Below, one piece after another: positions 1-64,000 of a stretch of DNA of 64,000 nt. This stretch comes from Bradyrhizobium sp. G127 (GTDB lineage: Bacteria; Pseudomonadota; Alphaproteobacteria; Rhizobiales; Xanthobacteraceae). The notes below the pieces were generated by a model, which made no database searches, was not told the DNA's origin, and saw only the letters and a list, made by a program, of their open reading frames with translations. Each line of letters opens with the position of its first letter. Within the stretch, counting starts at the first letter, position 1. The position numbers and the translations under genes are program-made. The stretch is taken from positions 744,001 through 808,000 of the forward strand of contig NZ_JAKFGN010000001.1 of assembly GCF_021502575.1 (NCBI RefSeq), in the 5' to 3' direction.

Positions 1-2
1 AA

Positions 3-725
3 CTGATCGCCGCCGCAAAGGATCGGCGCGAGTTTCTGAAGGAAGAAAGCAAGATCAAGTTCGGGCGCTTGCTCACGAATCCGAGCAAGATCATTTGCGT
101 GGGGCTGAACTACAAGGCTCACGCCGAGGAAACTGGCGCTCGTCTTCCCGCGGAGCCGGTTCTTTTCAACAAATACAACAACACTCTTGCCGCTCACAAC
201 TGCACCATCAAGCTGCCGCGGCAAGAGGTTTCGCATAAGTTCGACTACGAGACCGAGCTTGTGATCGTCATCGGAAGGAAGGCGCGCGATGTGTCCGAGG
301 CTGACGCTTTGGGCTATGTGGCGGGATATGCTGTCGGGCACGACTTCTCGGCTAGGGATTTGCAGCTGGAAAAAGGCGGTCAATGGATGATCGGAAAGAC
401 GCTGGACGATTTTGCGCCGATTGGCCCGTATTTCGTCTCTGCCGACTTGGTCGATCCGAACAACCTGACCATTGAAACCTTCGTGAACGACGAACCGGAG
501 CCGCGGCAATCGTCCAACACGTCGAGATTCATATTCAACCCGCAGAAAGTGATCTCCTACGCATCGAAGCTGTTCACGCTGGAGCCCGGCGATATCATCT
601 TCACGGGCACTCCGTCGGGTGTGATCATTGGGTTACCGAAGGAAAAGCAGGTTTGGCTGAAGGCCGGCGACAAGATAACGAGCCGGATCGAGAAGCTTGG
701 AACGCTGCGCTTCGATCTCGCGTAG
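3..725 (+). CDS. Fumarylacetoacetate hydrolase family protein (5' partial)
   Basis: The reading frame is open to the left edge of the window, so the true start lies outside; an internal TTG at 69 is not a credible start. About 240 residues of the FAH fold are visible: ICVGLNYKAHAEE near the beginning, a DYETELVIVIG strand carrying acidic metal ligands, HDFSARDLQ, and the closing FTGTPSGV motif. Family members hydrolyse or isomerise acylpyruvates and 2-keto-3-deoxy sugar acids with a divalent metal. The substrate cannot be told from the sequence. It may be the end of an aromatic or sugar-acid catabolic operon that begins outside the window. The convergent TetR gene downstream bounds it. Confidence 0.85.
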   Translation: MIAAAKDRREFLKEESKIKFGRLLTNPSKIICVGLNYKAHAEETGARLPAEPVLFNKYNNTLAAHNCTIKLPRQEVSHKFDYETELVIVIGRKARDVSEADALGYVAGYAVGHDFSARDLQLEKGGQWMIGKTLDDFAPIGPYFVSADLVDPNNLTIETFVNDEPEPRQSSNTSRFIFNPQKVISYASKLFTLEPGDIIFTGTPSGVIIGLPKEKQVWLKAGDKITSRIEKLGTLRFDLA

Positions 726-878
726 AAAGACTGACGTCCTTGGTTGGCTCGGTCAGAATCACCGAGCCAACCGGCTCCCGCTAGCGGTTTGCCGTTGTGA
801 GGCCGTCCTTAGCGGCCTTGCTGAACTCAACCGATCTGAACGCCTGGGCCAAGGTTGCGCTTTAGGCCACCATCACGT

Positions 879-1457
879 TCAGGCGACGATGTCGTCGATC
901 AGTTCATCGATGGACGTATCGGCAATGTGGTACTCGAAGAGATTCTCCCGATTGAGCATGACAGCGCCGTGAAGGCCGGCCCAGATACGAAGCGCCCGAA
1001 GCTTGCGGGCACGGGATGGAGCTAGGGATTCAACAAGGAGGGAGAAGCTTTCTCGGGCGATGGTCTTGACCTCGTCGTTCTCCGAGGCGCCTGCAACGAT
1101 ACCCGAGGCAAACATGAGATTGTAGAGGCCGGGTCTGGCTTTGCCGAAGGCAACGTATGCCTTTGCCATGGCGGCCACGGCGCGTCTTCCGGAAAGACCT
1201 TCTGTCGAGTTCCGCAGCGTAACAACAAACATTTTGAAGCTCTCGGTCGCGATGGCCGTCAGCAATTGTTCCTTATCCTGGAAGTGCCTGTATGGGGCGG
1301 ATTGAGAAACTCCTAGATCGCGTGCGAGCGCCGCCAGACTGACGGCTTCCGGGCCGGATTGTTCTATCTGTGATAGCGCCAAGTTCAACAACGTCTGCCG
1401 AAGGTCGCCGTGATGGTACGCTTCGACAGGCTTGGCCAAGTTTCGTCTCTTGCTCAT
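879..1457 (-). CDS. TetR/AcrR family transcriptional regulator
   Basis: 192 residues. The N-terminal helix-turn-helix is clear at about residues 38-62 (SLAALARDLGVSQSAPYRHF), preceded by the usual first helix. The C-terminal ligand domain carries a WAGLHGAVML segment typical of the TetR_C_33/WHG type. TetR proteins normally repress nearby genes until a small ligand releases them from DNA. The gene is convergent with the FAH gene, and the 755-base region upstream holds no clear target gene, so its regulon cannot be assigned. The start ATG at 1457 is the only good one before the HTH. Confidence 0.85.
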   Translation of the reverse strand: MSKRRNLAKPVEAYHHGDLRQTLLNLALSQIEQSGPEAVSLAALARDLGVSQSAPYRHFQDKEQLLTAIATESFKMFVVTLRNSTEGLSGRRAVAAMAKAYVAFGKARPGLYNLMFASGIVAGASENDEVKTIARESFSLLVESLAPSRARKLRALRIWAGLHGAVMLNRENLFEYHIADTSIDELIDDIVA

Positions 1458-2212
1458 TTTGCCACAATATCATGTTCGTGTTGACAACAAGCCTGACCGA
1501 ACAACTATTTCGAAAGCGGGAGCTTGCGGCCGTCGTCGTCGCTTCGTGGCGACGTCCGTTGCTGTCGCCGATCGTCCGGCTTGTATGCCCGGCGCCGAAA
1601 CCTGATGGACCGGCGCAGTATTTCATGGCGAGTGCTTGACAGTGCTCGATTGTCTTACGGCACTTCGAATGTACTATGATAGTATATCGGCCTGCAACAC
1701 GCTCCGGGCAGGGACATATGCTTCAGGTTTCTAAACAGGGCAGGCCGGGAAGGGGCAGCTGGGCCATTCTCTTGACCGACGGCTTCAGGCTGGTTGATCG
1801 CGCTGACCACGGAGAATGGCGAACGAATTCTCGATGCCATCTGCGCTGACTATGGTAGCGCACGGTGGCGACACACGACAGCCATGGCCTGAGCACAGGT
1901 CGAGGAGATCAGAAATCTCTGTGCTCTGTCGAGGACCTCCCCGTTCGGACCCAACACCAGAACATTGGGCTGTGCTCCGGTGATCAAGCTAGCGGATGGT
2001 CGCATTGGGACGTTGGCCGTCTTCTCGCTGTCGCTGGAATAGAGTTGAGTAATTAAATCGCGGTTTCTGCGGTTCGTCGGGAGCCGCATCTTTGCTGCCG
2101 CTTTCGCGAACCACGGGAGCGGGGTGCGGCGTATTGTCTCATGAGAGTTCAGCTTTAGCCTTTGTTCAGCCGCGTGGTCTTGAACTCGTCGGCAAAAAGA
2201 AAGGCGTTCGGA
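1458..2212. other. Long intergenic region without a supported gene
   Basis: 755 bases between the TetR gene and the FemAB-like gene. The open frames here (for example 1850-2227 on the minus strand) look like no family I know and have no convincing ribosome binding site. A perfect 13-bp palindrome, TACTATGATAGTA, lies at 1672-1684 shortly after a TTGACA at about 1636. One broken plus-strand frame (about 1798-2040) reads like eroded coding sequence interrupted by a stop. The stretch may hold a promoter/operator and a gene remnant. Confidence 0.4.
1672..1684. promoter_or_regulatory. 13-bp perfect palindrome, possible operator
   Basis: TACTAT-G-ATAGTA is a perfect inverted repeat in AT-rich DNA, about 215 bases upstream of the divergently oriented TetR start at 1457. 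A site this short can occur by chance, and no binding protein can be named. Confidence 0.25.
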
Positions 2213-3316
2213 ATGGCTTCCTCGCAAGGTTTGCTCCGTGTCGTATCTGGGTCCGCAGATACATCAACAGATGTAGAAATTCGCATCGATAATGTTGCCG
2301 ATGCCGATTGGCACGCGGCGATGTGTCAGTTTGCAGACCTCCACTATGAACAAACAGCGGTCTACGGCGCGCATAAAACGGGCGAAGTTGGCAGCCACTT
2401 GATGTTGTTCAAACACGGGCGGCCGATCGCCGGAGCTCGATTGGGACTTTATACTTTACCGATCATAAACAGGGGACTGGCACTTTTGCGATTTGGTCCG
2501 TTTTGGCGGCAAGCCGAAGGGCAAACCAGTATCGCGACATATACAGCTTTTGTGCAAGCGCTTGTGGACGAATACTGTACCAAGCGGAAACACTACCTCG
2601 TGGTGCGACCGCGCGCTCATCCCGAGTTCTATCCGCTGGAAAGCGCGGCGCTTTCGGACTTCGGGTTTCGCGCCGATCAGTCGACCATGCTGGATCGGTA
2701 CCTCGTCGATGCATCTCTTTCTGAAGCAGAGCAGCGAAAAAGCCTGTCGAAGCGCTGGCGATATAATCTTAAAGCCGGAGAATCCCACGCCCTTGAGATA
2801 AGATTTGGCGAGTCCCCGGAGGCCATGGATATGTTCCGCTCCCTCTACGCCGACATGGTCAAGCGAAAGAATCTCAATTATCCGGGCGTCGATCACGTCG
2901 AATATATGCCGCAACTAATTTTGTTTCCCGAGCAGATGAAGTTGCGTGTCGTGCTGGCGTACAAGGATGGCGAAGCAATCGCAGGGGCCGCTTTCGGTGT
3001 CGTGGGCGATATTGCTTACTACGTTTTCGGCGCAAGCACTGACACTGGTGTCGATCTGGAAGCCGGCTACGTCCTGCAGTGGAAAATACTGAACTGGTTG
3101 CGCGAAAACTCAAACGTCCGCTGGTACGAACTTGGTGGACCGGGCGACCCCGGCATTCAACAGTTCAAAAAGGGACTGGCCGGCTCGAAGGGCTTATTAA
3201 TGCCAATTCAAGAATTTCACTACTGCACAGATCTTAGCGCGGAGCTCTCAGTTAAAGGGCTTTTCAAGTTACGGGACCTTCGAAACAGCATTCAACGATG
3301 GCAACGCTCAAAATAG
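2213..3316 (+). CDS. FemAB/GNAT-type acyltransferase-like protein
   Basis: 367 residues from the ATG at 2213, chosen because an AGAAAGG lies 7-8 bases upstream; the frame also opens from a TTG at 2162. The protein looks like the tandem-GNAT FemAB family (Acetyltransf_6/FemAB-like). It has a KRWRYNLKAGE helix near the middle, and then AIAGAAFGVVGDIAYYVFGAS and YVLQWKILNWLRE segments with WYELGGPGDPG, which correspond to the family's C-terminal GNAT half. Relatives add amino acids to peptidoglycan precursors or act in exopolysaccharide and lipid synthesis. There is no signal peptide or membrane segment, so it should be cytosolic. No neighbour clarifies the substrate. Confidence 0.65.
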   Translation: MASSQGLLRVVSGSADTSTDVEIRIDNVADADWHAAMCQFADLHYEQTAVYGAHKTGEVGSHLMLFKHGRPIAGARLGLYTLPIINRGLALLRFGPFWRQAEGQTSIATYTAFVQALVDEYCTKRKHYLVVRPRAHPEFYPLESAALSDFGFRADQSTMLDRYLVDASLSEAEQRKSLSKRWRYNLKAGESHALEIRFGESPEAMDMFRSLYADMVKRKNLNYPGVDHVEYMPQLILFPEQMKLRVVLAYKDGEAIAGAAFGVVGDIAYYVFGASTDTGVDLEAGYVLQWKILNWLRENSNVRWYELGGPGDPGIQQFKKGLAGSKGLLMPIQEFHYCTDLSAELSVKGLFKLRDLRNSIQRWQRSK

Positions 3317-3620
3317 CCCCGCGAAAGCAGACCTGAATGATTTCAATGGCCCGGCTCAGACTACGAATCCGGGGGCGGGTTCGAATATCTTCGGGCGCGC
3401 CAAATTGCCACCATTCAGAATAAAACCGCGAACGCGATGACCCACAGATGTTGTCGGGTTCGGAATCCATTTGAATGGCGAGCCACTCAAGTCTCCGCTG
3501 CGCCCCGGTCGCGCGCGGCGACTTGGCGGAATGCCCTTGCCGGTCAACTCGGAAAGGTGACTGCTCCCGGCCACAAACAGGAGCAGTCCGGGGTCCGCGA
3601 TACACGATCGGCGCCCTTCG
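3317..3620. other. Intergenic region with one hairpin
   Basis: 304 bases between the convergent FemAB-like and binding-protein genes. A 7-bp hairpin (CTGCTCC / GGAGCAG, 3561-3586) could end transcription of the minus-strand binding-protein gene, although it has no T run. Nothing else is recognised. Confidence 0.35.
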
Positions 3621-4835
3621 CTACTTCGCAAGTGGGCAGGCACCCTCACTCAGCGGACGGAAGGCCTTGTCGCCCGGCATCACCGAGACGACTTTGTAAT
3701 AATCCCACGGCTTCTTCGACTCGTCAGGCTTCTTCACTTCGACAAGGTACATGTCGTGGATGACCCGCCCGTCCGCGCGGACAGATGTTTTACCGAACAG
3801 CGGATCATCGAATACGCCTGCTGCGCGCAGGTTCGAGACGACAGCGGCGCCGTCTTTCGCGCTGCCTGTCTTCGCAACGGCATTCAAGTAAGCGAACGTA
3901 GCTGAGTAGCTCCCGGCCTGGCTCATCGACGGCATCTTGCCGTCCATGCGCTTGGCAAAGCGTTCGCCGAAGGTTCGCGTTTTGTCGTTAAGATCCCAAT
4001 AGAAGGCGGTGGTAAGCTGGAGGCCGTGCGACGATTTCAATCCGAGCGCGTGAATATCGTTGATGAACACGATCAGGCCGACCAGCTTTTGCCCGCCGGC
4101 GACGATGCCGAATTCTCCCGCGGTCTTGATGGCGTTGATGGTGTCCGCACCGCCGTTTGCGAGGCCGATGATCTGCGCCTTCGAGTTCTGTGCCTGAAGC
4201 AGGAACGACGAGAAATCGGTCGCACCAAGCGGGTGCCGAACCGAACCGAGTATCGTGCCGCCGTTCGCTTTCACGACATCCGAAGCCTCGCGTTCCATCG
4301 TCGTTCCGAAAGTGTAGTCGGCTGTGAGAAAATACCAGCTCTTGCCACCGCTCTTCACAACGGCCTCGGCCGTCCCGTGAGAACTCGACCATGTGTCCCA
4401 CACCCAGTGCAGGGTGTTCGGTGTACACGCCTTGCCCGTGATGTCTGATGTGCCCGCGGTCGTCGCGATCATCACCTTGTTTTTTTCCTTGGCGATGCCG
4501 GCGACGGCCAAAGCCACGCCGCTGGTGGGGACATCGATGATCAGGTCGACATTCTCGGTGTCGAACCAGCGCCGGGCAACCGTCGCGGCGTTATCAGGTT
4601 TGTTCTGGGGATCGGCAGATACCACTTCGACGGCGAGAGCCCGGTTCACCGCGCGAAAATCCTCGACCGCCATTCTGACTGCTTCGAGCGAGCCCGGACC
4701 GGAGAAATCGGCGTAGGGGCCAGTCATATCGCTCATCACACCAATCTTGACCGCCACCTGCGCCGTCACGCTACCGCAAGTCAGGGCCAGAGCAACGGCC
4801 GCTGAACTCAATGAAATCACTGTTTTGCTCATCAT
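3621..4835 (-). CDS. ABC transporter substrate-binding protein, Leu/Ile/Val (Peripla_BP_6) type
   Basis: 404 residues with an N-terminal signal peptide ending near SVTAQ and the family start VAVKIGVMSDMTGPYADFSG. YFLTADYTFGTTMERE and PGDKAF-type segments follow, as in branched-chain amino-acid/aromatic-acid binding proteins. It would deliver a ligand to a LIV-type ABC permease, but no permease or ATPase genes are adjacent. It is transcribed divergently from the cyclohexanecarboxylate genes across a 219-bp region holding three related palindromes. Binding of cyclohexanecarboxylate or a related acid is therefore a reasonable inference. A GGGGGA lies 4 bases before the start. Confidence 0.85.
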   Translation of the reverse strand: MMSKTVISLSSAAVALALTCGSVTAQVAVKIGVMSDMTGPYADFSGPGSLEAVRMAVEDFRAVNRALAVEVVSADPQNKPDNAATVARRWFDTENVDLIIDVPTSGVALAVAGIAKEKNKVMIATTAGTSDITGKACTPNTLHWVWDTWSSSHGTAEAVVKSGGKSWYFLTADYTFGTTMEREASDVVKANGGTILGSVRHPLGATDFSSFLLQAQNSKAQIIGLANGGADTINAIKTAGEFGIVAGGQKLVGLIVFINDIHALGLKSSHGLQLTTAFYWDLNDKTRTFGERFAKRMDGKMPSMSQAGSYSATFAYLNAVAKTGSAKDGAAVVSNLRAAGVFDDPLFGKTSVRADGRVIHDMYLVEVKKPDESKKPWDYYKVVSVMPGDKAFRPLSEGACPLAK

Positions 4836-4877
4836 TTCCCCCGTTTTGAACGCCGCGATGTAATCCTCGCGTAAAAG

Positions 4878-4918
4878 AACAATATATTGTTACATAATAT
4901 ATAACAAGATATTGTTAT
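4878..4918. promoter_or_regulatory. Two AT-rich palindromic operators in the SBP/badH divergent promoter
   Basis: Site 1 (4878-4891) is AACAA-TATA-TTGTT, a perfect 14-bp palindrome. Site 2 (4901-4918) is ATAACAA-GATA-TTGTTAT, with perfect 7-bp arms. They lie 43-83 bases upstream of the binding-protein start. Together with a third copy at 4979-4992 they form a repeated operator with the spacing expected of a dimeric MarR-type regulator. The candidate protein is the MarR regulator encoded at 9601-10107. Confidence 0.6.
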
Positions 4919-4978
4919 ATAAGAGTCTCTCATACCCAGGCTTTCTATGAGCCTTGGCCTCCGAGGCAATCAAAATAG

Positions 4979-4992
4979 AACAATATATTGAC
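4979..4992. promoter_or_regulatory. Third copy of the AACAATATATTGTT-like operator, upstream of badH
   Basis: AACAA-TATA-TTGAC has one intact left half-site and a right half differing in the last two bases. It lies 62 bases before the badH start codon, so it is well placed to repress or activate the catabolic operon. It shares the AACAATATATTG core with site 1 (4878-4891). Confidence 0.5.
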
Positions 4993-5054
4993 ATATTATT
5001 GGAGCCAAAGCATACAGAGATTGATCGGCAACAACTGCAAGGCGGGAGCGAAGA

Positions 5055-5822
5055 ATGCGCGGGCTTGGTTCGAAAATCGTCGTCGTGACAGGCGGAGGTG
5101 GCGGCATCGGTGGAGCCACCTGCCGCCGGTTTGCTGCCGAAGGCGCGACAGTCGCAGTTTTCGATATCAATGCAGCAGCGGCCGAACGGACGGTCGCCGC
5201 GATCCTCTCAGACGGTGGCAAGGCGACCGCTTTCGCATGCGACATCACCGATCATGAGGGCGTGCGGTCCACGGTTGCAAAGGTGAACGGGTCGCTCGGG
5301 CCGATCGACGTGCTCGTCAACAATGCCGGATGGGATGTTTTCCGGCCGTTTCTCAAGACCACGCCGGCCGACTGGCAGAAGCTGATCGCCATCAATCTGA
5401 TCGGTGCGCTGAATATGCACCACGCTATCCTGCCGCAGATGGCCGAGCGCCGAAACGGCCGGGTGGTGAACATTGCGTCTGATGCGGCAAGGGTCGGCTC
5501 GTCAGGCGAGGCGGTTTATGCGGCCTGCAAAGCGGGCCTCCTCGCACTATCGAAGACGCTGGCGCGCGAGCACGCGCGTGACGGCATCACCTTTAACGTG
5601 GTTTGTCCGGGACCAACCGACACGCAATTGCTGGGTGACGTTCTCAATACGTCCAGCAATCCCGAGAAATTGCAGGAAGCATTCCGCCGCGCGATCCCGC
5701 TGGGACGCATAGGCAGTCCGGACGATCTGCCGGGGGCGATCTGCTTCTTCGCCAGCGACGATGCCGCATTCATCACCGGCCAGGTCCTGAGCGTGTCGGG
5801 CGGCCTGACGATGGCAGGCTGA
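5055..5822 (+). CDS. badH: 2-hydroxycyclohexanecarboxyl-CoA dehydrogenase (SDR family), BadH-like
   Basis: 255 residues, the length I recall for Rhodopseudomonas palustris BadH. The classical SDR features are present: TGGGGGIGG for NAD binding at about residues 12-20, NNAG near 90, a catalytic Ser in VNIASDAAR, and YAACK as the Tyr-x3-Lys pair. In the cyclohexanecarboxylate route it oxidises 2-hydroxycyclohexane-1-carboxyl-CoA to the 2-keto thioester using NAD+. It is the first gene of an apparent operon with aliB (14-base gap), aliA and badI. GGGAGCG lies upstream of the start. The SDR family is broad, so the specific call rests mainly on the neighbours. Confidence 0.8.
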   Translation: MRGLGSKIVVVTGGGGGIGGATCRRFAAEGATVAVFDINAAAAERTVAAILSDGGKATAFACDITDHEGVRSTVAKVNGSLGPIDVLVNNAGWDVFRPFLKTTPADWQKLIAINLIGALNMHHAILPQMAERRNGRVVNIASDAARVGSSGEAVYAACKAGLLALSKTLAREHARDGITFNVVCPGPTDTQLLGDVLNTSSNPEKLQEAFRRAIPLGRIGSPDDLPGAICFFASDDAAFITGQVLSVSGGLTMAG

Positions 5823-5837
5823 CGGGAGCCGGCAGAG

Positions 5838-6986
5838 ATGAGTTACGATTTCACTGAAGATCAGCGGGCGTTTCAGGAAACAGCGCGGCGCTTTGCCCGC
5901 GAGAAGCTCGCGCCAGGGTATCAGCGCCGCGAAGTGGAAGGTTGCATCGATCGCGGACTGGTGCGTGAGATGGGCCGCCTTGGATTGATCGCGCCGGAAT
6001 TGCCGGAGCAGTTCGGCGGTCTCGGCGCACCGAGCCTGACCAGCGGACTCATCGCCGAAGCAATCGGTTATGCCGATATCAATGCCGCCTATATCCAGAT
6101 TCTTGGTTCGCTGAACGGCAAGATCATCGCTGCGCATGCATCGTCGGAACTGGCCCGACAGTGGTTGCCCCGTCTCGTTTCAGGGGATGTTATCGTAGCG
6201 ATCGGTCTCACCGAACCGCGCGGCGGATCGGATGCCGCCCATCTGGCGCTGAGTGCGCGCCGCGAGGGCGACCGCTACTTTTTGAAGGGCGAAAAATCAT
6301 CGATCAGCATGGCGGATCAGGCCGATGCCGTCGTGCTGTTCGCCCGGACCGGAACTCCGGACAGCGGGGCGCGGGGCGTCAGTGCTTTTCTGGTGCCGAT
6401 GAATACGCCGGGTGTCACCACGTCGCGGTACAACGATCTCGGCAGCAAGGCGATCGGCCGAAGCTCGATCTTTTTCGACGATGTGGTTGTTCCGATCGAG
6501 AACCGGCTGGCGGACGAGGGCGCCGGATTTGTTCAGGTCATGCAAGGTTTCGATTTCAGCCGGGCGCTCATCGGCCTGCAGGTGCTGGGATCGGCGCAGG
6601 CTTCGCTGGACGAAAGCTGGGCCTATGTCCAGGAGCGCAAGGCATTCGGTGCGCCGCTATCAAAAAATCAGGGCGTGATCTTCCCTCTCGCTGAAGCCGA
6701 GACGATGCTCGAGGCGATCCGTCAGCTCTGCTATCGGACGCTGGCGCTCAAGGATGCGGGCAAGCCTCATACAGCCGAGGCTGCGATGTGCAAGTGGCTT
6801 GCACCGAAGACCGCGGTCGACGTCATACATCAGTGCCTGCTGACGCACGGCCACTATGGCTGGTCGCTTGATCTGCCGCATCAGCAGCGACTGCGCGACG
6901 TCATGGGTCTCGAAATCGGCGACGGCACTGCGCAGATCATGAAGCTCATCATTGCACGTGAAAAACTCAAGGGCGCTGCAAAATAA
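5838..6986 (+). CDS. aliB: Cyclohexanecarboxyl-CoA dehydrogenase (acyl-CoA dehydrogenase), AliB-like
   Basis: 382 residues with the three-part acyl-CoA dehydrogenase layout: helical N-terminus (FTEDQRAFQETARRFA), the flavin-contacting IGLTEPRGGSDA, and the C-terminal helical domain with RKAFGAPLSKNQ. In the cyclohexanecarboxylate pathway AliB makes cyclohex-1-ene-1-carboxyl-CoA, passing electrons through FAD. Where MCAD-type enzymes have the catalytic Glu in a YEGT motif, this protein reads IGDGTAQ, so an Asp takes that place. This may belong to ring-shaped substrates, but I cannot confirm which residue acts as base here. It lies between badH and aliA, all on one strand. Confidence 0.8.
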   Translation: MSYDFTEDQRAFQETARRFAREKLAPGYQRREVEGCIDRGLVREMGRLGLIAPELPEQFGGLGAPSLTSGLIAEAIGYADINAAYIQILGSLNGKIIAAHASSELARQWLPRLVSGDVIVAIGLTEPRGGSDAAHLALSARREGDRYFLKGEKSSISMADQADAVVLFARTGTPDSGARGVSAFLVPMNTPGVTTSRYNDLGSKAIGRSSIFFDDVVVPIENRLADEGAGFVQVMQGFDFSRALIGLQVLGSAQASLDESWAYVQERKAFGAPLSKNQGVIFPLAEAETMLEAIRQLCYRTLALKDAGKPHTAEAAMCKWLAPKTAVDVIHQCLLTHGHYGWSLDLPHQQRLRDVMGLEIGDGTAQIMKLIIAREKLKGAAK

Positions 6987-7018
6987 ACGACAGCGCTCGA
7001 GTCAGGAGGGAATAAGCC

Positions 7019-8662
7019 ATGGAATTCGATGCCATATTGATACCCTCGCGCCGGGCCGCCATGATCGAACAAGGCTTCTGGCGTGACAGCACGATTAACG
7101 ATGATCTGGATGCCTGCGTCGCAGCGTGTCCCGATAAACTCGCGCTAACGGCAGTATCGCTGGAGAGCGGCACCGTAACGCGCTTCACTTACCGTGAAAT
7201 GGCGGCGATGGCGGACCGCATTGCCATCGGCCTGTCGCGGCTGGGCGTGGGCCGCGATGACGTCGTTTCCATGCAATTGCCGAACTGGTGGCAGTTCACG
7301 CTGACTTATCTTGCGTGTTCGCGCATCGGCGCAGTCCTCAATCCGCTGATGCATATCTTCCGCGAGCGAGAACTTTCCTTCATGCTCAAGCATGGGAAGA
7401 GCAAGATCGTCATTGTGCCGAAGCTGTTTCGCGGCTTCGACCACGAGCAGATGATCACCGGTCTCAGGCCGAGCCTGCCTGATCTTCAGCACGTCATCGT
7501 CGTGGGAGGCCTTGGCGACAACAGCTTTGAGAAGAGGCTTAGCGAGCCCAGGTGGGAGGACGCGCCGGACGCAAACGACGTCCTGACGCGGCATCGTCCG
7601 GGGCCGGACGACGTCATGCAGCTTATCTACACGTCAGGCACAACAGGCGAACCAAAGGGTGTGATGCATTCGGCCAATACGACGATGGCCAACATCATCC
7701 CTTATGCAGAGCGTCTCCGGCTTGGAGCCGACGATGTGGTCCTGATGGCATCGCCGATGGCACATCAGACAGGCTTTATGTATGGGCTGATGATGCCGAT
7801 CATGTTGCGCAGCAGCGCAGTGTTGCAGGATATCTGGGATCCAAACAAAGCCGTCGAACTGATCCGCTGCGAGGGCGTGACCTTTACGATGGCGTCCACG
7901 CCGTTCCTGACCGATCTTGCCAAGGCAGTCAGCGATTCCGGTGAGGGCGTTCCGACCTTGCGCACATTTCTCTGCGCTGGCGCCCCGATTCCCGGACCCC
8001 TGGTGGAGAATGCGCGCAAGGCGCTGGGTGCCAAGATCGTATCGGCCTGGGGTATGACTGAAAATGGCGCTGTGACGTTGATCAAGCTCGAAGATGACGA
8101 CGAGCGCGCCTTCAACACCGCAGGCTGCCCGTTGCCCGGAGCCGAGATCCGCGTTGTCGATGCCGAGGACAGGCCTCTGCCTCATGGCGCGAGCGGCAGG
8201 CTGCTGGTACGTTCCTGCTCGAACTTCGGCGGCTATCTTCAGAGACCTCATCTCAACAACACGGATGAACAGGGCTGGTTTGATACCGGCGACCTCGCCG
8301 AGATCGACGACCGTGGCTACGTCCGGATCACCGGTCGATCGAAGGACGTGATCATAAGGGGCGGCGAGAATATTCCCGTCGTGGAGATCGAGACGCTTCT
8401 CTACAAGCATCCGGCAATCAATCAGGTCGCCATCGTGGCCTATCCCGATGAACGGCTTGGCGAACGCGGTTGCGCGGTGGTTGTGCCGAAGCCGGGACAA
8501 GCAATCGAACTCACCGGGATGATTGACTTTCTCAAATCGCACAAGGTCGCGCTCCAGTACATACCCGAGCGATTGCTGGTTCTTGACCAGATGCCGGCAA
8601 CACCGTCGGGGAAGATCCAGAAGTTCAAGCTGCGCGAGATCGTCAGACAGTCAGCCGGATAG
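7019..8662 (+). CDS. aliA: Cyclohexanecarboxylate-CoA ligase (AMP-binding), AliA-like
   Basis: 547 residues of the acyl-adenylate-forming superfamily. Visible core motifs are YTSGTTGEPKG (A3, phosphate loop), WGMTE (A5), WFDTGD (A7), GRSKDVIIRGGENI (A8 hinge) and PSGKIQKFKLR with the adenylation Lys (A10). The enzyme would couple ATP hydrolysis to CoA thioester formation, committing cyclohexanecarboxylate to ring oxidation. An AGGAGG lies 7 bases before the ATG. It follows aliB by 32 bases and precedes badI by 48, consistent with one transcript. Substrate specificity is inferred from badH/aliB/badI; a related cyclic or aromatic acid is possible. Confidence 0.8.
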   Translation: MEFDAILIPSRRAAMIEQGFWRDSTINDDLDACVAACPDKLALTAVSLESGTVTRFTYREMAAMADRIAIGLSRLGVGRDDVVSMQLPNWWQFTLTYLACSRIGAVLNPLMHIFRERELSFMLKHGKSKIVIVPKLFRGFDHEQMITGLRPSLPDLQHVIVVGGLGDNSFEKRLSEPRWEDAPDANDVLTRHRPGPDDVMQLIYTSGTTGEPKGVMHSANTTMANIIPYAERLRLGADDVVLMASPMAHQTGFMYGLMMPIMLRSSAVLQDIWDPNKAVELIRCEGVTFTMASTPFLTDLAKAVSDSGEGVPTLRTFLCAGAPIPGPLVENARKALGAKIVSAWGMTENGAVTLIKLEDDDERAFNTAGCPLPGAEIRVVDAEDRPLPHGASGRLLVRSCSNFGGYLQRPHLNNTDEQGWFDTGDLAEIDDRGYVRITGRSKDVIIRGGENIPVVEIETLLYKHPAINQVAIVAYPDERLGERGCAVVVPKPGQAIELTGMIDFLKSHKVALQYIPERLLVLDQMPATPSGKIQKFKLREIVRQSAG

Positions 8663-8710
8663 TCAGCCGAAACTTGCAATGCTCCAATATTCATCGAAAT
8701 GGAGAAGAAC

Positions 8711-9499
8711 ATGACGAGCTACGAAGACATCATCTACGAGGAGCGTCCGAAGGGTGTGGCCCGCATCACTATCAACCGGCCTGATAGCTACAATGCCTTT
8801 CGGGGACAGACGGTCGAAGAACTGATTCATGCATTTCAGCGCGCAGGATGGGACAAGTCGATCGGCGTGATCGTGCTAACCGGCGCCGGTGACAAGGCCT
8901 TCTGCACGGGCGGCGATCAGGGCGCGCACGACGGACAGTACGATGGTCGCGGCACCATCGGTCTGCCCATCGACGAATTCCAGAGCGTCATTCGCGACAT
9001 GCCGAAGCCGGTCATTGCCCGGGTCAACGGCTTCGCTATCGGCGGCGGCAATGTGCTTGCAACGATCTGCGATCTGACGATTGCGTCCGACAAGGCGCAG
9101 TTCGGCCAGGTCGGTCCGAAGGTCGGTTCGGTCGATCCCGGTTTCGGTACGGCCTATCTCGCACGCGTGGTCGGCGAGAAGAAGGCCCGCGAGATCTGGT
9201 ACCTCAACCGGCGCTATACGGCCGCTCAGGCAGTCGAAATGGGTCTTGCCAACATCGCCGTGCCCCATGATCAACTCGATGCCGAGGTGGATCGCTGGTG
9301 TGAGGAGTTGCTTGAACGGAGTCCGACGGCTCTCGCACTGGCCAAACGTTCCTTCAACGCCGACACGGAATCGATCCGCGGCATCGCCAGCATGGGCATG
9401 GCGGCGCTCAGCCTCTATTACGATACGGAAGAATCGAAAGAGGGCGGCCGCGCGTTCCGCGAGAAGCGCAAACCGGATTTCCGGAAGTTCGTTCGCTGA
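8711..9499 (+). CDS. badI: 2-ketocyclohexanecarboxyl-CoA hydrolase, BadI-like
   Basis: 262 residues from the ATG at 8711, which sits behind ATGGAGAAGA; an in-frame ATG at 8699 overlaps that ribosome binding site. The protein is a crotonase of the MenB (naphthoate synthase) branch: KAFCTGGDQ, the YDGRG insertion, FAIGGGNVLATICDLTIA, QVGPKVGSVDPGFG and the MenB/BadI tail AFREKRKPDFRKF. BadI cleaves the ring of 2-ketocyclohexane-1-carboxyl-CoA to pimeloyl-CoA, the last dedicated step before beta-oxidation. It is the most diagnostic gene of the cluster and ends 101 bases from the convergent MarR gene. Confidence 0.85.
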   Translation: MTSYEDIIYEERPKGVARITINRPDSYNAFRGQTVEELIHAFQRAGWDKSIGVIVLTGAGDKAFCTGGDQGAHDGQYDGRGTIGLPIDEFQSVIRDMPKPVIARVNGFAIGGGNVLATICDLTIASDKAQFGQVGPKVGSVDPGFGTAYLARVVGEKKAREIWYLNRRYTAAQAVEMGLANIAVPHDQLDAEVDRWCEELLERSPTALALAKRSFNADTESIRGIASMGMAALSLYYDTEESKEGGRAFREKRKPDFRKFVR

Positions 9500-9600
9500 T
9501 CCGACCCAACACGCAACACGGGTCTGGCCGGGCCATGGATGCGCCATCCTCGGCCGGACCATCACCGTCATTCAGGCGTTCGTAGGAGCGGTTGTGCGCT

Positions 9601-10107
9601 CTAGACTTTCGTCAACGCTGTCTTGAGACGATCAAGCAGCCGATACAGCGCGATCTGGTCTTCCTGGCTAAACGTAGTCAGTGCGGCGGTATAAAAGGCT
9701 TCTATTGGTTCCTGCATGCCGGCCCAGATCGATGTACCGGTGCTGGTCAGACGAACACGCCGGCTGCGGCCGTCATCCTTGTCCTTAACGCGCTTGATCC
9801 AGTCGCGTGCTTCAAGTCTGTCGAGAATGATCGTGAGGTTCTGCCGGCTGACGTCGAGAAACTCGATCAGGTCTTTGACGGTCATGCCGTCTTTCTGAAC
9901 CAGAGGTCGTGCAAGCGCGCCCAATACCGCCCATTGCTGTGTCGTGGTTCCGAACGCTTCAACGTAGCGAGTGCCCTGTTTGTGCATCAGATTGGATGCC
10001 TGATAGAGACGAAAGAAAATCCTGTTGGCGACGTCGAACTCGACGCCAGATTTTGCAGGTGCCGCGGCGAGTGCCATCTTTACATCCTCGGGAATCAGCC
10101 ATGGCAT
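9601..10107 (-). CDS. badR: MarR family regulator, BadR-like
   Basis: 168 residues of MarR type: a helical dimerisation region (FFRLYQASNLMHKQGTRY), a winged helix with MTVKDLIEFLDVSRQNLTIILDRLEARDWI, and the DGRSRRVRLT wing. In R. palustris a MarR protein, BadR, controls the cyclohexanecarboxylate genes and responds to a ring thioester; position here suggests the same role. Its start codon lies inside a 38-bp palindrome (10099-10136), a strong hint of autoregulation. The core of that palindrome resembles the three sites between the binding-protein gene and badH. The gene is convergent with badI. Confidence 0.8.
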   Translation of the reverse strand: MPWLIPEDVKMALAAAPAKSGVEFDVANRIFFRLYQASNLMHKQGTRYVEAFGTTTQQWAVLGALARPLVQKDGMTVKDLIEFLDVSRQNLTIILDRLEARDWIKRVKDKDDGRSRRVRLTSTGTSIWAGMQEPIEAFYTAALTTFSQEDQIALYRLLDRLKTALTKV

Positions 10108-10136
10108 AATATCAATACATTGATATTATGCCATGG
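10099..10136. promoter_or_regulatory. 38-bp near-perfect palindrome over the badR start codon
   Basis: Two 18-base arms (left arm CCATGGCATAATATCAAT) are exact reverse complements around a central AC. The badR start codon is at 10107-10105, inside the left arm. By symmetry the right arm also presents ATGCCATGG on the plus strand. The core ATCAA-TACA-TTGAT has the same 5-4-5 layout as the AACAA-TATA-TTGTT sites near 4880. A regulator bound here would block badR initiation, so autorepression is likely. Confidence 0.65.
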
Positions 10137-10149
10137 CTAGTTTTCCAGA

Positions 10150-11352
10150 TCATGCGCCATCGTCGGGATTCTGGCCGAGCCAATCAGCGATGCGCCGCCA
10201 CGTGCCGCCAAGGACCTGAGCACCGAGAAAGAGACTCAAGTGGCCGCAGGGCTCGGTCGCCATTTCAATGAAAGCCTTTGGTGTACTGACCAGCCGCGCG
10301 GTTCCGAAAAGCTGATCGACCGAAACAAGCTCGTCGTTGTCCGCAGCGAGGAGGAATATGGGATTGTTGATTTCGGCAAGGTGGATCCGGCGCCCGAGCG
10401 CCACGAAGCTGCCTTCGGCGATCTGGTTCTCCTTGAAGAGCCCGCGGCAGACCTGCAGGTAAAACACTCCCGGTAAATCAACCGTACAGGCGTTCCATTG
10501 CCGAAAGCGCTCATGAAGCGCATCCAGCCGGACGGGGTCGATGTTGGCGGGAATCTGCAGCACATGATCGGCGCCATATGCATCGAGCGCCGGCCCCAAC
10601 AGTTCGAGCATGCGATGCCCCAGCACGACGCCATCGCCAAGACCTACCAGCTCTTCGAATGCGCCGAGCGGAACACTGGCGGCCAGTCGTGACAGTGGAG
10701 ATTCTCCAGCGCGAATATCGACAGGGGCTCCAACCAGGACCAGCTTGCGAACTTTTTCGGGAAACCGTGCGGCATAGACCAATGCGAGCCAGCCGCCTTG
10801 GCATAATCCGACAAGGTCAACGGGCTGATCAAGCCCATCCACGGCGACGTTGAGATCGGCGAGATAGCTGTCGATGGAAAAATAGCGCATCTCGGCCGTG
10901 GCTGAACGCCAGTCGGTGACGAAGACGCGGGACAGGCCGCCAAGCTGGAGAGCTTCGACCACGCTATGACCAGATGCAAAATCTGCGACGGTCGACCCAT
11001 GCAAGGCATACGGCGCACATATCAGAGTCGGCTGCCCTTGCGCATGCGTCGAAAAATCCCGCAGCCGCATCGAAGGAAGCTCCAGAACGATCGAGTTCGA
11101 GGTCGTCCACACCAACGTGGAGACGTCCATATCGTCGCCAGATTTTATTGAGAGGGCCGCTGCGGCATTTTTGAAAAAGTGAGCGCTGGCCTGGTTCACC
11201 GATGCCGCTGCCAACAATGGCCACAAAAGCAAATTCGAAAACGGTGACGATGCTTCGGGTCGAATTGCCTGACGCTGAGCCGGCGCATTGCCTGAAGCGC
11301 TCTCCGGCGGGTTCACGGGTTTCGTCGTCTGATGTTCTGTTGTCATGATCAA
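10150..11352 (-). CDS. PhaC-like alpha/beta hydrolase with cysteine nucleophile
   Basis: 400 residues. The C-terminal three quarters is an alpha/beta-hydrolase fold with a GLCQGGW nucleophile elbow, in which Cys replaces the usual Ser. A candidate acid lies in LLAADNDELVS and a candidate His in EPCGHLSLF. The Cys-Asp-His triad with G-x-C-x-G-G is the hallmark of polyhydroxyalkanoate synthases and close relatives. It is shorter than class I PhaC (about 590) and lacks their long N-terminal domain, so it may be a PHA synthase-like enzyme or thioesterase/depolymerase relative. Start ATG 11352 or 11346. A 13-bp palindrome (GATCAA-A-TTGATC) overlaps the start region. Confidence 0.6.
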   Translation of the reverse strand: MIMTTEHQTTKPVNPPESASGNAPAQRQAIRPEASSPFSNLLLWPLLAAASVNQASAHFFKNAAAALSIKSGDDMDVSTLVWTTSNSIVLELPSMRLRDFSTHAQGQPTLICAPYALHGSTVADFASGHSVVEALQLGGLSRVFVTDWRSATAEMRYFSIDSYLADLNVAVDGLDQPVDLVGLCQGGWLALVYAARFPEKVRKLVLVGAPVDIRAGESPLSRLAASVPLGAFEELVGLGDGVVLGHRMLELLGPALDAYGADHVLQIPANIDPVRLDALHERFRQWNACTVDLPGVFYLQVCRGLFKENQIAEGSFVALGRRIHLAEINNPIFLLAADNDELVSVDQLFGTARLVSTPKAFIEMATEPCGHLSLFLGAQVLGGTWRRIADWLGQNPDDGA

Positions 11353-11771
11353 TTTGATCCAGGTGGCGCGAAGATCCGACTGACGGGATCGCTTGAGCGA
11401 TCTTGACGAAATGCGTCGACGACAACCGTTTGTGCGACGCGCAGCAGGTGCGGAAAGGCTATGCCGTTGTGTACATGGCCACGCGGCCTGTCATGCTACG
11501 CCGCCTGATCGCGCGTGTCATGACTTTGCTCACCTCGCGTAACCGCCGCACTGAACCTGCGATGGTCGCGGCAGGACATGCTTGCTGCGCACATGCAGCC
11601 CGTTCCAAACCGGGCAATATGCATGACGCGTCACGTGGGTCATTGTCGTAATTCTTTAGGACCCGGTTGGTCCAGTCTTGCTGACATAGATCAACATGAG
11701 TTCGAGGGGCCCGAATAAAATTTTTGCAATGCAAAATCCTGAACAGACGATGGACGGCGCGAGGTTTGTTG
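11353..11771. other. Divergent promoter region between the PhaC-like gene and the exporter operon
   Basis: 419 bases without a supported gene. It should hold the promoters of both divergent genes. The one recognisable element is the FixK/FNR-like site at 11681-11694. Confidence 0.5.
11681..11694. promoter_or_regulatory. FixK/FNR-like box, one mismatch
   Basis: CTGACATAGATCAA matches TTGA-N6-TCAA except for the first base. It lies 77 bases before the ATG at 11772, the same distance as the perfect box before ompW. If active it would place the exporter operon under low-oxygen control. Confidence 0.35.
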
Positions 11772-12842
11772 ATGTGGACGGTTGGAAAGCCATGGCTCGT
11801 TGCTATCCTCGTCGCGGCCGTTGCCGGAGGCGGCTATTTCGCGTGGCAGAAAATCGGGAAGAACAATCTTCCTGAAGGGATCGCCAGCGGGAACGGTCGC
11901 ATCGAAGCGATCGAAATCGATATTTCAACCAAGATACCGGCGCGGGTCCGGGAGATATTGGCCAATGAGGGCGAGTTCGTCACAGCGGGCCAGGTGCTTG
12001 CGCTCATGGACACTGAGCAACTGGAGGCCCAGCGCCGCCAGGCCGAGGCGCAGCGCGATCGCGCGACGATCGGTATCGATACGGCCAAGAGCGTCGTAAC
12101 CCAGCGAGAGGCCGAAAGAACCGCGGCGGTCGCCGTCATCGCGCAGCGCGAAGCACAACTCGACGCGCTGGACAGAAAGCTCGTACGGTCAGAGCAACTG
12201 ATAAAGACCAGTGCCGTTTCCCAGCAGATTCTCGACGATGATCGGGCCAACGTGCAGGGGGCAAAGGCCGCCGTCGCGGCGGCCCAGGCTCAACTCGCTG
12301 CGTCGGAAGCTGCGATCAGCGCCGCCAAGGCTCAGGTCATCGATGCTGGTGCAGCCGTGGCTGCCGCCAAGGCCGCTATTGAAAGTATCACTGCTGACAT
12401 TAACGACAGCACGCTGAAATCGCCGCGCGACGGTCGCGTGCAGTATCGCGTGGCGCAACCCGGCGAGGTGCTGTCCGCCGGCGGGCGGGTTCTCAATCTC
12501 GTCGATCTTGGCGACGTCTACATGACTTTCTTCCTGCCGACCGCGCAGGCCGGGCGCGTGGCGATCGGGACCGAGGTTCGTCTTGTGCTCGACGCTGCGC
12601 CTCAATTCGTGATCCCCGCGAAAGCGAGTTTCGTCGCCGACGTCGCGCAGTTTACGCCCAAGACGGTCGAAACCCAGGAAGAACGCCTGAAGCTGATGTT
12701 CCGGATCAAGGCGAAGATCGCGCCGGAACTCCTCCGGAAATACATCCGACAGGTCAAGACGGGACTTCCCGGCATGGCTTATGTCAAACTCGACCCGAAA
12801 GCGGAATGGCCGGCGAATCTCAACGGAACGCTGGCGCAATGA
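11772..12842 (+). CDS. yhiI: HlyD-family membrane fusion protein of an RbbA-type ABC exporter (YhiI-like)
   Basis: 356 residues from the ATG at 11772 (GCGAGG upstream; an earlier TTG at 11724 has no ribosome binding site). One N-terminal membrane anchor ([19 protein letters not shown]) is followed by the split biotinyl-lipoyl domain ([24 protein letters not shown] ... [18 protein letters not shown]) around a long Ala/Gln-rich coiled coil, about residues 85-200. It would bridge the inner-membrane ABC exporter to an outer-membrane channel. The next gene starts inside its stop codon (ATGA), so the two are translationally coupled. No TolC-like gene is near. Confidence 0.85.
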
Positions 12843-15625
12843 ACGATGGGCTGACCAGCGATCAGCCTTCAGCCGCGGCGTTCGTTGTGCGGGTGGAAGG
12901 GGTCGGACTGTCGTATGGCAAGACCCGCGCGCTGGAGGCCGTCACGCTCGATGTGCCGGCGGGTCGTATGGTCGGGGTGATCGGGCCGGATGGTGTCGGC
13001 AAATCCACTTTGCTGTCCCTGATCGCTGGCGCGCATGTCATTCGGGAAGGCCGGATCGATGTTCTCGGCGGCAACATGGCCGATAGCCGGCACAGAAGCC
13101 TGACTTGTCCGCGGATCGCCTACATGCCGCAGGGCCTGGGCAAGAATCTCTACCCGACACTTTCCGTTCGCGAGAATGTCGATTTCTTCGGACGTCTGTT
13201 CGGTCATGACAAGCGCGAACGCGAACGCCGAATTGATGAGCTTCTGCAAAGCACGGGCCTTGCTCCGTTCGCGGACCGGCCCGCCGGCAAACTTTCCGGC
13301 GGCATGAAGCAGAAGCTCGGCCTCTGCTGCGCCCTGATCCACGATCCCGATCTTCTGATCCTCGACGAGCCGACAACCGGCGTCGATCCGTTGTCGCGCC
13401 GCCAGTTCTGGGACCTGATCGACAGTATCCGCCGCAACCGCGTGGGCATGAGCGTCATTGTGGCCACCGCCTACATGGAGGAGGCGATCCGCTTCGACTG
13501 GCTGATTGCGATGGATGCCGGCCGGGTCCTCGCTGCCGGGGCGCCTGCGGATCTTCTGCGGCAGACAGGCGCGGCCACGCTGGATGCGGCGTTCATCGCG
13601 CTGCTTCCGGAAAAAGAACGCCAGGGATATTCGCAAGTGGTCATTCCGCCCCGGCCTGCGAGTCTCGATGGCGATGCCGCCATTGAGGCTGAACATCTGA
13701 CGATGCGCTTCGATGATTTTGTGGCGGTTGACGATGTCAGCTTTCGAATCGAACGCGGCGAGATCTTCGGATTTCTCGGCTCGAATGGCTGCGGCAAGAC
13801 CACGACCATGAAGATGCTGACGGGGCTTCTGCCGGCCAGCGAAGGCAAGGCGAAGCTGTTCGGACACGACGTCGATCCGAATGACATGGCTGTCCGGCGC
13901 CGCGTTGGCTACATGTCGCAATCTTTCTCCCTCTACACCGAGCTGACCGTGCGGCAGAATCTCGATCTGCACGCGCGTTTGTTCGGCCTCGCGCTGCAGA
14001 CCATCTCCGGCCGGATCGCGCAAATGGCGGAACGCTTCGATCTTGCCGGGGTCATGGGCGAATTGCCCGAGGCATTACCGCTCGGCATCCGCCAGCGCCT
14101 GTCGCTCGCGGTGGCCATGATCCACGCGCCCGACGTTCTGATCCTTGACGAGCCGACATCCGGCGTCGACCCGGTCGCCCGCGACGGCTTCTGGCGGATT
14201 TTGTCGGATCTGTCCCGCAACGACAATGTGACGATCTTCGTCTCCACCCATTTCATGAACGAAGCGGAGCGCTGCGACCGCATCTCGCTGATGCATGCCG
14301 GCAAGGTGCTGGTCAGCGACACGCCAGCCGCGATCGTCGCGCGCCGCTCCGCCGCCAGCCTCGAGGAAGCGTTCATCGACTATCTGCAGCACGCGATCAG
14401 TGCCGCCGGAAACCCGCCGGCACCGGACACAATGGCCGCGGCCGCATCGGCGCCCGTGGAAGCGCGGGACGGCGGCAGCGCCCGGCGCGCGCGGCGCTGG
14501 TTCGACCCGCGGCGGATGTTCGCCTACACGCAGCGCGAATCGCTTGAACTGCGCCGCGATCCGATCCGCGCCACCCTCGCCACCATCGGCAGCGTTCTTC
14601 TGCTGTTTGTGATGGGCTACGGCATCAGCATGGACCTTGAGAACCTGTCCTTTGCCGTTCTCGACCGCGACGACACCACCATCAGCCGTGACTATGCCCT
14701 GCAGATCTCCGGTTCGCGTTACTTTAGCGAGAAGGCTCCGATCACCGATTACGCCGATCTCGACGAACGCATGCGCAACGGCGAACTGAGCCTGGCAATC
14801 GAGATTCCGCCGGGCTTCGGCCGCGACGTTGCGCGCGGCCACGCCGTCCAGATTGGCGCCTGGATCGACGGCGCCATGCCGTCGCGGGCGGAGACCGCGC
14901 GCGGCTATGTGCAGGCGATGCATGCGAGCTGGCTCTCGCAGAAGGCGCGCGAACTCTACGGTACCGCCGCAACCGCCGGCTCATTCCGGCTTGAGGTCCG
15001 CTACCGTTACAACCCCGACGTCAAGAGTCTGGTTGCCATGACGCCGGGCGTGATTCCGCTCCTGCTCATGATGATCCCTTCGATGCTGGCGGCGCTCAGC
15101 GTTGTCCGCGAAAAGGAACTCGGTTCGATCGTCAATTTCTACGTTACGCCGGTGACACGGCTGGAATTCCTGGTCGGCAAACAGATTCCCTATGTGGTGC
15201 TGGCGATGCTGAATTTCATTCTGCTGACGGCATTTGCGATCCTCGTCTTCCGCGTTCCGTTCACCGGCAGCGCCGTCGCATACACCTGCGGTGCTTTCCT
15301 CTATGTGACGGTCGCGACCGCGATGGGGCTTCTCATCTCAACCTTCATGAAGAGCCAGATCGCCGCCATCTTTGGAACGTCGCTCATCACGCTGATACCC
15401 GCCATGCAGTTTTCGGGCCTGATCGATCCGGTGTCGTCGCTCCAGGGCGCCGGTGCCCTGATCGGGCGCATCTATCCGACAACTTATTTTGTTACCATTT
15501 CTCGTGGCGCGTTTTCCAAGGCACTCGACTTCCGCGATCTGGCGGGAGATTTCCTGCCACTGCTCCTTGCCCTTCCGGTGCTGCTCGGCCTCGGCGCGTT
15601 ACTCCTCAAAAAACAGGCGAGCTAG
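12839..15625 (+). CDS. rbbA: ABC exporter with two ATPase domains fused to a permease (RbbA/YhiH-like)
   Basis: 928 residues. Two nucleotide-binding domains precede an ABC-2 type membrane domain. Domain 1 has [17 protein letters not shown] and [13 protein letters not shown]. Domain 2 has GSNGCGKTT and [12 protein letters not shown], but its signature reads LPLGIRQR, so it is degenerate. The permease half (from about residue 560) has hydrophobic segments such as [12 protein letters not shown]. The arrangement equals E. coli RbbA, described as ribosome-associated ATPase but lying between a HlyD protein and the permease YhhJ as here. ATG 12839 overlaps the yhiI stop. The exported substrate is unknown. 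Confidence 0.85.
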
Positions 15626-15627
15626 CC

Positions 15628-16740
15628 ATGCGCGTCGCCAATATCGTCCAGCTCGGCATCAAGGAATTGCGCGGCCTCGCCCGCGATCCGATGCTGCTTG
15701 TGCTGATTGTCTACGCCTTCACGATCTCGATCTATACCGGGTCGAAAGCGATGCCCGAGACGCTCAACATGGCGGCCATCGCGGTGGTCGACGAGGACCA
15801 GTCGCCGGTATCCTCGCGCATCATCGCGGCGTTCAATCCGCCCTATTTCTCGATCCCCCGCCTGATCACCCAGCGCGAGATGGACAGCCGCATGGATGCC
15901 GGACTCGACACCTTCGCGCTCGATATCCCCCCGAACTTCCAGCGCGATCTGCTGGCGGGCAAGTCGCCGGCGATTCAGCTCAACATCGACGCCACCCGCA
16001 TGTCTCAAGCGTTCACCGGCGGCGGCTATATCCAGTCCATCGTCAGCGGCGAGATCGACGAGTTTCTCAGCCGTCACCGCAGTACAGCCGCAGTGCCGGT
16101 CGACCTGGCCTTGCGCGCGCGCTTCAATCCCGAGCTCAACAAGGGCTGGTTCGGTGCCATTCATGAAGTCATCGATGCCATCACCATGTTGTCGATCATC
16201 CTGACCGGCGCGGCGTTGATCCGCGAACGCGAGCACGGGACGATTGAGCATCTCCTTGTCATGCCGGTCACCCCGTTTGAACTCATGGCGAGCAAAATCT
16301 GGTCGATGGGTCTGGTCGTACTCGTTGCTTCCAGTGTGTCGCTCATATTCGTGGTCGAGGGATTGCTGTCGGTTCCCATACAGGGGTCGATGGCGCTGTT
16401 CCTGTTCGGCGCGGCCCTGCATTTGTTCGCGACGACCTGCATGGGCATTTTTCTGGCGACGATGGCCGGCACCATGCCGCAGTTTGGGCTGCTGCTGATG
16501 CTCTTTCTGATGCCGCTTCAGGTGTTGTCGGGAGGCATGACTCCGCGCGAGAGCATGCCGGATGTGATTCAGTACATCATGCTCGCTGCGCCAAATACGC
16601 ACTTCGTCATTCTGGCGCAGTCAATCCTGTTCCGCGGCGCCGGACTTGATCTGGTGTGGCCGCAGTTCGCAGCCCTTTTGGGCATAGGAGCGATTCTGTT
16701 TGTCTTTTCCCTGCGTCGTTTCAGACAATTTCTGAGATAA
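15628..16740 (+). CDS. yhhJ: ABC-2 type permease (YhhJ-like)
   Basis: 370 residues, starting 2 bases after the rbbA stop. One N-terminal membrane segment (MLLVLIVYAFTISIYTG) is followed by a large periplasmic region (about residues 45-180) and five C-terminal helices, the ABC2_membrane_3 layout. The segment IREREHGTIEHLLVMPVTPFELMASKIW is highly typical. It should pair with the RbbA-like protein's own permease half to form the channel of the tripartite exporter. Its size matches E. coli YhhJ (about 375). Confidence 0.85.
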   Translation: MRVANIVQLGIKELRGLARDPMLLVLIVYAFTISIYTGSKAMPETLNMAAIAVVDEDQSPVSSRIIAAFNPPYFSIPRLITQREMDSRMDAGLDTFALDIPPNFQRDLLAGKSPAIQLNIDATRMSQAFTGGGYIQSIVSGEIDEFLSRHRSTAAVPVDLALRARFNPELNKGWFGAIHEVIDAITMLSIILTGAALIREREHGTIEHLLVMPVTPFELMASKIWSMGLVVLVASSVSLIFVVEGLLSVPIQGSMALFLFGAALHLFATTCMGIFLATMAGTMPQFGLLLMLFLMPLQVLSGGMTPRESMPDVIQYIMLAAPNTHFVILAQSILFRGAGLDLVWPQFAALLGIGAILFVFSLRRFRQFLR

Positions 16741-16917
16741 TCCGCGAGACCAACGCTATTCTTTCAGAATATCTCGCTGGTCAACGCACCCGAGCCGGTC
16801 AGGGAATCTCGCGAACATCACAAGAAGAAGACGAAGACAAAATAGCCCGGCTCAGCGCGCTCGCAACGCGCCTTGTCTCTGAAGACACGACGCCGATTCA
16901 GACAGGGAGATGACACA

Positions 16918-17994
16918 ATGGTGGAATCAAGTCGATCAATCCATGCGCGAATGGTCCAGAGCACTGGCCGGACCATCGACCGAAAAGCCGATTCTTGCTT
17001 GCGGGGCACGGCCATGAGCGTGACGCGACGAACCCTTCTGGGCACCGCCGCTGCCGGGCTTGTCCCGGCCTCCGGCTATCGGGCTTTCGCGCAGGACAAA
17101 TGGCCTTCGCGGCTTGTGCGGCTTATTTCTCCTTACGGAGCCGGCGGCGCCAACGACATTTCGCTACGAATTCTGGCCGAGCAATTGGAACGGAGCCTGG
17201 GCCAGCAGGTCATTGTCGAAAACAAGCCCGGTGCCGGTACGCGCATCGCCAACGAACTCGTCGCCCATGCTGCGCCGGACGGATACACGTTCCTTTACGC
17301 GGCAGCGCCCTATGCAACGGCGGAAGCGTTGTTCGGCAAGCTGAACTACGATCCGCGCAAGGATCTGCAGCCGGTGGCGATGGCTGTCGTGGCTCCGATC
17401 TTTCTGATCATCAGCGCAGAAGCGCCGTTCAAAACCTTGCCGGAGATGATTGCCTACGGAAAGTCGCGGCCGGACGGCCTGACCTTTGCGTCGCCGGGTC
17501 CCGGTTCGCAGCCGCATCTGGCGGCCGAATTACTGTTCCGGGACGCCGGGGTCAAAGGGCTGAATGTCCCGTTCCGTGGTGACGCCATGGCTTATACCGA
17601 ATTGCTGGCCGGACGCGTTGACGGCACGCTCACCGCGATCAGCACGGCGCTGCCCTATGTCCAGAGCGGCAAGTTCCGGGTGCTGGGCGTGGCTTCGGCC
17701 GAACGCAGTCTTATCTATCCGGAGGCTCCGACCTTGCGCGAGCAGGGCTTCCCGAACGTGGTTGCTGCCGGCTGGTATGGCTTCATGGCGCAGGGGGCGA
17801 CCCCGCAATCGATCGTCGATCGCCTGCAGGACGAGGTCAATCGCGCGCTGACCAATCCCGAGGTAAAACAAAAGCTGTTTGTCCAGGGGTTGGAGGTGCG
17901 CAGTGGTCGCGCCGCCGAATTCGGAAAATTCATCGATGACGAAACGCGCAAGTGGAGTGCGCTGATCCGCGAAGCAGGTCTCAAAGGTGAATAG
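16918..17994 (+). CDS. Tripartite tricarboxylate transporter (TTT/Bug) substrate-binding protein
   Basis: 358 residues from ATG 16918 (GGGAG 8 bases upstream), or 326 from ATG 17014. The shorter form begins MSVTRRTLLGTAAAG, which looks like a Tat signal and gives the usual family length, but has a weaker ribosome site. The mature part shows family landmarks: VRLISPYGAGGANDISLR, VENKPGAGTRIANE, PDGYTFLY and GKSRPDGLTFASPGPGSQPHLAAELL. Bug proteins bind carboxylates in the periplasm. No TctA/TctB permease genes are adjacent, so it is an orphan receptor, as is common in these genomes. Confidence 0.85.
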   Translation: MVESSRSIHARMVQSTGRTIDRKADSCLRGTAMSVTRRTLLGTAAAGLVPASGYRAFAQDKWPSRLVRLISPYGAGGANDISLRILAEQLERSLGQQVIVENKPGAGTRIANELVAHAAPDGYTFLYAAAPYATAEALFGKLNYDPRKDLQPVAMAVVAPIFLIISAEAPFKTLPEMIAYGKSRPDGLTFASPGPGSQPHLAAELLFRDAGVKGLNVPFRGDAMAYTELLAGRVDGTLTAISTALPYVQSGKFRVLGVASAERSLIYPEAPTLREQGFPNVVAAGWYGFMAQGATPQSIVDRLQDEVNRALTNPEVKQKLFVQGLEVRSGRAAEFGKFIDDETRKWSALIREAGLKGE

Positions 17995-18045
17995 TCTCGT
18001 GCTTCGTTGGCTGGGGCGATCTGATCGGATGTCTGCGATTAGTTC

Positions 18046-18061
18046 GCGCCCGGCCGGGCGC
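18046..18061. repeat. 16-bp perfect GC palindrome between convergent genes
   Basis: GCGCCCGGCCGGGCGC lies between the TTT binding-protein gene and the convergent tRNA-Thr. It could act as a terminator stem in either direction, but lacks a T run. Confidence 0.3.
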
Positions 18062-18097
18062 TGAATAAGTTAAAATTCAACGGTTTAGAGGAAGGGC

Positions 18098-18172
18098 TGG
18101 TGCTGCCAGACAGGATTGAACTGTCGACCTCTCCATTACCAATGGAGTGCTCTACCACTGAGCTACGGCAGC
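18098..18172 (-). tRNA. tRNA-Thr (anticodon GGT)
   Basis: Read on the minus strand the sequence folds as a cloverleaf: acceptor GCTGCCG paired with TGGCAGC, D arm GCTCAGTGGTAGAGC, anticodon stem ACTCCAT/ATGGAGA with the loop centred on GGT, T arm with GTTCAATCC, and an encoded CCA (18100-18098). GGT reads ACC threonine codons. Confidence 0.95.
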
Positions 18173-18306
18173 GAACGCCAGACGAGAAAAAGCCAAGAAC
18201 GTACCGTGTACGTGAATCAGCTAAAAGCCTCTTAAGGGCGCGCGTTCCTTTGCCATAAGGCCATGGGCGGCGCAAGCACGGAGCGGCGCTGTTTGGGCGG
18301 AACAGA

Positions 18307-18756
18307 TCAGGCCGAGGCCGCCCTGGCCGGCTTGTATTTCGCCAGTTCCGGGCCGATCCGGTCGCTCATTTGCGTGCTTAGCGCCTGCAAGGCCTTGAAA
18401 GGACGGACCATCACCTCGAATTCGATGATCTTGCCGCTGGCGTCGAATTTCACCAGATCGATCCCCTTCAGGTCCAGTTCGCCGATATTGGCGCTGAATT
18501 CCAGCGCCACATCGTGCGATCCGGCCACGAAAGTGCGGTGATAGCGGAAGTTCTCGAAAATCTGCACCACCGCGCCGAGGATCAGCAGGCTGGCCGGACG
18601 TCCCGGAATGGGCAGATGGACGAACGGCGAGCGGAACACCGTGGTTTCCGCAAAAAGCGGCCGCAGCACATCGACATTCCGGCTTTCGACAAAACGATGC
18701 CAGTTTTTGAGAGTCTCCTGCGCCGAAGGTGCAAGTCCCGGTGCCTCTGTTGTCAT
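18307..18756 (-). CDS. SnoaL/NTF2-like fold protein of unknown function
   Basis: 149 residues from the ATG at 18756, preceded by AGGGAG at good spacing; an upstream in-frame ATG at 18774 overlaps this site. It resembles the NTF2-like superfamily: an N-terminal helix (ETLKNWHRFVESRNVDVLRPLFAETTVFRSPF), then alternating strands, including FVAGSHDVALEFSANIGELDLKGIDLVKFDASGKIIEFEVMVRP. Proteins of this fold are small-ligand binders, isomerases or ester hydrolases. No catalytic set can be assigned and there is no signal peptide. Function unknown. Confidence 0.6.
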   Translation of the reverse strand: MTTEAPGLAPSAQETLKNWHRFVESRNVDVLRPLFAETTVFRSPFVHLPIPGRPASLLILGAVVQIFENFRYHRTFVAGSHDVALEFSANIGELDLKGIDLVKFDASGKIIEFEVMVRPFKALQALSTQMSDRIGPELAKYKPARAASA

Positions 18757-18860
18757 CGCGTTCTCCCTGTCCACATTGTCTGCCGGATCGTCGTGTCCGA
18801 TACTGCCTCATAGTCCTGTACCGGCGATCCCGGTCAAGGAAACATGCAAGCGAGCCTGTC

Positions 18861-19079
18861 ATGACGGACGATGTCAGCAACAAGGAACGGAACGCAAGGT
18901 CGGTCCGGGAGGAGCGGCTGAAAGCGGCGCTGCGCGATAATCTGAAGCGCCGCAAATCGCAGGCCCGGGGCCGCGCGGGCATGGCGATCATCACGCCGGA
19001 AGACGATGCCAGGGCCGACGCCAAGGCGCGCGACGGAACGCAGGAGGCGGCCGCCGGTTCGCGAGACCGCGATGGGTAG
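18861..19079 (+). CDS. Small basic conserved hypothetical protein
   Basis: 72 residues, very rich in Arg and Lys: NARSVREERLKAALRDNLKR followed by RKSQARGR. I recall similar short proteins with an ALRxNLKRRKxQAR core in Rhizobiales, often near murA. It reads as a charged helix; no domain or function can be named. The ATG at 18861 was chosen because earlier in-frame codons give an unrelated-looking extension. Its real length and expression are uncertain. Confidence 0.55.
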   Translation: MTDDVSNKERNARSVREERLKAALRDNLKRRKSQARGRAGMAIITPEDDARADAKARDGTQEAAAGSRDRDG

Positions 19080-19192
19080 CGCTGGCTGCACATCTTTCTT
19101 GCTTGCTTGATTGCTGGCCGTGCAGACACGATCTAGCTGAACAGGAGACGGCCTTCGGTCGTTGTATTTTTGTTCGATAGGGCGCGAGCGGC

Positions 19193-20914
19193 ATGGCGGC
19201 AGATACAGTCGAAGTGGAAAGCGCGCCGTCGGCGTCCGCGATGCAGGCCTTTCCGCGATATGAGCAGACATTCCCGGCCCTGACCGGCGCCGAGATCGAC
19301 CGCATGCGCCGGTTCGGTGAGGTTCGGCGCTATAAGGACGGCGAGCGGCTGTTCGAGACCGGCAAGCCCGGTCCGGGCATGTTCGTCGTGCTCTCGGGGC
19401 ACGTCGCCGTCGCTCAGCGCGACGGCATGGGTCATGTCACGCCGGTGATCGAGCAGGGCCCAGGCCAGTTTCTGGCGGAGGTCGGACAGCTCTCAGGCCG
19501 GCAAGCCCTGGTGGACGGCACCGCCGAGGGTGATGTGGAAACGCTGCTCATTCCATCGGACAGTCTGCGCGCGCTGCTGGTGGCCGAAGCTGATCTCGGG
19601 GAGCGCATCATGCGCGCTCTGATCCTTCGCCGCGTCAGTCTGATTGAGGGCGGCGTCGGCGGCCCGGTGCTGATCGGGTCACCGGCGCTGGGCGATGTGG
19701 TGCGGCTTCAGGGCTTTCTGTCCCGCAACGGTCACCCCTATCATCTGCTTGATCCGGCCACTGACAAGGACGCCGCCGACCTGATCGCGCGCTATTCGCC
19801 GTCGCCGGCCGACCTGCCGCTGGTGGTGTGTCCCGACGGAACAGTGCTGCGCAATCCGCCGGAAACCGAACTCGCCTACGCGATGGGAATGATCGGCGGC
19901 AGCGTCAAGGACAAGCTCTACGACGTCGCCATCGTCGGTGGTGGTCCCGCCGGGCTGGCTACGGCGGTGTATGCGGCGTCCGAGGGGTTGACGGTGGCGG
20001 TGCTCGACGCGCGCCATTTCGGCGGTCAGGCGGGCGCCAGCGCGCGCATCGAAAACTACCTCGGGTTTCCGACCGGCATCTCCGGGCAGGCGCTGGCCGG
20101 GCGCGCTTATACTCAGGCACAGAAATTCGGCGCGGACATGATGATTCCAGTCGAAGCCCGCTCGCTCGATTGCAGCAAAAGCGATGGCGCATTCGGCCTT
20201 GCCACCGAATGCGGGCATTTCCTGAAGGCGAAATCTATCGTTGTTGCCAGCGGCGCGCGTTACCGGCGGCCGGTCATCGCGAATCTCGACAGGTTCGAGG
20301 GACGTGGCGTCTGGTATTGGGCATCGCCGATCGAAGGACGGCTGTGCGCCCAGCAGGACGTTATTCTGGTTGGCGGGGGCAATTCCGCCGGACAGGCCGC
20401 GGTGTTTCTGTCCGGACACGCCAAGCGCGTCCGCATGATGATCCGCAGCGGCGGTCTGGCCGACAGCATGTCGCGCTACCTGATAGATCGCATCATGGCG
20501 ACGCCAAATATCGAACTTATGATCAACACCGAGATCGTGGAGCTGGACGGCGCGGCGGACGGCGGGCTCGATCGTGTTCGCTGGCGCAACCGCCGCACCG
20601 GCATTGAGACCGAGGAAGAGGTTCGCAATGTCTTTCTGTTTGTGGGGGCCGATCCGGCCACCGCATGGCTGAAGGGGTGCGGTGTCGAACTTGATCGCAC
20701 GGGCTTCGTCGTGACCGGCTCACAATGCGAGGAAGGCAAGCCGGTGTCAGGTCTTGAGACGTCGGTACCGGGTGTCTTCGCGGTCGGCGATGTGCGCGCC
20801 GGTTCGGTCAAGCGCGTCGGCGGCGCGATTGGCGAGGGCGCGCAGGTGGTGGCCGCGCTGCACGGGTTTCTTAGTGCCAAACCGGCACCGGTTGTCCAGA
20901 CGGCGGAATACTGA
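19193..20914 (+). CDS. Cyclic-nucleotide-binding / thioredoxin-reductase-like fusion lacking the CxxC
   Basis: 573 residues in three parts. Residues about 25-150 are a Crp-like cNMP-binding fold (RRYKDGERLFETGKPGPGMFVVLSG, QFLAEVGQLSGRQALVDGTAE). Residues about 157-225 look like a thioredoxin/glutaredoxin fold without cysteines. Residues about 240-565 are a thioredoxin-reductase-like FAD/NAD(P)H oxidoreductase with VAIVGGGPAG, ILVGGGNSAG and GVFAVGDVR. Where true thioredoxin reductases carry CATC, this protein has YWASPIE (about 375-381), so it cannot run normal dithiol chemistry. The UBP zinc-finger gene follows by 32 bases. Similar fusions exist in other bacteria; the physiological reaction is unknown to me. 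Confidence 0.8.
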   Translation: MAADTVEVESAPSASAMQAFPRYEQTFPALTGAEIDRMRRFGEVRRYKDGERLFETGKPGPGMFVVLSGHVAVAQRDGMGHVTPVIEQGPGQFLAEVGQLSGRQALVDGTAEGDVETLLIPSDSLRALLVAEADLGERIMRALILRRVSLIEGGVGGPVLIGSPALGDVVRLQGFLSRNGHPYHLLDPATDKDAADLIARYSPSPADLPLVVCPDGTVLRNPPETELAYAMGMIGGSVKDKLYDVAIVGGGPAGLATAVYAASEGLTVAVLDARHFGGQAGASARIENYLGFPTGISGQALAGRAYTQAQKFGADMMIPVEARSLDCSKSDGAFGLATECGHFLKAKSIVVASGARYRRPVIANLDRFEGRGVWYWASPIEGRLCAQQDVILVGGGNSAGQAAVFLSGHAKRVRMMIRSGGLADSMSRYLIDRIMATPNIELMINTEIVELDGAADGGLDRVRWRNRRTGIETEEEVRNVFLFVGADPATAWLKGCGVELDRTGFVVTGSQCEEGKPVSGLETSVPGVFAVGDVRAGSVKRVGGAIGEGAQVVAALHGFLSAKPAPVVQTAEY

Positions 20915-20946
20915 AGCGCACAGCGCTCGCATCGAAAGGCGGTCAC

Positions 20947-21249
20947 ATGCCCTGCAAGCACATCGCCGATATCCGGGATGTCACGCCGAGCGCTCTCGGA
21001 TGCGAGGAGTGCCTGAAGACCGGCGATGTCTGGCTTCATCTGCGGATTTGTCGGACCTGCGGCCATGTCGGCTGCTGTGACGATTCGCCCAACAAGCATG
21101 CGACGAAACATTTCCACGCCACTCAACATCCCGTTATCGAAGGTTATGATCCGCCGGAGGGCTGGGGCTGGTGCTATATCGATCGGGTCATGTTCGATCT
21201 GTCGAACCGGAAGACGCCGCACGACGGTCCTATCCCGCGCTATTACTAA
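20947..21249 (+). CDS. UBP-type zinc-finger protein
   Basis: 100 residues. The full ligand set of the ubiquitin-C-terminus-binding ZnF-UBP domain is visible: C3-H5, C19-x2-C22, C35-x2-C38-x4-C43, then H51-x3-H55-x5-H61, with the usual HLRICRTCGHVGCCD core. In eukaryotes this domain grips the free diglycine tail of ubiquitin; the bacterial role is not established. It lies 32 bases behind the cNMP/TrxR-like fusion on the same strand, so the two probably work together. A protein-tail or redox-linked adaptor role is only a guess. Confidence 0.8.
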   Translation: MPCKHIADIRDVTPSALGCEECLKTGDVWLHLRICRTCGHVGCCDDSPNKHATKHFHATQHPVIEGYDPPEGWGWCYIDRVMFDLSNRKTPHDGPIPRYY

Positions 21250-21331
21250 GCTACGCTTGCTGATTATCTGCGCTTGCCAACGGCGTTTGCCGTCCTCACG
21301 CTCCCGTTTCGATTTTCAAAGGAATTTCAGA

Positions 21332-22246
21332 ATGCGTTATCTCCGCATCACGGCGGCCTTCCTTCTGATGGTGTCGTCGCTGGTTCTGGCATCGCCGCGC
21401 GGCGCCGTCGCGCAGGCGCCGCAGAGCCGCTTTGCCGACGTGAACGGGGTGAAGCTGCATTACCTCATTGCCGGCAAGGGCGATCCCGTGGTGCTGCTGC
21501 ATGGTTACGCCGAGACGGGACATATGTGGCGGCCGCTGTTTCCGGGACTTGCGAACAACCACACGGTGATCGCGCCGGACCTGCGGGGCTTCGGCAAATC
21601 CGCCGCGCCGGAGAGTGGCTACACCAAGAAGGAAATGGCGCAGGACATCCACGCGCTGGTGAAAAGCCTCGGCTATCCGAAAGTGAAGATCGTCGGTCAC
21701 GACATCGGGCTCATGGTCGCCTATGCCTACGCCGCGCAATACCCCGCGGAAGTCGATCGCATCGTGCTGATGGACGCTTTTCTGCCTGGCGTCGGTGACT
21801 GGAAGAGCGTCTGGCTATTGCGCGATCTCTGGCATTTCCATTTCTACGGCAAGACGCCGCTGGCGCTGGTCAAGGGCCGCGAGCGCATCTACTTCGAACA
21901 TTTCTGGAATGACTTCGCTGCCGATCCCGCGAAATCCATCCCGGAGAAGGACCGGAAATTCTACGCCCGGGCCTATGCGCAGCCGGGGCACATGAAGGCG
22001 GGCTTCGAGGTATTCCGCGCGTTCGAGAAGGATGCGGATGATTTTGCCGACTTTGCCAAAACCAAATTGCCCATGCCGATGCTGGTTCTTTCCGGCGAAA
22101 AGGCCGGCGGCGTTTTCCTGATCGAGCAGGGCAAGCTGGTCGCAACCAATGTCGATGGCGTCATCGTCAAAGGCTCGGGACACTGGCTGATGGAAGAAGC
22201 GCCGGGCCAGGTGATTCCGAAACTGGTGGATTTTCTCAACCAGTGA
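21332..22246 (+). CDS. Secreted alpha/beta hydrolase, epoxide hydrolase/dehalogenase-like
   Basis: 304 residues from the ATG at 21332 (AAAGGAA upstream; the frame is open further left but reads as an antisense-like extension). A signal peptide (about residues 1-28, ending near GAVAQ) precedes the hydrolase core. VLLHGYAETGHMW gives the oxyanion region, GHDIG puts Asp at the nucleophile position (epoxide hydrolase and haloalkane/haloacetate dehalogenase type rather than Ser esterase), and GSGHWL gives the catalytic His. It would act in the periplasm. Its substrate is not evident. It is 82 bases from the zinc-finger gene and may or may not share its transcript. Confidence 0.75.
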   Translation: MRYLRITAAFLLMVSSLVLASPRGAVAQAPQSRFADVNGVKLHYLIAGKGDPVVLLHGYAETGHMWRPLFPGLANNHTVIAPDLRGFGKSAAPESGYTKKEMAQDIHALVKSLGYPKVKIVGHDIGLMVAYAYAAQYPAEVDRIVLMDAFLPGVGDWKSVWLLRDLWHFHFYGKTPLALVKGRERIYFEHFWNDFAADPAKSIPEKDRKFYARAYAQPGHMKAGFEVFRAFEKDADDFADFAKTKLPMPMLVLSGEKAGGVFLIEQGKLVATNVDGVIVKGSGHWLMEEAPGQVIPKLVDFLNQ

Positions 22247-22375
22247 TCGCTCTTTGTGCGACGTGCGATCCAAAAGATCATGTCATTCACACAAAACCGT
22301 TATCGGACCGTCGAAGCCCCGTTGCGCGGCTGCATGCATGCTGTAGCTTTGGAGCAGTTCTAAAGGGGACGCACC

Positions 22376-22861
22376 ATGATTTTAGGCATGTCTTTGGCGG
22401 GTTTTACCGTTTTACACCTCATCATCAGCATGATCGCTATCGCACTCGGTTTCATCGTGGCGGGTGGCATGCTCGCATCCAACAGGCTGTCCGGCTGGAC
22501 GGTCTGGTTTCTCATCCTGACAATCCTCACCAACGCGACCGGCTTCCTGTTTCCCTTCACCAAGCTGCTGCCGTCGCATATCGTTGCGATCATCTCGCTG
22601 GCGCTGCTGGCGATCGCGGTCTATGCGCTGTACGGCAAGGGCCTCGCCGGGATCTGGCGGACGGTCTATGTGGTAACCGCGATGCTTGCGCTCTGGTTCA
22701 ACGTCTTCGTTCTGGTGGCGCAGTCCTTCCAGAAGGTCGCGTTGCTGAACGTCTATGCGCCGACCGGATCGGAGCCGCCGTTCGCGATCACGCAAGGGAT
22801 CGTGCTGCTGTTTTTCATTTTTCTGATCGTGCTTGGCATCAGGCGATTCAAGACGGCGTGA
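22376..22861 (+). CDS. Five-helix membrane protein of unknown function
   Basis: 161 residues, almost entirely hydrophobic, with about five predicted membrane helices: around residues 8-32, 40-60, 66-86, 94-118 and 135-157. AAAGGGGA precedes the ATG. No catalytic or transport motif is visible and I do not recognise the family. It lies just upstream of the epimerase-like gene (25-base gap), probably in one unit. Confidence 0.6.
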   Translation: MILGMSLAGFTVLHLIISMIAIALGFIVAGGMLASNRLSGWTVWFLILTILTNATGFLFPFTKLLPSHIVAIISLALLAIAVYALYGKGLAGIWRTVYVVTAMLALWFNVFVLVAQSFQKVALLNVYAPTGSEPPFAITQGIVLLFFIFLIVLGIRRFKTA

Positions 22862-22886
22862 CGCGCGCCTGACAAAGGGAGCGTCG

Positions 22887-23546
22887 ATGAAAGTCATTGT
22901 CTTCGGCGCAACTGGCATGGTCGGGCAGGGCGTTCTGCGCGAATGCCTGCTCGATCCCGACGTGGCGCAGGTTTTGACTGTCGGCCGCAGTGCCACCGGG
23001 CAGCGAAGTCCGAAGTTGCGCGAGATCGTGCACGCGGATTTGCTGGACTTCTCCACTATCGAAAAAGACATGACGGGCTATGACGCCTGCTTCTTCTGCC
23101 TCGGGATTTCCTCGCTGGGCATGAGTGAGGACGACTACCGCCGCATCACCTATGACGTCACGCTGGCGGCGGCACGGACGCTGGCCCGGCTCAATCCCGC
23201 CATGACATTTATCTACGTAACCGGCGCGGGTACCGACAGCACCGAGCAGGGCCGGGTGATGTGGGCGCGCGTCAAAGGCAAGACCGAGAACGACCTGCTC
23301 AAGCTGCCGTTCAGGGCGGCCTACATGTTCCGCCCCGGCGCGATCCAGCCGCTACACGGCGCGCGGTCCAAGACGGCCTGGGTTCATGCGATCTATCTCG
23401 CCACCGCGCCGCTGTGGGCGCTTTTGCATCGGGTCGCGCCGAAATACGTCACCACCACCGAGGAGATCGGCCGCGCCATGCTGGGCGTGGCGAAGCGCGG
23501 CTATTCCAAGACGATTCTCGAGAGCGAGGATTTCCCGAAGGTCTGA
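22887..23546 (+). CDS. NAD(P)-dependent epimerase/NmrA-like Rossmann protein
   Basis: 219 residues from the ATG at 22887 behind GGGAGCG. The N-terminus VIVFGATGMVGQGVLRECL is a clear atypical-SDR dinucleotide site (GxTGxxGxG). CFFCLGISSLGMSEDDYRRITYDV and FIYVTGAGTDSTEQGRVMWARVKGKTENDL follow, as in the short NAD(P)H-binding proteins related to HTATIP2/NmrA. There is no clear Tyr-x3-Lys, so it may be a redox sensor or reductase rather than a sugar epimerase. Cytosolic. Confidence 0.75.
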   Translation: MKVIVFGATGMVGQGVLRECLLDPDVAQVLTVGRSATGQRSPKLREIVHADLLDFSTIEKDMTGYDACFFCLGISSLGMSEDDYRRITYDVTLAAARTLARLNPAMTFIYVTGAGTDSTEQGRVMWARVKGKTENDLLKLPFRAAYMFRPGAIQPLHGARSKTAWVHAIYLATAPLWALLHRVAPKYVTTTEEIGRAMLGVAKRGYSKTILESEDFPKV

Positions 23547-23737
23547 CGTCCTGCATGGTCAGGCGACCATCGGGCGTGGGTCGCTCGAAAAGCCGCTCCG
23601 GCTGGCCGTATCGACACAATTCGAGCGATTTTTAAGGTATTAAGCTGATGTGCCGGGCCTTTTGGGCGTCCGGCGCGCGGTTTCCACCCCCCACGAAACG
23701 CGCTAAAAGCCATTATCCGGAACAGGGCAGGTTGGGC

Positions 23738-25027
23738 ATGGATCGCATTCGCATCGTCGGCGGCAATAAACTCAATGGCACGATCCCCATCTCGGGCGCG
23801 AAGAACGCCGCCCTGCCGTTGATGATTGCCAGCCTGCTGACCGAAGAGACCCTGATCCTCGACAATGTACCGCGCCTGGCCGACGTCGCGCAGGTGCAGC
23901 GCATTCTCGGCAACCACGGCATCGACATCATGTCGGCGGGCAAACGCCCCGGCGACCACGAATATCAGGGCCAGACCCTGCATATTTCAGCGGCCAACAT
24001 CATCGATACCACCGCGCCCTATGAACTGGTCTCCACCATGCGGGCCAGCTTCTGGGTGATCGCGCCGCTGTTGGCGCGGATGGGCGAAGCGAAGGTCTCG
24101 CTGCCCGGCGGCTGCGCCATCGGCACCCGGCCTGTCGACCTGCTGATCATGGCGCTGGAAAAGCTCGGCGCCGAAATTCAGATCGACGGCGGCTATGTGA
24201 TCGCGAAAGCGCCGAAGGGCTTGATCGGCGCGGAAATCGACTTTCCGAAGGTCACGGTCAGCGGCACCCATGTGGCGCTGATGGCGGCGACGCTCGCCAA
24301 GGGCACCACGGTCATCACCAATGCCGCCTGCGAGCCCGAGATCGTCGATGTCGCCGACTGCCTGAACAAGATGGGCGCGAAGATCACTGGCGCGGGCACC
24401 TCGCGCATCGTCATCGAAGGCGTCGCCAAGCTGCACGGCGCGCGGCACACCGTGTTGCCGGATCGCATCGAGACCGGCACCTATGCCATGGCGGTGGCGA
24501 TGACCGGCGGCGACGTGCAACTGGCCGGCGCGCGGCCCGAACTGCTGCAATCGGCGCTCGATGTGCTGACGCAGGCCGGCGCGACGATCACGCCGAACAA
24601 TGAAGGCATCCGCGTCACCCGCAACGGCGCAGGCATCAGGCCGGTCACGGTTTCGACCGCGCCGTTCCCCGGTTTCCCGACTGACCTGCAGGCGCAACTG
24701 ATGGCGCTGATGGCGTGCGCGAAGGGCTCGTCGCACATCACCGAGACGATTTTCGAAAACCGCTTCATGCACGTTCAGGAACTGGCCCGGTTTGGCGCGC
24801 GAATTCATCTCGACGGCGAGACCGCCACCATCGAGGGAATCTCGAAATTGCGCGGTGCGCCGGTGATGGCGACCGACCTGCGCGCTTCGGTGTCGCTGGT
24901 GATCGCGGGCTTGGCCGCCGAAGGCGAGACCATGGTGAACCGCATCTATCATCTGGACCGTGGTTTTGAGCGTCTGGAAGAGAAGCTGTCGGCCTGCGGC
25001 GCCACAATCGAGCGCATCAGCGGGTAA
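23738..25027 (+). CDS. murA: UDP-N-acetylglucosamine 1-carboxyvinyltransferase MurA
   Basis: 429 residues from ATG 23738; the open frame upstream to 23648 is not family-like. MurA transfers enolpyruvate from PEP to UDP-GlcNAc, the first committed step of peptidoglycan synthesis in the cytosol. [10 protein letters not shown] carries the conserved Lys-Asn near residues 22-23. [14 protein letters not shown] carries the active-site Cys of the fosfomycin-sensitive loop, so the sequence predicts a sensitive enzyme at this residue. The start of a conserved block with DUF2948, hisD and maf. Confidence 0.95.
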
Positions 25028-25043
25028 ATTCAAGGCGGGGGCC

Positions 25044-25526
25044 ATGTCTCAGAACAAAGTGTCTCAGCGCAAATCGTCTCAACGCAAGCTTGCGGCCCTC
25101 GACGAAGACGATCTCGCCGTGATCTCGGCGCATGTTCAGGACGCGGCCGTAGTCGCGGGCGATATCCTGTGGCGTCCCGCCGAGAACCGGCTCGTCATCG
25201 GCATGCGCCGCCCGGATTGCGAGGAAATTCTCGCAGGCCAGTGCGAACCGCGCCGGCTGATTTCGGCGCTCCGGTTCGACCGCGTGCTGTCGTGCCGGTC
25301 GCGCGACATCGACATGGCGGCATCGGAACTGGCGCTCACCCTGCTTGGGTTGGAGTTTTACCCGGGCAAGAAGCCCGGCGGCGAGGTGCTGCTGTTGTTT
25401 GCCAGCGGCGGGGTGCTGCGGCTGGAGGTTGAATGCCTCGAGTGCGAACTGGCCGATCTCGGCCCGGACGCGCATGTCCCCGATCCGGCGACCGGGCGCG
25501 ATCTGCCTGCGGACACAGACATTTAG
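25044..25526 (+). CDS. DUF2948 family protein
   Basis: 160 residues from ATG 25044, 16 bases after murA. LAALDEDDLAVISAHVQDAVV-like and LLLFASGGVLRLEVECLECELADLG segments are those of the DUF2948 family, which in alphaproteobacteria sits between murA and hisD. Function unknown; small, soluble and acidic at its C-terminus. Co-transcription with murA is likely. Confidence 0.85.
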   Translation: MSQNKVSQRKSSQRKLAALDEDDLAVISAHVQDAAVVAGDILWRPAENRLVIGMRRPDCEEILAGQCEPRRLISALRFDRVLSCRSRDIDMAASELALTLLGLEFYPGKKPGGEVLLLFASGGVLRLEVECLECELADLGPDAHVPDPATGRDLPADTDI

Positions 25527-25637
25527 CCATCAATCTGGGCCGTCCCGCTCGCGGTTCGACTTCAGGAATGTTATGGGTTGACGGTGATCCGGCATCGCGC
25601 CAATCACGACGTCTTTCAAGATTTGCCGGACCCTGGA

Positions 25638-26933
25638 ATGCCCATCCGCCTCACCAGCCACAGCGCCGATTTCACCGCGCGCTTCAACGCCTTTCTCGAC
25701 ATGAAGCGGGAAGTCTCCGCCGACATCGACGCGGCGGCGCGCGCCATCGTGGATGACGTGGCAAAGCACGGCGACGCGGCGCTGATCGCGGCAACCAAGA
25801 AGTTCGACCGGCTGGATATAGACGCCAAGGGTCTGCGGATCGCGCCTGCGGAAATCGATGCGGCGGTGAAATCCTGTGACGCGGCGACGCTGGACGCGTT
25901 GAAATTCGCGCGGGACCGTATCGAGACTTTCCATCGGCGACAGCTGCCGAAGGACGAGCGCTTCACCGACGCGGCCGGTGTCGATCTCGGCTGGCGCTGG
26001 AGCGCCATCGAGGCGGTGGGGCTTTATGTTCCGGGCGGCACCGCCGCCTATCCATCGTCGGTGCTGATGAACGCCGTGCCGGCGAAGGTCGCAGGCGTCG
26101 AGCGCGTGGTGATGGTGGTGCCGTCGCCCGACGGCAAGCTCAATCCGCTGGTGCTGGCGGCGGCGCAGCTTGGCGGCGTGTCCGAAATCTACCGCGTCGG
26201 CGGCGCGCAGGCGGTGGCGGCGCTGGCCTATGGCACCGCGACCATCGCTCCGGTGGCGAAGATCGTCGGTCCGGGCAACGCCTATGTGGCCGCCGCGAAA
26301 CGTCTGGTGTTCGGCAAGGTCGGCATCGACATGATCGCCGGCCCGTCCGAAGTGCTGGTGATCGCGGATCGCAGCGCCAACGCCAGCTGGATCGCGGCCG
26401 ATCTGCTGGCGCAGGCCGAGCACGACGTCAATGCGCAGTCGATCCTCATCACCGACGACGAGGCGCTGGCGAACGATGTCGAGCGTGCCGTCGAGGCGCA
26501 ACTGACGACGCTCCCGCGCGCCGACATCGCGCGCGCCTCATGGAACGATTTTGGCGCGATCATCCTGGTGAAGGCGCTTGATGAAGCGGTGACGCTGGCT
26601 AATGCCATCGCCGCCGAACATCTGGAGATCATGACCGCAGATCCCGAGGGCATCAGCGCGCGCATCCGCAATGCGGGCGCGATTTTCCTCGGTGCGCACA
26701 CGCCGGAAGCCATTGGCGACTATGTCGGCGGATCGAACCACGTGTTGCCGACGGCGCGTTCGGCGCGGTTCTCGTCGGGCCTCGGCGTGCTCGATTTCAT
26801 GAAGCGGACCTCAATCCTGAAATGCGGACCGGATCAGCTCCGCGCGCTGGGACCGGCTGCGATGACGCTGGGCAAGGCCGAGGGCCTCGATGCCCATGCG
26901 CGGTCGGTTGGACTGCGGCTTAATCTGCCATGA
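25638..26933 (+). CDS. hisD: Histidinol dehydrogenase HisD
   Basis: 431 residues from ATG 25638 (MPIRLTSHS), which gives the family length; the frame opens earlier at 25578 but that piece is not conserved-looking. HisD oxidises histidinol to histidine in two NAD+-dependent steps with bound zinc. Family landmarks: [73 protein letters not shown] and GGSNHVLPT, which includes the catalytic/zinc Glu and His residues. The stop overlaps the next start (ATGA). Confidence 0.95.
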
Positions 26934-27439
26934 CCAAGCCCGCGCCAGGCGACGATTCCAGAAACCGCGTCGTCGCGGTGACGCTCGATGAAGAATCCAT
27001 CGGGCGGTCGGGGCCTGACATCGAGCACGAGCGCGCCATCGCGATCTACGACCTGATCGAGCAGAACCTGTTTGTGCCGGAGGGAGATTTCACCGGCCCG
27101 TTCACGCTGCACATCGGCATTACCGGCAACCGGCTGATGTTCGACATCAAGCGCGAGGACGGCTCGCCGGTGGTCGTGCATCTGTTGTCGCTGACGCCGT
27201 TCCGCAGGATCGTGAAGGACTACTTCATGATCTGCGACAGCTACTATCAGGCGATCCGCACTGCGACCCCGGACAAGATCGAAGCCATCGATATGGGCCG
27301 CAAGGGCGTTCACGACGAAGGCTCGCGCACCTTGATGGAGCGGCTTGAAGGCAAGGTGCGGGTCGATTTCGAGACCGCGCGCCGCCTGTTCACGCTGATC
27401 TCGGTGCTGCACTGGAAGGGCGAGGGCGGCGGCGCATGA
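26930..27439 (+). CDS. UPF0262 family protein
   Basis: 169 residues, starting within the hisD stop codon. [33 protein letters not shown] and [36 protein letters not shown] identify UPF0262, an alphaproteobacterial family that follows hisD. Its function is unknown. Translational coupling to hisD is likely. Confidence 0.9.
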
Positions 27440-27483
27440 TCCCGAAAGATGACAATCTGTTTCCGGATCGGATCTTGCGCCGT
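27434..27483. repeat. Rhizobial imperfect palindromic repeat between UPF0262 and the phosphatase gene
   Basis: The stretch begins GCATGATCCCGAAA and ends near TTTCCGGATCGGATC, an imperfect inverted repeat. I recall a very common Rhizobiales repeat of this form (GATCC-GAAA ... TTTTCGG-GATC). A 35-codon frame starting at 27436 is made of this repeat and was not called as a gene. Confidence 0.5.
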
Positions 27484-27546
27484 TTGAAACGCACGAGGGA
27501 CGCGCACGGGGATTTCATTCGCGCCGTCCGGGGGAGCGCCTGACGG

Positions 27547-27999
27547 ATGGCGCGTTCCCCGCAGGCCGTTCTCTTCATGTGCGGGCAGAATAGCGTCCGG
27601 TCACCGACGGCGGCGGCATTGCTGCGGCACCTGGTTCCGCGCGGGCTCTATGTACAGTCGGCGGGCGTCAGCAAGGCAGACCTCGATCCGTTCGCCGTTG
27701 CGGTGATGAAGGAAATCGGCCTCGATATTTCAAACCATAAGCCGTGGACCGTCGCGGACCTCGAAGACTGGGAGGGACTCAACTTCGATCTGATCGTCAC
27801 GCTCTCCCCGGAGGCGCACCACAAGGCGCTGCAACTGACCACGACCTCGGCGACCGAGGTGGAGTACTGGCCGACGCCAGATCCGGTCGGCGTCGAGGGC
27901 CGCCGCGAATTGCAGCTCGATGCCTACCGGCATGTGCGGGACAGCCTGCGGCAGCGTATCCGCGAGCGTTTTGCGCCGCCCGGCATGGCCAACGAGTAA
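27547..27999 (+). CDS. Low-molecular-weight phosphatase family protein
   Basis: 150 residues of the LMW protein-tyrosine-phosphatase/arsenate-reductase fold. The phosphate loop CGQNSVRS (C-x5-R-S) is at about residues 12-19, and the general acid Asp is in WPTPDP. It may be a tyrosine phosphatase or an ArsC-like enzyme; the block position between UPF0262 and maf is typical of Nitrobacteraceae and does not show an arsenic role. It follows UPF0262 by 107 bases. Confidence 0.85.
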   Translation: MARSPQAVLFMCGQNSVRSPTAAALLRHLVPRGLYVQSAGVSKADLDPFAVAVMKEIGLDISNHKPWTVADLEDWEGLNFDLIVTLSPEAHHKALQLTTTSATEVEYWPTPDPVGVEGRRELQLDAYRHVRDSLRQRIRERFAPPGMANE

Positions 28000-28005
28000 G
28001 CGATC

Positions 28006-29163
28006 ATGATCACGCGGCTCGCGATCTCCGGATACCGGTCGTTGCGTGATATCCGCCTCGAACTCGGGCCGCTCAATGTGGTGACCGGCGCCAACGGCAG
28101 CGGGAAATCCAGTCTTTATCGCTCGCTCAAGCTTCTTGCTGACATTGCGCAAGGGCGGGTGATCCAGTCGCTGGCTGCCGAGGGCGGATTGCAATCCACG
28201 CTCTGGGCCGGACCGGAGAATTTCTCGCGCGGCATGAAGGCGGGCGCGCAGGCCGTGGAAGGAACGAGGCGCAGCAGGCCGGTTGGACTGAAGCTCGGAT
28301 TTGCCGGCCGGGACTATGGATATGCGATCGATCTCGGATTGCCGGTTCCGGCGGAGAGTTCTTTTTTCTCCCGCGATCCGGAGATCAAGGCCGAAAGCAT
28401 GTGGACCGGGGAATTGCTTGGCCGCGCAAATGCATTCGCCGAACGGCGCGGTCCGCATGTCCGTATTCGCCAGGAGAGCGGCGCATGGCGCGACACGCTT
28501 CGCAATCTGGCAACCTTCGATAGCATGATGACGCATGGCGCCGATCCGCATGACGGGCTGGAGCTTCTCGTGCTGCGCGAACGGATGCGCGACTGGCGGT
28601 TCTACGACCATTTGCGCACCGATCGCGACGCACCGTCGCGCCGTCCGCAGGTCGGGACTTACACGCCGGTGCTCGCCGGCGACGGTGCAGATCTGGCGGC
28701 GGCGATCCGGACCATTGTCGAAATCGGCGATCCCGAGGAACTGGCCGAAACGATTGCCGATGCATTTCCCGGTGCCAGCCTGAATGTAACCGTCGCCGAC
28801 GGCTACTTTGAACTGGAGATGATGCAGCACGGTCTGCTCCGGACCTTGAAGACATCCGAGCTTTCCGACGGCACGCTCCGTTATCTGCTTCTTGTCGCGG
28901 CATTGCTGTCGCCACGGCCGCCCGAACTGATGATCCTGAACGAGCCCGAAACCAGCCTGCATCCGGATTTGCTGGCTCCTCTGGGCCGGCTGATCGCGCG
29001 CGCCGCCACACGCTCGCAGATCGTCGTTGTCTCGCATGCGCCAGAACTGGTTGCCGCGCTCGAAGGGGAGGAAACCAGCCGGCAGATCTTGCTGGAGAAG
29101 GAACTGGGCCAGACGGTCGTGCAAGGCGGCGATCCTCCGGCCTGGGCTTGGCCGTCACGCTAG
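28006..29163 (+). CDS. AAA family ATPase (RecF/OLD-like AAA_21)
   Basis: 385 residues, starting 6 bases after the phosphatase gene. The N-terminus LAISGYRSLRDIRLELGPLNVVTGANGSGKSSLYR holds the Walker A. LSDGTLRYLLLVAALL is the signature-like segment. LMILNEPETSLHPDLL is Walker B with Asn in place of the usual Asp before the Glu. VVVSHAPEL is the H-loop. This is the single-chain SMC-like ATPase group found in OLD nucleases and toxin or repair modules, but no TOPRIM nuclease is fused or adjacent. It occupies the place where I would expect infA. Confidence 0.8.
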   Translation: MITRLAISGYRSLRDIRLELGPLNVVTGANGSGKSSLYRSLKLLADIAQGRVIQSLAAEGGLQSTLWAGPENFSRGMKAGAQAVEGTRRSRPVGLKLGFAGRDYGYAIDLGLPVPAESSFFSRDPEIKAESMWTGELLGRANAFAERRGPHVRIRQESGAWRDTLRNLATFDSMMTHGADPHDGLELLVLRERMRDWRFYDHLRTDRDAPSRRPQVGTYTPVLAGDGADLAAAIRTIVEIGDPEELAETIADAFPGASLNVTVADGYFELEMMQHGLLRTLKTSELSDGTLRYLLLVAALLSPRPPELMILNEPETSLHPDLLAPLGRLIARAATRSQIVVVSHAPELVAALEGEETSRQILLEKELGQTVVQGGDPPAWAWPSR

Positions 29164-29295
29164 ACTTGTGGCCTGGGTGGCGCGCAAAAATCACCCGAAT
29201 CCGGGACTTCCCGTGCCCGGCGCGGTTGTCGCGGCGATGGCCTTCGGATAGTTTCCGCGCCCACTGACCCCCTGACCGAAATCGATAAATCCCGC

Positions 29296-29919
29296 ATGCT
29301 CGGCCGTCCCAAATTCGTTCTCGCCTCCGGCTCGCCGCGGCGTCTCAGCCTGCTGAACCAGGCCGGCATCGAGCCCGATGCGCTGCGCCCCGCCGACGTG
29401 GACGAGACGCCGAAACGCGGCGAGTTGCCGCGCGCCTGCGCCAACCGCCTCGCCCGCGCCAAGGCCGATGCGGCGCTGAAATCGGTGCAGCTCGATGACG
29501 AATTGCGGGGGGCGTATATTCTCGCCGCCGATACCGTGGTCGCGGTCGGGCGCCGCATTCTGCCGAAGGCCGAACTGGTGGACGAGGCGTCGCAGTGCCT
29601 GCGGCTGCTGTCGGGCCGCAACCACCGCGTCTACACCGCGATCTGCCTGGTGACGCCGCGCGAAACGTTCCGCCAGCGGCTGGTGGAAACGCGGGTGCGT
29701 TTCAAGCGGCTGAGCGAGGACGACATTCAGGCCTATATCGGCTCCGGCGAATGGCGCGGAAAGGCCGGCGGCTATGCGGTGCAGGGCATCGCGGGATCGT
29801 TCGTCGTGAAGCTGGTCGGCTCCTATACCAATGTTGTCGGATTGCCGCTTTATGAGACCACTGCGCTGATGGGCGGTGAAGGCTTCCCGATTCGCTTCGG
29901 CTGGTTGAATGCCAGTTGA
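29296..29919 (+). CDS. maf: Maf family nucleotide pyrophosphatase
   Basis: 207 residues. Maf enzymes hydrolyse non-canonical or bulk nucleoside triphosphates (dTTP/UTP type) to monophosphates and may limit septation or misincorporation. Motifs: LASGSPRR near residue 9, YILAADTVV with the catalytic Asp, and [14 protein letters not shown]. The yacG start lies 11 bases inside its 3' end, so the two are coupled. It is 132 bases from the ATPase gene, with no infA between. Confidence 0.9.
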
Positions 29920-30103
29920 GGGCGCAAAACGCTCGCAGGCCGCGAAACCCTGTCCGATCTGCGGCAAGCCGTCGGTCGAGGCGTCGAAGCCGTTCTGTTC
30001 GGAGCGCTGTCGGGATGTCGACCTGAACCGCTGGCTCTCGGGCTCCTACGCCATTCCGGCGCGCGAGACCGACGACGAGGACGATATGGACGAGCCGAAA
30101 TAG
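29909..30103 (+). CDS. yacG: DNA gyrase inhibitor YacG
   Basis: 64 residues. CPICGKP and [14 protein letters not shown] provide the four-Cys zinc site, and [12 protein letters not shown] is the family's conserved tail segment, followed by an acidic end. E. coli YacG binds GyrB and inhibits gyrase. The start ATG overlaps maf by 11 bases. Confidence 0.9.
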
Positions 30104-30258
30104 GCCATCCGAGCCCGGCTGGAAGCCCTTGAATCCGGACGGGTTTTGCGAGGGCACCGCGCCCGGGATAGCAGACGGGGAAAATCCGCCGGTGGCTGGA
30201 CAGCGCCGCCTGGTCTCACTATAAACCGGCGCTCTCCCCGGCCAGCGTTCGGGGCGAC

Positions 30259-30334
30259 GCCCAGGTAGCTCAGTTGGTAGAGCATGCGACTGAAAATCGC
30301 AGTGTCGGTGGTTCGATCCCGCCCCTGGGCACCA
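30259..30334 (+). tRNA. tRNA-Phe (anticodon GAA)
   Basis: Cloverleaf on the plus strand: acceptor GCCCAGG paired with CCTGGGC, D arm GCTCAGTTGGTAGAGC, anticodon stem GCGAC/ATCGC with loop CTGAAAA, T arm GGTTCGATCCC, and encoded CCA. It closes the maf-yacG block. Confidence 0.96.
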
Positions 30335-30420
30335 TCGCCTTCCCAAGCGATTGTTTCCACAGAACTGATGAAAAGTCAGAGGCTTATGGCTGCCGCGCCG
30401 GGCTATGGCTCTTTTTGCGC

Positions 30421-31353
30421 TCAGAAGGTTTCACCAACCATCCGCTCGCTGAGAGCCCACAGCGATTTCGCACGCTCGGGATCGAGCGCATAGCCTCGCA
30501 CGCCGCCACCTGTGACCCAGTTCTCTTCGCTGATTTCGGCGACCGAGCAATCCTCGCAATAACGTCCGCCCACCATATCGGCCGGGGCCACGAGGGCGGC
30601 CCATAGCGAGGTCGCGGCCGCTTGGGGGATCGATTTGTTTTCGACCTCCGGTGCGCCAGCTCGGCGGTCGGCTTCGAGCGCCTCTAACAGCGCTTGCGTC
30701 GATTCGGGGGTCATATGCCGGCCGAATTCGGTGGAGACGGCGCCGGGATGGACGGCCGTCGCCCGCACGCCTCGTCCCCTGTGACGACGGTCGAACTCGA
30801 CGGCGAACAGGATGCTTGCAGTCTTCGAGCGGCCGTAGGCGACAAAGGGTTTGTAAGGCGTCGCCTCGAAACCCGGATCGTCGAGATCGACGTCGGAGAA
30901 ACGATGACCGCCTGACGCCAGGATGACAACCCGCCCGCCCGAACGGATCAGGGACGCGATGCGGTTCACGAAAGTGAAATGGCCAAGATAGTTTGTGCCG
31001 AACTGCGTTTCAAAGCCGTCTTCGGTCCTGCCTAACTCGGCCATCATCACCCCGGCATTGGCAATGACGACGTCGAACAGATCGCCCTTTGCGTTGAGGG
31101 CATTCGTAGCGGCGCGGATGCTGGCCAGCGAGGCGAGATCCAGCTCGATCAACTCCAGACCGGCGATTCCGGACGTCGCCATTCGCGCCTTGGCAAGGTT
31201 GCGTGCCGTGCCGACGACGTGCGCGCCATGCGCGGCGAGCGCGCGCGCGGTCTCGACCCCGAGCCCGGCCGATACGCCGGTAACGAGCACGCGTTTGCCG
31301 GTGAGATCGAGGCCCGAGAGAACGTCGTCGGTGGTAGATTTCGCATTAAACAT
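30421..31353 (-). CDS. Short-chain dehydrogenase (retinol dehydrogenase-like)
   Basis: 310 residues. VLVTGVSAGLGVETARALAAHGA gives the Rossmann NAD(P) site, IANAG the NNAG-equivalent, a Ser in VVILASGGH, and YGRSK the catalytic Tyr-x3-Lys. The longer C-terminus resembles WWOX/RDH-like oxidoreductases. Substrate unknown. It is divergent from the TetR gene at 31735 and may be one of its targets. Confidence 0.85.
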   Translation of the reverse strand: MFNAKSTTDDVLSGLDLTGKRVLVTGVSAGLGVETARALAAHGAHVVGTARNLAKARMATSGIAGLELIELDLASLASIRAATNALNAKGDLFDVVIANAGVMMAELGRTEDGFETQFGTNYLGHFTFVNRIASLIRSGGRVVILASGGHRFSDVDLDDPGFEATPYKPFVAYGRSKTASILFAVEFDRRHRGRGVRATAVHPGAVSTEFGRHMTPESTQALLEALEADRRAGAPEVENKSIPQAAATSLWAALVAPADMVGGRYCEDCSVAEISEENWVTGGGVRGYALDPERAKSLWALSERMVGETF

Positions 31354-31734
31354 TCAAGTCTCCTTCACGGACTCAACGAGCAAGCAATCATTCATTTTTC
31401 CGACAAGAAAATCAGCGCCTGATCGCCGTCCAAAATGTCTCATAACCGAGCGCACGATGATGATCGTATCGCTCGCATCGCGGGCGATGAAATCGAGCGT
31501 GATTTCGTTATCTAGTCTCGACCTTCGCGCTTTCCAAACGCTTTTGTAATCGCATGTGCGACCCGACCGGCCGTCCTGGTCTGCCTGGTTTAATGAGAAG
31601 TCTCTGTGGTTCATCCGGCGGCGTCGCATAACGCATCCGGCTGTCCGGCGCAGCCGACGGCGATCCTCTCCGGCGATTGACAACTATCGTTTTTTAATAA
31701 TAACATTGTTATTGAACAGCAACGAGACACCGAA
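31354..31734. other. Divergent promoter region between SDR and TetR genes
   Basis: 381 bases with no supported gene. The part next to the TetR start is AT-rich and holds the palindrome listed at 31699-31713. The rest shows no clear element. Confidence 0.45.
31699..31713. promoter_or_regulatory. Palindromic operator upstream of the TetR gene
   Basis: AATAAC-ATT-GTTATT, perfect 6-bp arms, 21 bases before the TetR start at 31735. TetR regulators often bind such sites to repress themselves and neighbours. Confidence 0.45.
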
Positions 31735-32409
31735 ATGGCTCAAGTTTGGTCGCGAAGCGTCAAGACAGCGAAGCGGGAGCTGCTGCTGCGCGCCGCGCGG
31801 GAGGAATTTGCCGAAGCGGGGCTCGAAGGCGCGACCATGCGGGGAATCGCGCTGCGTGCAGGGTGCTCGACTGGCGCGATCTATCCCTTGTTCGAAAGCA
31901 AGGAAGCGATTTACGCCGACTTGCTGCAGCATTCGCTGTCCGCGCTCGATGCGCAGGTGGCGGAGGCCGTGCAATCCGCGGCGACTCCGGAGGCGCGGGT
32001 CGCGGCCGGATGTGAAGCCTTTCTCGATTACTACCTTGAAAATCGCTTCGAGGTGAATCTCGGACTTTATGCCTTTCGCGGCGTCAAGCGTCAGGGTGTC
32101 GGCAAGACGCTGGATGACGCTCTCAATCGTGCGCTGTGGGAGGTATTGGAGCGGATTGCGCAGCCGCTCGGCCAGTTGCAGGCGCGCGCAACCGCCGACG
32201 TCAGGCCATGGGTCGCACTGCTGTTCAGCCAGATGATCGGCGCGCTCGTCCTGCAGATGGCGGGCCGATTGAAATTTCTCGAAACCGATGCGCGGCTGCT
32301 GCTTCGCATGATGCTCGCCCAGCTCGGCGCGCCCAGCCCGAACCTGCCGCAAGCAAGGGCGAGCCGTCCCGGTAAAGCCGCACCAAAGCCGAAACATCAA
32401 AATAAATAG
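31735..32409 (+). CDS. TetR/AcrR family transcriptional regulator
   Basis: 224 residues. The HTH reads ATMRGIALRAGCSTGAIYPLFESKEAIYADLL (about residues 33-64), after a helix ELLLRAAREEFAEAGL. The C-terminal domain should bind an effector, plausibly an acyl-CoA since a crotonase gene follows 11 bases downstream on the same strand. The tail is Pro/Lys-rich. An AT-rich palindrome before it suggests autoregulation. Confidence 0.85.
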   Translation: MAQVWSRSVKTAKRELLLRAAREEFAEAGLEGATMRGIALRAGCSTGAIYPLFESKEAIYADLLQHSLSALDAQVAEAVQSAATPEARVAAGCEAFLDYYLENRFEVNLGLYAFRGVKRQGVGKTLDDALNRALWEVLERIAQPLGQLQARATADVRPWVALLFSQMIGALVLQMAGRLKFLETDARLLLRMMLAQLGAPSPNLPQARASRPGKAAPKPKHQNK

Positions 32410-32420
32410 GGAGAACCAAA

Positions 32421-33233
32421 GTGGTCAGAATCGAAAAGCAGGGCAACGTCTGGACGATCGTTCACAGCCGGTTCGAAGCAGCGCGTAATGCGATGGACCC
32501 GGACAGCGCGGATGCGCTGGTCGATGCGTTCAAGGAATTCGACCGGGATGACTCAGCAAGTGTTGCGGTCCTGTGGGGCGAGGGTGGAGCGTTCTGCGCC
32601 GGATGGGATCTCAAATACGCCAGCACGCTATCCGACCGGGAGGCCTTCCAGCGCGACGTTGTTGAGGGTTTGGCGTTTCCAACCGGCGCGAATGATGCGC
32701 CGCGCGGGCCGCTTGGCCCGACGCGGCTCGAGCTATCGAAGCCGGTCATCGGAGCCGTTGAGGGACCGGCGGTGGCAGGCGGCATGGAGCTCGCGCTGTG
32801 GTGCGATATCCGCGTGATGGCGGAGACCGCCTATTTCGGCGTCTATTGCCGTCGCTGGGGTATCCCGCTGCTGGACGGCGGAAGCGTGCGATTGGCCAGG
32901 CTGGTCGGCCAGGGCCGGGCGATGGAAATCATTTTGACCGGGCGCAAGGTTCCGGCAGCAGAGGCGCTGCGGATCGGAATGTGTGAGCAGGTCGTCGCAC
33001 CAGGCGGCGCCCGGGCCGCCGCCGAGGCGATGGCGCGAGAGATCGCGCGGTTTCCGCAGGCCGCTGTTCGCGCCGATCGCCGCTCCGTCATCGAAACCTA
33101 CGGCTTGCCTGTGCGCGAGGCCATGCGATGCGAATGGGTGAATGGCGTCGAGGCTCACTTTAAGGAAGGCGCTGACGGCGCGGCGCGCTTTTCCGGCGGG
33201 CTCGGCCGTCATGGAGACTTCGCGACGATCTGA
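32421..33233 (+). CDS. Crotonase/enoyl-CoA hydratase family protein
   Basis: 270 residues from a GTG at 32421 with AGGGAGA upstream. The fold is clear: GAFCAGWDLK for the first oxyanion strand, GPAVAGGMELALWCDIRVMAETAYFG for the second. The Glu in GGMELA corresponds to the first hydratase catalytic Glu. The second, normally in a PE-x-x-LG motif, is replaced (YCRRWGIPLLDGG). It may therefore be an isomerase, hydrolase or decarboxylase rather than a hydratase, and is unlikely to supply the missing BadK step. Operon with the TetR gene. Confidence 0.8.
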   Translation: MVRIEKQGNVWTIVHSRFEAARNAMDPDSADALVDAFKEFDRDDSASVAVLWGEGGAFCAGWDLKYASTLSDREAFQRDVVEGLAFPTGANDAPRGPLGPTRLELSKPVIGAVEGPAVAGGMELALWCDIRVMAETAYFGVYCRRWGIPLLDGGSVRLARLVGQGRAMEIILTGRKVPAAEALRIGMCEQVVAPGGARAAAEAMAREIARFPQAAVRADRRSVIETYGLPVREAMRCEWVNGVEAHFKEGADGAARFSGGLGRHGDFATI

Positions 33234-33293
33234 GACTTTTCCGTTCGCCGGGGATGTGATCTGCTTCATACGTAACTCTGCCAAGAGGATCGC

Positions 33294-34100
33294 ATGAAGT
33301 GGATCGCCGGATGTGTCGCGCTTCTTCTGTCGGCTTTCACGGCATCGGCTCAGGGGAAGCCGCCGCCGAGCGAGTGCCTTGCGATGGCGCAGTCGTTGCC
33401 TCGCGCTACATTCGTCAGCTTCTCCCGTGCCGCGGCGGCGAAAGGCGAGGTGACCATCACCTATGCCGGACATTCGACCTACATCATCGAGACCGCCGGC
33501 AACGTCACCATCGCCACCGATTTCAGCGGCGCCTATACAGCCGGCAAGGCACCCGATGTCGTGACCATGAACCGTGCACATTCGACCCATTACACGCTCA
33601 ATCCCGATCCGCGCATCGCCCATGTGCTTCGCGGTTGGGGCGAGGACGGCAAGCCGGCGCACCATGCGCTTAATGTTGGCGATGTGCTGATCCGTAACGT
33701 CACCACCGACATACGCGCCTTCCGGTTCGATTCCGAAGCATTGCAGAAGGACGGCAACTCGATCTTCATTTTCGAGGTGGCGGGCCTGTGCATCGGTCAT
33801 CTCGGCCATCTGCATCACCCACTCGACGAGACGCACTACGCCGCGATCGGCCGCCTCGACATCGTGATGGTGCCGATTGACGGCACCTATACGCTCTCGC
33901 TCGACGGCATGTCGGAGATCACGCGGCGGCTGCGCTCCTCCATCGTGCTGCCGATGCATCGCTTCGCCACACCTTTGAGCGATTTCATGGCGCGGATGAA
34001 CGGGCAGTTCGAGATGGACATCCGGACCGAACGGTCGTTCTCGGTCTCGCGCGACACCCTGCCGAGGAAGCCGACGATCATCATTCTGGATGGAGTGTAG
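33294..34100 (+). CDS. Periplasmic metallo-beta-lactamase-fold hydrolase (UlaG-like)
   Basis: 268 residues with a signal peptide (about residues 1-19, cut near TASAQ). The MBL core is of the beta-lactamase_2/UlaG type: ITYAGHSTYIIETAGNVTIATDFSG, then NRAHSTHYT for the first metal His residues, GHLGHLHHPL, and VLPMHR near the end. Such proteins are often lactonases or phosphodiesterases; the substrate here is unknown. Exported to the periplasm. Confidence 0.75.
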   Translation: MKWIAGCVALLLSAFTASAQGKPPPSECLAMAQSLPRATFVSFSRAAAAKGEVTITYAGHSTYIIETAGNVTIATDFSGAYTAGKAPDVVTMNRAHSTHYTLNPDPRIAHVLRGWGEDGKPAHHALNVGDVLIRNVTTDIRAFRFDSEALQKDGNSIFIFEVAGLCIGHLGHLHHPLDETHYAAIGRLDIVMVPIDGTYTLSLDGMSEITRRLRSSIVLPMHRFATPLSDFMARMNGQFEMDIRTERSFSVSRDTLPRKPTIIILDGV

Positions 34101-34110
34101 GCGGAGGTCA

Positions 34111-35247
34111 TCAAAACGCCGCTGCGAGGTCTTTGGCGCCCTGTAATCCGGTCTGGTTATCCATCCGGGCGTTGGTCGCCGCCAGCAGCTTCGAGACCAC
34201 GTTGTTGCGGATCGCGACCGGATTGCGCTCGTAGCCGCCGCGCTGGAAGAAGTTCGATGTCGGCACGATGCTGCGCATCGCCTGCGGCATCGACACCATA
34301 TCGAATCCGTTGCCATCGCCCGTCAGGTTCATCATCTCGAGTTCGGCTGCGCTGAGCGGTGCCATGTATCCTTTGCGCTTGGCGAAATTCACCGAGTCCA
34401 TCAGCTTCAGCGTCTGCAAGATAGGTCCGACATCGAGATCGAGATTGAGGGCGTGGACGCCGATGCCGCGTGGCGTCACGCCGAGCTTTTCATGCTCGCT
34501 CCACTGGTTCGGCACCGTCTTGCAGAACGCCACCATGTGCTGGACGATGGCAGCCTTCCGTTCCAGTTCGGCCCTCTGCGGCCCCGAAGCCTGATGCGCC
34601 TTCTCGCGCAGCGTCTTGACGATCATGCCGCCGTGCTCGGTCAGAATGCCGATGGTGTTGGTGGTCAGTAACTGGTTGTAGCCGAGCGCGGTGGAAATCG
34701 CGCGGCCGCCGGACCCTTCCAGCCCGGCCTGCACATCGTATTTGCCGTTGCCGCCGGATTCGAAACTGTAGATGCGGACGGCCTGATCCCTGGTCAGGCC
34801 GAAACTTGAAGCGACTTTGGCGTAGGCGCGCTTGTACTCGATTTCGGTGGTGGGCTTGCGCGGGATGAATTGGAAGTGCTCCCGCGCATTGGCAAGGAAA
34901 TCCGCCACAACCGGAAGCGGCTTGCGCGGTGTCGGCGGTTTCTCCGGAGCGGACGGATCGACCGGCTTTGGCGGTCCGCTATAGACCGGCGGCTGGGTCA
35001 GCACATAATCTTCGGCGACGATGGTCTCGCCGTTGCGCCGTTTGGCGTTGCGCGCCCGCCGCTTGTCGCTGATTGTGCTCCAATAGGTCGAAGCTGAATC
35101 ATCAAACTGTTGACGGACGGCGGTGTATTCCGTGAGCTTGCGGCGGTATTCAGCGATCTGCTGCGGCGTCTGGGCAAGGGCGATGGACGTCAGCAGCGAA
35201 GCTGCCGCCAACGCCGTCCCGCCAACCATCGTCCATCGAAGCAGCAT
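34111..35247 (-). CDS. Secreted protein with lysozyme-like (transglycosylase-like) segment
   Basis: 378 residues from the ATG at 35247, which overlaps the stop of the thioesterase gene (TGATG). The frame extends upstream to 36066, but that part is antisense-like and replaced by the real gene in another frame. A signal peptide ends near SIALAQ. Residues about 165-225 read YAKVASSFGLTRDQAVRIYSFESGGNGKYDVQ followed by STALGYNQLL, resembling the Glu-containing core of lytic transglycosylases; the rest is not recognised. A cell-wall role is an inference from this segment only. Confidence 0.55.
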   Translation of the reverse strand: MLLRWTMVGGTALAAASLLTSIALAQTPQQIAEYRRKLTEYTAVRQQFDDSASTYWSTISDKRRARNAKRRNGETIVAEDYVLTQPPVYSGPPKPVDPSAPEKPPTPRKPLPVVADFLANAREHFQFIPRKPTTEIEYKRAYAKVASSFGLTRDQAVRIYSFESGGNGKYDVQAGLEGSGGRAISTALGYNQLLTTNTIGILTEHGGMIVKTLREKAHQASGPQRAELERKAAIVQHMVAFCKTVPNQWSEHEKLGVTPRGIGVHALNLDLDVGPILQTLKLMDSVNFAKRKGYMAPLSAAELEMMNLTGDGNGFDMVSMPQAMRSIVPTSNFFQRGGYERNPVAIRNNVVSKLLAATNARMDNQTGLQGAKDLAAAF

Positions 35248-36038
35248 CACATGAACACCGCCACATTTTGCCGGGAGACCAGCACCGGCTGCCGGTCCGC
35301 ATTCCACAGCGTGGTCGCCTGGCTGGAATAGCCGTCGTGGATGCTTTCGGCGCGCGTCTCCAGCAGCCACCAGCCGTCGCGCGTTTCGATCTTGTCGGTC
35401 AGGAGATCGATTGCCCATGTCATGGTGCTGATCGGCCCCGACGGTTTTTCGAACTTCACGAGCGCTGCGGGCGGCGGCGCATCCGTCAATGCAACCAGCG
35501 CCGGCATCGATGCCGGCCTCGCCGGATCGCGATGGCGCAGCCAGAGGGCGAAGCGCGGATGCTCGCTCTGGCTGAAAGGCGGATTGCCGTCGGCGAACCG
35601 GCCGTCGAAGTGCTGGACGAAGTTCAGCCCGGGAATCGGACGGAAAAAATGCGGGCAGGCGTCCGGTTCCGCCACGTCTGGCGCGGTCAGGCTGCCGTAT
35701 GAGACAGCGGACGGTCGCGGCGCGCCGTAACAGAGCGTGGCCCGCGTCGCGAAGCCGGTTTCGCCGAACAGATCGACGCCGACGAACACCGTCGACTTGC
35801 CTTTGCGCAGCACCGTCGGGCGGATCATCACCGTGTCGGCCGCTGGTCCCACGAAGGAGAACTGCGCGGAACGCAGCGGCGGCAGCTGGCCCAGTTGCCG
35901 CGTTGCACTTTGAACGCAAAAGGCGGCGGAGAGACCGCCATACATGGTGCGGCCTTGCAGCCAGTCCTCGGTCGCCGTGGCCGAACAGGTGTCGCCATCG
36001 GTGGTCATTGTCGCCATCAGTTCCGTAAATTCGATCAT
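35247..36038 (-). CDS. Acyl-CoA thioesterase family protein (TesB-like)
   Basis: 263 residues in a double hot-dog layout. WLQGRTMYGGLSAAFCVQSATRQL is the first hot-dog helix with the GG turn, and SAQFSFVGPAADTVMIRPTVLRKGKSTVFVGVDLF the following sheet. The C-terminal half has TWAIDLLTDKIETRDGWWLLET. Similar proteins hydrolyse medium-chain acyl-CoAs. The next gene starts inside its stop, indicating coupling with the secreted protein downstream. Confidence 0.75.
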   Translation of the reverse strand: MIEFTELMATMTTDGDTCSATATEDWLQGRTMYGGLSAAFCVQSATRQLGQLPPLRSAQFSFVGPAADTVMIRPTVLRKGKSTVFVGVDLFGETGFATRATLCYGAPRPSAVSYGSLTAPDVAEPDACPHFFRPIPGLNFVQHFDGRFADGNPPFSQSEHPRFALWLRHRDPARPASMPALVALTDAPPPAALVKFEKPSGPISTMTWAIDLLTDKIETRDGWWLLETRAESIHDGYSSQATTLWNADRQPVLVSRQNVAVFM

Positions 36039-36183
36039 CGTGTTGTGCCCGCTTCGAAAATTTCACACCCGATGTATAGCGTGCATGGCGGCGAGGTCGC
36101 GGTCATGGCTGCCATGATCGCAGATTCGCAGGGCTTTGCTGCTGGTCGCGGTGATACAGGGTTTTGACTCCGGATCGACTCAA

Positions 36184-36204
36184 TCGGTCAGTAGAACTGA
36201 CCGA
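36184..36204. promoter_or_regulatory. 21-bp perfect palindrome, possible operator
   Basis: TCGGTCAGT-AGA-ACTGACCGA, perfect 9-bp arms, in the 283-base gap between the divergent thioesterase gene and the small protein at 36322. The size suits a TetR-type dimer. No regulator gene is adjacent. Confidence 0.4.
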
Positions 36205-36321
36205 ATCAAGTTATCAACAGGCGTTTAAGCCGCACTTTCGAATCATTCTCGCTTCAAGCTACGAGATGGTTTCAACTATAGCGCTTGCGTGACTGTGGCG
36301 TTCGCGTGCGGAGCGACGATC

Positions 36322-36540
36322 ATGAATCAGTTTGTGTCGCCTAAAGGCATTGTCTCAAGTGAGCTGTCGAAACTGTTCGGCGATGTGCCGAAACCGGATC
36401 GCGCCGAGTGGGAAAAGACACTCGCCAAGCTGAAGCCGTGGCTCAGCCCGGAAAAATTCGCGGAAACCGAAGCCATACATTGGCGCATGTTCGAGCGGGC
36501 CAACCGCTGGCATGAAGGCAAGTCGTTGCTGGACGACTGA
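36322..36540 (+). CDS. Small conserved-looking protein of unknown function
   Basis: 72 residues from the ATG at 36322 (CGGAGCG upstream), preferred over the frame's earlier start at 36289. The sequence is polar with Trp-rich helices: KPDRAEWEKTLAKLKPWLSPEKFAETEAIHWRMFERANRW. No domain is recognised. It lies alone between the thioesterase and MFS genes. Confidence 0.5.
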   Translation: MNQFVSPKGIVSSELSKLFGDVPKPDRAEWEKTLAKLKPWLSPEKFAETEAIHWRMFERANRWHEGKSLLDD

Positions 36541-36592
36541 GGTTTTCGTGGAAGTATGACTTCGCAGTCTTCGGCTTTTCAGAGAAAGCCGA

Positions 36593-38293
<1,701 letters not shown>

Positions 38294-38386
38294 GACGGAA
38301 ATCCTCGAACCCGCGCATGAAAAGCAGATTTTGCGCAACAGCGGACAAGACTGTGTTCCCATCGAACAGGCTTGAAAAGCGATTTG

Positions 38387-38857
38387 CTACCAGCGCCATT
38401 GTCCCTCATCCGTCCAGCGGGAGCGATAGCCGACAAGGCGCATCCAGCGGGTGACGATCTGGTCGAATCCCGTCACGTAATCGCAGCTGGTGTCGCGCGT
38501 CAATTTTGTATCCGCCTTGACGTCGCCGAAGGTTTTCTCGCTGGCGTATGAAAACAGTTGTAGCGGCTTCGACGGATCGTTGATTTCGGCGCGGTTGGAG
38601 ATCACGTCGCGATCCAGCTTGTTGTAAACCACGCATGGAGTGCTGGCATAAGTCCGGCGCTGCTCGTCGACGATGACGCGCGCGTTGTCCGGCGGCTGCA
38701 CGATTTTGTAGGACAGCAGGCTCGCAGCCGCAGCGAGCAGCGCAACGAGACATACGCCGGTCAGAATCAGCCAGATCCGGCGCGGCTGTCCTGCTTCACT
38801 TGCGGCTGTCGGCGGCATCAACTCGACAATGGCATGACGGTGAAAATGTTCCGGCAA
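38387..38857 (-). CDS. Single-pass membrane protein of unknown function
   Basis: 156 residues. One membrane helix (WLILTGVCLVALLAAAASLLSY, about residues 29-50) anchors a C-terminal periplasmic domain with two cysteines (TPCVVYNKLD and TSCDYVTGF) that could form a disulfide. The end of the protein is rich in Trp and Arg. I do not recognise the family. Confidence 0.5.
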   Translation of the reverse strand: MPEHFHRHAIVELMPPTAASEAGQPRRIWLILTGVCLVALLAAAASLLSYKIVQPPDNARVIVDEQRRTYASTPCVVYNKLDRDVISNRAEINDPSKPLQLFSYASEKTFGDVKADTKLTRDTSCDYVTGFDQIVTRWMRLVGYRSRWTDEGQWRW

Positions 38858-38928
38858 AATGGTTCAGCGAAAAGATACCAATGCTGCGGCGACGAGATGC
38901 TCGCCGCAGCGCCCGGCACACTTGATCT

Positions 38929-39951
38929 CTATTCAGGCTTGATCTTGGCGAATTCGGCGACCTTGCCCCACTTCTCGGTCTCGGAAATGACGAAGGCCTG
39001 CATTTCTTCGGGCGTGTTGCCGATCGGCTCGCCGCCCAGCTTGCGAATGCGCTCGATGCCTTCAGGCGATTTGATGTGCTTGATGATGCTGGCGTTGAGA
39101 CGGGTGATGATGTCCTTCGGCACCTTCGCCGGCGCGGCCACGGTGAACCACGAGGCGGCATCATAGCCCTTCACGGTTTCACCGATCGGCGGAATGTTCG
39201 GCAGCAGCGGCCAGCGCTCGGCGGTGGAGACCGCGAGCGGACGCACGTTGCCATTCTCGGCGAAGGGAAGCACCGCGGGCAGGTTGTCGATCATGACATG
39301 GACGCGACCCGCCACCAGGTCGGTCAGGGCCGGGGCGCTGCCTTTATAGGGGACATGCACGATGTCGATGCCGGTCATCGACTTGAACAGTTCGGTGGCG
39401 AGATGCGCCGTGCTGCCGAGGCCGGGTGTGCCGTAGAAAAGCTGTCCGGGCTTTGATTTGGCCAGCGCGATGAATTCCGCGACGGTTTTCGCCGGCACCT
39501 CGGGGTTGACCGACATCAGGTTCGGGACGCGGGCGATGATGGTGACCGGCTGGATGTCCTTGATCGGATCGTAGGGCATGTTCTTCTGAACATACTTGTT
39601 GATCGCATGGGTACCGGGCGTGCCGACGATGAAGGTGTATCCGTCGGGGTCAGACTTCGCGACAAAATCGGCGGCGATATTGCCGCCTGCGCCCGGCTTG
39701 TTCTCGACGACGAACTGCTGACCGTATTCTTCCGAGAGTTTCTGGGCAACGAGACGCCCGAGAATGTCGGTGGTGCCGCCGGCGGCGAAAGGCACGACGA
39801 ATTTGACGGGACGGTCGGGCCATCCGGCGGCCTTCGAGGCGCGGCTCAGGAATGGCGTGGCGGCAAATGCTGCTGCGCCGCCGGCAAGAACAGAGCGGCG
39901 AGTCACGTGCGCGATAGAAAGAGGTTGCGCGGAAGCGGGTCGCTTGGACAT
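38929..39951 (-). CDS. TTT/Bug family substrate-binding protein
   Basis: 340 residues from the ATG at 39951; the open frame upstream is not signal-like. A Tat-like signal TRRSVLAGGAAAFAATPFLSRA precedes the mature domain. Family landmarks are VKFVVPFAAGGTTDILGRL, VENKPGAGGNIAADFVAKSDPDGYTF and VPYKGSAPALTDLVAGRV. It would bind a carboxylate in the periplasm for a tricarboxylate-type transporter, but no TctA/TctB genes are adjacent. Confidence 0.85.
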   Translation of the reverse strand: MSKRPASAQPLSIAHVTRRSVLAGGAAAFAATPFLSRASKAAGWPDRPVKFVVPFAAGGTTDILGRLVAQKLSEEYGQQFVVENKPGAGGNIAADFVAKSDPDGYTFIVGTPGTHAINKYVQKNMPYDPIKDIQPVTIIARVPNLMSVNPEVPAKTVAEFIALAKSKPGQLFYGTPGLGSTAHLATELFKSMTGIDIVHVPYKGSAPALTDLVAGRVHVMIDNLPAVLPFAENGNVRPLAVSTAERWPLLPNIPPIGETVKGYDAASWFTVAAPAKVPKDIITRLNASIIKHIKSPEGIERIRKLGGEPIGNTPEEMQAFVISETEKWGKVAEFAKIKPE

Positions 39952-40134
39952 GAGTTGGAATTCTCCCAATAGAGTGCCCGAAGGCATGTTCTTCGTTGTT
40001 TCGATGAATGCTAAACGCCAATAGCGACAACTCTTACGGCATGCCCGCTGCATTGACTATTGTGCGGTGCAGCTAACTTTGGCCGCTCGTGTCGCAAGAC
40101 TTCGGTTCCAGCTCATACCTAGGTCTAACAGACG

Positions 40135-40163
40135 GGCCGAACGGATGATTTTGCCGTTCGGCC
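40135..40163 (+). promoter_or_regulatory. 10-bp hairpin in the leader of the TAXI-TRAP binding-protein gene
   Basis: GGCCGAACGG / CCGTTCGGCC, perfect stem with a 9-base loop ATGATTTTG, 60 bases before the start codon at 40223. It may be an mRNA stabiliser, attenuator or operator. Confidence 0.35.
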
Positions 40164-40222
40164 GGGTTGACCGCGCCCGCTCGTCCGTCCACTTTCCGGC
40201 CAAATTCAAACAAGGAATCCCA

Positions 40223-41170
40223 ATGAAAAAGAAACTACTCGCTGCCGTTGCCCTCGCTGCCACGTCGCTGTCCGCGCCAGCCGCTCATGCCCAGCAATTC
40301 ATCAATATTCTGACCGGCGGAACGTCGGGCGTATACTACCCGCTCGGGGTCGCCATCGGCAAAATCTACGGCGACAAGATTTCCGGCGTGAAGACCCAGG
40401 TGCAGGCCACCAAGGCGTCGGTCGAAAATCTCAATCTGATCGAGCAGGGCCGCGGTGAACTTGCTTTCACCCTGGGCGATTCGCTGAAGGCTGCCGTGGA
40501 TGGCGACGAGGAAGCGGGCTTCAAGAAGCCGCTCACCAAGCTGCGCACGCTCGGCGCGATTTATCCGAACTACATTCAGATCGTCGCCACTGCCGACAGC
40601 GGCATCAAGACGCTGGCCGATCTCAAGGGCAAGACGCTCTCGGTCGGCGCGCCGAAGTCCGGCACCGAACTCAATGCGCGCGCAATCCTGAAAGCCGCGG
40701 GACTTGAGTACAAGGATCTCGGCAAGATCGAATACCTGCCGTTCGCCGAATCCGTCGACCTGATGAAGAACCGCCAGCTCAATGCGACCTTGCAATCGGC
40801 GGGCCTCGGCGTGGCCTCGTTGAAGGATCTCTCCAGTTCGAGCGAGATCAATGTTGTGTCGGTGCCGAAAGCCGTCGTCGACAAGATCGGACCTCCTTTC
40901 GTCTCCGTCGTCATTCCGGCCAACACCTATACCGGCCAGAAGGAAGACGTGCCGACCGCGGCGGTGGTGAACTATCTCGTCACCAGTTCGGCGGTGTCCG
41001 ACGATCTTGCTTATCAGATGACCAAGCTGATCTTCGAGTCGCTGCCGGAACTGGCGAACTCGCATGTCGCCGGCAAGGACATCAAGCTGGAGACCGCGGC
41101 AACTGGCAGTCCGGCGCCGCTGCATCCGGGCGCGATCCGCTACTACAAGGAAAAAGGCCTTATCAAGTAA
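40223..41170 (+). CDS. TAXI family TRAP transporter substrate-binding protein
   Basis: 315 residues from the ATG at 40223 (AAGGAA upstream); the earlier frame start at 40067 is rejected because the signal peptide begins at MKKKLLAAVALAATSLSAPAAHAQ. The mature start FINILTGGTSGVYYPLG is the TAXI hallmark, followed by TKASVENLNLIEQGRGELAF. It would capture an acid, often glutamate-like or C4 in this family, for the fused DctQM permease 200 bases downstream. This is one of the few binding proteins in the window with its own permease. Confidence 0.9.
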   Translation: MKKKLLAAVALAATSLSAPAAHAQQFINILTGGTSGVYYPLGVAIGKIYGDKISGVKTQVQATKASVENLNLIEQGRGELAFTLGDSLKAAVDGDEEAGFKKPLTKLRTLGAIYPNYIQIVATADSGIKTLADLKGKTLSVGAPKSGTELNARAILKAAGLEYKDLGKIEYLPFAESVDLMKNRQLNATLQSAGLGVASLKDLSSSSEINVVSVPKAVVDKIGPPFVSVVIPANTYTGQKEDVPTAAVVNYLVTSSAVSDDLAYQMTKLIFESLPELANSHVAGKDIKLETAATGSPAPLHPGAIRYYKEKGLIK

Positions 41171-41212
41171 GACTGAGATCGCGGGCGCAGGTTCGCAAGA
41201 TACATTAAGGGT

Positions 41213-41297
41213 GTCATGGCCGGGCTTGACCCGGCCATCCATCTTTAAAAAGCATCTTACGGAATAGATGGATGCGCGGGTCAAGCCCGCGCATGAC
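41213..41297. repeat. Y-shaped palindromic intergenic repeat
   Basis: Two 31-base arms (41213-41243 and 41267-41297) are inverted relative to each other. Each arm is itself a hairpin: GGCCGGG-CTTGA-CCCGGCC (41218-41236) and GCGCGGG-TCAAG-CCCGCGC (41274-41292). The few differences between arms are paired GC-to-CG swaps that keep each hairpin intact. This type is abundant in Bradyrhizobium-like genomes. Confidence 0.75.
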
Positions 41298-41370
41298 GAA
41301 TTGAGGAAGTTGCCAGCGCGGTGCTTTATTGAGGTGTCGTCTGGAACGGCGGCGGTGGGGATTGACGACA

Positions 41371-43485
41371 ATGGTTTACGAGCACGGCACCGAAGAAAAA
41401 ATCAAAGTCGAACTCGACAATTTCGAGCACGGCTTTCCGGAAGGCTTCGGCCCCGGCGCGTGGGGCCATCTCGCCTATGTGGTCGGCATCTGCTTTGCGG
41501 TGTTCCAGCTCATCGTCGCGGCGTGGAATTTCCTGCCCAGCCAGGCGGTGCGCGGCATCCATGTCGGCTTCCTGCTGCTCCTGACGTTTGGCCTGATCGG
41601 CAATTTCACCGCGAAGACAAACCTGCAGCGTGCCGCCGGGTGGGCCATCGGTGCGATCGGATTCTTCTGCGGACTCTATCAGTACATTTTCTATGCCGAC
41701 CTCATTCAGCGCGACGGCGATCCAACCCGGCTCGACCTGGTGGTCGGTACGGTGCTGGGCATTCTGATTTTTGAAGGCGTGCGCCGGATGATGGGGCTCG
41801 CCCTTCCTTTGATGTGCGGCGCGTGTCTGCTGTATTGGGCGTTCGGCCAGTATCTGCCATCGCCGCTGAATCACCGCGGCTACGACTTCGACCAGATCGT
41901 CACCCATCTGTCCTACGGTACCGAAGGCTTCTATGGCGTGCCGATCTATGTCTCGGCAACCTACATCTTCCTGTTCATCCTGTTCGGCTCGTTCCTCGAA
42001 CGCGCCGGCATGATCAAGCTGTTCACCGACGTGTCGCTTGGCCTGTTCGGCGGCACCCGCGGCGGCCCGGCGAAAGTCGCTGTGGTCGCGTCCGGCATGA
42101 TGGGCACAATCTCGGGCTCCGGCGTCGCCAACGTGGTGACTGTCGGCCAGTTCACGATCCCGCTGATGATCAAGTTCGGTTATCGCCGCGCGTTCGCCGC
42201 GGGCGTCGAGGCCACCGCCTCGATGGGCGGACAGATCATGCCGCCGGTGATGGGCGCGGTCGCCTTCATCATGGCGGAGACGCTGGGCGTCGACTACTCG
42301 GTGATCGTGAAAGCTGCCGTCATTCCGGCAGTGCTGTACTTCGCCTCCGCGTTCTGGATGGTGCATCTCGAAGCCGGCAAGCATGGCCTCACCGGCATGA
42401 AGAAGGACGAGATCCCGAGCGCTTTGAAAGCGCTGATCGATCGCTGGTATCTGGTGTTGCCGCTCGCCGCGCTGGTGTTCATGCTGTTTGAGGGTTTCAC
42501 GCCGCTCTATGCGGGATCGATGGGCCTCGCGCTCACGGTGGCGCTGATCCTCGGCGCCAGCATCGTGCTCGGCTTCTCGAACCTGGCGCTGCGCTACGTG
42601 TTCTGGATCGGCCTCGCGCTGATCGCCGGATCGCTGTTCCGCAACGGCAGTTCGGTCGACATTCGTTATGTCGCGGCGGTTGTTGCGGCCCTGGTCGCCA
42701 TCGCGGCGTTCACGCAAGGCGGACGCGCCACTTTGGCCGCCTGCCGCGACTCGCTGGCGGAGAGTTCGAAGTCGGCGCTGACCGTGGGCATGGCCTGCGC
42801 CATCGTCGGCACCATCATCGGCATGATGACCCAGACCGGCGTCGGCACCATTTTTGGTAGCTGGGTGATCGGCCTCGGCGAGAAGAGCCTGTTCCTCGCG
42901 CTCATCATGACCATGCTGCTGTCGATCGTGCTCGGCACCGGCATTCCGACCATCCCAACCTACATCATCGTCGCGGCGCTGGCGGCGCCCGCGCTCGCCA
43001 AGCTCGGGGTGCCGCTGATTATCAGCCACATGTTCGCGTTCTACTACGGCATCATGGCCGACCTCTCGCCGCCGGTGGCGCTGGCGGCGCTGGCCGCCGC
43101 ACCCATTGCGAAGGAAAATCCCGACAAGATCGGCTGGGAAGCGATGCGCATCGCGCTGGCGGGCTACGTGATCCCGTTCATCGCGGTGTATTCGCCGGCG
43201 CTGATGTTGCAGAACGGCGATCCGATGCAGGCGAAACTCGGCTTTTACGGCGCGGTCGTCTATGCGACGGTCAAGGCGCTGGTCGCCATCGGCCTGTTCG
43301 GCATGGTCGCCATCGGCTACCTGTTCACGCGGATGACCGTGGTCGAGCGGATCGTGAGCTTTGTCGCGGCATTGTTGCTGCTGGGCGAGTTCGTCTACAG
43401 CGACGAACTCGGCTTTGTTCTCGCGATCGCCGCCGTGATCTGGCAGTGGCGCAAGAAGCCGGCACAGGTAGTGGTACCAGCCTGA
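41371..43485 (+). CDS. TRAP transporter permease, fused small and large subunits (DctQM-like)
   Basis: 704 residues from the ATG at 41371. The N-terminal four-helix part (to about residue 175, including HVGFLLLLTFGLIG and FCGLYQYIFYADLIQRDG) corresponds to DctQ. The rest is the large DctM channel, with FGSFLERAGMIKLF, GGPAKVAVVASGMMGTISGSGVANVVTVG and EATASMGGQIMPPVMGA. Transport is driven by the ion gradient and a binding protein rather than ATP. The fused form goes with TAXI-type binding proteins, as found just upstream. A DUF1850-TPR gene follows by 21 bases. Confidence 0.9.
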   Translation: MVYEHGTEEKIKVELDNFEHGFPEGFGPGAWGHLAYVVGICFAVFQLIVAAWNFLPSQAVRGIHVGFLLLLTFGLIGNFTAKTNLQRAAGWAIGAIGFFCGLYQYIFYADLIQRDGDPTRLDLVVGTVLGILIFEGVRRMMGLALPLMCGACLLYWAFGQYLPSPLNHRGYDFDQIVTHLSYGTEGFYGVPIYVSATYIFLFILFGSFLERAGMIKLFTDVSLGLFGGTRGGPAKVAVVASGMMGTISGSGVANVVTVGQFTIPLMIKFGYRRAFAAGVEATASMGGQIMPPVMGAVAFIMAETLGVDYSVIVKAAVIPAVLYFASAFWMVHLEAGKHGLTGMKKDEIPSALKALIDRWYLVLPLAALVFMLFEGFTPLYAGSMGLALTVALILGASIVLGFSNLALRYVFWIGLALIAGSLFRNGSSVDIRYVAAVVAALVAIAAFTQGGRATLAACRDSLAESSKSALTVGMACAIVGTIIGMMTQTGVGTIFGSWVIGLGEKSLFLALIMTMLLSIVLGTGIPTIPTYIIVAALAAPALAKLGVPLIISHMFAFYYGIMADLSPPVALAALAAAPIAKENPDKIGWEAMRIALAGYVIPFIAVYSPALMLQNGDPMQAKLGFYGAVVYATVKALVAIGLFGMVAIGYLFTRMTVVERIVSFVAALLLLGEFVYSDELGFVLAIAAVIWQWRKKPAQVVVPA

Positions 43486-43506
43486 TCTGTCTCGTGAGGT
43501 GATCTC

Positions 43507-44754
43507 GTGGGTCTCTGCCTTGCCACTGCGGGCGTTGTGAAGTCGCTGGCGGTGGCGTCGTTCATGCTGTCGTGGACGCATTCGGTCGAGCAGACCGAGT
43601 GGCAGGAAGACTGGCGCGTCACGCCACAGGGCCTCGAAATCGTCGAAGCCCGGGTCAAGGGTTCGGGCGCAGGCATGGAGCCGCCGCCGGAGGCGCGGCT
43701 GATCGGCGGCTGGTTTCGCTGGAAGCCGCAATTGCCGGTGTTGCCCGAGTTAGCCCTTGGCAATTCCGGCATGGCCGGCGAGTGGCGGTTCTGCACCGGC
43801 GGCGTCTGCCGGACGTTCTCGGACATTCTCGGCACACCGGCGGGCACCAATGTCACAACCATGCGCGCCTGCGATACGCCGGAGCTCGCTCCGGGCAAGA
43901 TCGACAGCGGCGCGGCCGCAGCGCCGATGGCCAACAGCGCCATTGTCGCGGAACATGTGGCCGTCGTGATCGCGCGTGCCCGCGCCAGTCATGCGAAAGG
44001 CGACTATGACCGCGCCCGTGTGGATGCCGACGAGGCCGCTCGCCTCGATCCGCGGAGCAGCGAGGCGCTGACGGTTCGTGCCGATGCGCTGGCCGGCGCA
44101 AAGCATTACGACAAGGCCATCGACGACTACGACGCGGCGATCCGGCTCGATCCCAACAACGCGCGGCTGTTCGCGCTGCGCGCGGCGGCCTTTGCGTCGA
44201 TGCGTGAGCCGCGGCTTGCCGTGCGCGACTACACCGAATCCATTCGCCTGAACCCGAAGGAGATGCAGACCTATATCGAGCGCGCGGCGGTCTTCAAGAA
44301 GGTCCGGCGTTTCGATCTGGCCATCGACGACCAGTCCGAGGCCATCCGGCTCAATCCGGCATCGGCCGAACTGTACGACAGCCGGGGCCAGACCTACGCC
44401 CACAATAATGCCTACGACCGCGCCATCGCGGATTACAACGAGGCGATCCGGCTGCGTCCGGCGGCAACCTTCTACCTGAACCGCGGCATGGCCTATCAGC
44501 TCAAGGGTGATCTCGATCCCGCCATCGCCGACTACGACAAGGTGATCGAGCTCGATGGCAAGCTGGCGCTGGCCTACAACAACCGCGGAATGGCGCTGCG
44601 GGCCAAGGGCAATCGCCCGCGCGCGCTGGCGGATTTTACCACGGCCATCAGGCTCGACCCGGACCTCGACGTCGCGGTGGCGCATCGCAAGGACCTGGCG
44701 CGCGAAATCGAGCGGATCGGTGCGCAGATGCCGCTGAAGGGGAAGCAAAATTGA
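43507..44754 (+). CDS. DUF1850-TPR fusion protein
   Basis: 415 residues from a GTG at 43507 with GTGAGGTGAT upstream. The N-terminal part, about residues 23-115, matches the DUF1850 pattern (HSVEQTEWQEDWRVTPQGLEIVEARVKGSGAGMEPPP), a domain that usually follows TAXI-TRAP permeases as a short separate protein. From about residue 148 there are roughly seven TPR units with the repeated pattern AI-DYD-AIRLDP. The N-terminus is hydrophobic, suggesting export or anchoring. The TPR region may mediate protein contacts with the transporter; its function is unknown. Confidence 0.75.
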   Translation: MGLCLATAGVVKSLAVASFMLSWTHSVEQTEWQEDWRVTPQGLEIVEARVKGSGAGMEPPPEARLIGGWFRWKPQLPVLPELALGNSGMAGEWRFCTGGVCRTFSDILGTPAGTNVTTMRACDTPELAPGKIDSGAAAAPMANSAIVAEHVAVVIARARASHAKGDYDRARVDADEAARLDPRSSEALTVRADALAGAKHYDKAIDDYDAAIRLDPNNARLFALRAAAFASMREPRLAVRDYTESIRLNPKEMQTYIERAAVFKKVRRFDLAIDDQSEAIRLNPASAELYDSRGQTYAHNNAYDRAIADYNEAIRLRPAATFYLNRGMAYQLKGDLDPAIADYDKVIELDGKLALAYNNRGMALRAKGNRPRALADFTTAIRLDPDLDVAVAHRKDLAREIERIGAQMPLKGKQN

Positions 44755-44803
44755 CTCAACTCAAGACGCGGCAAACTCCTGTATGCTCAAGTTAAAAAGC
44801 TTT

Positions 44804-44837
44804 GCCTTCATCCCCTCCGCAAACGGGGAGAGAAGGC
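44804..44837. repeat. Hairpin in the propionyl-CoA synthetase leader
   Basis: GCCTTC ... GAAGGC outer stem with CCCC ... GGGG inner stem, ending 26 bases before the start codon at 44864. It resembles the CCTCTCCC/GGGAGAGG family seen at 61190-61220. It may affect translation or be an old repeat copy. Confidence 0.4.
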
Positions 44838-44863
44838 AGGAAGTCGCCCACCGGGAGAGAACA

Positions 44864-46771
44864 ATGAGTAACAATTCCAGCCGCTACGCCGAGGTTCACG
44901 CGCGTTCACTGCGCGATCCCGAAGGCTTCTGGGGCGAGGCGGCGCGCGAGATCGACTGGATCGAACCGGCGAAGAAAGTGTTCGATCCCTCGATGGGTCT
45001 CTACGGCCGCTGGTTCGCGGGCGCGGTGGTCAACACCTGCTACAACGCGCTGGACCGTCATGTCGCGGGCGGCCGCGCCAATCAGATCGCGCTGATTCAC
45101 GATTCGCCGCTGACCAACACGATCACCAAACTTACCTATGCGGAATTGCTGCACGAGGTACAGACACTCGCCGCCGTGATGCAGGATTTCGGCGTGGTGA
45201 AGGGCGACCGCGTCATTCTTTACATGCCGATGGTGCCGCAGGCGATGGTGGCGATGCTGGCCTGCGCGCGGATCGGCGCTATTCACTCGGTGGTGTTCGG
45301 CGGTTTCGCGGCGAAAGAACTCGCCACCCGCATCGAAGACGCGGAGCCGAAGCTCATTCTCTCCGCAAGCTGCGGCATCGAGCCCGGCCGCATCGTCAAA
45401 TACAAGCCGCTGCTGGATGAGGCGATCAGTCTCTCTCGCGTCAAGCCGCAGGCCTGCATCATCCTGCAACGTCCGCAGCAGACCTGCGATCTGATCAAGG
45501 GCCGCGATCACGACTGGAACGAGTTGCGCGACGCCGCGATCAAGGCGAAGAAGTCTGCCGTCTGCGTGCCGGTGCTGGCAACCGATCCGCTCTACATTCT
45601 CTATACGTCGGGCACCACCGGAAAACCCAAGGGCGTGGTGCGCGACAACGGCGGCCATCTGGTCGCGCTGAAGTGGTCGATGTTCAATCTCTACGGCGTG
45701 AAGCCCGGCGAGGTGTGGTGGTGCGGCTCCGACATCGGCTGGGTGGTCGGCCACAGCTACATCATCTACGCGCCGCTGTTTCACGGCGCGACGTCGATCA
45801 TGTACGAGGGCAAGCCGGTCGGCACGCCCGACGCCGGCGCATTCTGGCGGGTGATTTCCGAGCACAAGGCGGTGGCGCTGTTTACCGCGCCGACCGCGTT
45901 TCGCGCCATCAAGAAGGACGATCCGAACGGCGACTTCATCCGCAAGTACGATCTGCCGAAATTCCGCACGCTGTTTCTCGCCGGGGAACGCGCCGATCCG
46001 CCGACGGTGGAATGGGCCGAGCAGCAGTTGAGGGTGCCGGTGATCGATCACTGGTGGCAGACCGAAACCGGCTGGTGCATCGCCGGCAATCCGGTCGGCC
46101 TCGGCACGCTGCCGGTGAAGCACGGCTCGCCGACGGTGCCGATGCCCGGCTATCAGGTCGATGTGGTGGATGAAGCGGCGAAGCCGCTGCCGCCGAACAC
46201 CATGGGCTCCATCGTCATCAAGCTGCCGCTGCCGCCCGCCAACCTGCCGACGCTGTGGCAGCAGGACGAGCGCTGCAGGGAAGCGTATTTCGACGAATTC
46301 CCCGGCTACTACAAAACCTCCGACGCCGGCTACAAGGACGAGGACGGCTATATCTTTGTGATGGGCCGCACCGACGACATCATCAATGTCGCGGGGCATC
46401 GTCTTTCCACCGGCGGCATGGAGGAGGTGCTGGCGTCGCATCCCGACGTCGCCGAATGCGCCGTGCTCGGCATCAAGGACACCGTGAAGGGCGAGGTGCC
46501 CTGCGGTTTCCTCGTGCTGAAAGCGGGGGTGACCCGGCCCGTGGCCGAAATCGAGAAGGAAATCGTGGCGCTGGTGCGCGAGAAGATAGGCCCGGTGGCG
46601 GCGTTCAAGCTCGCAATCACGGTGGCGCGGCTGCCGAAGACGCGCTCGGGCAAGATCCTGCGCGGCACCATCAAGAAGATCGCCGACGGCGAGCCGTGGT
46701 CGATGCCGGCCACCATCGAGGACCCAATGGTCTTGAACGAGATTGAGACGGCGCTCAAGGACAGAGCATAA
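44864..46771 (+). CDS. prpE: Propionyl-CoA synthetase (acyl-CoA synthetase, PrpE-like)
   Basis: 635 residues from the ATG at 44864 (CGGGAGAG upstream); an earlier in-frame start at 44783 is set aside. Acetyl/propionyl-CoA synthetase landmarks: AIHSVVFGGFAAKELATRIEDAEPKLI, YTSGTTGKPKG (P-loop), GSDIGWVVGHSYIIYAPLFHG, DHWWQTETGW, YKTSDAGY, GRTDDIINVAGHRLSTG and SGKILRGT with the adenylating Lys. The GAFWRVISEHKAVALFTAPTAFRAIKKDDP stretch fits PrpE. It would activate propionate (or acetate) to the CoA ester. DUF6494 gene follows by 11 bases. Confidence 0.85.
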   Translation: MSNNSSRYAEVHARSLRDPEGFWGEAAREIDWIEPAKKVFDPSMGLYGRWFAGAVVNTCYNALDRHVAGGRANQIALIHDSPLTNTITKLTYAELLHEVQTLAAVMQDFGVVKGDRVILYMPMVPQAMVAMLACARIGAIHSVVFGGFAAKELATRIEDAEPKLILSASCGIEPGRIVKYKPLLDEAISLSRVKPQACIILQRPQQTCDLIKGRDHDWNELRDAAIKAKKSAVCVPVLATDPLYILYTSGTTGKPKGVVRDNGGHLVALKWSMFNLYGVKPGEVWWCGSDIGWVVGHSYIIYAPLFHGATSIMYEGKPVGTPDAGAFWRVISEHKAVALFTAPTAFRAIKKDDPNGDFIRKYDLPKFRTLFLAGERADPPTVEWAEQQLRVPVIDHWWQTETGWCIAGNPVGLGTLPVKHGSPTVPMPGYQVDVVDEAAKPLPPNTMGSIVIKLPLPPANLPTLWQQDERCREAYFDEFPGYYKTSDAGYKDEDGYIFVMGRTDDIINVAGHRLSTGGMEEVLASHPDVAECAVLGIKDTVKGEVPCGFLVLKAGVTRPVAEIEKEIVALVREKIGPVAAFKLAITVARLPKTRSGKILRGTIKKIADGEPWSMPATIEDPMVLNEIETALKDRA

Positions 46772-46782
46772 GGGAGGCGGCA

Positions 46783-46989
46783 ATGAACGAAGATGTCTTC
46801 AACACCAGCGTGCGAAAATTCCTCAAGCAGGTCGGTGTCACCTCGCAGCGCGAAATCGAGAAAGCTGTCCGCGAGGCCATTGCCAGTGGCCGTCTGAAGG
46901 GCAGCGAAAAGCTGCCCGCCAAGATGGTGCTCACGATCAGCGGCGTCGATCTGTCGTTCACGGTCGATGGCGAAATCGAGCTCGCCTAG
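46783..46989 (+). CDS. DUF6494 family small protein
   Basis: 68 residues: MNEDVFNTSVRKFLKQVGVTSQ, then EIEKAVREAIASG and a short beta hairpin with FTVDGEIELA. I recall this as DUF6494, a small alphaproteobacterial family without known function. GGGAGG precedes the ATG, 11 bases after prpE, so they probably share a transcript. Confidence 0.7.
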   Translation: MNEDVFNTSVRKFLKQVGVTSQREIEKAVREAIASGRLKGSEKLPAKMVLTISGVDLSFTVDGEIELA

Positions 46990-47094
46990 GCCCGAGACCC
47001 CGGCTGTTTCGTGACGTGTTCAGCCGTGACAAGGCCATTTTGGCCTTGTAAACCGCCCGCGGGCGGGCAGCGCGGTGACAAGACAGGACGTTTC

Positions 47095-47355
47095 ATGCTT
47101 TTGGGAAAGCCACGATTTACATTGGCGATCGCCGCCGCCCTGCTGCTCTCCGCCTGCGCGCAGTTCGAGCGTAACCAGCCGGTGTCCGTCACCGACGACG
47201 ACGCCTATTGCCGGGCCAATGGCGGCGAGCCGGGCTCGTCGGCCTATGCGGCCTGCCTGAAGGACCGCGATGTCGCGGCCAGCCGCGGCGGCGGGTCTCG
47301 CATCGAACGCGCTCACCGCAATCTTGCGGAAGACATGCTCAACAATCCGCGCTAA
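47095..47355 (+). CDS. Small putative lipoprotein
   Basis: 86 residues from the ATG at 47095 (AGGACG upstream). The signal RFTLAIAAALLLSACAQF contains a lipobox LSAC, so lipidation at the Cys and membrane attachment are likely. The mature part has one conserved-looking segment, DDDAYCRANGGEPGSSAYAACLKDRD, with two cysteines. It has no recognised domain. Confidence 0.6.
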   Translation: MLLGKPRFTLAIAAALLLSACAQFERNQPVSVTDDDAYCRANGGEPGSSAYAACLKDRDVAASRGGGSRIERAHRNLAEDMLNNPR

Positions 47356-47383
47356 TGCTGCGCGCATCATCGAAGGACGTTTC

Positions 47384-47596
47384 ATGGCAGTCAGGGACAG
47401 CAACGGCAACGAGCTGAAAGAGGGCGACAGCGTCGTCGTCATCAAGGATCTGAAGGTGAAAGGCTCATCCAGCGGGGTCAAGCGCGGCACCGTGGTGAAG
47501 AACATTCATCTTACCGACAATGAAGACGAGATCGAAGGCCGCACCGACAAGATCAAGGGCCTCGTGCTGCGCACGGAATTCCTGAAGAAGGCCTGA
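47384..47596 (+). CDS. PhnA C-terminal-domain protein (short form)
   Basis: 70 residues from the ATG at 47384 (GAAGGACG upstream). VRDSNGNELKEGDSVVVIKDLKVKGSS and VKNIHLTDNEDEIEGRTDKIKGLVLRTEFLKKA match the C-terminal domain of PhnA/YjdM. The N-terminal zinc ribbon of full-length PhnA is absent. Despite the name, PhnA is not firmly tied to phosphonate use; function unknown. Confidence 0.8.
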   Translation: MAVRDSNGNELKEGDSVVVIKDLKVKGSSSGVKRGTVVKNIHLTDNEDEIEGRTDKIKGLVLRTEFLKKA

Positions 47597-47640
47597 GCCG
47601 CGCGGCGCTGCGCCGCTGGCCGTTTTGAAAGCCAGATTAT

Positions 47641-48315
47641 ATGACCTTCGCAACGAGACCAGCCATTTTCAGCGCCTTCGCAGTCGCGCTGGCCGCCATC
47701 GTGCTGGCCGCCGCGCCTGCGCGAACTGCGCCCGCGCAGCCGCAGGCTCGCTCGGCCGACGAGGTGCTGACCAAGGACGCCGTGCTGCGTGACGCGGACA
47801 ATCCGGTGCTGGGCAATCCGCAGGGCGACATCACCATTGTCGAGTATTTCGATTACCAGTGCCCGTTCTGCAAGAAGATTTCCCCTGTGCTCGATCAGGT
47901 GATCGCGGAGGACAAGAAGGTTCGGCTCGTGCTGAAGGACTGGCCGATCCTCGGCGAGCCGTCGGGATATGCCGCGCGGCTGGTGCTGGCCGCCAAATAT
48001 CAGAACAAGTATGAGCCTGCCCATCGCGCGCTGATCGGCAAGGTTGGACGGCTCACCGAGGCCGTAATCGACGACACGCTGGCGCAGGCCGGCGTCGATG
48101 TTGCGAAAGCCAAGGCCGACCTCGCCACCAACAAGGCGACCATCGATGCGCTGCTCAGGCGCAACACCGATCAGGCGGAAGCGTTCGGCTTTCGCGGTAC
48201 GCCGGCCTTCGTGGTCGGCACCTTCCGCGTCCCCGGGGGCCTCACCGCGGAGCAGTTCAAGCTGGCGATTGCCGATGCGCGCAAGGCGGCGAAGGACGGA
48301 GCGAAGGGGAAGTAA
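47641..48315 (+). CDS. DsbA family thiol:disulfide oxidoreductase-like protein
   Basis: 224 residues with a signal peptide (cut near residues 30-37, PARTAPAQ). The thioredoxin fold has the active-site DYQCPFCKK (CxxC) at about residues 73-80 and the cis-Pro segment RGTPAFVVG. It belongs to the Com1/DsbA-like group and would act in the periplasm, oxidising or isomerising disulfides. No DsbB is adjacent. The ribosome site is weak. Confidence 0.85.
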   Translation: MTFATRPAIFSAFAVALAAIVLAAAPARTAPAQPQARSADEVLTKDAVLRDADNPVLGNPQGDITIVEYFDYQCPFCKKISPVLDQVIAEDKKVRLVLKDWPILGEPSGYAARLVLAAKYQNKYEPAHRALIGKVGRLTEAVIDDTLAQAGVDVAKAKADLATNKATIDALLRRNTDQAEAFGFRGTPAFVVGTFRVPGGLTAEQFKLAIADARKAAKDGAKGK

Positions 48316-48661
48316 ATACCCTGCGGGTACCGCTCCGCCTCGCTCCCTGCTTGACAAAGCTCCGTCTGGATTATATTCCTAATTGACTTGGTCTCTCTCC
48401 GTCTCATGAGCGGCGGGAGACGGGACGCGAAGTGACGACGGTGGAGCGCCGGGAGGCGCAGCGCCAAAGTCATTTGGCGCGCGCGGCCCTCGCAAGGCTG
48501 CGCAGGCGGGCCGATCGCAAGGTCCGCCTCACGGGTGTCTCGCAAGCACCCCGGCGCCTCCCGAGGCTCCATCGCCTTCGCGCAACGGCGCGGAGCGTGG
48601 CCCGTCTCATCCCTCGGACGCGTTGAATCGCGCCGCGAGAACGCGTCGGCGTGGGGAGCGG
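48316..48661. other. GC-rich intergenic region with strong secondary structure
   Basis: 346 bases. It contains the hairpin GCGCCAAA-GTCA-TTTGGCGC (48461-48480) and distant complementary arms CGGGAGGCGC (48450-48459) and GCGCCTCCCG (48554-48563) that could close a domain of about 114 bases. I recall similar sequence recurring in Nitrobacteraceae genomes. The open frame 48432-48626 is probably not a real gene. Confidence 0.45.
48450..48563. ncRNA. Candidate structured RNA or repeat element
   Basis: Perfect 10-bp closing stem (48450-48459 with 48554-48563) enclosing a perfect 8-bp hairpin with tetraloop GTCA (48461-48480). The orientation cannot be told, no promoter was found, and it might equally be a DNA-level repeat. 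Confidence 0.3.
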
Positions 48662-48931
48662 TTACTGCGGTTTGTCAGCGGGCTTGTCGAAGCACTCGGC
48701 GATATAGTGCGCCATGTCGCGCTTCTGAATCTTTGCGATCTTTGCCGCGTTATTGCATTCGATCAGCTTGACCTGTTCGGAGCGGCGCTTCTCGGCGGCC
48801 TCGCGAAATTCCGGCGCTACGGCGTTGGGATCGACGATCTTGTCGGCGTGCGCGGTTGCGCCGGCGAGCATGACGACCGGCAATCCGAGCAGAACCCGGC
48901 GAAGCGTCGAATGGGCATATTCCCTACGCAT
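48662..48931 (-). CDS. Small secreted protein of unknown function
   Basis: 89 residues from the ATG at 48931; an earlier in-frame ATG at 48967 would spoil the signal peptide. LRRVLLGLPVVMLAGATAHA is a signal ending AHA-DK. The mature protein is charged, with IECNNAAKIAKIQKRDMAHYIAECFDKP and two cysteines, suggesting one disulfide. Not recognised. Confidence 0.5.
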   Translation of the reverse strand: MRREYAHSTLRRVLLGLPVVMLAGATAHADKIVDPNAVAPEFREAAEKRRSEQVKLIECNNAAKIAKIQKRDMAHYIAECFDKPADKPQ

Positions 48932-49126
48932 CCACGCACTATAGTGCAGGTGGACTGCCAAAGCCATCGCGCAACGCCGCTTCGGGCGTCAAGGTACCGG
49001 AGCGAAGGCAATCGCCTGCACGCGCGGCTCCGGACACGTCCCATTGGACCCTCGAGAGCCGTGAAAAATGTTGCCGTGTCTTCGGTGTCACGGTGACTGC
49101 CAATCGCGCTTCCGCCGCTCCGAGAT

Positions 49127-49140
49127 TTGACTCACATCAA
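49127..49140. promoter_or_regulatory. FNR/FixK-type box upstream of ompW
   Basis: TTGACTCACATCAA fits TTGA-N6-TCAA exactly. The box ends 77 bases before the ompW start at 49218, so it could act from about -41 of a promoter. OmpW genes are known FNR targets in other proteobacteria. Confidence 0.6.
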
Positions 49141-49217
49141 ACCAATCGGACTTCGCGTTGTTGCCTATGGACATCGTCAGCGGATCGGTTCGCTGGCGAT
49201 CGTTTATGGGGTCCAAC

Positions 49218-49928
49218 ATGAAAAAATTTCTTGCCGTGTCATCGCTGGCATTGGCGACTGCACTTGCCGGGGCTGCGCTGCCGGCACAGGCTGCCGATCT
49301 TCCTGCCGCGCCTGTCTACAAAGCACCGGTCTACGAGCCGTGGAATCCTTGGATGATCCGCCTGCGTGCGCTGGGCGTGATCACCGACAATTCGGGACAT
49401 GTGGATCAGGTGCTCGGATCGGGATTGAGCACATCCGATACGGTGGTGCCCGAACTCGATATCTCCTACTTCTTTACAAGGAACATCGCGGCCGAACTGA
49501 TCCTCGGCGTCACCAAGCATCATGTCACGGGAACGGGCGTTCCGGCCACCAACGGTCTCGACGTTGGCAAGGCCTGGCTGCTGCCGCCGACCCTGACCTT
49601 GCAGTATCATTTCACTGATTTTGGCGCCTTCAAGCCGTATATCGGCGGCGGCGTGAACTACACGTTCTTCTTCAGCCAGTCGGCGGGCAACGTCGCGAAC
49701 GGCGCGGGCGTGGCGGTGACCAACAGCCATCTCAAGGACAGCTTCGCGCCCGTCGCGCAGTTCGGTTTCGACTACATGATCGACAAGCACTGGGGATGGA
49801 ACGTCGACGTCAAGAAGATCTGGCTGCGTCCGAACTGGGACGGCACTCTCAACGGCGTGACGCCGGTTTCCGGCAAGGTCAATCTCGATCCTTGGCTGGT
49901 TGGCACCGGCATCACCTACAAGTTTTGA
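49218..49928 (+). CDS. ompW: OmpW family outer membrane beta-barrel protein
   Basis: 236 residues from the ATG at 49218; the signal peptide KKFLAVSSLALATALAGAALPAQA rules out the upstream starts at 49158. OmpW features: WMIRLRALGVI, ELDISYFFTRNIAAELILGVTKH, LTLQYHFTDFGAFKPYIGGGVNYTFFF and the final WLVGTGITYKF with a terminal Phe for outer-membrane insertion. It forms a small eight-stranded channel for hydrophobic molecules. A perfect FNR/FixK box upstream suggests induction at low oxygen. A terminator follows. Confidence 0.9.
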   Translation: MKKFLAVSSLALATALAGAALPAQAADLPAAPVYKAPVYEPWNPWMIRLRALGVITDNSGHVDQVLGSGLSTSDTVVPELDISYFFTRNIAAELILGVTKHHVTGTGVPATNGLDVGKAWLLPPTLTLQYHFTDFGAFKPYIGGGVNYTFFFSQSAGNVANGAGVAVTNSHLKDSFAPVAQFGFDYMIDKHWGWNVDVKKIWLRPNWDGTLNGVTPVSGKVNLDPWLVGTGITYKF

Positions 49929-49962
49929 CGTTCACAGAATAAAACCGCCGAACTCGCACAAT

Positions 49963-49994
49963 AAAAAGGCCGCGCCCGAGGCGCGGCCTTTTTT
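49963..49994. terminator. Bidirectional Rho-independent terminator (ompW / trcR)
   Basis: AAAAAGGCCGCGC-CCGAG-GCGCGGCCTTTTTT: 13-bp stem, T run on the plus strand and A run on the other. It separates the convergent ompW and trcR genes and can serve both. Confidence 0.9.
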
Positions 49995-50024
49995 GTGAAG
50001 CGTCCGCCGGAATCGGCGGAGATG

Positions 50025-50729
50025 CTAGTCGTCGTCCTGGGCCTTCTTGCCGCCGATGGTTTTCAGCTTGGCGAAGACGGCATCGACATCCATGTCGTCG
50101 CGCTGTTTCTCGGTGGTGGTGGCGATCTCGTGCTCGGCGTCCTTGCGGGTGGTCTCCGAGGCCGGCAGCAGCGTGGCGCCGCCATATTGCTGGGTTGCGG
50201 GCTTTTCCTTCGCCGCGCGCTGCACTTCGAAGTCGAGTTCGATCTGCGAGCACAGGCCGAGGGTCACGGGGTCCATCGGCGTCAGGGTCTGGGCGTTCCA
50301 GTGGGTGCGGTCGCGGACGCTGGCGATCGTCGTCTTGGTGGTGCCGACGAGGCGCATGATCTGGCTGTCTTTAAGTTCGGGATGATTGCGCACCAGCCAC
50401 AGGATCGCGCTCGGCCGTTCATGGCGGCGCGACACCGGTGTGTAGCGCGGACCCTTCTTCTTCTTGGCTTCCGGCAGGATCACCTTGGATTCGCCGAGTT
50501 TCAGGCGATAATCCGGATCGGCTTCGCCCCTCTCGATTTCCTCGCGGGTGAGCTGGCCGGTGGAGATCGGGTCCATGCCCTTGATGCCCTGCGCGGCGTC
50601 GCCGTCGGCAATGGCGCGGATTTCAAGGGGGTGCATCTTGGTGAACTCGGCCACCTGGTCGAACGTCAGGGCGGTGTTATCAACCAGCCACACGGCCGTC
50701 GCCTTCGGCATCAGCGGTGCATTGCTCAT
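50025..50729 (-). CDS. trcR: Cell cycle transcriptional regulator TrcR (DUF1013)
   Basis: 234 residues: MPKATAVWLVDNTALTFDQVAEFTKMHPLEIRAIADGD, then RRHERPSAILWLVRNHPELKDSQIMRLVGTTKTTIASVRDRTHW. The latter reads as a helix-turn-helix. This is the DUF1013 family; I recall its Caulobacter member being named TrcR and linked to ctrA control. The protein is cytosolic and the C-terminus is charged. GGAGATTTGCC lies just before the ATG. Confidence 0.85.
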   Translation of the reverse strand: MSNAPLMPKATAVWLVDNTALTFDQVAEFTKMHPLEIRAIADGDAAQGIKGMDPISTGQLTREEIERGEADPDYRLKLGESKVILPEAKKKKGPRYTPVSRRHERPSAILWLVRNHPELKDSQIMRLVGTTKTTIASVRDRTHWNAQTLTPMDPVTLGLCSQIELDFEVQRAAKEKPATQQYGGATLLPASETTRKDAEHEIATTTEKQRDDMDVDAVFAKLKTIGGKKAQDDD

Positions 50730-50925
50730 GGCAAATCTCCTTTACGCTTCGCCCGCCAGATTTTTTGGGGGGTAAAGCCGTCTGGTCATCGGTGATGACG
50801 GGAATTCGTCCCTATATAGTCCGTCGGGGGCGGGCGGTGCAATGGTTTGGATCGCCCTTGACAGAATGGGGAAGGCGGCCCCAAGTCCCTTTTTATTGGC
50901 TCCAAATGCTTGATTCCGGCTTAAA

Positions 50926-51897
50926 ATGACCCCTGAAGCTCAAAAACCGCTGCTTTCAGTCGTGCTTTGTTCCCCTCGGGGCTTCTGCGCCGGAGTGGTG
51001 CGGGCCATCGACACGGTGGAGCGTGCGCTGAAACTCTATGGCGCGCCGGTCTATGTCCGTCACGAAATCGTGCATAACCGCTATGTGGTGGAAAGCCTGC
51101 GTGAAAAGGGCGCGATTTTCGTCGCGGAACTCGATGAAATTCCGCAGACCGACGCGCCGGTGGTGTTTTCCGCCCACGGCGTGCCGAAGGCGATCCCGAA
51201 CGAAGCCGATAAGCGTAATTTCTTCACTTTGGACGCGACCTGTCCGCTGGTGACCAAGGTTCACCGCGAGGCGGCGATCCATTTCAAGCGCGGCCGGGAG
51301 ATCATCCTGATCGGTCATGCCGGCCACCCGGAAGTGGTGGGCACCCTCGGCCAGTTGCCGAAGGGCGCTGTGGTGCTGATCGAGACCATGGACGCGGCAC
51401 GCTCGTTCCAGCCGAAGGACGCCTCCAAGCTCGCCTTCGTGACGCAGACCACGCTGTCGATCGACGACACCAAGGAAATCGTCGCGGTGCTCAAGGAGCG
51501 CTTCCCGGACATCGACGGCCCGCACAAGGAAGACATCTGCTACGCCACCACCAACCGCCAGCTCGCGGTGAAGAAGGTCGCGCCTCAGGTCGAAGCCATG
51601 ATCGTCGTCGGCTCGCCGAACTCGTCGAACTCGCAGCGCCTGCGCGAAGTCGCCGAGCGCGAAGGCTGCAAGGTGTCCGTGCTGGTGCAGCGCGCCTCCG
51701 AGCTCGACTGGTCGAAGTTCGAGGGCATCAAGACGCTGGGCATCACGGCGGGCGCATCCGCGCCGGAAGTCATCGTCGAGGAAATCATGGATGCCTTCGC
51801 CGCTCACTACAAGCTGAGCGTCGAGACGGTGTCTGCTGCGCAGGAAAACGAATTCTTCCCGCTGCCTCGGCCGCTGCGGAACGACGCGGCGGAGTAG
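50926..51897 (+). CDS. ispH: 4-hydroxy-3-methylbut-2-enyl diphosphate reductase IspH
   Basis: 323 residues. IspH makes IPP and DMAPP in the last step of the MEP isoprenoid pathway using a [4Fe-4S] cluster. The three cluster cysteines are visible in [24 protein letters not shown] and [16 protein letters not shown]-type EIVHNRYVV, the GHPEV segment and [13 protein letters not shown] are also conserved. Two genes later follow, thrB and rnhA, closely spaced (8-base gap, then overlap). Confidence 0.95.
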
Positions 51898-51905
51898 TTT
51901 TCGAT

Positions 51906-52886
51906 ATGGCGGTTTATACCGACGTCACCGCCGAAGAACTCGCGGACTTTCTCTCCAGTTACGGTATCGGCGACCTGCTGTCCTACAAGGGCATCGCGGA
52001 AGGCGTGGAGAATTCCAACTACCTGCTGCATACGAGCCAGGGTTATTTCTTCCTGACGCTGTACGAGAAGCGCGTCGCGGTGAAGGATCTGCCGTTCTTC
52101 CTCGGGCTGATGGCGCATCTGGCCCGGCATGGCATCACCTGTCCGCAGCCGGTGGTGAACAAAAGCGGGGAGGCGCTGGGACAGCTTGCCGGACGGCCCG
52201 CCGCGATCATCGATTTTCTCGAAGGGGTGTGGCCGCGCCGGCCGAACGCCGCGCATTGCGCCGCAGTCGGCGAAGCGCTGGCGAAGATGCATCTGGCCGG
52301 CTCCGATTTTTCCATGTCGCGGCCCAATGCGCTGTCGGTGAGCGGCTGGCGACGGCTGTCCGATCAGGCGGCGGAGCGCGCGGACAGCGTGCAGCACGGA
52401 TTGCGCGATCTCCTGAGCGCCGAACTCAGCCATCTTGAACAGCATTGGCCGCACGATCTGCCGGAAGGCGTGATCCACGCCGACCTGTTTCCGGACAATG
52501 CGCTGTTTCTCGGCGAAAAGCTGTCTGGCCTGATCGATTTCTATTTCGCCTGCAACGACATGTTCGCCTACGACGTCGCGATCTGCCTCAACGCCTGGTG
52601 CTTCGAGATCGATCACTCGTTCAATGTCACCAAGGCGCGGGCGTTTCTCAGCGCCTACACACGTGTGCGCAAGCTCTCCGCCGCCGAACAGCAGGCGTTT
52701 CCAATGCTGGCGCGAGGCGCGTCGATCCGCTTCCTGCTGACGCGGCTGGTGGACTGGCTCAACGTGCCGCCGGGCGCGCTGGTGAAGCCGAAGGATCCGC
52801 TCGAATATGTCCGCAAGCTGCGCTTCCATCAGGGCGTAAAGAGCATGCGCGATTACGGCATTGAAGATTCGGGATTTGCCGCGTGA
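51906..52886 (+). CDS. thrB: Homoserine kinase ThrB (APH-fold type)
   Basis: 326 residues of the aminoglycoside-phosphotransferase-like homoserine kinase group used by alphaproteobacteria, not the GHMP type. [10 protein letters not shown] near residue 40, [13 protein letters not shown] as the catalytic Brenner motif and [21 protein letters not shown] as the metal-binding segment. It phosphorylates homoserine for threonine synthesis. It lies 8 bases after ispH, and its stop overlaps the rnhA GTG. Confidence 0.92.
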
Positions 52887-53347
52887 GCGACCCCAAACCT
52901 TCTCTTGAAGACTTGCCGCATGTGACGATCTTCACCGATGGCGCATGCTCCGGAAATCCGGGGCCAGGCGGCTGGGGTGCGATCCTGCGCTTCGGCGACG
53001 TCGAGAAAGAATTGAAGGGCGGCGAGAATCCATCGACCAACAACCGCATGGAATTGATGGCGGCGATCTCGGCGCTGGAAGCCTTGAAGAAGCCGGCCTC
53101 GGTCGATCTCACCACCGACAGCCAGTATGTCCGTCAGGGCATCACGAGCTGGATTCACAACTGGAAGAAGAACGGCTGGCGCACCGCCGACAGGAAGCCG
53201 GTGAAGAATGCCGACCTGTGGCAGCGGCTCGATGCGGCGCTGAAGACCCACAAGATCCGTTGGCACTGGATCAAGGGCCATACCGGCCACGCCGAAAACG
53301 AGCGCGCCGATCAGCTCGCGCGGGATGGACTGGCGGAGAACAGGTAG
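52883..53347 (+). CDS. rnhA: Ribonuclease HI
   Basis: 154 residues from a GTG overlapping the thrB stop (GTGA). The catalytic acids are all present: [17 protein letters not shown] (Asp), [13 protein letters not shown] (Glu), TDSQYV (Asp) and [12 protein letters not shown] (Asp). HWIKGHTGH carries the conserved His. It removes RNA from RNA-DNA hybrids, needing Mg2+. Confidence 0.95.
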
Positions 53348-53362
53348 AGATCAATCACGGGA

Positions 53363-53481
53363 GTCGTCCCGGCGCATGCCGGGACCCATCATCTCTGTCG
53401 ATTCCTATTGTAAAGAGACGTGCAACCATCCTGCTTGATTGAAAGCCGGTGGTTCTGGGTCCCGGCATGCGCCGGGACGAC
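53363..53481. repeat. Palindromic repeat with 26-bp perfect inverted arms
   Basis: Arms 53363-53388 and 53456-53481 are exact reverse complements (26 bases each), separated by 67 bases. Each arm contains its own hairpin TCCCGGC-GCAT-GCCGGGA. It lies between the convergent rnhA and peroxiredoxin genes. Confidence 0.8.
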
Positions 53482-53520
53482 ATCTTTTCCAAATGGTTTG
53501 CTGTCCGACGCAGAAGCGTA

Positions 53521-54006
53521 TCAAAGCTGCGACAGCAGCGTGTCGCCGCCGGAGACCTCGACCTTGCTCGGCACCGCCTCGAGGTTGAGAATCTTCACCG
53601 TGCCGTCATCCACCAGCATCGAATAGCGCTTCGAGCGGATGCCGAGACCATTGCCGGACGCGTCCATCTCGAGGCCGACCGCCTTGGTGAATTCCGCGTT
53701 GCCGTCGGCGAGGAAAATCGCCTCGTCGCGCTGGTCGGTGTCGCGCTTCCAGGCGTTCATCACGAAGGCATCGTTCACCGACACCACGGCGATGGTGCTG
53801 ATGCCCTTGTCCTTCAGCGCATAGGCATTCAGGAAAATGCTCGGCATGTGCATCTTGTGGCAGGTGCCGGTATAGGCGCCGGGCACGGCGAACAGCGCGA
53901 CCTTCTTGCCCTTGAAAATATCGTCGGTGGTTTTGACCTGGACGCCGTCCGCGGTCATGACGCGAAACTGGGCCGCGGGCAGCTTGTCGCCAACTTTTAT
54001 GGTCAT
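53521..54006 (-). CDS. Peroxiredoxin (Prx5/type II)
   Basis: 161 residues from the ATG at 54006, chosen over 54090 because MTIKVGDKLPAAQFR is the family start. PGAYTGTCHKMHMP contains the peroxidatic Cys preceded by Thr; the rest (FLADGNAEFTKAVGLEMD, GIRSKRYSMLVDDGTV) is typical of the Prx5 group, which reduces peroxides with glutathione, glutaredoxin or thioredoxin. No second fixed resolving Cys is visible. Cytosolic. Confidence 0.9.
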   Translation of the reverse strand: MTIKVGDKLPAAQFRVMTADGVQVKTTDDIFKGKKVALFAVPGAYTGTCHKMHMPSIFLNAYALKDKGISTIAVVSVNDAFVMNAWKRDTDQRDEAIFLADGNAEFTKAVGLEMDASGNGLGIRSKRYSMLVDDGTVKILNLEAVPSKVEVSGGDTLLSQL

Positions 54007-54043
54007 CGTTATTCTCCGTGAGGTCAATCCGCATGTCTTAGCG

Positions 54044-54080
54044 CGTCTTTCGCAAAAAGGGGAACGGGTTTTGCGAAGGC
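54044..54080. repeat. Small inverted repeat upstream of the peroxiredoxin gene
   Basis: TTCGCAAAA (54049-54057) and TTTTGCGAA (54069-54077) are perfect inverted copies 11 bases apart. It resembles the common rhizobial GAAAA-N-TTTTC repeat and could also be an operator, since it lies 43-71 bases before the start codon. Confidence 0.4.
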
Positions 54081-54145
54081 CGCGAGACAATGGCCGGTCT
54101 AAAAGAGGATCGGCGTGTTGCGGTGCGATCCGGCTGTTTTGCGGG

Positions 54146-54994
54146 TCACGGCAGTTTGGTGGTGACCTCGTATGCGCCGCCCGATCCCGCGACCGTCAGT
54201 TTCAGCACGGCGCCATCGGCGGTTGCGCCGGGCGGCAGCCCGTCGAGATCGAAGGCGAAGCGATGAACGCCGCCGGCCTCGCGCTTGATCAGCTTGGGAA
54301 CCGGCAATGCCCATTCCGGCGTCGGTCCTTCGGCAAACAGTTCGACTTCCCTGCCGGGTGAGTCCTTATCGTCCTGCGCCACCACATCGACCAGCACGCG
54401 CCTGTCCTCGCGCCGGACCTCGCGAATGGCGACCGGCGAGGCGTCGCCGATCTTTGCAGGCTTCGGCACGGTATCGAGGGCCGCGGCGATGGCGTTATCT
54501 TCGGTGCTGGCCACGCTGCGGAAAGCCAGTTCTGCGTCGGCCTCGACCGGGATGCAGAGTTTCTCACACACCGCATAGTTGATCGACGCGTGCAGCGTCA
54601 CAGGCTTGTCAGGACTCTTTGTGATGATCCGCAGCGGCAGCAGCACCTGCTTCTGGTAACCGAATGACGTGCCGCCGGCGCCGTCGGCAAATTTCGCCGG
54701 TACGGGCCAGAGAATGGTGACGGACTCCACGTTCTGCGATTTGGAAAAATCGATCCGCGGCGGAACGCCGGAATCGCCCGGCGTGCGCCAGTAGGTTTTC
54801 CAGCCCGGCTGCAACTGGAAGCCGATGCCGCCGAGCAGCACGTTACCGCTGCGCGAACCCGCGATCAGCCGGACCGACGAATAGGTATCCTTGATCCAAG
54901 GCGACGCGTCCTGTGCGCGCGCATGGAGGGTAAGCAGGCAGGTGACGGCAGCAAGGGCCACGCAGGAGATGCGGCTGGGAACAATCACGATCAT
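54146..54994 (-). CDS. Periplasmic DsbD N-terminal-like domain protein
   Basis: 282 residues with a signal peptide ending near LHARAQ. The segment FQLQPGWKTYWRTPGDSGVPPRIDFSKSQNVESVTILWPVPAKF and INYAVCEKLCIPVEAD match the immunoglobulin-like DsbD N-terminal (DsbC/DsbD-alpha) domain, with the two cysteines C-x3-C. In full DsbD this domain passes electrons to periplasmic partners. Here the membrane and thioredoxin parts are absent, so it probably works with a separate CcdA-like partner. Confidence 0.7.
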   Translation of the reverse strand: MIVIVPSRISCVALAAVTCLLTLHARAQDASPWIKDTYSSVRLIAGSRSGNVLLGGIGFQLQPGWKTYWRTPGDSGVPPRIDFSKSQNVESVTILWPVPAKFADGAGGTSFGYQKQVLLPLRIITKSPDKPVTLHASINYAVCEKLCIPVEADAELAFRSVASTEDNAIAAALDTVPKPAKIGDASPVAIREVRREDRRVLVDVVAQDDKDSPGREVELFAEGPTPEWALPVPKLIKREAGGVHRFAFDLDGLPPGATADGAVLKLTVAGSGGAYEVTTKLP

Positions 54995-55175
54995 CAGACG
55001 TCCTTACAGGGCGGAAACCCCGTCAGCCATTGAATTGCCTGTGATCCGGTCTTTTTCGCGGCCAATCAAGCTGGACTGGAAGGCTTCTTGCATAAAGGTA
55101 TGCGGATTGGGCGGGTTGATTGACAGACGATGCGCCCAATATCAGGATGGATAATGGGACGAGAGTCGTTTGCGA

Positions 55176-55826
55176 ATGAAGGGCACGCGCAAAAAAGCCG
55201 AGAAATCCGCTGGGGGCCTGGGAATGGCCGAAGGTGAGATGTCCGGCGCCGGCTATCTCGACGGCCAGTTGCTGATCGCCATGCCGGTCATGGACGATGA
55301 GCGCTTCGCCCGATCGGTGATCTATCTCTGCGCGCATTCGTCCGAAGGCGCGATGGGCATCATCGTCAACCGCCCAGCCGGCAGCATCGACTTTCCGCAG
55401 TTGCTGGTTCAGCTCGACATCATCAACAAGGCCGAGCAGATCAAGCTGCCCGGCAGCGCCGAAGACATGAAGGTGATGAAGGGCGGGCCGGTCGATACCG
55501 GCCGCGGCTTCGTGCTGCATTCGAGCGATTTCTTCATCAAGGATGCGACGCTGCCGATCGACGACGGCATCTGCCTCACCGCGACGCTCGATATTCTCAA
55601 AGCCATCGCCGCGGGCGCCGGACCCAAACATGCGATTCTGGCGCTGGGCTATGCCGGCTGGGCGCCGGGGCAACTGGAAAACGAAATCCAGCACAATGGC
55701 TGGCTACATTGCCCCGCCGATCCCGATCTGATTTTCGGCGACGATGTCGATGAGAAATATCAACGCGCGCTGGACAAGATCGGCATCGATCTCGCGATGC
55801 TGTCGAACGAAGCCGGCCACGCGTAG
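55176..55826 (+). CDS. YqgE/AlgH family protein (UPF0301)
   Basis: 216 residues from the ATG at 55176; a TTG two codons earlier is less likely. [38 protein letters not shown] and [17 protein letters not shown], then [24 protein letters not shown], are clear UPF0301 signatures. The function is still unclear; the family has been linked to alginate regulation in Pseudomonas. Cytosolic. Confidence 0.9.
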
Positions 55827-55838
55827 CTCCGGTTGCTT

Positions 55839-55928
55839 CGTCATTGCGCGGAGCACTTGCGACGAAGCAATCCAGCTTTCACGTGATAGCTGATCGATAT
55901 GGATTGCTTCGCTGCGCTCGCAATGACG
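55839..55928. repeat. Palindromic repeat of the CGTCATTGCG family
   Basis: It begins CGTCATTGCG (55839-55848) and ends CGCAATGACG (55919-55928). Inner parts GAAGCAATCCA and TGGATTGCTTC are also inverted. The same family occurs at 63600-63685. Confidence 0.75.
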
Positions 55929-55956
55929 GTTCGCGCGGTCGGACGCAAATGACGCT

Positions 55957-58900
55957 TTAGGCCGTCTCCGGTCCGGGCGCGGCGGCAGGCGCGGTGGTCG
56001 CCGCCGGTGTCGTGATATTGCGAAGGCTTTGCCGGCGGTTGCGCGGCTGCGGCACTTTTTCGCCGGTCAGGAGCCGCAGCGTGGCGTCGGCGTCCATCGG
56101 TTCGCCGAACGCAAAACCCTGAGCATATTCACAGCCCAGCTGGAACAGCTCGACCGCATCGGAATCGGTCTCCGCGCCTTCGGCGACGACTTCCATGTTG
56201 AGATCGTGCGCCAGCGCCACGATCGACTTGAGCAGCACGGGCCGCGCGCCGCGGCTGGTGGTGCGGACGAAGGACTGGTCGATCTTGATGGTGTCGAACG
56301 GGAAACGCTGCAGATAGGCCAGCGACGAATGTCCGGTGCCGAAATCGTCCAGCGAGAGGCCGACGCCGAGCTCCTTGATCCGGTGCAGCATCTGCGCCGC
56401 GTGCTCAGGATTTTCCATCACGAGGGATTCGGTCAGTTCCAGCTTGAGCGAGCCGCGCGCCACCGCCGAGCGGGACATCACGCCGCGCACGTCGTGGATC
56501 AGGTCATGACGCAGCAACTGGCGCGAGGAAACGTTGACGCTGGCGAAGATCGGCTCGCGCGAGCGCACCGTGCGCTGCCAGACGGCGAGCTGCTTGGCCG
56601 TGGTGTCCATCACGAACAGCCCGAGCTCGACGATCAGGCCGATTTCTTCGGCGATGGAGATGAATTCTATCGGCGACATGCGGCCGAGCTTGGGATGATC
56701 CCAGCGCGCCAGCGCCTCGAAGCCTGCGATGGTTCGATCTTCCAGCCGCACGATGGGCTGATAGAGGATGGTGATTTCCTCGCGCTCGATGGCGCGGCGC
56801 AGTTCGGATTCCAGCGCGAGACGGTCGGTCTTGCGCGCGCGCATCGCCGGCTTGTAGACGTCGATGCGGTCGCCGCCGATGCGCTTGGAATGATACATCG
56901 CAAGCTCGGCGTCCTTGATGATCTCCTCGGTCAGCGGCACCTGCGGATCGCTCAGCGCGAGGCCGATGGAGGCAGTGAGGAATATCTCGCGGCCGTCGAA
57001 GGCGATCGGCGCGCGGATGGTCTTGCGGATGGTTTCCGCGAAGGCCGTGATCCGCGCGGGTTCATGCTCGGAGATCAGGATCAGTCCGAACTGGTCGCCG
57101 GCCAGACGCGCCAGGGTGTCCTGCGGCTTGAGGATACGGGCGAGCCGCCGCGCCAGCGTCAGCAGGATCGAGTCGCCGACCGCGATGCCGACGGAGTCGT
57201 TGACCTGCTTGAAGCGGTCGAGATCGATCACCATCACGGTGGGGCGCAGGTTCGGCGTGGTCTTGGCGAAAGTCGATACCGCGGTGAGGCGGTCGATGAA
57301 GAGCTGGCGGTTCGGCAGGCCGGTGAGATTGTCATGCACCGAATCGTGCAGCAGCCGCTCTTCGGAATTCTTGGTCTCGGTGACGTCGGTCAGCGTGCCG
57401 ACCACGCGGGATACTTCGCCGTCGGAGCCGACCACCGGCCGCGCCTTGAGCGCGAACCACATGAAGTGACCGTCCGGGGTGCGCAGCCGGAAGTCCTGCA
57501 CGAGGCGGCCGCGGCGCTGGTCCAGCACGCTGTCGAGCGCGGCGCGGAAGCGGTCCTGATCGAGCGGGTGCAGCACCTCGAGCCACTTGGCGGCAGGGCC
57601 TTCGAGCGTGCCGCGTTTCAGGCCCAGCAGCGTCTCGGTCTCGGGGCTGGTGAAAACCTTGTCGGCGGAAACGTCCCAGTCCCAGATCAGATCGCCTGAG
57701 CCCGTCAGCGCCAGCGCGCGGCGTTCGACGTCGGACACGATGCCGTTGCTGGCGCCGCCGCCCGCGAAGGCGTGCTGCATCACCGTGAAGCCGATCAGCA
57801 TCACGATCAGCACGAGGCCGCCGAGCAATGCCGGGCCGACGATGTCGTTGGTAACGCCGCCGGCGATGGTCATGCCGGCCGCGATCACCCAGACCACCAG
57901 CAGGAACCAGGTCGGGATCAGGAGGACGGCGCGGTCGAAGCCGTGGGTGGAGAGATAGACGATCAGCGCGAAACCGAACACCGCGATCAGCGCCAACGAG
58001 ATGCGCGCGATGCCGGACGCCACTTCGGGATCGAACAGGGCGAGGGCCACCAGCGCGCCGAGGAACACCAGCCAGCCCATAGTGATGTGCGAGTAGCGCA
58101 CATGCCATCGCGACAGGTTGAGATAGGCGAACAAAAACACCAGCAGCGTCGCCGCCAGCATGGCCTCGCCCGACGCGCGCCAGATGCGCTCGGCGCCGGC
58201 CGACATGTCGAACACCTTGCCCCAGAAACCGAAGTCGACGCCGATATAGACCAGCACCGCCCATGCCAGCGCCGCAGCCGCCGGGAACATGATGCTGCCC
58301 TTGACCACGAACAGGATGGTCAGCACCAGCGCCAGCAGGCCGGAAATGCCGATGACAATGCCCTGATAGAGCGTGAACGAGTTGACCTTGTCCTTGTAGG
58401 CTTCCGGCTCCCACAGATAGAGCTGCGGGATCTTGTCGGTGCGCAATTCGGCGACGAAGGTAATGACCGCGCCGGGATCGAGCGTGATGCGGAAGATGTC
58501 GGCGGTGGCGCTGTCCTGACGTTCCGGCCGGTCGCCGGTCGATGGCGTGATGGTCGCGATGCGCGACAGGCCGAGATCGGGCCACAAGAGGCCCGACGAC
58601 ACGATGCGATAATGCGGCACCACGATCAGACGGTCCAATTGATCGTCGGTGTTGTTGGTGAGCGCGAACACGATCCAGTTCTGGCCACCTTCGCGCGCGC
58701 GTACCTCGATGCGGCGGACGATGCCATCGGTGCCGGGCGCGGTGGAAACCTGAATGCGGTCGGTGTCGCTGCGCTGGAATTCGAGCACGCCGGTGAGGTC
58801 GATCGCAGGCGCGTCACTGCGCACGCTGATCGCGTCAAGCGCGCGCGCGGGTTGCGCGGCGACGAACAGCATCAAACCCAGCAGGAACGAAAGCGCTGCG

Positions 58901-58959
58901 ACACGAAGCGAACTTCGGATGTGGAACACTGGCAGCGCGAAGCGTCTGATCGAGCGCAA
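55957..58959 (-). CDS. Membrane-bound PAS-GGDEF-EAL protein, likely c-di-GMP phosphodiesterase
   Basis: 1000 residues from a TTG at 58959 (GGAGAG 6 bases upstream). The frame opens at 59121, but that piece overlaps the quinone oxidoreductase 3' end and lacks a signal. A signal/anchor is followed by a periplasmic domain (to about residue 210), about seven membrane helices (about 215-420), a PAS region, a GGDEF domain and an EAL domain. The GGDEF signature is AGDQF and thus degenerate. The EAL side is complete: GFEALARW, LELTESLVM, LDDFGTGHSSL, IKIDQSFV and VVAEGAET. Phosphodiesterase activity is more likely than cyclase. Confidence 0.8.
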   Translation of the reverse strand: MRSIRRFALPVFHIRSSLRVAALSFLLGLMLFVAAQPARALDAISVRSDAPAIDLTGVLEFQRSDTDRIQVSTAPGTDGIVRRIEVRAREGGQNWIVFALTNNTDDQLDRLIVVPHYRIVSSGLLWPDLGLSRIATITPSTGDRPERQDSATADIFRITLDPGAVITFVAELRTDKIPQLYLWEPEAYKDKVNSFTLYQGIVIGISGLLALVLTILFVVKGSIMFPAAAALAWAVLVYIGVDFGFWGKVFDMSAGAERIWRASGEAMLAATLLVFLFAYLNLSRWHVRYSHITMGWLVFLGALVALALFDPEVASGIARISLALIAVFGFALIVYLSTHGFDRAVLLIPTWFLLVVWVIAAGMTIAGGVTNDIVGPALLGGLVLIVMLIGFTVMQHAFAGGGASNGIVSDVERRALALTGSGDLIWDWDVSADKVFTSPETETLLGLKRGTLEGPAAKWLEVLHPLDQDRFRAALDSVLDQRRGRLVQDFRLRTPDGHFMWFALKARPVVGSDGEVSRVVGTLTDVTETKNSEERLLHDSVHDNLTGLPNRQLFIDRLTAVSTFAKTTPNLRPTVMVIDLDRFKQVNDSVGIAVGDSILLTLARRLARILKPQDTLARLAGDQFGLILISEHEPARITAFAETIRKTIRAPIAFDGREIFLTASIGLALSDPQVPLTEEIIKDAELAMYHSKRIGGDRIDVYKPAMRARKTDRLALESELRRAIEREEITILYQPIVRLEDRTIAGFEALARWDHPKLGRMSPIEFISIAEEIGLIVELGLFVMDTTAKQLAVWQRTVRSREPIFASVNVSSRQLLRHDLIHDVRGVMSRSAVARGSLKLELTESLVMENPEHAAQMLHRIKELGVGLSLDDFGTGHSSLAYLQRFPFDTIKIDQSFVRTTSRGARPVLLKSIVALAHDLNMEVVAEGAETDSDAVELFQLGCEYAQGFAFGEPMDADATLRLLTGEKVPQPRNRRQSLRNITTPAATTAPAAAPGPETA

Positions 58960-59068
58960 AGTCAGCTCTCCGCGTGGGGCCGGCGAGGGACACCGCCTCT
59001 CGCCGACAGGAACGCGATAGATGCCACAAATATGAAGCGAATCAAAGGGTTTCGAGCGGTTTCCAGCC

Positions 59069-60067
59069 CTAAACCACGAGCACAATTTTGCCAATATGTT
59101 GGCTGGATTCCATCCGCGCATGCGCCTTCGAAGCGTCTTTCAGTGGGAACGTGCTGTCCATTACTGGCTTGAAACGCCCTTCGGCGATCCAAGGCAAAAC
59201 GGTCTTTGTAATGGCGGCCACCATGGCCGCCTTGTCCTGCACCGAGCGGGGACGGAGCGTCGATCCGGTGTGGTGCAGCCGCTTCACCATCAGCTTCCCA
59301 AAATTCGGCGAGGCTTTCGGTGTACTGAGGACCGCGATCTGGACGATACGGCCTTCTACGGCCGCAGCGTCGTAGTTGCGGTCAACGTAATCGCCCCCGA
59401 TCATGTCGAGGATGACGTTGACGCCCACGCCGCCTGTCAGCTCCTTGACCTTGGCGACGAAGTCCTCCGTCTTGTAGTTGATCACAGCGTCCGCACCGAG
59501 CTTCAGGCACGCATCGACCTTGTCCTGACCGCCGACGGTGACGAACACTTTTGCGCCGTGGGCTTTCGCCATCTGGATCGCCGTGGTGCCGATGCCGGAC
59601 GAACCGCCGTGAACCAGCAGCGTTTCGCCGGCCTTCAATCCGCCGCGCTCGAACACATTGTGCCACACCGTCATCAGCGTTTCGGGCGTCGCGGCTGCCT
59701 CGATCATCGAGAAGTTGGCCGGCACCGGAATCGCGTGGGTTTCGTGCGTCAGGCAGTATTCAGCGTACCCGCCGCCCGCGACCAGCGACATCACCTTGTC
59801 GCCGATTTTGCGTTTCGTGACGCCTTCGCCGAGCGCAACCACTTCGCCCGCAACCTCAAGGCCGGGCAGATCGCTGGCGTCAGGCGGTGGCGGATAGGCG
59901 CCGCTGCGCTGCGCCACGTCCGGGCGATTAACGCCGGCGGCGGCGACCTTGATCAGGATCTGGTGCGGGCCGGGCAGTGGCACCGGTCGCTGTTCGGGAA
60001 TGAGCACTTCGGGTCCGCCGGGTTTGCTGATCGCGACGGCGGTCATGTGCGTGGGCAGCTTGTCCAT
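59069..60067 (-). CDS. NAD(P)H quinone oxidoreductase (PIG3 family)
   Basis: 332 residues of the zinc-free medium-chain dehydrogenase/quinone reductase family. PGGPEVLIPEQRPVPLPGPHQILIKVAAAGVNRPDVAQRSGAYPPPP is the family N-terminus, GGSSGIGTTAIQMAKAHGAKV binds NADPH, and the final RMESSQHIGKIVLVV is the usual end. It reduces quinones with NADPH, probably protecting against electrophiles. It is divergent from the DUF1192 gene. Confidence 0.9.
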   Translation of the reverse strand: MDKLPTHMTAVAISKPGGPEVLIPEQRPVPLPGPHQILIKVAAAGVNRPDVAQRSGAYPPPPDASDLPGLEVAGEVVALGEGVTKRKIGDKVMSLVAGGGYAEYCLTHETHAIPVPANFSMIEAAATPETLMTVWHNVFERGGLKAGETLLVHGGSSGIGTTAIQMAKAHGAKVFVTVGGQDKVDACLKLGADAVINYKTEDFVAKVKELTGGVGVNVILDMIGGDYVDRNYDAAAVEGRIVQIAVLSTPKASPNFGKLMVKRLHHTGSTLRPRSVQDKAAMVAAITKTVLPWIAEGRFKPVMDSTFPLKDASKAHARMESSQHIGKIVLVV

Positions 60068-60148
60068 GATGTATCCTTGCGGGCGGGGCTGGCGATAAAA
60101 GACGCAGACGGAACAGAGCTATAATCGTGTGAACGACGGGAGGGAAGC

Positions 60149-60340
60149 ATGGCGGCCGAGGACGATGACAAACCGCGCAAGAAAATCAGCCATGCAATAG
60201 GGCAGGACCTGTCGCTGCTGTCCGTGGGCGACGTGGAAGACCGCATTGCGATACTCTCGGCCGAGATCGAGCGGCTGAAAGCCGATGCCGCCAAGAAGCG
60301 CGCGAGCCGCGACGCCGCCAATGCGTTTTTCAAATCGTAA
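60149..60340 (+). CDS. DUF1192 family protein
   Basis: 63 residues: DDDKPRKKISHAIGQDLSLLSVGDVEDRIAIL followed by a short coiled coil (SAEIERLKADAAKKRASRDAANAFF). DUF1192 is a small alphaproteobacterial family without known function. GGGAGGGAAGC precedes the ATG. The gene sits upstream of the sRNA candidate and rcdA. Confidence 0.85.
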   Translation: MAAEDDDKPRKKISHAIGQDLSLLSVGDVEDRIAILSAEIERLKADAAKKRASRDAANAFFKS

Positions 60341-60429
60341 AATCGTAAACGCCGGTTCCGCGCATTAGCAAAGGAACCGTAAAGGAAATCATTCATTTAC
60401 TTGGTATTAAGCCTTAGTGTTTATGACTG

Positions 60430-60530
60430 GCGTTGTCCTTGTTTGGACACCGAGTGGCTCCTGTCCACTCTGTTTGACGCCTCCCTGTTATCAACTTTCA
60501 AAAGCCGCCGGAAACGGCGGCTCTTTTTTG
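60430..60530 (+). ncRNA. Candidate trans-acting small RNA with CU-rich loops
   Basis: Three stems on the plus strand: TGTCC/GGACA (60435-60439 with 60446-60450), AGTGG/CCACT (60454-60458 with 60466-60470, loop CTCCTGT), and the terminator at 60503-60530. The stretch between stem 2 and the terminator is unpaired and contains CCTCCCT. Such CU-rich, anti-Shine-Dalgarno segments ahead of a terminator resemble the alphaproteobacterial alpha-r8/MmgR-like or CcsR-type sRNAs. The 5' end and promoter are not determined. Confidence 0.45.
60503..60529 (+). terminator. Rho-independent terminator
   Basis: AGCCGCCG-GAAA-CGGCGGCT followed by CTTTTTT. The GNRA-like GAAA tetraloop and the T run make this a strong terminator. 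Nothing protein-coding ends nearby (DUF1192 ends 163 bases upstream), which favours a separate short transcript. Confidence 0.9.
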
Positions 60531-60673
60531 CGCCGATGTCTTTTCGTCGCGTGCGGCATCCCGCTGGAAACCATATCTTCTCATTGTTCACGGCGCGTCT
60601 GGACTCCCGGCCGCCGGCGCGCAATGATTTGTTCATCATAAAAAAACCAGCGTAACCGCGTGAGGCGTTAACC

Positions 60674-61180
60674 ATGTCCGATCAGGGCGAAGCCGATCTC
60701 GTTCTCTTGAGCGAGAGGATTACCAACTCAGCCGCCTTCGGCACCCTGTTCAGGGAAGGCATGGATCTGGTCGAGGAAACCGCCGCCTATCTGGACGGAC
60801 CGGGCCGCACCGAGGCCAAGCTGCTGGAGCGTTCCGCGAGCCTGGGCTACGCGACCGAGAGCATGCGGCTGACGACGCGCCTCATGCAGCTGGCGTCGTG
60901 GCTGCTGCTGCATCGTGCGGTCAAGGAAGGCGAGATGACGCTGCACCAGGCCAACCGCGAAAAGACCAAGGTGAAATTGACCGCGGCCGATCCTTGCCCG
61001 GATGACATGCTTGCGAAGCTGCCGGAGCGGTTGCAGGAGCTGGTCGCGCGCTCGATGGCGCTGCAAGCCAAAGTGCGCCGGCTGGATGCGACCATTCACA
61101 CGCCGGCGGCCGAACATCTTTCGATCGGCAATCCGCTGGTGCCGCAGATGAATATGCTGAAGGCCGCGTTCGAAAGATAA
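60674..61180 (+). CDS. rcdA: RcdA-like regulator of CtrA degradation (DUF1465)
   Basis: 168 residues of the DUF1465 family. In Caulobacter RcdA is a ClpXP adaptor that helps degrade the cell-cycle regulator CtrA. The all-helical fold shows in EGMDLVEETAAYLDGPGRTEAKLL and LTTRLMQLASWLLLHRAVKEGEMTLHQA; ending LSIGNPLVPQMNMLKAAFE. ATG at 60674. It is flanked by the sRNA candidate and the divergent rpmE gene. The window also encodes TrcR, another CtrA-circuit protein. Confidence 0.85.
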   Translation: MSDQGEADLVLLSERITNSAAFGTLFREGMDLVEETAAYLDGPGRTEAKLLERSASLGYATESMRLTTRLMQLASWLLLHRAVKEGEMTLHQANREKTKVKLTAADPCPDDMLAKLPERLQELVARSMALQAKVRRLDATIHTPAAEHLSIGNPLVPQMNMLKAAFER

Positions 61181-61189
61181 GGACTTTGT

Positions 61190-61220
61190 TTCACCTCTCC
61201 CGTTTACGGGGAGAGGTGAA
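61190..61220. terminator. 12-bp inverted repeat after rcdA
   Basis: TTCACCTCTCCC (61190-61201) pairs with GGGAGAGGTGAA (61209-61220), loop of 7. It begins 10 bases after the rcdA stop. It may be an rcdA terminator, but it is also a common Bradyrhizobium repeat of the CCTCTCCC/GGGAGAGG type. Confidence 0.6.
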
Positions 61221-61249
61221 GAAATTTACATCGCGTTTTGCTATCGCCA

Positions 61250-61283
61250 AAACGAAAAACGCCCCTGCGAAAGCGGGGGCGTT
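61250..61283 (-). terminator. rpmE terminator
   Basis: On the minus strand AACGCCCCCGC-TTTC-GCAGGGGCGTT is followed by TTTCGTTTT. The 11-bp stem has one G-T pair. It lies 45 bases after the rpmE stop. Confidence 0.85.
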
Positions 61284-61327
61284 GTCGTCTGGAAGCGGGC
61301 TTGGGTCTGCAGCAGGCCGAAGGACGA

Positions 61328-61555
61328 TCAGTCCTTCTTGAGGAAGCCCGAAAACTTCTTCTGGAAGCGCGAGACGCGGCCGCCGCGATCGAGCAACTGC
61401 TGGGTTCCGCCGGTCCACGCCGGATGCGACTTGGAGTCGATATCCAGATTCAGCGTGTCGCCGTCCTTGCCATAGGTCGAGCGGGTCATGTACTCGGTCC
61501 CGTCGGTCATGACGACCTTAATTGTATGATAATCCGGGTGAATTTCGGGTTTCAT
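61328..61555 (-). CDS. rpmE: 50S ribosomal protein L31
   Basis: 75 residues: [22 protein letters not shown] and [30 protein letters not shown] are L31. It contains no cysteine, so this is the zinc-independent form usual in alphaproteobacteria and cannot serve as a zinc store. The convergent rcdA gene lies on the other side. Confidence 0.95.
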
Positions 61556-61716
61556 GGCAAATCCTCTGGCGCCGCGCGCCCACAGATCGGGATGTTCGGG
61601 ACGAATTTGGCGGGTCTATATCGCAGGAACGCCCCGGAAACAAGCCGGATGGTCATTTGCCAGCACCCGCTTCGATGCTTAATTGAGGGCCTCCAGACAG
61701 AGCGGCGGTCGGATTC

Positions 61717-63597
61717 ATGAGTGCAGTTGAAAGACTTGAAGATGCGGCCGCCGGCGCCACTCCTGTGCCGCTCCGCCAGCCCGCCCCGGTCGAGGCTTCC
61801 CCGTCAGAAACGTCCCGGCAATCGCCCGAGCCTCCCCCAGCGCCCAAAAAGTCCCGTATGAAACTTCGCCCGCTGATGGCGCTGGCGCCCTATGTCGCGC
61901 GCTACCGCGGACAGGCGATTGCAGCGCTGGTGGCGCTGATCGTGGCTTCGGCAGCGACGCTTGTTGTGCCGCTCGCCGTGCGCCGCATGATCGATTTCGG
62001 ATTCAGCCCCGAGGGCATCGCGCTCATCAACAGCTACTTCATGGTGATGATTGCGGTGGTGGCGGTGCTCGCGGGTGCCAGCGCCATCCGTTACTATCTC
62101 GTCATCACGCTCGGCGAACGCATCGTCGCCGACCTGCGCCGCGATGTGTTCAATCATCTGACTTCGCTGTCGCCGTCGTTCTTCGATACAGCCCACAGCG
62201 GCGAGCTGGTCTCGCGCCTGACCGCCGACACCACGCAGATCAAGTCCGCTGTCGGCGCGTCCGTCTCCATTGCTTTGCGCAATCTGGTGCTGTTCATCGG
62301 TGCCTCCGCCATGATGGTGGTCAGCAGCCCGAAATTGTCCGGCTTCGTGCTTGCGGTGATTCCGCTGATCGTGCTGCCGCTGGTGGCGTTCGGCCGCCGG
62401 GTGCAGAAACTGTCGCGCGGCGCGCAGGACACGCTGGCCGACGCATCGTCCTATGCATCCGAACTGATTGGCGCGATGCGCACGTTGCAGGCCTTCACCA
62501 ACGAAAGCCTCGCGAAAATGCGCTTCGGCAGCGAAGTCGAACGCGCCTATCAGGCGGCGCGCAACTCGACCGGCGCGCGCGCGATCCTGACCGCGATCGT
62601 GATTTTTCTGGTGTTCGCCAGCGTCGTTGCCATCCTTTGGGTCGGTTCTCACGATGTGCTGACCAACCAGATCAGCGCGGGCCGGCTCGGCCAGTTCGTC
62701 CTGTATGCGGCATTCGCTGCGGGTGCGCTCGGCCAGTTGAGCGAGGTCTGGGGCGAAATCTCGCAGGCCTCCGGCGCATCGGAGCGGCTGTTTGAAATCC
62801 TCCGCCTCAAGCCGGATATCGCGGCGCCTGCACATCCGCGCGCCCTGCCGCTGCCGCCGCGCGGCGATGTCGCGTTCGACAATGTGCGGTTCGCCTATCC
62901 GACGCGGCCGGAGCACCTCACCGTCGATGGTGTGACATTCTCGGTCAAGGCCGGCGAGAAGGTTGCCGTGGTCGGGCCGTCCGGCGCGGGCAAGAGCACA
63001 CTGTTTCACCTCCTGCTGCGGTTCTACGATCCCGCAAGCGGCGTAATCTCCGTAGATGGCGTGCCGGTCCGCGATGCTGATCCGTCCGATGTCAGGTCAC
63101 GCATTGCGCTGGTGCCGCAGGATTCCGTGGTGTTCGCCACGACCGCGCGCGAAAATATCCGCTTCGGCCGTCCCGATGCCAGCGATGAAGAAGTCGCTCG
63201 CGCCGCCGATCTCGCTCACGCCACCGAGTTCATCGCGCGTCTGCCGCTTGGCTTCGATACCCAGCTTGGCGAGCGCGGCGTCACGCTGTCCGGCGGTCAG
63301 CGCCAGCGCATCGCAATTGCGCGCGCGATCCTGCGCGATGCACCGCTGCTGCTGCTGGACGAGGCGACATCCGCGCTCGATGCCGAGAGCGAGACGCTGG
63401 TCCAGACCGCGCTGGAAGAACTGATGAAGCACCGCACCACGCTGGTGATCGCGCATCGTCTCGCCACCGTGCTGTCCTGCGACCGTATCCTGGTGATGGA
63501 GAACGGCCGCATCGTCGAGCAGGGCACGCATGTGTCGCTGGTGGCGGCGAACGGCCTTTATGCGCGGCTGGCGCGGTTACAGTTCGAGAACGTGTAG
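61717..63597 (+). CDS. ABC transporter, fused membrane and ATPase domains (MsbA-like)
   Basis: 626 residues. Residues about 50-345 hold six membrane helices (AALVALIVASAATLVVPLAV, YFMVMIAVVAVLAGASAI and others), with the coupling segment FFDTAHSGELVSRLTADT. The ATPase domain (about 385-620) has GPSGAGKST, the signature LSGGQRQRIAIARAI and LLLLDEATSALD. The half-size exporter forms a homodimer; MsbA-type members move lipids or drugs. The N-terminus is long and Pro-rich (about 45 residues) before the first helix. Its substrate is not determined. Confidence 0.88.
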   Translation: MSAVERLEDAAAGATPVPLRQPAPVEASPSETSRQSPEPPPAPKKSRMKLRPLMALAPYVARYRGQAIAALVALIVASAATLVVPLAVRRMIDFGFSPEGIALINSYFMVMIAVVAVLAGASAIRYYLVITLGERIVADLRRDVFNHLTSLSPSFFDTAHSGELVSRLTADTTQIKSAVGASVSIALRNLVLFIGASAMMVVSSPKLSGFVLAVIPLIVLPLVAFGRRVQKLSRGAQDTLADASSYASELIGAMRTLQAFTNESLAKMRFGSEVERAYQAARNSTGARAILTAIVIFLVFASVVAILWVGSHDVLTNQISAGRLGQFVLYAAFAAGALGQLSEVWGEISQASGASERLFEILRLKPDIAAPAHPRALPLPPRGDVAFDNVRFAYPTRPEHLTVDGVTFSVKAGEKVAVVGPSGAGKSTLFHLLLRFYDPASGVISVDGVPVRDADPSDVRSRIALVPQDSVVFATTARENIRFGRPDASDEEVARAADLAHATEFIARLPLGFDTQLGERGVTLSGGQRQRIAIARAILRDAPLLLLDEATSALDAESETLVQTALEELMKHRTTLVIAHRLATVLSCDRILVMENGRIVEQGTHVSLVAANGLYARLARLQFENV

Positions 63598-63599
63598 TT

Positions 63600-63685
63600 C
63601 GTCATTGCGAGCGAAGCGAAGCAATCCAGAGCAACAAGCAAGACTGGACTGGATTGCCTCGTCGCAAGTGCTCCTCGCAATGATG
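63600..63685. repeat. Palindromic repeat of the CGTCATTGCG family, second copy
   Basis: CGTCATTGCGAGCGAAGC at the left and CTCCTCGCAATGATG at the right, with GAAGCAATCCA and TGGATTGCCTC inside. The same family as 55839-55928, in the opposite order. It lies right after the ABC exporter stop. Confidence 0.75.
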
Positions 63686-63696
63686 TTATGTGGTCG

Positions 63697-64000
63697 CTAC
63701 GGCCTCCACGCCATTCCATACACCTTCCGTCCCGACACCGGATTGATGTCGTCGTGGGTGTGCACGAAGCCGTTGCGCTCATAGAAGCGAATGGCGCGGG
63801 CGTTGTCGGTGTTGACCAGCAGCGTGATGCCCTTCGGCGACATCCTCTTCGCCTCGGCGATCAGCGTATTGCCCAGGTTCGATCCCCATTCCTCCGGCGC
63901 GACCACGAGCTGGTCGAGATAGCCGCTGGCGTCGACGGTTACGAAACCGATCATCCGGTCGCTTCGTGAGGCGACCATGATCCTTGCAACAGGCACCAGT
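63697..64000 (-). CDS. GNAT family N-acetyltransferase (5' partial)
   Basis: The visible C-terminal part, about 100 residues, contains MIGFVTVDASGYLDQLVVAPEEWGSNLGNTLIAEAKR with the acetyl-CoA-binding strand-helix and the closing FYERNGFVHTHDDINP. The N-terminal part lies outside the window; a start at 63996 is possible but gives an unusually short protein. Substrate unknown. Confidence 0.75.
   Translation of the reverse strand, partial: LVPVARIMVASRSDRMIGFVTVDASGYLDQLVVAPEEWGSNLGNTLIAEAKRMSPKGITLLVNTDNARAIRFYERNGFVHTHDDINPVSGRKVYGMAWRP

Follow-up and report, generated by a model that had tools for sequence, protein, structure and literature searches.

The described system closest to the flavoprotein studied here is AhpF, the flavoprotein of alkyl hydroperoxide reductase (1hyu, 4o5q), in which a thioredoxin-fold part is followed by a thioredoxin reductase (TrxR)-like FAD/NAD(P)H part, with a redox-active CxxC motif in each of them. 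Two further groups can be placed next to it, namely the low-molecular-weight thioredoxin reductases (TIGR01292) and the TrxR-like ferredoxin-NADP reductases represented by FNR1 and FNR2 of Bacillus cereus (6gar, 8c16). The YpdA-type reductases work without CxxC.

The second protein of the locus belongs to the zf-UBP family of zinc fingers, and it shares its ligands with the zf-UBP domains of USP5, USP16, HDAC6 and USP20/USP33. According to the part of PMC13376213 that was available, an acidic residue of the USP20-type domains binds the [KR] of an internal basic motif, [KR]xxL[NED], and most other zf-UBP domains bind the C-terminus of ubiquitin. Bacterial zf-UBP mini-proteins are listed without function in the accessible part of PMC2602986. 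The bacterial stand-alone zf-UBP of known structure, 2ida, is listed as 'Hypothetical protein', with no function given.

The window, i.e. the whole stretch of DNA that was analysed, comprises 64,000 nucleotides from Bradyrhizobium sp. G127. Both open reading frames proposed in the initial annotation, here called A and B, were confirmed with their coordinates (Table 1). Upstream of A, on the opposite strand (window 18307-18774, minus strand), there is a SnoaL-like gene with a score of 22.1 bits, which is under the Pfam cut-off of 27; a similar gene was found in 18 of the scanned loci.

Table 1. Features of the A-B locus, with positions in the window
Feature	Position	Strand	Basis
Gene A, 573 aa: CNB fold, glutaredoxin-like domain and TrxR-like flavoprotein without CxxC	19193..20914	+	
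cNMP_binding (CNB-fold) domain of A, residues 45-129, Ala105 at the phosphate-Arg position	19325..19579	+	Pfam, alignment
Glutaredoxin/thioredoxin-like domain of A, residues ~158-235, Cys213 present, CxxC absent	19664..19897	+	AF2-model secondary structure, alignment
TrxR-like FAD/NAD(P)H module of A, residues 243-549	19919..20839	+	Pfam, alignment, structure search
Y375-WASPI-E381-GRL-C385, place of the lost CxxC-D in A	20315..20347	+	alignment
Intergenic gap A-B, 32 bases, both genes on one strand	20915..20946	+	
Gene B, 100 aa: stand-alone zf-UBP; relative with solved structure is 2ida	20947..21249	+	
C43-C44-D45-x-S47 of zinc finger B; C-G-R there in USP16	21073..21087	+	alignment

The flavoprotein module of A was recognized by Pyr_redox_2 with 114.3 bits (Pfam), and it has the TrxR-like fold together with the FAD and NAD(P)H motifs, as it was claimed for the reductase-like module from the sequence. 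The top Foldseek matches of the A model were the two AhpF structures; the comparison of the model by VIA-align covered mainly residues 237-565. Three family profiles stayed under their cut-offs: A scored 207.1 bits against the thioredoxin-disulfide reductase profile TIGR01292 (cut-off 343.45), 158.4 bits against AhpF (502.9) and 61.5 bits against the YpdA family, far under its cut-off of 339.9. FNR1 and FNR2 gave 64 and 70 bits, compared to 145 bits for the best TrxR; relative to these two enzymes A has two extra domains and the conserved Glu381 and Cys385. A shares with AhpF the succession of a thioredoxin-fold part and a TrxR-like part, but differs from it in having CxxC in neither part and in carrying a CNB or, in other genomes, a REC domain in front.

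The loss of the active-site cysteines was followed in 150 full-length homologue rows, which represent 123 distinct A genes (27 of them occur under two locus ids), and in a non-redundant set of 24 homologues with less than 70% identity. In the alignment W-A-S-P-I-E-G of A stands in place of the CxxC-D-G of solved reductases, and CxxC was found at the TrxR active site in 0 of the 150 rows, which confirms the loss of CxxC noticed in the single sequence. A C..C arrangement was present in 6 of the 150 rows, in every case at least 60 residues from the TrxR active site. Nor was an alternative cysteine pair found in the reductase part, only the single Cys385; the residue is kept in 23 of the 24 non-redundant homologues and in 119 of the 123 distinct genes (146 of the 150 rows). 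As an absolutely required residue Cys385 had to be rejected, being replaced by Ile in L102, by Thr in L151 and L178 and by Val in L174. Glu381, kept in 24/24 of the non-redundant set, aligns with the TrxR Asp that we take to be catalytic. The NAD(P)H loop of TrxR carries a cluster of arginines; in A this loop has one invariant Arg, Arg418.

The middle domain of A has the thioredoxin-like order of strands and helices in the secondary structure of the AF2 model, and no CxxC was seen there in the alignment. The description of this domain as thioredoxin-like is thereby upheld, while it cannot be called cysteine-free, as Cys213 lies inside it. That A would be an ordinary thioredoxin reductase was rejected on account of the missing CxxC, the score under the cut-off and a second protein of the same genome which passes the TrxR cut-off with 412.6 bits. 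Both close and distant homologues of A are recorded as 'cyclic nucleotide-binding domain-containing thioredoxin-disulfide reductase', a name implying disulfide reductase activity and nucleotide binding, although A lacks key residues of both.

The N-terminal domain of A exceeds the cut-off of cNMP_binding (PF00027) with 50.6 bits against 27.5 (Pfam). The residue aligned with the phosphate-binding Arg of cyclic-nucleotide pockets, presumably Arg333 in PKA RI-alpha, is Ala105, and Arg occupies this position in none of the 20 (out of 24) non-redundant homologues that have a CNB domain. The pocket Glu, which is Glu96 in A, is mostly E or D among the non-redundant homologues. Because of the missing phosphate Arg we name the domain CNB-fold and not cAMP-binding. 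Cyclic-nucleotide sensing as originally suggested thus keeps its domain, but binding by the usual pocket is not supported by the aligned residues.

B exceeds the cut-off of zf-UBP (PF02148) with 51.1 bits against 22.7 (Pfam), and the ligands of both zinc sites (C19, C22, C43, H51 and C35, C38, H55, H61) are invariant in 24/24 members of the non-redundant set, which agrees with its first description as a stand-alone finger with its zinc ligands complete. B is of the same protein family as 2ida (205.6 bits over residues 1-99), and such proteins are recorded as 'UBP-type zinc finger domain-containing protein'. The alignment of the finger contained 137 rows, made up of 136 distinct finger domains from the loci and of B. 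All 137 rows read C-C-D at residues 43-45, and 136 of them have S at residue 47. A third zinc site would be formed by C3, H5, C76 and D79, with the aspartate as probable ligand; the five rows out of 137 with neither C76 nor D79 are also without C3 and H5, the L095 finger keeps H5, C76 and D79 and has lost C3, and in four rows C3/H5 fall into a trimmed part. Relative to USP5, USP16 and HDAC6, B is therefore distinguished by this probable aspartate ligand, by the extra invariant Cys44 and by the exchange of the tail-pocket Arg for Asp.

The last of these differences concerns the residue two positions after the zinc-ligand Cys, the Arg of C-G-R in the tail pocket of USP16, which is Asp in 137/137 finger rows. 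This Arg is the residue that holds the Gly-Gly end, as in USP5 and HDAC6. The pocket of B was compared by sequence, the AF2 model of B having a pLDDT of 39. Recognition of a free Gly-Gly tail, as put forward in the initial annotation, is thus not supported by the pocket residues. A Gly-Gly end on A as the ligand of B was rejected, too: 0 of the 150 A rows end in Gly-Gly. Asp45 of B corresponds to Glu55 of USP20 by its spacing from the ligand Cys; the equivalence is drawn by spacing since the HMMER alignment to USP20 is gapped in this loop. It is possible that the finger docks peptides in this other, USP20-like mode.

The pairing of the two genes was also proposed from the sequence to be a conserved unit, and the survey of their co-occurrence bears this out. 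In three samples of Pseudomonadota genomes searched with PF02148, 26 of the 32 zf-UBP loci were linked to an A homologue. The finger occurred in 10 of 249 genomes of the phylum sample, where an A homologue adjoins it in 10/10 loci, that of the window included. The class sample had it in 10 of 387 genomes, with 9 new loci, 8 of them linked (one with an intervening gene), and the Burkholderiales sample in 12 of 300 genomes, with 13 finger loci, of which 6 show direct linkage and 2 have the order enzyme-kinase-finger. Six loci were unlinked (L182, L190, L192, L193, L194, L199). The hypergeometric probability of the co-occurrence, not corrected for shared ancestry, was 1e-10 by genome and 3e-6 by genus. 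Since linkage is common and no other cysteine pair was found in the reductase part, neither of the two observations named at the outset as speaking against the proposal, rare adjacency of the genes or an alternative redox-active cysteine pair, was made. A itself was found in 29 of the 249 genomes of the phylum sample (E 1e-50), 19 of which have no zf-UBP, therefore A can do without B.

In the named scan the finger adjoins A in 71 of 80 loci (the best 80 of 576); these loci are not independent, because they come mostly from Bradyrhizobium, Afipia, Tardiphaga and Mesorhizobium. Among the 9 unlinked loci of the best 80 of 576, A was present elsewhere in 6 of the 9 genomes, and one of these six, G253, has a second finger (L147) beside its A. 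Ten of 20 plasmid or phage loci with a finger were linked within ~1.5 kb and the other 10 were unlinked; these 20 loci were picked by hand after zf-UBP searches, the plasmid search gave 87 records, and the results for Actinomycetota, Deinococcota, Cyanobacteriota, Bacteroidota and Gemmatimonadota rest on plasmid records hand-picked for variety. In L053, one of the 9 unlinked loci, an intact zf-UBP (L053:8373-8723) adjoins an ORF of 117 aa in which only the two ends of A remain, i.e. a decayed copy, and the A gene of L011 is broken into two frames.

The gene order in the 102 rows with both genes was A-B in 95, B-A in 6 and opposite in one; after removal of ten twice-fetched loci (n=92) the respective numbers were 86, 5 and 1. 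More variety was seen in the class and Burkholderiales samples, in whose 16 linked loci A-B was counted 8 times, B-A 4 times and the opposite orientation 4 times. A tree of 42 A sequences shows 11 or more changes of the linked state. This repeated gain or loss, together with the changed gene order, favours a functional tie over mere co-inheritance. No natural fusion of A and B was seen among the loci examined; of the five long zf-UBP ORFs, one (L105) was an antiporter fusion and the other four were probably extensions of the frame.

A second form of the system, absent from the initial annotation and new here, was recognized in other genomes. In 8/8 scanned enzymes (L104 Nocardia, L108 Tsukamurella, L173 Streptomyces, L174 Deinococcus, L175 Caballeronia, L176 Nostoc, and L201 and L202 of Burkholderiales), chosen by full-length match to the Tsukamurella protein or by the enzyme-kinase order, a REC domain replaces the N-terminal CNB domain, thus this type occurs in Actinomycetota, Deinococcota, a cyanobacterium and Burkholderiales. 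The neighbouring histidine kinases carry cNMP_binding and HATPase_c in 7/7 scanned (L108, L173, L174, two in L175, and L188 and L191, which lie in the genomes of L201 and L202); the L104 kinase was read by eye and stands outside these seven. Inspection of five kinases by eye showed that their CNB domains, too, are without the motif usual for cAMP pockets. The order REC-enzyme, CNB-kinase, zf-UBP is found in Streptomyces (L173), Tsukamurella (L108) and two Burkholderiales genomes, with 4-base gene overlaps within the run in L173 and L108. In Deinococcus aetherius (L174) and Caballeronia (L175) the enzyme and the kinase have no zf-UBP beside them, and a third form of the enzyme has neither CNB nor REC (L096, L102, L109, L177). 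The location of the CNB domain either on the enzyme or on its neighbouring kinase is good evidence that CNB feeds this enzyme, and judged from these architectures CNB sensing seems to be wired to the flavoprotein in cis or by a phosphorelay.

We consider with a probability of roughly 0.4 that A and B make up one redox-signalling module, a CNB-controlled AhpF-like enzyme without disulfide relays and a zf-UBP protein as its docking partner, possibly in a physical complex. The CNB-fold sensor domain would control the NAD(P)H/FAD enzyme, being fused to it in this genome; in the other form a CNB-kinase would signal through the REC domain on the enzyme. Because both disulfide relays of AhpF are lost, that of the thioredoxin-fold part and that of the TrxR part, the flavin of A might serve as a switch for NAD(P)H or redox state or might donate electrons directly to a non-thioredoxin acceptor. 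The groove of the zf-UBP would bind a peptide on the target protein, with Asp45 touching a basic residue in the manner of Glu55 in USP20, and not the carboxylate of a C-terminal Gly-Gly. The wider proposal appears doubtful to us, namely that bacteria use a dedicated type of redox signalling in which a CNB input, in cis or through kinase and REC, drives a disulfide-free AhpF-like output and the zf-UBP reads a basic peptide mark on target proteins, taking without ubiquitin the part that USP20-type fingers have in eukaryotes.

The two proteins could also be related in another way, with the zinc finger as the redox target: the vicinal Cys43-Cys44 would oxidise, zinc would be released and docking would stop, and the flavoprotein would restore or sense this state by its flavin or by Cys385. 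The invariance of Cys44 in the 137 rows (Gly in USP16), the conservation of Cys385 in 119 of 123 distinct A homologues and thiol-redox neighbours (trxA in Rhodococcus, DsbA-like proteins next to A in Gloeocapsa and next to zf-UBP in L192) point in this direction. However, genomes without zf-UBP conserve Cys385 in their A homologues to the same degree, this residue is lost in L102 despite the adjacent finger, and Cys44 is kept in unlinked fingers as well, so we regard this mechanism as unlikely. The same Cys385, together with Glu381 at the place of the TrxR Asp, could make A a YpdA-like reductase of thioredoxin or of a low-molecular-weight thiol using one cysteine, and a YpdA-family match does exist; such an activity is nevertheless quite improbable in view of the low score of that match, the four homologues without this cysteine (L102, L151, L174, L178) and the other protein over the TrxR cut-off in the same genome.

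The lack of any shared complex, with A and B as mere neighbours in a cluster of stress genes inherited or moved together, would suit the largely syntenic run of A, B, hydrolase, murA and hisD in Afipia and Bradyrhizobium loci and the EthD gene standing at the place of B in some relatives without B. It is rather unlikely, as linked pairs are met again, among different neighbours and in different gene orders, in Rhizobiaceae, Sphingomonadales, Burkholderiales, Actinomycetota and Gemmatimonadota. The coupling of cAMP or cGMP sensing to the recognition of free C-terminal tails of the Gly-Gly type, which was the original reading, has become very improbable: both domain families are over their Pfam cut-offs, and the available part of PMC13376213 describes binding of the ubiquitin C-terminus by most other zf-UBP domains, but the phosphate Arg is missing from the 20 non-redundant homologues with a CNB domain, the tail-pocket Arg is Asp throughout the finger rows and no A row has a Gly-Gly end.

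No paper describing the A-B pair or the REC/kinase form was found in the open-access literature, most subscription journals being outside this scope, and the pair is not described in the available parts of PMC2602986, PMC13376213, PMC1779556 and PMC4287336. The individual parts belong to known families with record names; the pair and the REC/kinase form are probably undescribed. It should be emphasized that the module, if it is true, would give a function to proteins which are named thioredoxin-disulfide reductases yet have no cysteines of that mechanism, and would explain the presence in bacteria of a domain known from ubiquitin biology. Among two-component responses, one in which a receiver domain has a flavoprotein as its output would be unusual. 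Through the C-C-D-x-S motif and Glu381/Cys385 the idea can be put to a direct test on two proteins, and testing is eased by the small size of B and by its relative of solved structure.

The genes around these loci are varied. The Rhodococcus locus has clpB, cbpM and trxA as neighbours, DsbA-like proteins stand beside A in Gloeocapsa and beside zf-UBP in L192, and a mycothiol-dependent dehydrogenase lies in the neighbourhood of the Tsukamurella locus. Some of these genes suggest a link to protein and thiol stress; the genes around other loci are unrelated. A DsbA-like gene is located directly upstream of zf-UBP in a Burkholderiales locus (L204:4295-5195) with no A within the 10 kb read. A role in anti-phage defence was rejected, PADLOC giving no match for A, B, the Streptomyces kinase or the Streptomyces enzyme.

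On a plasmid of Deinococcus ficus (L105:1653-3716) Na_H_Exchanger, TrkA_N and zf-UBP are joined in one chain, therefore zf-UBP serves other partners besides A. TrkA_N-type domains bind NAD, and the fusion fits a finger serving NAD(P)H-linked regulators in general. A Na_H_Exchanger gene also adjoins a stand-alone zf-UBP in L025. Furthermore, zf-UBP genes with no A in the stretch read were found in the Tunturiibacter phage Tunturi_3 (L097:3965-4315) and in the IMG/VR contigs L091 and L092.

In Bradyrhizobium relatives without zf-UBP (L155:7798-8103, L156, L157) an EthD-domain gene takes its place behind A, the assignment resting on Pfam for L155 only. The EthD gene cluster is also present in 6 loci with zf-UBP, and EthD and zf-UBP are combined in one protein, P0103. 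The pair of zf-UBP and flavoprotein in Rhizobium leguminosarum has as its neighbour a gene with the annotation cyclic nucleotide-gated ion channel (L094:6237-7325).
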